13,070 nucleotides of DNA from the NCBI GenBank assembly GCA_024278345.1, contig JAJRTK010000190.1, forward strand, positions 1-13,070. The letters run 5' to 3'. Shown here in pieces: positions 1-13,070 of the stretch; the stretch's first letter is position 1; each line of letters starts with the position of its first letter. The position numbers and the translations under genes were made by a program. Source of the DNA: a bacterium (GTDB taxonomy: Bacteria > CSSED10-310 > JAJRTK01). Below the pieces are notes generated by a model. That model made no database searches. It was not told the DNA's origin and saw nothing but the letters and a program-made list of their open reading frames with translations.

Positions 1-83
1 CGCAAACGTGACCCTTCGAGTCACGCAAACGTGACCCTTCGAGTCACGCAAACGTGACCCTTCGAGTCACGCAAACGTGACCC
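1..83. repeat. 23-bp tandem repeat, about 3.6 copies, open at left edge
   Basis: Identical 23-bp units begin at 1, 24 and 47. A partial fourth begins at 70 and diverges after 14 bases, at 84. Each unit junction contains CGTGAC-CCTTCGA-GTCACG, a 6-bp stem with a 7-nt loop, so the array is a string of identical small hairpins separated by CAAA. There are no variable spacers. The array continues left of the window, so its true copy number is unknown. The 9-mer CGTGACCCT also occurs in the arm of the palindrome at 209-238. Function is unknown; it looks like an intergenic minisatellite. Confidence 0.9.
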
Positions 84-208
84 GCCGAGCGGAGCGCGGC
101 GCTGCCCGATGCCAAGTTTTTTTTTCGCGACCCATTGTCCCGCTTTGCGTGGATACCCTTGCCGGGCAACCGGGAGCGTCCGACGGAGAGCCTGGAGGCC
201 GGAAGGCC

Positions 209-238
209 AGCAGGGTCACGGCATGCCGTGACCCTGCT
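209..238 (-). terminator. Perfect 30-bp palindrome next to the stop codon; probable hairpin terminator or processing barrier
   Basis: The arm AGCAGGGTCACGGCA (209-223) is followed directly by its exact reverse complement (224-238), giving 15 paired bases with no spacer. It abuts the stop codon of the minus-strand gene at 239-241, so it is the first thing in that mRNA's 3' UTR. No U-run follows on the minus strand, so it is not a textbook intrinsic terminator. It could stabilise the 3' end, or bind a dimeric protein as DNA. The sequence is certain; the role is inferred from position. Confidence 0.5.
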
Positions 239-3200
239 CTAGGTGGAACCGCGCCTCGAACCGATCATGGGCCAGGCAACTCCCAGCATTGCCAGCAAGA
301 GAAGGAGCATCCCCCAGAACCCCTTTGAGGCAGTTGGGGCCGTGGTGACCACGGGAGTGAGGGTGGGAGTCGAGGTTGCGTTCCCGGTGGCGGTCGCGGT
401 GGGAGTGGATGTGGCTGTGCCCGGGGCCATCGTGGGAGTGGCTGTCTTCAGTGCCAGCGTGGGCGTTGCCGTCGCCGTGTAGGTCGGAGTCTCCGTCGCG
501 GGCATTGCGGTCGCTGTGGGCGTCGCCGTCGTTGTGGCCGTCGCCGTCGCCGTAGATGTCACCGTCGATGTCGGGGTCGGCGTCGCCGGGGCGGCATAGA
601 AGATTACCGGTTGGTAGCCCAGAGACCAGGAGGTTACCTGTCCCGTCAGCGGGTCTCCGGTCACTCCGTCGTAGGCCGTCACATCAGCCGGAAGATAGGT
701 GCTGAGATCCGTGGCCGCCGCTGTGGCGGCGTCGCGCCAGGCAACCCAGACGGTGGTGGTGGCCACGGGGTTTCCCGCGACACCGCCTGAAGGGCTCCAG
801 GCGTCATAGCACCCGATTTCGGTGTCGCTGGGCCGTCCCCAGTATCCCGGTGTTTCGCCGCGCAAAGAATGGGGGCACTGGTGGAACTGGGTGACCTGGA
901 GCTGGTCGGTGGCGGCCGTGGCCGCACTGGCATAATGGGCGTTGGCCAGGTGTTTCGCCAACCCCTTGAGGGCGTAGGGATAGGCGTTCCAGTCCGCGGA
1001 AGTCAGATTGTATTGGAAGAGGGATGCTCCCGGATTATCTATTTCCCAAGCCCTGTATTCGTCGGCGGCGCGGGCGAAGTTGGCGTAGTCTGCGACTTGG
1101 GTCGATTGGGCGTCGGTTCGCTGGATATGGTTTTGCGCCATCCATTGGAGGAAGGCATCCAGGTCTCCTCGAAGGCGCTTGTTGCGGTCTTTTCCCGAAC
1201 TGTCCGGATAGAGGGTGTGGGGATGGATGTGGAAGCCGAAGGTCCAAGGTTTGGCGGGGCTTCCGGTGTATTGCGCATATTTTCGCTCCAACAGGCTTTG
1301 GACGAAACGTCGCTGGTAGGCTGGCACGGTGGCGTCCACGGGGGAGCTGAAGTGGGTTCCAAGTTCCCCGACGTCGGGCAACCCGGGAACCACGACACTG
1401 TAGTGATTGGAAAGATCCTCCGCCATCGGTCCTGAAGCGCCCTGGCGCCAGGGTGTCATGACGTCATGGTCGAAGAAGAGGCTCAAACACTCGTCGCGGC
1501 CTCCCGTTTCGATCCTCGAAGGGCGGGAAACAGTGTTCGCGCCGTCGGTGAGCGTTCCCTGGAGTGCCTGTTGCTTGTTGTCGTATCGGCCGGGGTAATG
1601 AGAAGTGAAGCCGCCCACCAAGATCGCCGAATCGGGCTCACCCAGCATGTTCCAAAGCCCGTCCGTCCATTGAAAGTGATCGTTGAGCACTTCCACCAGA
1701 ATATTGTTGGGATGATCCACCTGGTTGTCCGGGTCGGTGCAGGGGTGGCCGCCGGAGAGAGGCTGAATGGTGACCCAGGACGAGGGAGTCGTGCCCCGGG
1801 TGCTCTTGTGAATATGGGTCCCGGGGGAGTGGCCGGCGGCCAGTAGATCATCCAGGATTGCCCGACCGGTCTGCCCGTCGGTGGTGGGAAGCTGGTAGAA
1901 CTCCGCGTGGTCCCCCTGCATCCCCAGGTTCATCCAGGGCGTGGAGCCGTCGGCGAACGACGCCACTTCGTCCCGAAGCCAGGCAAGGTTATCCCTTTGG
2001 CCCAGCCATTCGTTGAGGTTGGCCAGCACGGGATCGAAATGGACATCGAAGGTGACCAGGATCGGCGGCTGCTGGTTGCGCTTCGCCTCCACTCGATCCG
2101 CCATTTGCCAGACCGATGCCGCAAAGAGCACTTCCTTGCCCACGTCTTCGGGGATGGTGAAAGCCGTGCCGGCGGTCCAGTCCGCCGGAGGCGTATTGTG
2201 GGCGTTGTCCGGCAGATCGGTTCGGCCCGTCAGAGCCGGATCGACGGCCACGAGATAGGAGCTGCTGGGGTTGATCTGCATCCAGGCGCCGTGGAGGTTC
2301 CAGCCATCAAAACCCTGGTGGATGTGGGAGTAGTCCAAAGTCTCTTGAACGTGGTCCACAAGGGTGGTCAGAAACAGACCCTCCAGCCCTGGAATTTTGT
2401 CCATGGCATCGTCGTAGAGGCGAACGGCTTCCCGAAGGTCCCAGAAAGCCTGGGCCTGAGAGAGGTTGGCTATCGTTGCCGGCCATGAGCCGCCAAACGT
2501 ATTCTGGGCATCCATCGCCTTGGTTGCCGCCCGGGAATAGTAGTTCAGAGTGTCGTCTTGGAAGGCGCTCAAGGGCCAATCCTCGGTGATCTCTACCGTT
2601 CCGTCGCCATTGATGTCAGGGGTCAGGCAGCCCGTGTTTATCGGGTCGGGGACCGTTGTGTAGATGCCGTCTCCGTTCCCGTCGAAGAAAACCGGGATGG
2701 TGGCATTGTTGGGGTCGTACTGAAGTTGTTGATAATCGACCACCGCCGCCAGGGAACCATATCGAGTGTAACGGGGATTGACGCCTTCGTAACTGGCCGG
2801 AGCCCCGGCGCATTCAAGCCTTATCCCCCCAAGATCCACCGTCGCCATCTGGCTCGAGACCGGAGATTCCCACTGCACTATGTACCGCAGATGCCCTTGA
2901 AAGAGATTCCCAAACAGCCCCGCAACCGCCACCACGATGTTGCCTCCGTTGGAGCCCCCAACCAGCCCGATATTGTCGGTCAAAACCGTCGGGGCCACTC
3001 GCTGCTGGAGGGTCTGGCCAGTGGAATCGGCAAGCTGCCCGGAAGCGTAGAGGATCACATCGCGGAGTGCTTCAATAGAGGTCTGACCGCGGTAGTCATA
3101 AGTCCCGTCACTGGTGCGCCCGGAACCGGGATCGATGCCTCCGGGGAAAAGAAAGACGATCCGGATCATGTCGGGTGCCCGGAGAAGCTCTTCGGTGAGG

Positions 3201-3466
3201 TTGCTATTCCCACTTCCGCCGGGCACATAGATCAGCACCGGGGCCCGGGGACGATACCGGGCGTCACCACCGGTAGCGGGGGAAAAAACCCGAACCGCCA
3301 GCGTGCCCCCGGGAACCCCCGTACTGGGCGATGGCAGATCGATATCGATGGAGACTGGCGGCGCGGCGAAACCGCTTGCTACCGCAAAAAAGGCCGCCGC
3401 ATGGAACACGAGCGCCCACGGAAGCTGGAAATAGCCCGCATGGGAAGACTGGCCGGAACATCGCAT
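239..3466 (-). CDS. Secreted, membrane-anchored protein with alpha/beta-hydrolase-like and polysaccharide-deacetylase-like regions
   Basis: 1075 residues. Residues 1-34 form a signal peptide with a hydrophobic core around 15-33 and likely cleavage near GFA|APP. Residues about 70-390 look like an alpha/beta hydrolase: strand VLIYVPGGSG (77-86), nucleophile elbow GGSNG with Ser172, and possible acid/base residues D371 and the HIHQGFDG stretch (381-388). Two Asp/Asn/Gly-rich loops (DGNGDG 262-267, DINGDGTVEITED 284-296) resemble EF-hand or dockerin calcium loops. Residues about 468-780 resemble a NodB/polysaccharide deacetylase barrel: TFDVHFD (472-478), GDH (518-520), GHSPGTHIH (545-553), FGFHIHPH (743-750). 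Residues 959-1046 are a Thr/Pro/Ala stalk, then one hydrophobic helix (about 1049-1068) and a basic SRRG tail. The start at 3466 is preferred over an in-frame ATG at 3694 because AAAGGA lies 8 nt upstream and the signal peptide begins there. The gene stands alone. Carbohydrate or ester substrates are inferred; exact families are unverified. Confidence 0.8.
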   Translation of the reverse strand: MRCSGQSSHAGYFQLPWALVFHAAAFFAVASGFAAPPVSIDIDLPSPSTGVPGGTLAVRVFSPATGGDARYRPRAPVLIYVPGGSGNSNLTEELLRAPDMIRIVFLFPGGIDPGSGRTSDGTYDYRGQTSIEALRDVILYASGQLADSTGQTLQQRVAPTVLTDNIGLVGGSNGGNIVVAVAGLFGNLFQGHLRYIVQWESPVSSQMATVDLGGIRLECAGAPASYEGVNPRYTRYGSLAAVVDYQQLQYDPNNATIPVFFDGNGDGIYTTVPDPINTGCLTPDINGDGTVEITEDWPLSAFQDDTLNYYSRAATKAMDAQNTFGGSWPATIANLSQAQAFWDLREAVRLYDDAMDKIPGLEGLFLTTLVDHVQETLDYSHIHQGFDGWNLHGAWMQINPSSSYLVAVDPALTGRTDLPDNAHNTPPADWTAGTAFTIPEDVGKEVLFAASVWQMADRVEAKRNQQPPILVTFDVHFDPVLANLNEWLGQRDNLAWLRDEVASFADGSTPWMNLGMQGDHAEFYQLPTTDGQTGRAILDDLLAAGHSPGTHIHKSTRGTTPSSWVTIQPLSGGHPCTDPDNQVDHPNNILVEVLNDHFQWTDGLWNMLGEPDSAILVGGFTSHYPGRYDNKQQALQGTLTDGANTVSRPSRIETGGRDECLSLFFDHDVMTPWRQGASGPMAEDLSNHYSVVVPGLPDVGELGTHFSSPVDATVPAYQRRFVQSLLERKYAQYTGSPAKPWTFGFHIHPHTLYPDSSGKDRNKRLRGDLDAFLQWMAQNHIQRTDAQSTQVADYANFARAADEYRAWEIDNPGASLFQYNLTSADWNAYPYALKGLAKHLANAHYASAATAATDQLQVTQFHQCPHSLRGETPGYWGRPSDTEIGCYDAWSPSGGVAGNPVATTTVWVAWRDAATAAATDLSTYLPADVTAYDGVTGDPLTGQVTSWSLGYQPVIFYAAPATPTPTSTVTSTATATATTTATPTATAMPATETPTYTATATPTLALKTATPTMAPGTATSTPTATATGNATSTPTLTPVVTTAPTASKGFWGMLLLLLAMLGVAWPMIGSRRGST
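329..592 (-). repeat. Low-complexity Thr/Pro/Ala-coding repeat
   Basis: This stretch encodes residues 959-1046 of the minus-strand secreted protein as irregular TPT, TAT and ATAT units. On the plus strand it reads as repeated GTCGCC, GTGG and GTCG triplets. Such tracts usually form extended, often O-glycosylated stalks holding a catalytic region away from a membrane anchor. The repeats are imperfect, but the tract could still vary in length between strains. Confidence 0.85.
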
Positions 3467-3474
3467 GAGGAAAA

Positions 3475-3480
3475 TCCTTT
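3475..3480 (-). promoter_or_regulatory. Shine-Dalgarno site AAAGGA fixing the start at 3466
   Basis: On the minus strand AAAGGA is followed by 8 nt and ATG. This supports starting the secreted protein at its signal peptide rather than 76 codons upstream, where the frame is open but crosses a REP-like palindrome. Confidence 0.7.
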
Positions 3481-3562
3481 CTATTATTCTTCCCGTCCAT
3501 CTGTCAGCCTGTCCCGGGGGAACCCTGTTTTCCGGTTCCTGGATACCTTTGGCGGTGTTGAT

Positions 3563-3604
3563 AGGCGACTGGCGGCGGACGGACTGCCGCCGACGGGAGC
3601 GGAA
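3563..3604 (-). repeat. REP-like 42-bp palindromic repeat, copy 1
   Basis: Read on the minus strand this matches 5382-5423 at 40 of 42 positions. The core is a G/C-rich hairpin with loop CAGTCCGT and a 3' arm CCGCCGCC. One of the two differences (T for G in the 5' arm) breaks one pair of the 8-bp stem. The similarity ends sharply on both sides. It lies about 100 bp upstream of the secreted protein's start, in its 5' leader or promoter zone. Confidence 0.8.
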
Positions 3605-4066
3605 ATCAACCATGAAAAGGTGCTGACATTGTACAGGATGGCATCCCTGAAAAGGAAGGAGACCGCGCGACATTTCCTCAGCTCGCGCGATCATTGGATT
3701 CCGTAGGGTTCGATCCCGTTCTCATGGGACTCCCCACCGCCGGATGAAAAACTTTCCGACAATCCCTGAAAGCCCGATGAAATCGAAGTTGAACCGGAGT
3801 TCTGGCAAAAGTATGCACAAGCTGGGATTTCAAGGTCAGGTGAGCCTGGCCTTCGTCGTCACAGGCTCCCAGAGCAGTTCGCCAGATTATACGAAAGTTA
3901 GACCCTGAAACTCGTTTTTGGTTTAGTGCTTCAGGGAAATCGTGCAAAATTTTTCGTCCTCACTTGAGGCAGTGCGCCAGATCGCTTACCCTTTGGGCCA
4001 GGTCACACTTTTTCATGCACCCCCGCCTTCGGTGGGCACACAAACAGAAAACCAGAGATTCTTCCC

Positions 4067-5368
4067 ATGGAAACGATTACCCACGTCATCGGTGTGATGG
4101 ACCCCAATAGCCTGTCATTCCGTTACTCCTTCGAGCAGCTCATGAAATTCCTGGCCCCGGAGATCCAGGTGGGGGGAAAACTCCACCGGATCGAAACCCG
4201 GAGAATCAAATCCCGTCCCTACAACACTCTGGGCGCCACCTCCACCTGTCGGGCGATCATTAATCGCGGCGCCCACTGGAACCCGCACCACAACAGCTTC
4301 TTCATGATGATCACCCACCAAGTCTACCTCTTGAACGACATGACCTCCTTCAAGGCCATCGACAAGAATGCGGCTTACGGGCAGATGCACGACCTTGGCA
4401 TGCGCATCCCCAAGACTTGGGCGATCCCTCAACGGGACTACTCAGAGATCGAGGAGGCCGAAACGGTGGAGCTCGATCTGGTGTTCGACGATTTCGAGAT
4501 GTTCGATCTTGCCGAAATCGGCCGGCAGGTGGGCTATCCCGCCTACCTCAAGCCGCAGGATGGCGGCGGCTGGGTCGATGTCTCCCGCGTGGAGAATGAG
4601 AAGGAGCTTCTGGAAGCCTACGCCAAGTCCGGAGCGAAGCCCATGAACCTCCAGCAGTCCGTGGACTACCGTGAGTTCGTCCGCACCGTGGGCGTGGGGC
4701 CTCAGATGATGCCCATGCACTACAATGCCTCGGCGGAGTTTTCTCACGACCGCTACCTCAGAAGCGCCACACAGGCCGTGGACCACCATTTCCTGACGCC
4801 CCGGGAGCATGCCGAGGTCTGTAAGCTCACGAAGATCATCAACGCCTTTTACGGCTGGGACCACAACTCCTGCGAGACCCTTATCGACAAAAAGACGAAC
4901 CTCATCCATCCCATCGACTTTGCCAACGCCTATCCCGACTCGAAGCTTACCTCCCTCCACTTTTACTTTCCCGAGCTTGTGAAGGCCATGGTCCGTTGGC
5001 TTCTTTTCGTTGCTGTCACCGGCAAGGAGAAGCCCATCGACTTCGGCTATACGTGGCGCCGCTATTTCGAGGTTCGGGATCGCGCCAAGGCCGAGGATTG
5101 GGATTACCAGATGAAAATCGATGCCTATGCCGCGCTCGCCGACAGGCATTTCTCCACCGAGGAGTTTGAGCACTTCGTCGCCAAGCACCTTCAGTGGCTC
5201 GAAGAGAAGGCCTACCGCTGGTTCGCCAGCCCCGCATTCGACACCATCCTGGAAGAGGAGGTCAAGCGCCACTTCAAGATTCCCCTGGAACGGCCCGCGA
5301 AGCTCGCCCACTATAAGGGCATTCACAACCATTGGCTCCACTGCGAGAAGGAGCGCCTGGGGCTGTAG
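4067..5368 (+). CDS. ATP-grasp fold protein, probable ligase of unknown substrate
   Basis: 433 residues, cytoplasmic (no signal peptide or membrane segment). ATP-grasp features: the strand and glycine-rich loop YPAYLKPQDGGGWVDV (157-172), where Lys162 would contact ATP and GGG (166-168) closes over phosphate; YREFVR (201-206) with a candidate adenine/ribose-binding acid; and CETLID...HPIDFANAYPD (269-291), where E270, D284 and N287 are candidate Mg2+ ligands. Residues 1-120 would form the N-terminal pre-grasp domain, and an extra C-terminal alpha-helical segment of about 100 residues follows. ATP-grasp enzymes join a carboxylate to an amine or thiol through an acyl-phosphate, but nothing here identifies the substrate. 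The Shine-Dalgarno region is weak (AGAGA 5' of TTCTTCCC-ATG). A REP-like hairpin follows the stop by 13 nt. Other names it could receive: RimK-like or carbamoyl-phosphate-synthase-like hypothetical. Confidence 0.85.
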   Translation: METITHVIGVMDPNSLSFRYSFEQLMKFLAPEIQVGGKLHRIETRRIKSRPYNTLGATSTCRAIINRGAHWNPHHNSFFMMITHQVYLLNDMTSFKAIDKNAAYGQMHDLGMRIPKTWAIPQRDYSEIEEAETVELDLVFDDFEMFDLAEIGRQVGYPAYLKPQDGGGWVDVSRVENEKELLEAYAKSGAKPMNLQQSVDYREFVRTVGVGPQMMPMHYNASAEFSHDRYLRSATQAVDHHFLTPREHAEVCKLTKIINAFYGWDHNSCETLIDKKTNLIHPIDFANAYPDSKLTSLHFYFPELVKAMVRWLLFVAVTGKEKPIDFGYTWRRYFEVRDRAKAEDWDYQMKIDAYAALADRHFSTEEFEHFVAKHLQWLEEKAYRWFASPAFDTILEEEVKRHFKIPLERPAKLAHYKGIHNHWLHCEKERLGL

Positions 5369-5381
5369 CTCTGGGGTTGCG

Positions 5382-5423
5382 TTCCGCTCCCGGCGGCGGC
5401 AGTCCGTCCGCCGCCACTCGCCT
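5382..5423 (+). repeat. REP-like 42-bp palindromic repeat, copy 2
   Basis: Contains GGCGGCGG-CAGTCCGT-CCGCCGCC, a perfect 8-bp stem with an 8-nt loop. It matches copy 1 at 3563-3604 in inverted orientation with two mismatches. It lies 13 nt past the ATP-grasp stop codon, where such a hairpin could protect the 3' end or reduce readthrough into the downstream operon. No U-run follows, so it is not a classical terminator. Confidence 0.8.
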
Positions 5424-5500
5424 TCCTGACGCCCGGCGAAGATGCAGATGGAGACCGTGGATTGGGCGTTCCGGCAGATTACTCATCGATTTCCGGGTCC

Positions 5501-5506
5501 AAGGAG
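5501..5506 (+). promoter_or_regulatory. Strong Shine-Dalgarno AAGGAG before ATG 5515
   Basis: AAGGAG is followed by 8 nt and ATG at 5515, the best start signal in this region. It conflicts with the lipobox, which lies 119 codons downstream. Ribosomes may start here to make a long-N-terminus form, or a short leader peptide may once have ended before the repeat at 5609-5725. Confidence 0.6.
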
Positions 5507-5514
5507 AATCCCAG

Positions 5515-7716
5515 ATGAAGAGCCATCCCGCGAGGAAGTTTCCGAAGAATCCGCTTCGAGACCCCGGCCACTGCTGGAAGAGGGGGCATCGGGCACCCGA
5601 TAAAACCGCGAAGCGTACAAAGATGTGGGTCCAGGAAGCTGGCTCCCTGGCGTGGGTCTGGGAGCGGCGCTCCCAGCGGAGGTTCGGAGGCCGCCTCCGC
5701 CGGGTGCCAGGGCTGGAAGCCCTGGGGCTGGGCCCGAATCCACTGGGTGGCCGTGTCCGAGTGACAGCGAGAGTTGCCGAAGGCACCACTGAGCACCAGC
5801 CCCGTGGATACCAGTGGAAGGGAAGGAGAGGAGCTTGGTTCTTGCCCCTCCTGGTTGCCTTGTTGTCCGCGTGCGGAGGTGGAGGCGGAGAGGATGAGCT
5901 TCCCGCTGGCGTTTTCTCCACCAAGATTACCGATGATCGGCCCTCCGGCGGGAACTGCACGGACCCCACCCAACTCCCCAATCCCACGGCTGACCTCAAC
6001 AACCAGCCTCAAGCGGAAGTTTGGATCGACGTGTCGGAGGATGGCCGTTTGGCGGCGTGCGCCAAGGATTACCGCTACAGCCCCATCGATAACACCCTCT
6101 ACAATAACCGGGTTTGGAATGGGCTCTATCTTTCTGGCGATGAGGGACGGACCTGGCGGAACCTGAACTTCCAGGATTCCAACCCGAACATGGGAATAAC
6201 GGGCATCACGGACGGCGCTTACGGGCTTCCCATGGGAGTCGAGGTGCGCTTGGCTCTGGAGACCGATCCGGTGGTGGCCTTCGACCGGGACGGGAACCTT
6301 TATACTGGTGCTCTGGCCTATTCCCCGACCTTCAAGGATCCAAGCTCCATTGTTGCCTCCCGGGTGGATGGAGCCGGGCTTCCGGTTCCAGGAACGACCC
6401 ATTTCCTGGGCCTCGAAGAGGATATTCAGCTTTTCAACGACAAAAACTGGCTCACCGTGGCCAGGGACGCTCCCGTCGGTGAGACTGTCGTTGTCCACAG
6501 TTGGCGGCTCTTTTCTTTCCTGGAGGACCCGCCTGCCAGGGAGGGCGGGTACATCGCCGTTTCGGCTGACGGCGGAGCATCCTTTGGGGCGCCCATTCGG
6601 CTGCCCATCGAAAAGAAACGCATCGTCAACAATTCCCAGTTCTACCAGCCTATCCTGGGACCGGATCCCGTCACCGGAAGCCGGACGCTCTACGTCATCT
6701 TCCGCACCATCGCCGACTCCGATTTTTCCATGGCGATGCACGTCATAAAGTCCGATATCGGCTCCCTTCCCGCCGGCGATACGGCGGCCCTCCACGGATA
6801 TTTGGCCGATCCGGAGCACTGGACCTGGTTGCCAAGGCGCCTCACGGGAATGACCAGCTATGGATCTGGCGGCTGGCAAGGCAGTTTCCGGTTCAGCTCC
6901 TTCTTCATCCCCACGATTGATAGGCAGAGCGGAAGCCTCTACGTGACAGGTGCCGTCTTTGATGCGGCGAGCCAAGGGTCTCAAGTTGTGGTCAGCCGTT
7001 CCGACGATGGAGGAGAGACTTGGACCACTCCGAAGCCCGTCGATTATCCTGGCTTTGGGCACCAGATGATGCCCGCCGCCGCATTTCACGGCGGAATCCT
7101 CTCCGTGGTGTGGTACGATTCCAGAAATGAAGGAAATTTCCGCCCTTTTGCTCCCATTGGCGGGATTGATGTCTACTACGCCGAAATGGATAGCGAGCTG
7201 AGGTTACGGCGGGTTCTCCGCCTGACTCCCGGGACGCAGGATGCCACCCACCGCGTTTTCACGCGGCCCCAGGGGTTCGATCGCGGCAGAAAAAGGCGCG
7301 GTTTGGATCGCCTCCAGCCCCACGACTTTATGGTCTCCCTTCCCAAGCTGTTGGGGTTGTCCCTGCCTGCGGGAACCCAGTTGATGGATGCTGGCGGCTT
7401 TTTCTTCCCGTTGTCTTCGGGGGCCATGGAGCGCGGCAACGGGCGTTTGGGCGGGCCCGGACAGAGCCTGGAGAGGCGCACGGCGGAGAGACGCGGTCAG
7501 GTCGGTCTCCCCGCGGATCGGTCGGGTTTTCCTGGCGCGGCTTGCGATCCTTATGGGTTTATCGGCGATTATATCGGCCTGGCCGCGGATGGCAAGGCGG
7601 CCTACGCTGCCTGGGCCGACCTCCGGGATCTCGATACCGGCCGCGATGTCTGCTCGGGCCACGACTGCCAGGGTGGCCGGAACCAGAACGTCTATTTCGC
7701 CCGCATCGACAAATAG
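5515..7716 (+). CDS. Lipoprotein with Asp-box (BNR/sialidase-type) beta-propeller
   Basis: 733 residues from ATG 5515, which has AAGGAG 8 nt upstream. The lipoprotein signal WKGRRGAWFLPLLVALLSAC ends in a perfect lipobox LSAC at Cys120, too far in for a normal signal peptide. A GTG at 5761 would put that Cys at residue 38, followed by a GGGGG linker, and may be the true start. The 82 residues in dispute are Arg-rich and partly encoded by a hairpin repeat. The mature part has three Asp boxes typical of sialidase-fold propellers: SGDEGRTW (207-214), SADGGASF (350-357) and SDDGGETW (496-503). The C-terminal part contains YGFIGDYIGLAADG and WADLRDL. Residues about 582-675 form an Arg/Gly/Pro-rich insert between blades. 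Asp-box propellers bind or hydrolyse glycans or mediate protein contacts; no catalytic set is assigned here. First gene of the apparent operon with the kinase (11-nt gap). Envelope location is expected. Confidence 0.8.
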   Translation: MKSHPARKFPKNPLRDPGHCWKRGHRAPDKTAKRTKMWVQEAGSLAWVWERRSQRRFGGRLRRVPGLEALGLGPNPLGGRVRVTARVAEGTTEHQPRGYQWKGRRGAWFLPLLVALLSACGGGGGEDELPAGVFSTKITDDRPSGGNCTDPTQLPNPTADLNNQPQAEVWIDVSEDGRLAACAKDYRYSPIDNTLYNNRVWNGLYLSGDEGRTWRNLNFQDSNPNMGITGITDGAYGLPMGVEVRLALETDPVVAFDRDGNLYTGALAYSPTFKDPSSIVASRVDGAGLPVPGTTHFLGLEEDIQLFNDKNWLTVARDAPVGETVVVHSWRLFSFLEDPPAREGGYIAVSADGGASFGAPIRLPIEKKRIVNNSQFYQPILGPDPVTGSRTLYVIFRTIADSDFSMAMHVIKSDIGSLPAGDTAALHGYLADPEHWTWLPRRLTGMTSYGSGGWQGSFRFSSFFIPTIDRQSGSLYVTGAVFDAASQGSQVVVSRSDDGGETWTTPKPVDYPGFGHQMMPAAAFHGGILSVVWYDSRNEGNFRPFAPIGGIDVYYAEMDSELRLRRVLRLTPGTQDATHRVFTRPQGFDRGRKRRGLDRLQPHDFMVSLPKLLGLSLPAGTQLMDAGGFFFPLSSGAMERGNGRLGGPGQSLERRTAERRGQVGLPADRSGFPGAACDPYGFIGDYIGLAADGKAAYAAWADLRDLDTGRDVCSGHDCQGGRNQNVYFARIDK
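5609..5725 (+). repeat. Hairpin-rich dispersed element, copy A
   Basis: It starts with a 21-bp leader containing AGCGTACAAA and GTGGG, matching copy B at 12661 in 18 of 21 positions. It continues with GCTCCCTGG (also in copy B) and three hairpins: CTGGGAGC-GGC-GCTCCCAG (5658-5676), CGGAGG-CCG-CCTCCG (5685-5699) and CCAGGGCT-GGA-AGCCCTGG (5707-5725). Total length is 117 bp against 120 bp in copy B. It lies inside the open frame upstream of the lipobox, suggesting it was inserted near the 5' end of the lipoprotein gene or forms its leader. Confidence 0.7.
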
Positions 7717-7720
7717 GGGA
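7715..7720 (+). promoter_or_regulatory. Shine-Dalgarno AGGGGA for the kinase GTG start
   Basis: AGGGGA overlaps the lipoprotein stop codon (7714-7716) and is followed by 7 nt and GTG at 7728. This supports a GTG start and coupling of kinase translation to the upstream gene. The open frame extends back to 7542 inside the lipoprotein gene, but that extension is not needed. Confidence 0.6.
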
Positions 7721-7727
7721 ACCCCGG

Positions 7728-10700
7728 GTGCAAGATGTGCCGGACATTTTTTCTCCCGAAGATCGACCTGGAGAGGGATCTTCCGAGGGCGCCGAGGGAG
7801 GTCTCTTGCCTGACTCCCCCTTGCCCGACCTTGTGGAGCCGGCGTCCAGGGAGCCCAGGCTTGTGACAAAGGGACGGCTTTTGGCGGCGACGGTCAAAAT
7901 CCGTCGTGAGAGCCGCAATTCCAGCGTCGCCGGAGAAGAGGACGCCACGGAGCTGGATGAGTCAGCTTCACCGGAGGAGATGCCGTGGGTAGCTCAGACG
8001 AACGAAGAGACTGCCTCAGAGCTGACGGAGTTTTTGCCTGCCGGTTGGGACGAACCGATTCCGGCCTTCGCGAAGAACGAGATCGTCGCCGGGCGATACC
8101 GCGTGGAGAAGTTTCTGGCTCGGGGCGGCATGGGCGAAGTCTATCGGGTAGAAGACCTTTCACTGGGCGGAAGCGTCGCCCTCAAGATGATTCGGCCAGA
8201 CCGAGCCGCCAAGGCCCGAATCGAGGAGCGGTTCAAAAGAGAGATCCAGCTTGCTCGCCGAGTTGTCAGCCCCTATGTTTGCAGAATCTTCGATTTGGGC
8301 GTGCATGCGCCCGGACTTCCTGAATCCGGGGCGAGCCTCAGCCGCGTGCTCTTTTTGACCATGGAGCTTCTTGAAGGCGAGACGCTAGCTCAAAGGTTGA
8401 AGCGGGCCGGACCTTGGCCGGTTGCCGAGGCTCTTCCCATCATCCGCCAAATGGCCATGGCCCTGGATGCTGCTCACCGCGAAGGAATCGTGCATCGGGA
8501 CTTCAAGGCCGCCAACGTGATGCTCGTTCCCGGGCCGGAAGGTGAGCGCGCCGTCGTCACCGATTTTGGGCTGGCCTGTGTCATCGGGCAAGATTCGGAC
8601 GAACATGGCCAGGGCCTCACGGTCACCGGGCAGCTTGTGGGCACGCCAGCCTACATGGCGCCCGAGCAGGTGCGTGGTGGGGAAATCGGCCTGGCAGCGG
8701 ATATTTATGCTCTTGGAGTCGTGGCCTACGAGATGGTGACGGGATCGCGGCCTTTTGCCGGCGGGGGGGCCATCATGAGCGCCGTCCAGCGCCTGGTTGC
8801 GAAACCGTGTCCTCCGCGATCGGTCCGACCGGAGCTTCCCGCCCGTTGGGATCGGGTGCTTCTGCGCTGTTTGGAGCGGGAACCCGAGGGCCGTTTCCGA
8901 TCCGCCCTGGAAGTTATCGATGCCCTGGAAGGAAAAATTGTCAAGTGGAGCCCGAAACGTCGGCGCCGGTGGAGGCGACTGGCTGCCGCTCTCATGGCCA
9001 CGGTGGTCGTGGGGACCGGGAGCTTCCGGATTCTGCAATCTGGGTTCTTGCTGGAGTTGTACGATTGGTCTCGCGCTGACCGGAGCATTCTTGTGGCAAA
9101 GGTGCCACGCCAGTCGTTTGCGGTTTTGAGATTCCAGAATCTGTCGAGCCGGGAGACCGACGGCTGGCTTTCGACGGCTCTTGGGGAAACATTGGGAGCC
9201 GAACTGGACAGCGCCAGGGGTTACCGGAGGATTTCTGGGGAAAGGGTGGCTCGAACCTGGCGTGAGCTGCGCCTGCCACTGGGCGCGAGCCTCAGCCTGG
9301 AGCAGATGAGGAGGCTTGGAAGTAACCTTGATGCCGATCTGGTCCTAGACGGGTTTTTCGTTGTCGTTGGAAACCCTCGGGCTCCCGAGAGCGACGAGGA
9401 GGAGCCTGTCCGGCAGATTCGATTGGATGCCCGGTTGGTGGATATCAAGACCGGGAACACCGTGGCCTCGGTGAATCGCGCTGGATCCGAGAGCGACCTG
9501 TTCCAGTTGGTGGTGAGTGCCGGTTCAGACTTCCGTCAGAGGCTTGGAGTCAACCGAGCCGTGGAGGCTGTCCAGGGCGGAGCGCGAGCGGCGATGCCCC
9601 TGGATCTGGCGGCGGTCCGTCTCTACGCACAGGGGCTCCAGAGGCTGAGGCGTTTGGAGCCGCAAGAAGCCGTGGTGCTACTGGAGCGGGCGGCCGAAAT
9701 AGAGCCGGGCTTTCCTCTCATCCACTCCGCTCAGGCTGAGGCTTGGCGTCAGCTCGGGTTTTCAGAGCGTGAAACGGAAGCGGCGAAAAAGGCCTTTGAG
9801 TTGGCAAAGGATCTTCCCCGTGAGGAAGAGCTCCGGATCGAAGGACGTTATCGTCGAGCCTCCGGCGAGCTGGTGGAGGCCGCGGAAGTTTATCGCACCC
9901 TGTTCGGCTTCTTTCCCGATGAACTTGAATATGGCGTGAGCCTCGGTGAGATACAGCTTGACCAGGGCGCCGTGGAAGAGGCCGAGGCAACCCTGAAGGC
10001 GTTGCTGCGTTTGCCGGCTCCCGCCAGGGAAGATCCCGCCATCGACCTTCTGGAGGCCTCCATCGGGGAAGCCAGGGGCGATTTCAGAATGGCCCGCCGA
10101 GCGGCCGTTCGGGCGGCGGGCCGGGCGGAAGCGAAAGGAGCCGCGCTCCTGGTTGCCCGGGCCAAAATCGTGGAGGCTTGGGCCCAAGCCTTTTTGAATA
10201 ACCCAGAACGGGCTCTGGATGCCCTGGAAAGTGCTGAAAAAATCTCCCGGTCGTTGGAGGATCGTTCCGGAGTTGCCACGGCTTGGAATGCGGCGTCGGT
10301 CATCCTCTCCATGCGCGGCCGGCACGGCCTGGCTGCCTCCAAATCGAAGGAAGCGGCAAAGATATTCCTTGAGATCGGCAACCAGGCCAACGCTATCGAA
10401 TGTCTGGAGAACGCCGCCTTCGATCTCCTGCAAATGGGGAATATCCACGCTGCCGCGGCAGTCATCCAACGATTGGAGAACTTCCAGTTAGAGCCCAACG
10501 ACCAGAGGAATCGAGCCCACATCCAATACCTTCGGGCCTGGCTCGAAACAGAGCGGGGCCGGCCTCGCAAGGCCTTGGCTCTCCTGGCGGAGGTCGAAGA
10601 AGTTTGGATGAAGACCGGAGACAAGCGAAAGCTCGCGGCGCTGCGGCGGAGAATGGGAGATGCCTGGTTGATCCAAGGGAATCTTGCCCTGGCTCGCTCT

Positions 10701-11294
10701 TTTTACGAGGAAGCGCTACAGATTGCCAAGGATCTGAAACTCGATTGGTATATTGCTCAGCACAAGCAGGTGCTCGCGGTTCTTCGCTTTGAAGAAAACC
10801 AATTTGAGAGTTCCCAAGCTCTTGCCGAGACGACTCTGGAACCCTTCCGCAAAGTGGGTGCCGCGGAGCGCGAAGCCGCCATGGCCGCCGTGGCGGCCAG
10901 GTGTAGGCTCCGCCGTGGGGATCCTGCCGGTGCGAGGGACTTGCTTCAGCGTGCCCTTGCGCTTCTGCACCAGATCGACAATGCTTTCGCCGCCGTTGCG
11001 ATCTCCATCGCTGCAGTGGAGATCGAGGGAGCGACACCGGAGAACCTTCAACGCCTCCAAGATACCATTGAAGCAGCCAAGGAGCTTGGAGCGGCTCGGG
11101 CCCTATTCCGGGGCCGCGTCGCCCTGGAATTTGCCAGAGTCGCCCAACCAGGGGAAGGATCTCTTGCGCTCCGCCTGGAGCAGGTGGCCCAAGAAGCCAG
11201 GAAGAGCGGATTCGAGGGCATCGCCAGAAAGGCGGCGGAAATGGCTGGCAACAATGGGCTTCAGACTCTTATGGGATCGCCGGAGGAAATGTGA
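7728..11294 (+). CDS. Membrane Ser/Thr protein kinase (PknB-type) with FlgO/TolB-like and TPR regions
   Basis: 1188 residues from GTG 7728. Residues 1-120 are an acidic, Pro/Ser-rich, probably disordered lead. The kinase domain spans about 121-402: Gly-rich loop LARGGMGEVY (130-139), VALK Lys153, alpha-C Glu172, catalytic loop HRDFKAAN with Asp258, Lys260 and Asn263, DFG 279-281, and APE 311-313. All key catalytic residues are present, so activity is expected. It is an RD-type kinase, and its activation loop has several Thr/Ser residues. A KRRRRWRR stretch precedes a single membrane segment (418-435), placing the kinase in the cytoplasm. Residues about 458-608 (SFAVLRFQNLSSRETDGWLS start) resemble the FlgO/TolB-N-like domain common in bacterial kinases. 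From about 628 to the end are helical TPR-like repeats (for example LYAQGLQRLRRLEPQEAVVL), presumably a sensor or scaffold outside the membrane. It follows the lipoprotein by 11 nt and overlaps hflX. Confidence 0.92.
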   Translation: MQDVPDIFSPEDRPGEGSSEGAEGGLLPDSPLPDLVEPASREPRLVTKGRLLAATVKIRRESRNSSVAGEEDATELDESASPEEMPWVAQTNEETASELTEFLPAGWDEPIPAFAKNEIVAGRYRVEKFLARGGMGEVYRVEDLSLGGSVALKMIRPDRAAKARIEERFKREIQLARRVVSPYVCRIFDLGVHAPGLPESGASLSRVLFLTMELLEGETLAQRLKRAGPWPVAEALPIIRQMAMALDAAHREGIVHRDFKAANVMLVPGPEGERAVVTDFGLACVIGQDSDEHGQGLTVTGQLVGTPAYMAPEQVRGGEIGLAADIYALGVVAYEMVTGSRPFAGGGAIMSAVQRLVAKPCPPRSVRPELPARWDRVLLRCLEREPEGRFRSALEVIDALEGKIVKWSPKRRRRWRRLAAALMATVVVGTGSFRILQSGFLLELYDWSRADRSILVAKVPRQSFAVLRFQNLSSRETDGWLSTALGETLGAELDSARGYRRISGERVARTWRELRLPLGASLSLEQMRRLGSNLDADLVLDGFFVVVGNPRAPESDEEEPVRQIRLDARLVDIKTGNTVASVNRAGSESDLFQLVVSAGSDFRQRLGVNRAVEAVQGGARAAMPLDLAAVRLYAQGLQRLRRLEPQEAVVLLERAAEIEPGFPLIHSAQAEAWRQLGFSERETEAAKKAFELAKDLPREEELRIEGRYRRASGELVEAAEVYRTLFGFFPDELEYGVSLGEIQLDQGAVEEAEATLKALLRLPAPAREDPAIDLLEASIGEARGDFRMARRAAVRAAGRAEAKGAALLVARAKIVEAWAQAFLNNPERALDALESAEKISRSLEDRSGVATAWNAASVILSMRGRHGLAASKSKEAAKIFLEIGNQANAIECLENAAFDLLQMGNIHAAAAVIQRLENFQLEPNDQRNRAHIQYLRAWLETERGRPRKALALLAEVEEVWMKTGDKRKLAALRRRMGDAWLIQGNLALARSFYEEALQIAKDLKLDWYIAQHKQVLAVLRFEENQFESSQALAETTLEPFRKVGAAEREAAMAAVAARCRLRRGDPAGARDLLQRALALLHQIDNAFAAVAISIAAVEIEGATPENLQRLQDTIEAAKELGAARALFRGRVALEFARVAQPGEGSLALRLEQVAQEARKSGFEGIARKAAEMAGNNGLQTLMGSPEEM
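11282..11286 (+). promoter_or_regulatory. Shine-Dalgarno GGAGG for hflX inside the kinase gene
   Basis: GGAGG lies 7 nt before ATG 11294, within the last codons of the kinase. With the TGATG overlap it indicates translational coupling. Another AGGAGG (11344-11349) sits 4 nt before an in-frame ATG at 11354, so a form 20 residues shorter is possible. Confidence 0.65.
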
Positions 11295-12574
11295 TGACCC
11301 TCCCGGCCTTGGAGAGGACTGCCAGAGCCAAACCTTTGCGTTCAGGAGGCAAGATGAGTTCGGGAACCCGTGGCCCGGCGCCGCGAAGAAATCATGAAAA
11401 AGAGCGTGACACGACTGGCCATCAGTGGCTGGAGACCCAGAAGGTGCGGGAGAAGCTCTTCCTTTTCGGGGTCCGACGCGGGAAGCAGAGCTGGGCGGAG
11501 GTCGATGAACATCTGGCTGAGCTAGAGCGTCTGGTAGCCACCGCGGGAGGCGTCGTCGTCGGAAGTATGGTCCAAGAGCTGCGGCAACCGCGGGCAGCGA
11601 CTCTCATCGGGTCCGGAAAGGTGGAGGAATTGCGCCTGGCCCTGGAGGAGGAAGGGGCTGATGCCGTGGTGTTCGATCACGAGTTGGCGCCGGCCCAGCA
11701 AAGGAACTTGACCGACCTGCTGGGAGCCAAGGTACTGGAGAGGGCTCAGGTGATCTTGGACATCTTCGTCCGAGCAGCCAAGACCCGTGAAGCGAAGTTG
11801 CAGGTGGAGCTGGCTCAGATGGAGTATCTGCTGCCCAGATTGGCGGGACTCTGGAAACACCTGGAGCGGCAGCGGGGGGGCATTGGCGTCCGAGGCGGAC
11901 CCGGTGAAGCGCAGATCGAGCTTGATCGCCGCTTGATTCGGGACAAGATCGCAGGCCTCAAGAAGAGACTCCAAAAGGTGGGCGTCCAAAGAAAGACAAG
12001 GAGCAAGCGCCGGCAGCAGTTTTTTCGGGTGGCTCTCGTGGGCTATACCAACGCCGGAAAATCGACTCTTATGAACCGCCTCACCGGCTCTGATGTCTAC
12101 GTGGCGGATCAGCTTTTCGCCACCCTTGATTCGACCGTCAAGGCCCTTTCCAATGTTCCGGGAAAATCCACTCTCCTCATTGACACCGTGGGCTTTATCC
12201 GAAAACTGCCCCACCAACTGGTCGCCTCGTTTCACTCCACCTTGGAGGCTGTTCTTGAAGCGGATTTACTGCTGATTGTCGCCGATTCCGCGTCGGAGGC
12301 CCTCGATGTGCATCTGGATGTCGTCGCCGATGTCCTGGGCCAGATCGGCGCCGGAAGTCTGCCTCGCCGGGTAGTCCTCAACAAGCTCGATGCCATCAAG
12401 GAAGAAGAAAAGAACGGCCTGGCGATGCTCTATTCCGACGCCTTCTTCTGCTCGGCAAAGACCGGCCAGGGGATGGCGGAGCTAAGGAGCTACCTCGAAT
12501 CTGAAAGATGCCGTTGGGGTCAAGAGGTCCGCCGCCAGTGGGAGGCTCCCCCCGCCGTCCCTTCTCCGAGGTAA
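11294..12574 (+). CDS. hflX: GTPase HflX
   Basis: 426 residues, the usual HflX length. The N-terminal HflX domain (about 50-190) carries GSGKVEEL (106-113), the ERAQVILDIFVRAAKTREAK block (149-168) and QVELAQMEYLLPRL (170-183). The signature GGIGVRGGPGEAQIELDRR (195-213) precedes a basic coiled linker (214-242). The G domain follows: G1 GYTNAGKS (250-257), G2 FATLD (275-279), G3 DTVG (297-300), G4 NKLD (363-366), G5 SAKT (387-390). HflX binds the 50S subunit, hydrolyses GTP and splits stalled ribosomes, notably after heat stress or with some antibiotics; that is family knowledge. Start ATG 11294 overlaps the kinase stop as TGATG; ATG 11354 is an alternative, and the first 40 or so residues look poorly conserved. 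Co-transcription with a kinase gene is unusual, as many bacteria have hflX by hfq or alone. Confidence 0.96.
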   Translation: MTLPALERTARAKPLRSGGKMSSGTRGPAPRRNHEKERDTTGHQWLETQKVREKLFLFGVRRGKQSWAEVDEHLAELERLVATAGGVVVGSMVQELRQPRAATLIGSGKVEELRLALEEEGADAVVFDHELAPAQQRNLTDLLGAKVLERAQVILDIFVRAAKTREAKLQVELAQMEYLLPRLAGLWKHLERQRGGIGVRGGPGEAQIELDRRLIRDKIAGLKKRLQKVGVQRKTRSKRRQQFFRVALVGYTNAGKSTLMNRLTGSDVYVADQLFATLDSTVKALSNVPGKSTLLIDTVGFIRKLPHQLVASFHSTLEAVLEADLLLIVADSASEALDVHLDVVADVLGQIGAGSLPRRVVLNKLDAIKEEEKNGLAMLYSDAFFCSAKTGQGMAELRSYLESERCRWGQEVRRQWEAPPAVPSPR

Positions 12575-12660
12575 CGACCGGTATCGACTTAAACACTCAT
12601 TGGGAGAATCGAACCACCCCAAAGAATGCAAGAAAAGACGCGCAGCGTCAAAAAAAAACT

Positions 12661-12780
12661 CGCAGCGTACAAAAACGTGGGCTGGGATCCCGTTGCCCTT
12701 CGTTGCAACGGGAAGATGAGCACGCTCCCTGGTGGGTGCGGGGCGAAGCCCTGCCAGGGGACCGGGGATGGAATCCCCGG
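12661..12780 (+). repeat. Hairpin-rich dispersed element, copy B
   Basis: It has the same leader as copy A (18/21 positions), then TCCCGTTGC-CCTTCGTT-GCAACGGGA (12688-12713, 9-bp stem). A two-part stem follows: CCCTGG/CCAGGG enclosing GGGC-GAA-GCCC (12727-12759). It ends in CCGGGGAT-GGA-ATCCCCGG (12762-12780). The terminal GGA-loop hairpin is the same shape as in copy A, but its stem sequence differs with pairing kept. The copy ends 66 bp before the ATPase start. Confidence 0.7.
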
Positions 12781-12789
12781 ACGACCGGT

Positions 12790-12842
12790 GGCCTCCCGAC
12801 GGCAACCTTGCTACCATGAGGAGTGCCACTTCAAGGGAGGCC
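12790..12842 (+). promoter_or_regulatory. Inverted repeat overlapping the ATPase Shine-Dalgarno
   Basis: GGCCTCCC (12790-12797) is the exact complement of GGGAGGCC (12835-12842). The latter contains the ribosome-binding site AAGGGAGG (12833-12840), 6 nt before ATG 12847. If transcription begins upstream of 12790, an 8-bp stem with a 37-nt loop could hide the site and regulate translation. If transcription starts inside the loop, the pairing is irrelevant. Confidence 0.35.
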
Positions 12843-12846
12843 TTCC

Positions 12847-13070
12847 ATGCACCGCTTCTTCAACGTCGCCGGGCCTTGCAACCCACAAATGCACTACATG
12901 CTCCCGCCGGAGCGGAGGATCCCCCGCGTCCGCACCTTCATCGAGCAACACCTCTACTTCACCGTCCACGCCCCCAGGCAGGTGGGGAAGACCACCTGTT
13001 TCCGCACCCTGGCCATCCAACTACGGGAAGAAGGCGACCACGCCGCTATTTTGGCCAGTTGCGAAACCGC
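12847..13070 (+). CDS. AAA-like P-loop ATPase, N-terminal part (runs off window)
   Basis: Only the first 74 codons are present. The start ATG has a near-perfect Shine-Dalgarno AAGGGAGG 6 nt upstream. The sequence begins MHRFFNVAGPCNPQMHYMLP, followed by a Walker A motif APRQVGKTT (residues 42-50, Lys48 and Thr49). Walker A and the lead FNxAGPCxPxxHYMLPP, recalled from a common bacterial family of AAA-like/archaeal-type ATPases, suggest an ATPase of the kind often found in mobile or defence-adjacent loci and in multi-copy families. Walker B and any C-terminal effector domain lie outside the window, so no function is assigned. Confidence 0.85.
   Translation, partial: MHRFFNVAGPCNPQMHYMLPPERRIPRVRTFIEQHLYFTVHAPRQVGKTTCFRTLAIQLREEGDHAAILASCET

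Follow-up and report, generated by a model that had tools for sequence, protein, structure and literature searches.

Hairpin-rich repeats of a bacterial genome read as the interiors of miniature transposons, one family of which probably derives from an ISL3 element

Introduction

Two hairpin-rich stretches of 117 and 120 bp lie in the window, by which we mean the whole 13,070-nucleotide piece of DNA analysed here, contig C113 of a fragmented 6.06-Mb genome assembly in 550 contigs. An earlier note, made from the sequence, had suggested that the two could be copies of one structured repeat or RNA family spread through the genome, and had read changes on both arms of their stems as a sign of selection on structure. 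The locus raises the question of what such repeats are: an RNA family in its own right, or part of something larger. Our answer, of which we are fairly confident, is that both copies are hairpin cassettes of non-autonomous MITEs that multiplied in this genome, family A among them having probably come from an ISL3 insertion sequence.

Results

The description of the two copies was accurate. Their leaders, CGAAGCGTACAAAGATGTGGG (5609-5629, + strand, among the exact genomic matches to the leader pattern counted below) and CGCAGCGTACAAAAACGTGGG (12661-12681, + strand, located by leader pattern search and BLAST), are identical at 18 of 21 positions, the block GCTCCCTGG is present in both, and both have a GGA-loop end hairpin exactly as described. 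The modules that follow the leader differ between the copies. Those of copy 1 are H1, CTGGGAGC..GCTCCCAG, CGGAGG.. and CCAGGGCT; on the + strand, the hairpin CCAGGAAGC-TG-GCTCCCTGG, with one mismatch, lies at 5631-5650 (most family B copies have CCAGGGAGC), the family B module CTGGGAGC-GGC-GCTCCCAG at 5658-5676, and the end hairpin CCAGGGCT-GGA-AGCCCTGG, read directly from the sequence, at 5707-5725. Copy 2 has, likewise on the + strand, CCCGTTGC-CCTTCGTT-GCAACGGG (12689-12712), H2 with the sequence GCGGGGC-GAA-GCCCTGC (12738-12754) and H3, CCGGGGAT-GGA-ATCCCCGG (12762-12780), within a covariance model match at 12711-12782 that scored 97.2 bits. The two GGA-loop stems that had been compared are thus non-homologous modules belonging to two element families, so that the difference between copy 1 and copy 2 is no evidence of compensatory change in one stem.

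The proposed dispersal through the genome, on the other hand, was borne out, the search for further copies having found many rather than none. Exact matches to the leader pattern GTACAAANAYGTGGG number 97 in the genome, as against 0 for a reversed-pattern control. BLAST with copy 2 gave at least 43 matches of 87-100% identity with 40 of 378 candidates scored, and relatives at no fewer than 40 places; the covariance model R1 gave at least 42 matches, 42 candidates having been scored. Several copies stop at contig ends, so the true copy number is probably higher. A weak test for intergenic insertion preference showed no difference from random sites. Among 136 cassette leaders in the fetched loci, 78 were preceded by an end of family A, 15 by a family B end and seven by a C end, the rest having no end assigned or lying too near a contig end. 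One hairpin cassette is therefore common to elements with three kinds of ends.

Family A elements are bounded by a 22-bp terminal inverted repeat, GGGTATCCACGCAAGGCGGGAC, found in inverted pairs, which has 378 matches in the genome at no more than one mismatch (control, 0). The paired elements are mostly 168-310 bp long and non-coding. Target duplications were sought at 56 element pairs shorter than 450 bp with readable flanks, and 20 of these had an exact duplication of 8 bp (n = 15) or 9 bp (n = 5); the other lengths seen were 4 bp and 6 bp (one each), with none of 5, 7 or 10 bp. When right flanks were shuffled, exact 8-mers numbered 0.31 on average, with a maximum of 4. Exact duplications were absent from 36 of 57 end pairs under 450 bp, partly because nested pairs were included, some family A elements being inserted in one another (loci L012 and L084). 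Target duplications of a fixed 8-9 bp are the mark of a DDE transposon. Being short, non-coding and dispersed, with terminal inverted repeats and target duplications of fixed length, the family A elements are MITEs.

At its start the window holds a further family A right end, truncated by the contig boundary (1-158, - strand), whose terminal repeat GTCCCGCTTTGCGTGGATACCC lies at 137-158. The stretch at 1-83 is a 23-bp tandem repeat, CGCAAACGTGACCCTTCGAGTCA, present in 3.6 copies before the contig start breaks it off; the number differs among elements, with about four in L061. Two further inverted repeats were seen in the window. A long palindrome, CAGGGTCACGGCATGCCGTGACCCTG, stands at 205-240, directly behind the end of a large minus-strand gene, and a near-identical palindrome takes the place of H1 in element L146. 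A 49-nt inverted repeat with 92% complementarity (3563-3611 and 5375-5423, 1763 bp apart) encloses a gene for a 433-aa product.

The origin of family A is suggested by contig C5, which carries an ISL3-family transposase gene (PF01610, E 9.9e-23) at positions 9-803, cut by the contig start. Its stop codon is followed by GAAGAGCCAAAAATGTGGGTCCAGCAACTG and, about 250 bp further on, by GGGAGCTGGCTCCCTGG, hairpins H2 and H3 and a family A-type right end. The sequence ATGTGGGTCCAGCAACTGTCTTGAATGTCAAG, which also follows the transposase stop codon, recurs in L145 and L122, where a family A left end precedes it. BLAST with the C5 3' region gave about 75-150 alignments over the hairpins and right end, a figure in which overlapping loci are counted repeatedly. 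Given this succession of transposase gene, leader, the same hairpins and family A right end, the best reading of family A is as ISL3 derivatives that have lost the transposase, most simply as the C5 insertion sequence minus its transposase gene. The idea of an RNA family of its own is not supported, the family A cassette sitting inside DNA transposons and also standing as noncoding 3' sequence in an ISL3 insertion sequence.

The left end of the autonomous element was not found in the assembly, C5 starting inside the gene, and with that end missing the derivation of family A is one that we infer. The two ISL3 ends could not be matched on one molecule; the part seen to be common with family A is the right end and 3' region. 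When the absent left half was sought through the zinc ribbon of ISL3 (PF14690), the sole match was a weak one (E 0.9) to a different gene. A single ISL3 gene was seen nearly whole, and it is interrupted by a family B MITE (L154, 337-545) flanked by the 8-bp duplication GTTCAAGC; the transposase frame is continuous once the insert is removed by eye, and the protein so joined served as query in searches for relatives. An unrelated ISL3 element at L169, in another genome, has ends starting with GG and an 8-bp duplication. Other candidate mobilisers were set aside. The AAA-ATPase family PF09820, suggested by a partial ORF at 12847, had no match in the genome, and the ORF itself had no Pfam match; the IS256/Mutator transposase (PF00872) had none in the genome; and DDE_Tnp_1 (PF01609) was represented by one fragment, at C373, unlinked to these ends.

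Family B has 17 matches in the fetched loci, and its ends read GGCCTCGGTCATGGTACCGGCCACC. Two of its elements were read for target duplications and both have one of 8 bp, namely the insert in the C5 transposase gene and a copy at L134 (AACTCAAC). In the copies at L050, L060 and L134 the end hairpin is CCAGGGCC-GGA-GGCCCTGG, changed on both sides relative to copy 1; as in family A, a T-A pair is exchanged for C-G in these three copies. The third kind of end, TTAACACTCATGGGAGAATCGAACCACCCC, precedes copy 2 and six other cassettes. By eye, two C junctions look like TA-site insertions, which we offer as a lead and not as a result. Type C elements (L079, L083, L028, L013, L012) start with TTAACACTCATGG..AATCGAACCACCCC and end with GCGTGTACTTTCACGGTAA, are often in tandem, and occur with and without the hairpin cassette. 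A fourth repeated end, GGGACCTATCAAATC...GATAGGTCCC, was seen in L045, L099, L145, L087 and L122 and probably belongs to another IS or MITE family.

The surroundings of the two window copies fit this classification. Copy 1 is followed by a probable, degenerate family B right end (GGTGGCCGTGTCCGAGTGACAGCGAGAGTTGCCGAAGGCACCACTGAGCACCAGCCCC; 5726-5803, + strand) that resembles by eye the right part of L036, and copy 1 is a degenerate family B member with worn ends. Upstream of copy 2 is a left end of the C type (TTAAACACTCATTGGGAGAATCGAACCACCCC; 12589-12620, + strand), the third kind, and a leader piece, CGCAGCGT, is duplicated with A-tracts at a period of 20 (12629-12675, + strand); the right end of copy 2 is not recognisable. 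No paired ends with a duplication were found around 5609 or 12661, only degenerate or single ends. Both copies are old, with worn or truncated ends.

Selection on structure was examined in 64 distinct family A copies, in a gap-free alignment with three stems and 18 pairs. Paired cells made up 93.1%, compared with 90.5 in shuffled alignments. Cells with changes on both sides numbered 27 against 9.8 in shuffles, none of 500 reaching 27, and structures slid along the alignment gave 0 to 15; the number of pairs with such changes, 3, equalled the shuffled mean (2.9). Nearly all of the signal comes from one H3 pair, 59/63, which is C-G in 40 of the 64 copies and T-A in 19. Six of the 18 pairs are invariant; the H1 loop varies far more than the H1 stem, and the H2 and H3 stems vary little. 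On the transposase sense strand, a rough parsimony count gave 26 G-U and 9 A-C events (p 0.003), counts that recombination between copies inflates; 14 of the 26 G-U events fall in one column, without which the ratio is 12 to 9. The claim of covarying, selected stems thus survives for one strongly covarying pair and few others, many pairs never varying, and its support is weak to moderate. RNA-level selection on the hairpins is possible; with most stem positions hardly varying, a single covarying pair does not establish an RNA-level function.

Outside this genome the elements were hardly to be seen. Across the genomes of 60 relatives the sole family A match was a weak one of 26 nt at the DNA level (G030, E 7.8e-4), which we took as chance; model R1 had no match in 116 relatives, seven of them of the same phylum; and the exact leader-plus-H1 pattern was absent from 84,980 other GTDB genomes. 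The ISL3 protein had no close relative in 84,980 GTDB genomes, while distant ISL3 relatives are common. As far as the data searched show, the elements are particular to this lineage.

Discussion

The account that we favour runs as follows. Loss of the transposase gene from the ISL3 element would have given rise to family A, which the DDE transposase of that element would move in trans; a complete ISL3 element would then bear GGGTATCCAC-type ends on both sides. Family B has other ends and, given 8-bp duplications in the two cases examined, probably a similar mobiliser, and the C ends, as in copy 2, seem to belong to a third system, one with TA as its insertion site. Nested insertion and recombination probably carried the cassette from one family to another. 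The hairpins of the cassette would most likely have started out in one of two putative roles, as 3' untranslated sequence closing the transposase mRNA or as subterminal palindromes of the DNA.

This leaves several readings of the hairpins themselves. Perhaps, though we would not expect it, they act as DNA, as putative subterminal palindromic binding sites or cruciforms in transposition, their pairing being kept by transposition or repair. In MITEs they are enclosed by the terminal repeats, and in the ISL3 element they adjoin the right end; in element L090 (GCAAAGACGTGGGTCCAGGGAGCGAGCTCCCTGGACCCACGTCTTTG; C411 near 15805) the leader together with H1 makes up a nearly perfect inverted repeat; and in L146 one palindrome has been exchanged for another. 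The number and kind of hairpins nevertheless differ among A, B and C, and yet all have spread.

Somewhat less likely, in our judgement, is a reading of the cassette as a structured RNA that has a function and is under selection (a terminator, an mRNA stabiliser or a processing site) with the transposons as its carrier. The double changes at pair 59/63, the variable H1 loop beside conserved stems and the G-U excess speak for it, as does the persistence of hairpins in the window copies after loss of their ends. So does the folding of copy 2, with z scores against dinucleotide shuffles of -4.1 on the + strand and -3.5 on the - strand (copy 1, -1.6 and -3.4). Against it stand the collapse of the G-U excess without one column, a number of doubly changed pairs no higher than in shuffles, and the invariant pairs, since recent copying would give invariance equally; moreover, Rfam gave 0 matches at the gathering threshold and no terminator-like site was found on the + strand at copy 2. 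It is improbable, though worth stating, that the cassette is itself a functional module passed between the ISL3-like families A and B and the TA-inserting C; if so, its RNA or DNA structure might protect the element or its host, so that all the families would retain it and it would outlast the decay of the ends. Mobilisation of REP-type palindromes by a RAYT/Y1 (HUH) transposase would suit short palindromes in high copy number, many of which per genome are also found in REP/REPIN systems with RAYT, but is highly implausible for family A, whose terminal inverted repeats are long and whose target duplications measure 8-9 bp: REP elements are not known to have either such repeats or 8-bp duplications, and HUH transposases are not known to produce 8-9 bp target duplications.

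The preferred reading, non-autonomous MITEs with an ISL3 source for family A, has precedents. Microcystis aeruginosa has a 187-bp MITE with stem-loops and 8-nt target duplications that is mobilised by ISL3 (PMC11448079). Like family A, it is non-coding, under 300 bp and duplicates 8 nt at its target, with ends starting with GG; a stem-loop RNA is likewise predicted for it, and its mobiliser is inferred to be an ISL3 transposase encoded in its own genome (PMC11448079). There, both ISL3 ends were matched, the 31-33 copies are identical and the ends are 9 nt long (PMC11448079), whereas here the ends are 22 bp, the copies are diverged and number in the hundreds, the hairpins form a chain and the cassette is common to other end types. 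The BrickBuilt MITE of Porphyromonas gingivalis resembles the present elements in its stem-loops, MITE-in-MITE nesting and internal 23-nt tandem repeat, a minisatellite that the 23-bp tandem repeat of the window recalls; it differs in sequence, ends and duplications and has 19 copies, and the part of its description consulted here reports no shared hairpin cassette (PMC4596501).

MITEs, including the kind moved by ISL3, are known, and what is new is these members. A would-be RNA family is explained as the interior of miniature transposons, and the case illustrates how, once modules are swapped, differences in stems between a pair of copies can be misleading. Such elements burden this genome heavily, and several copies sit at contig ends, where the assembly seems to break. 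Most worth following is the hairpin cassette common to element families with different ends, which poses a testable puzzle about the causes of MITE spread.
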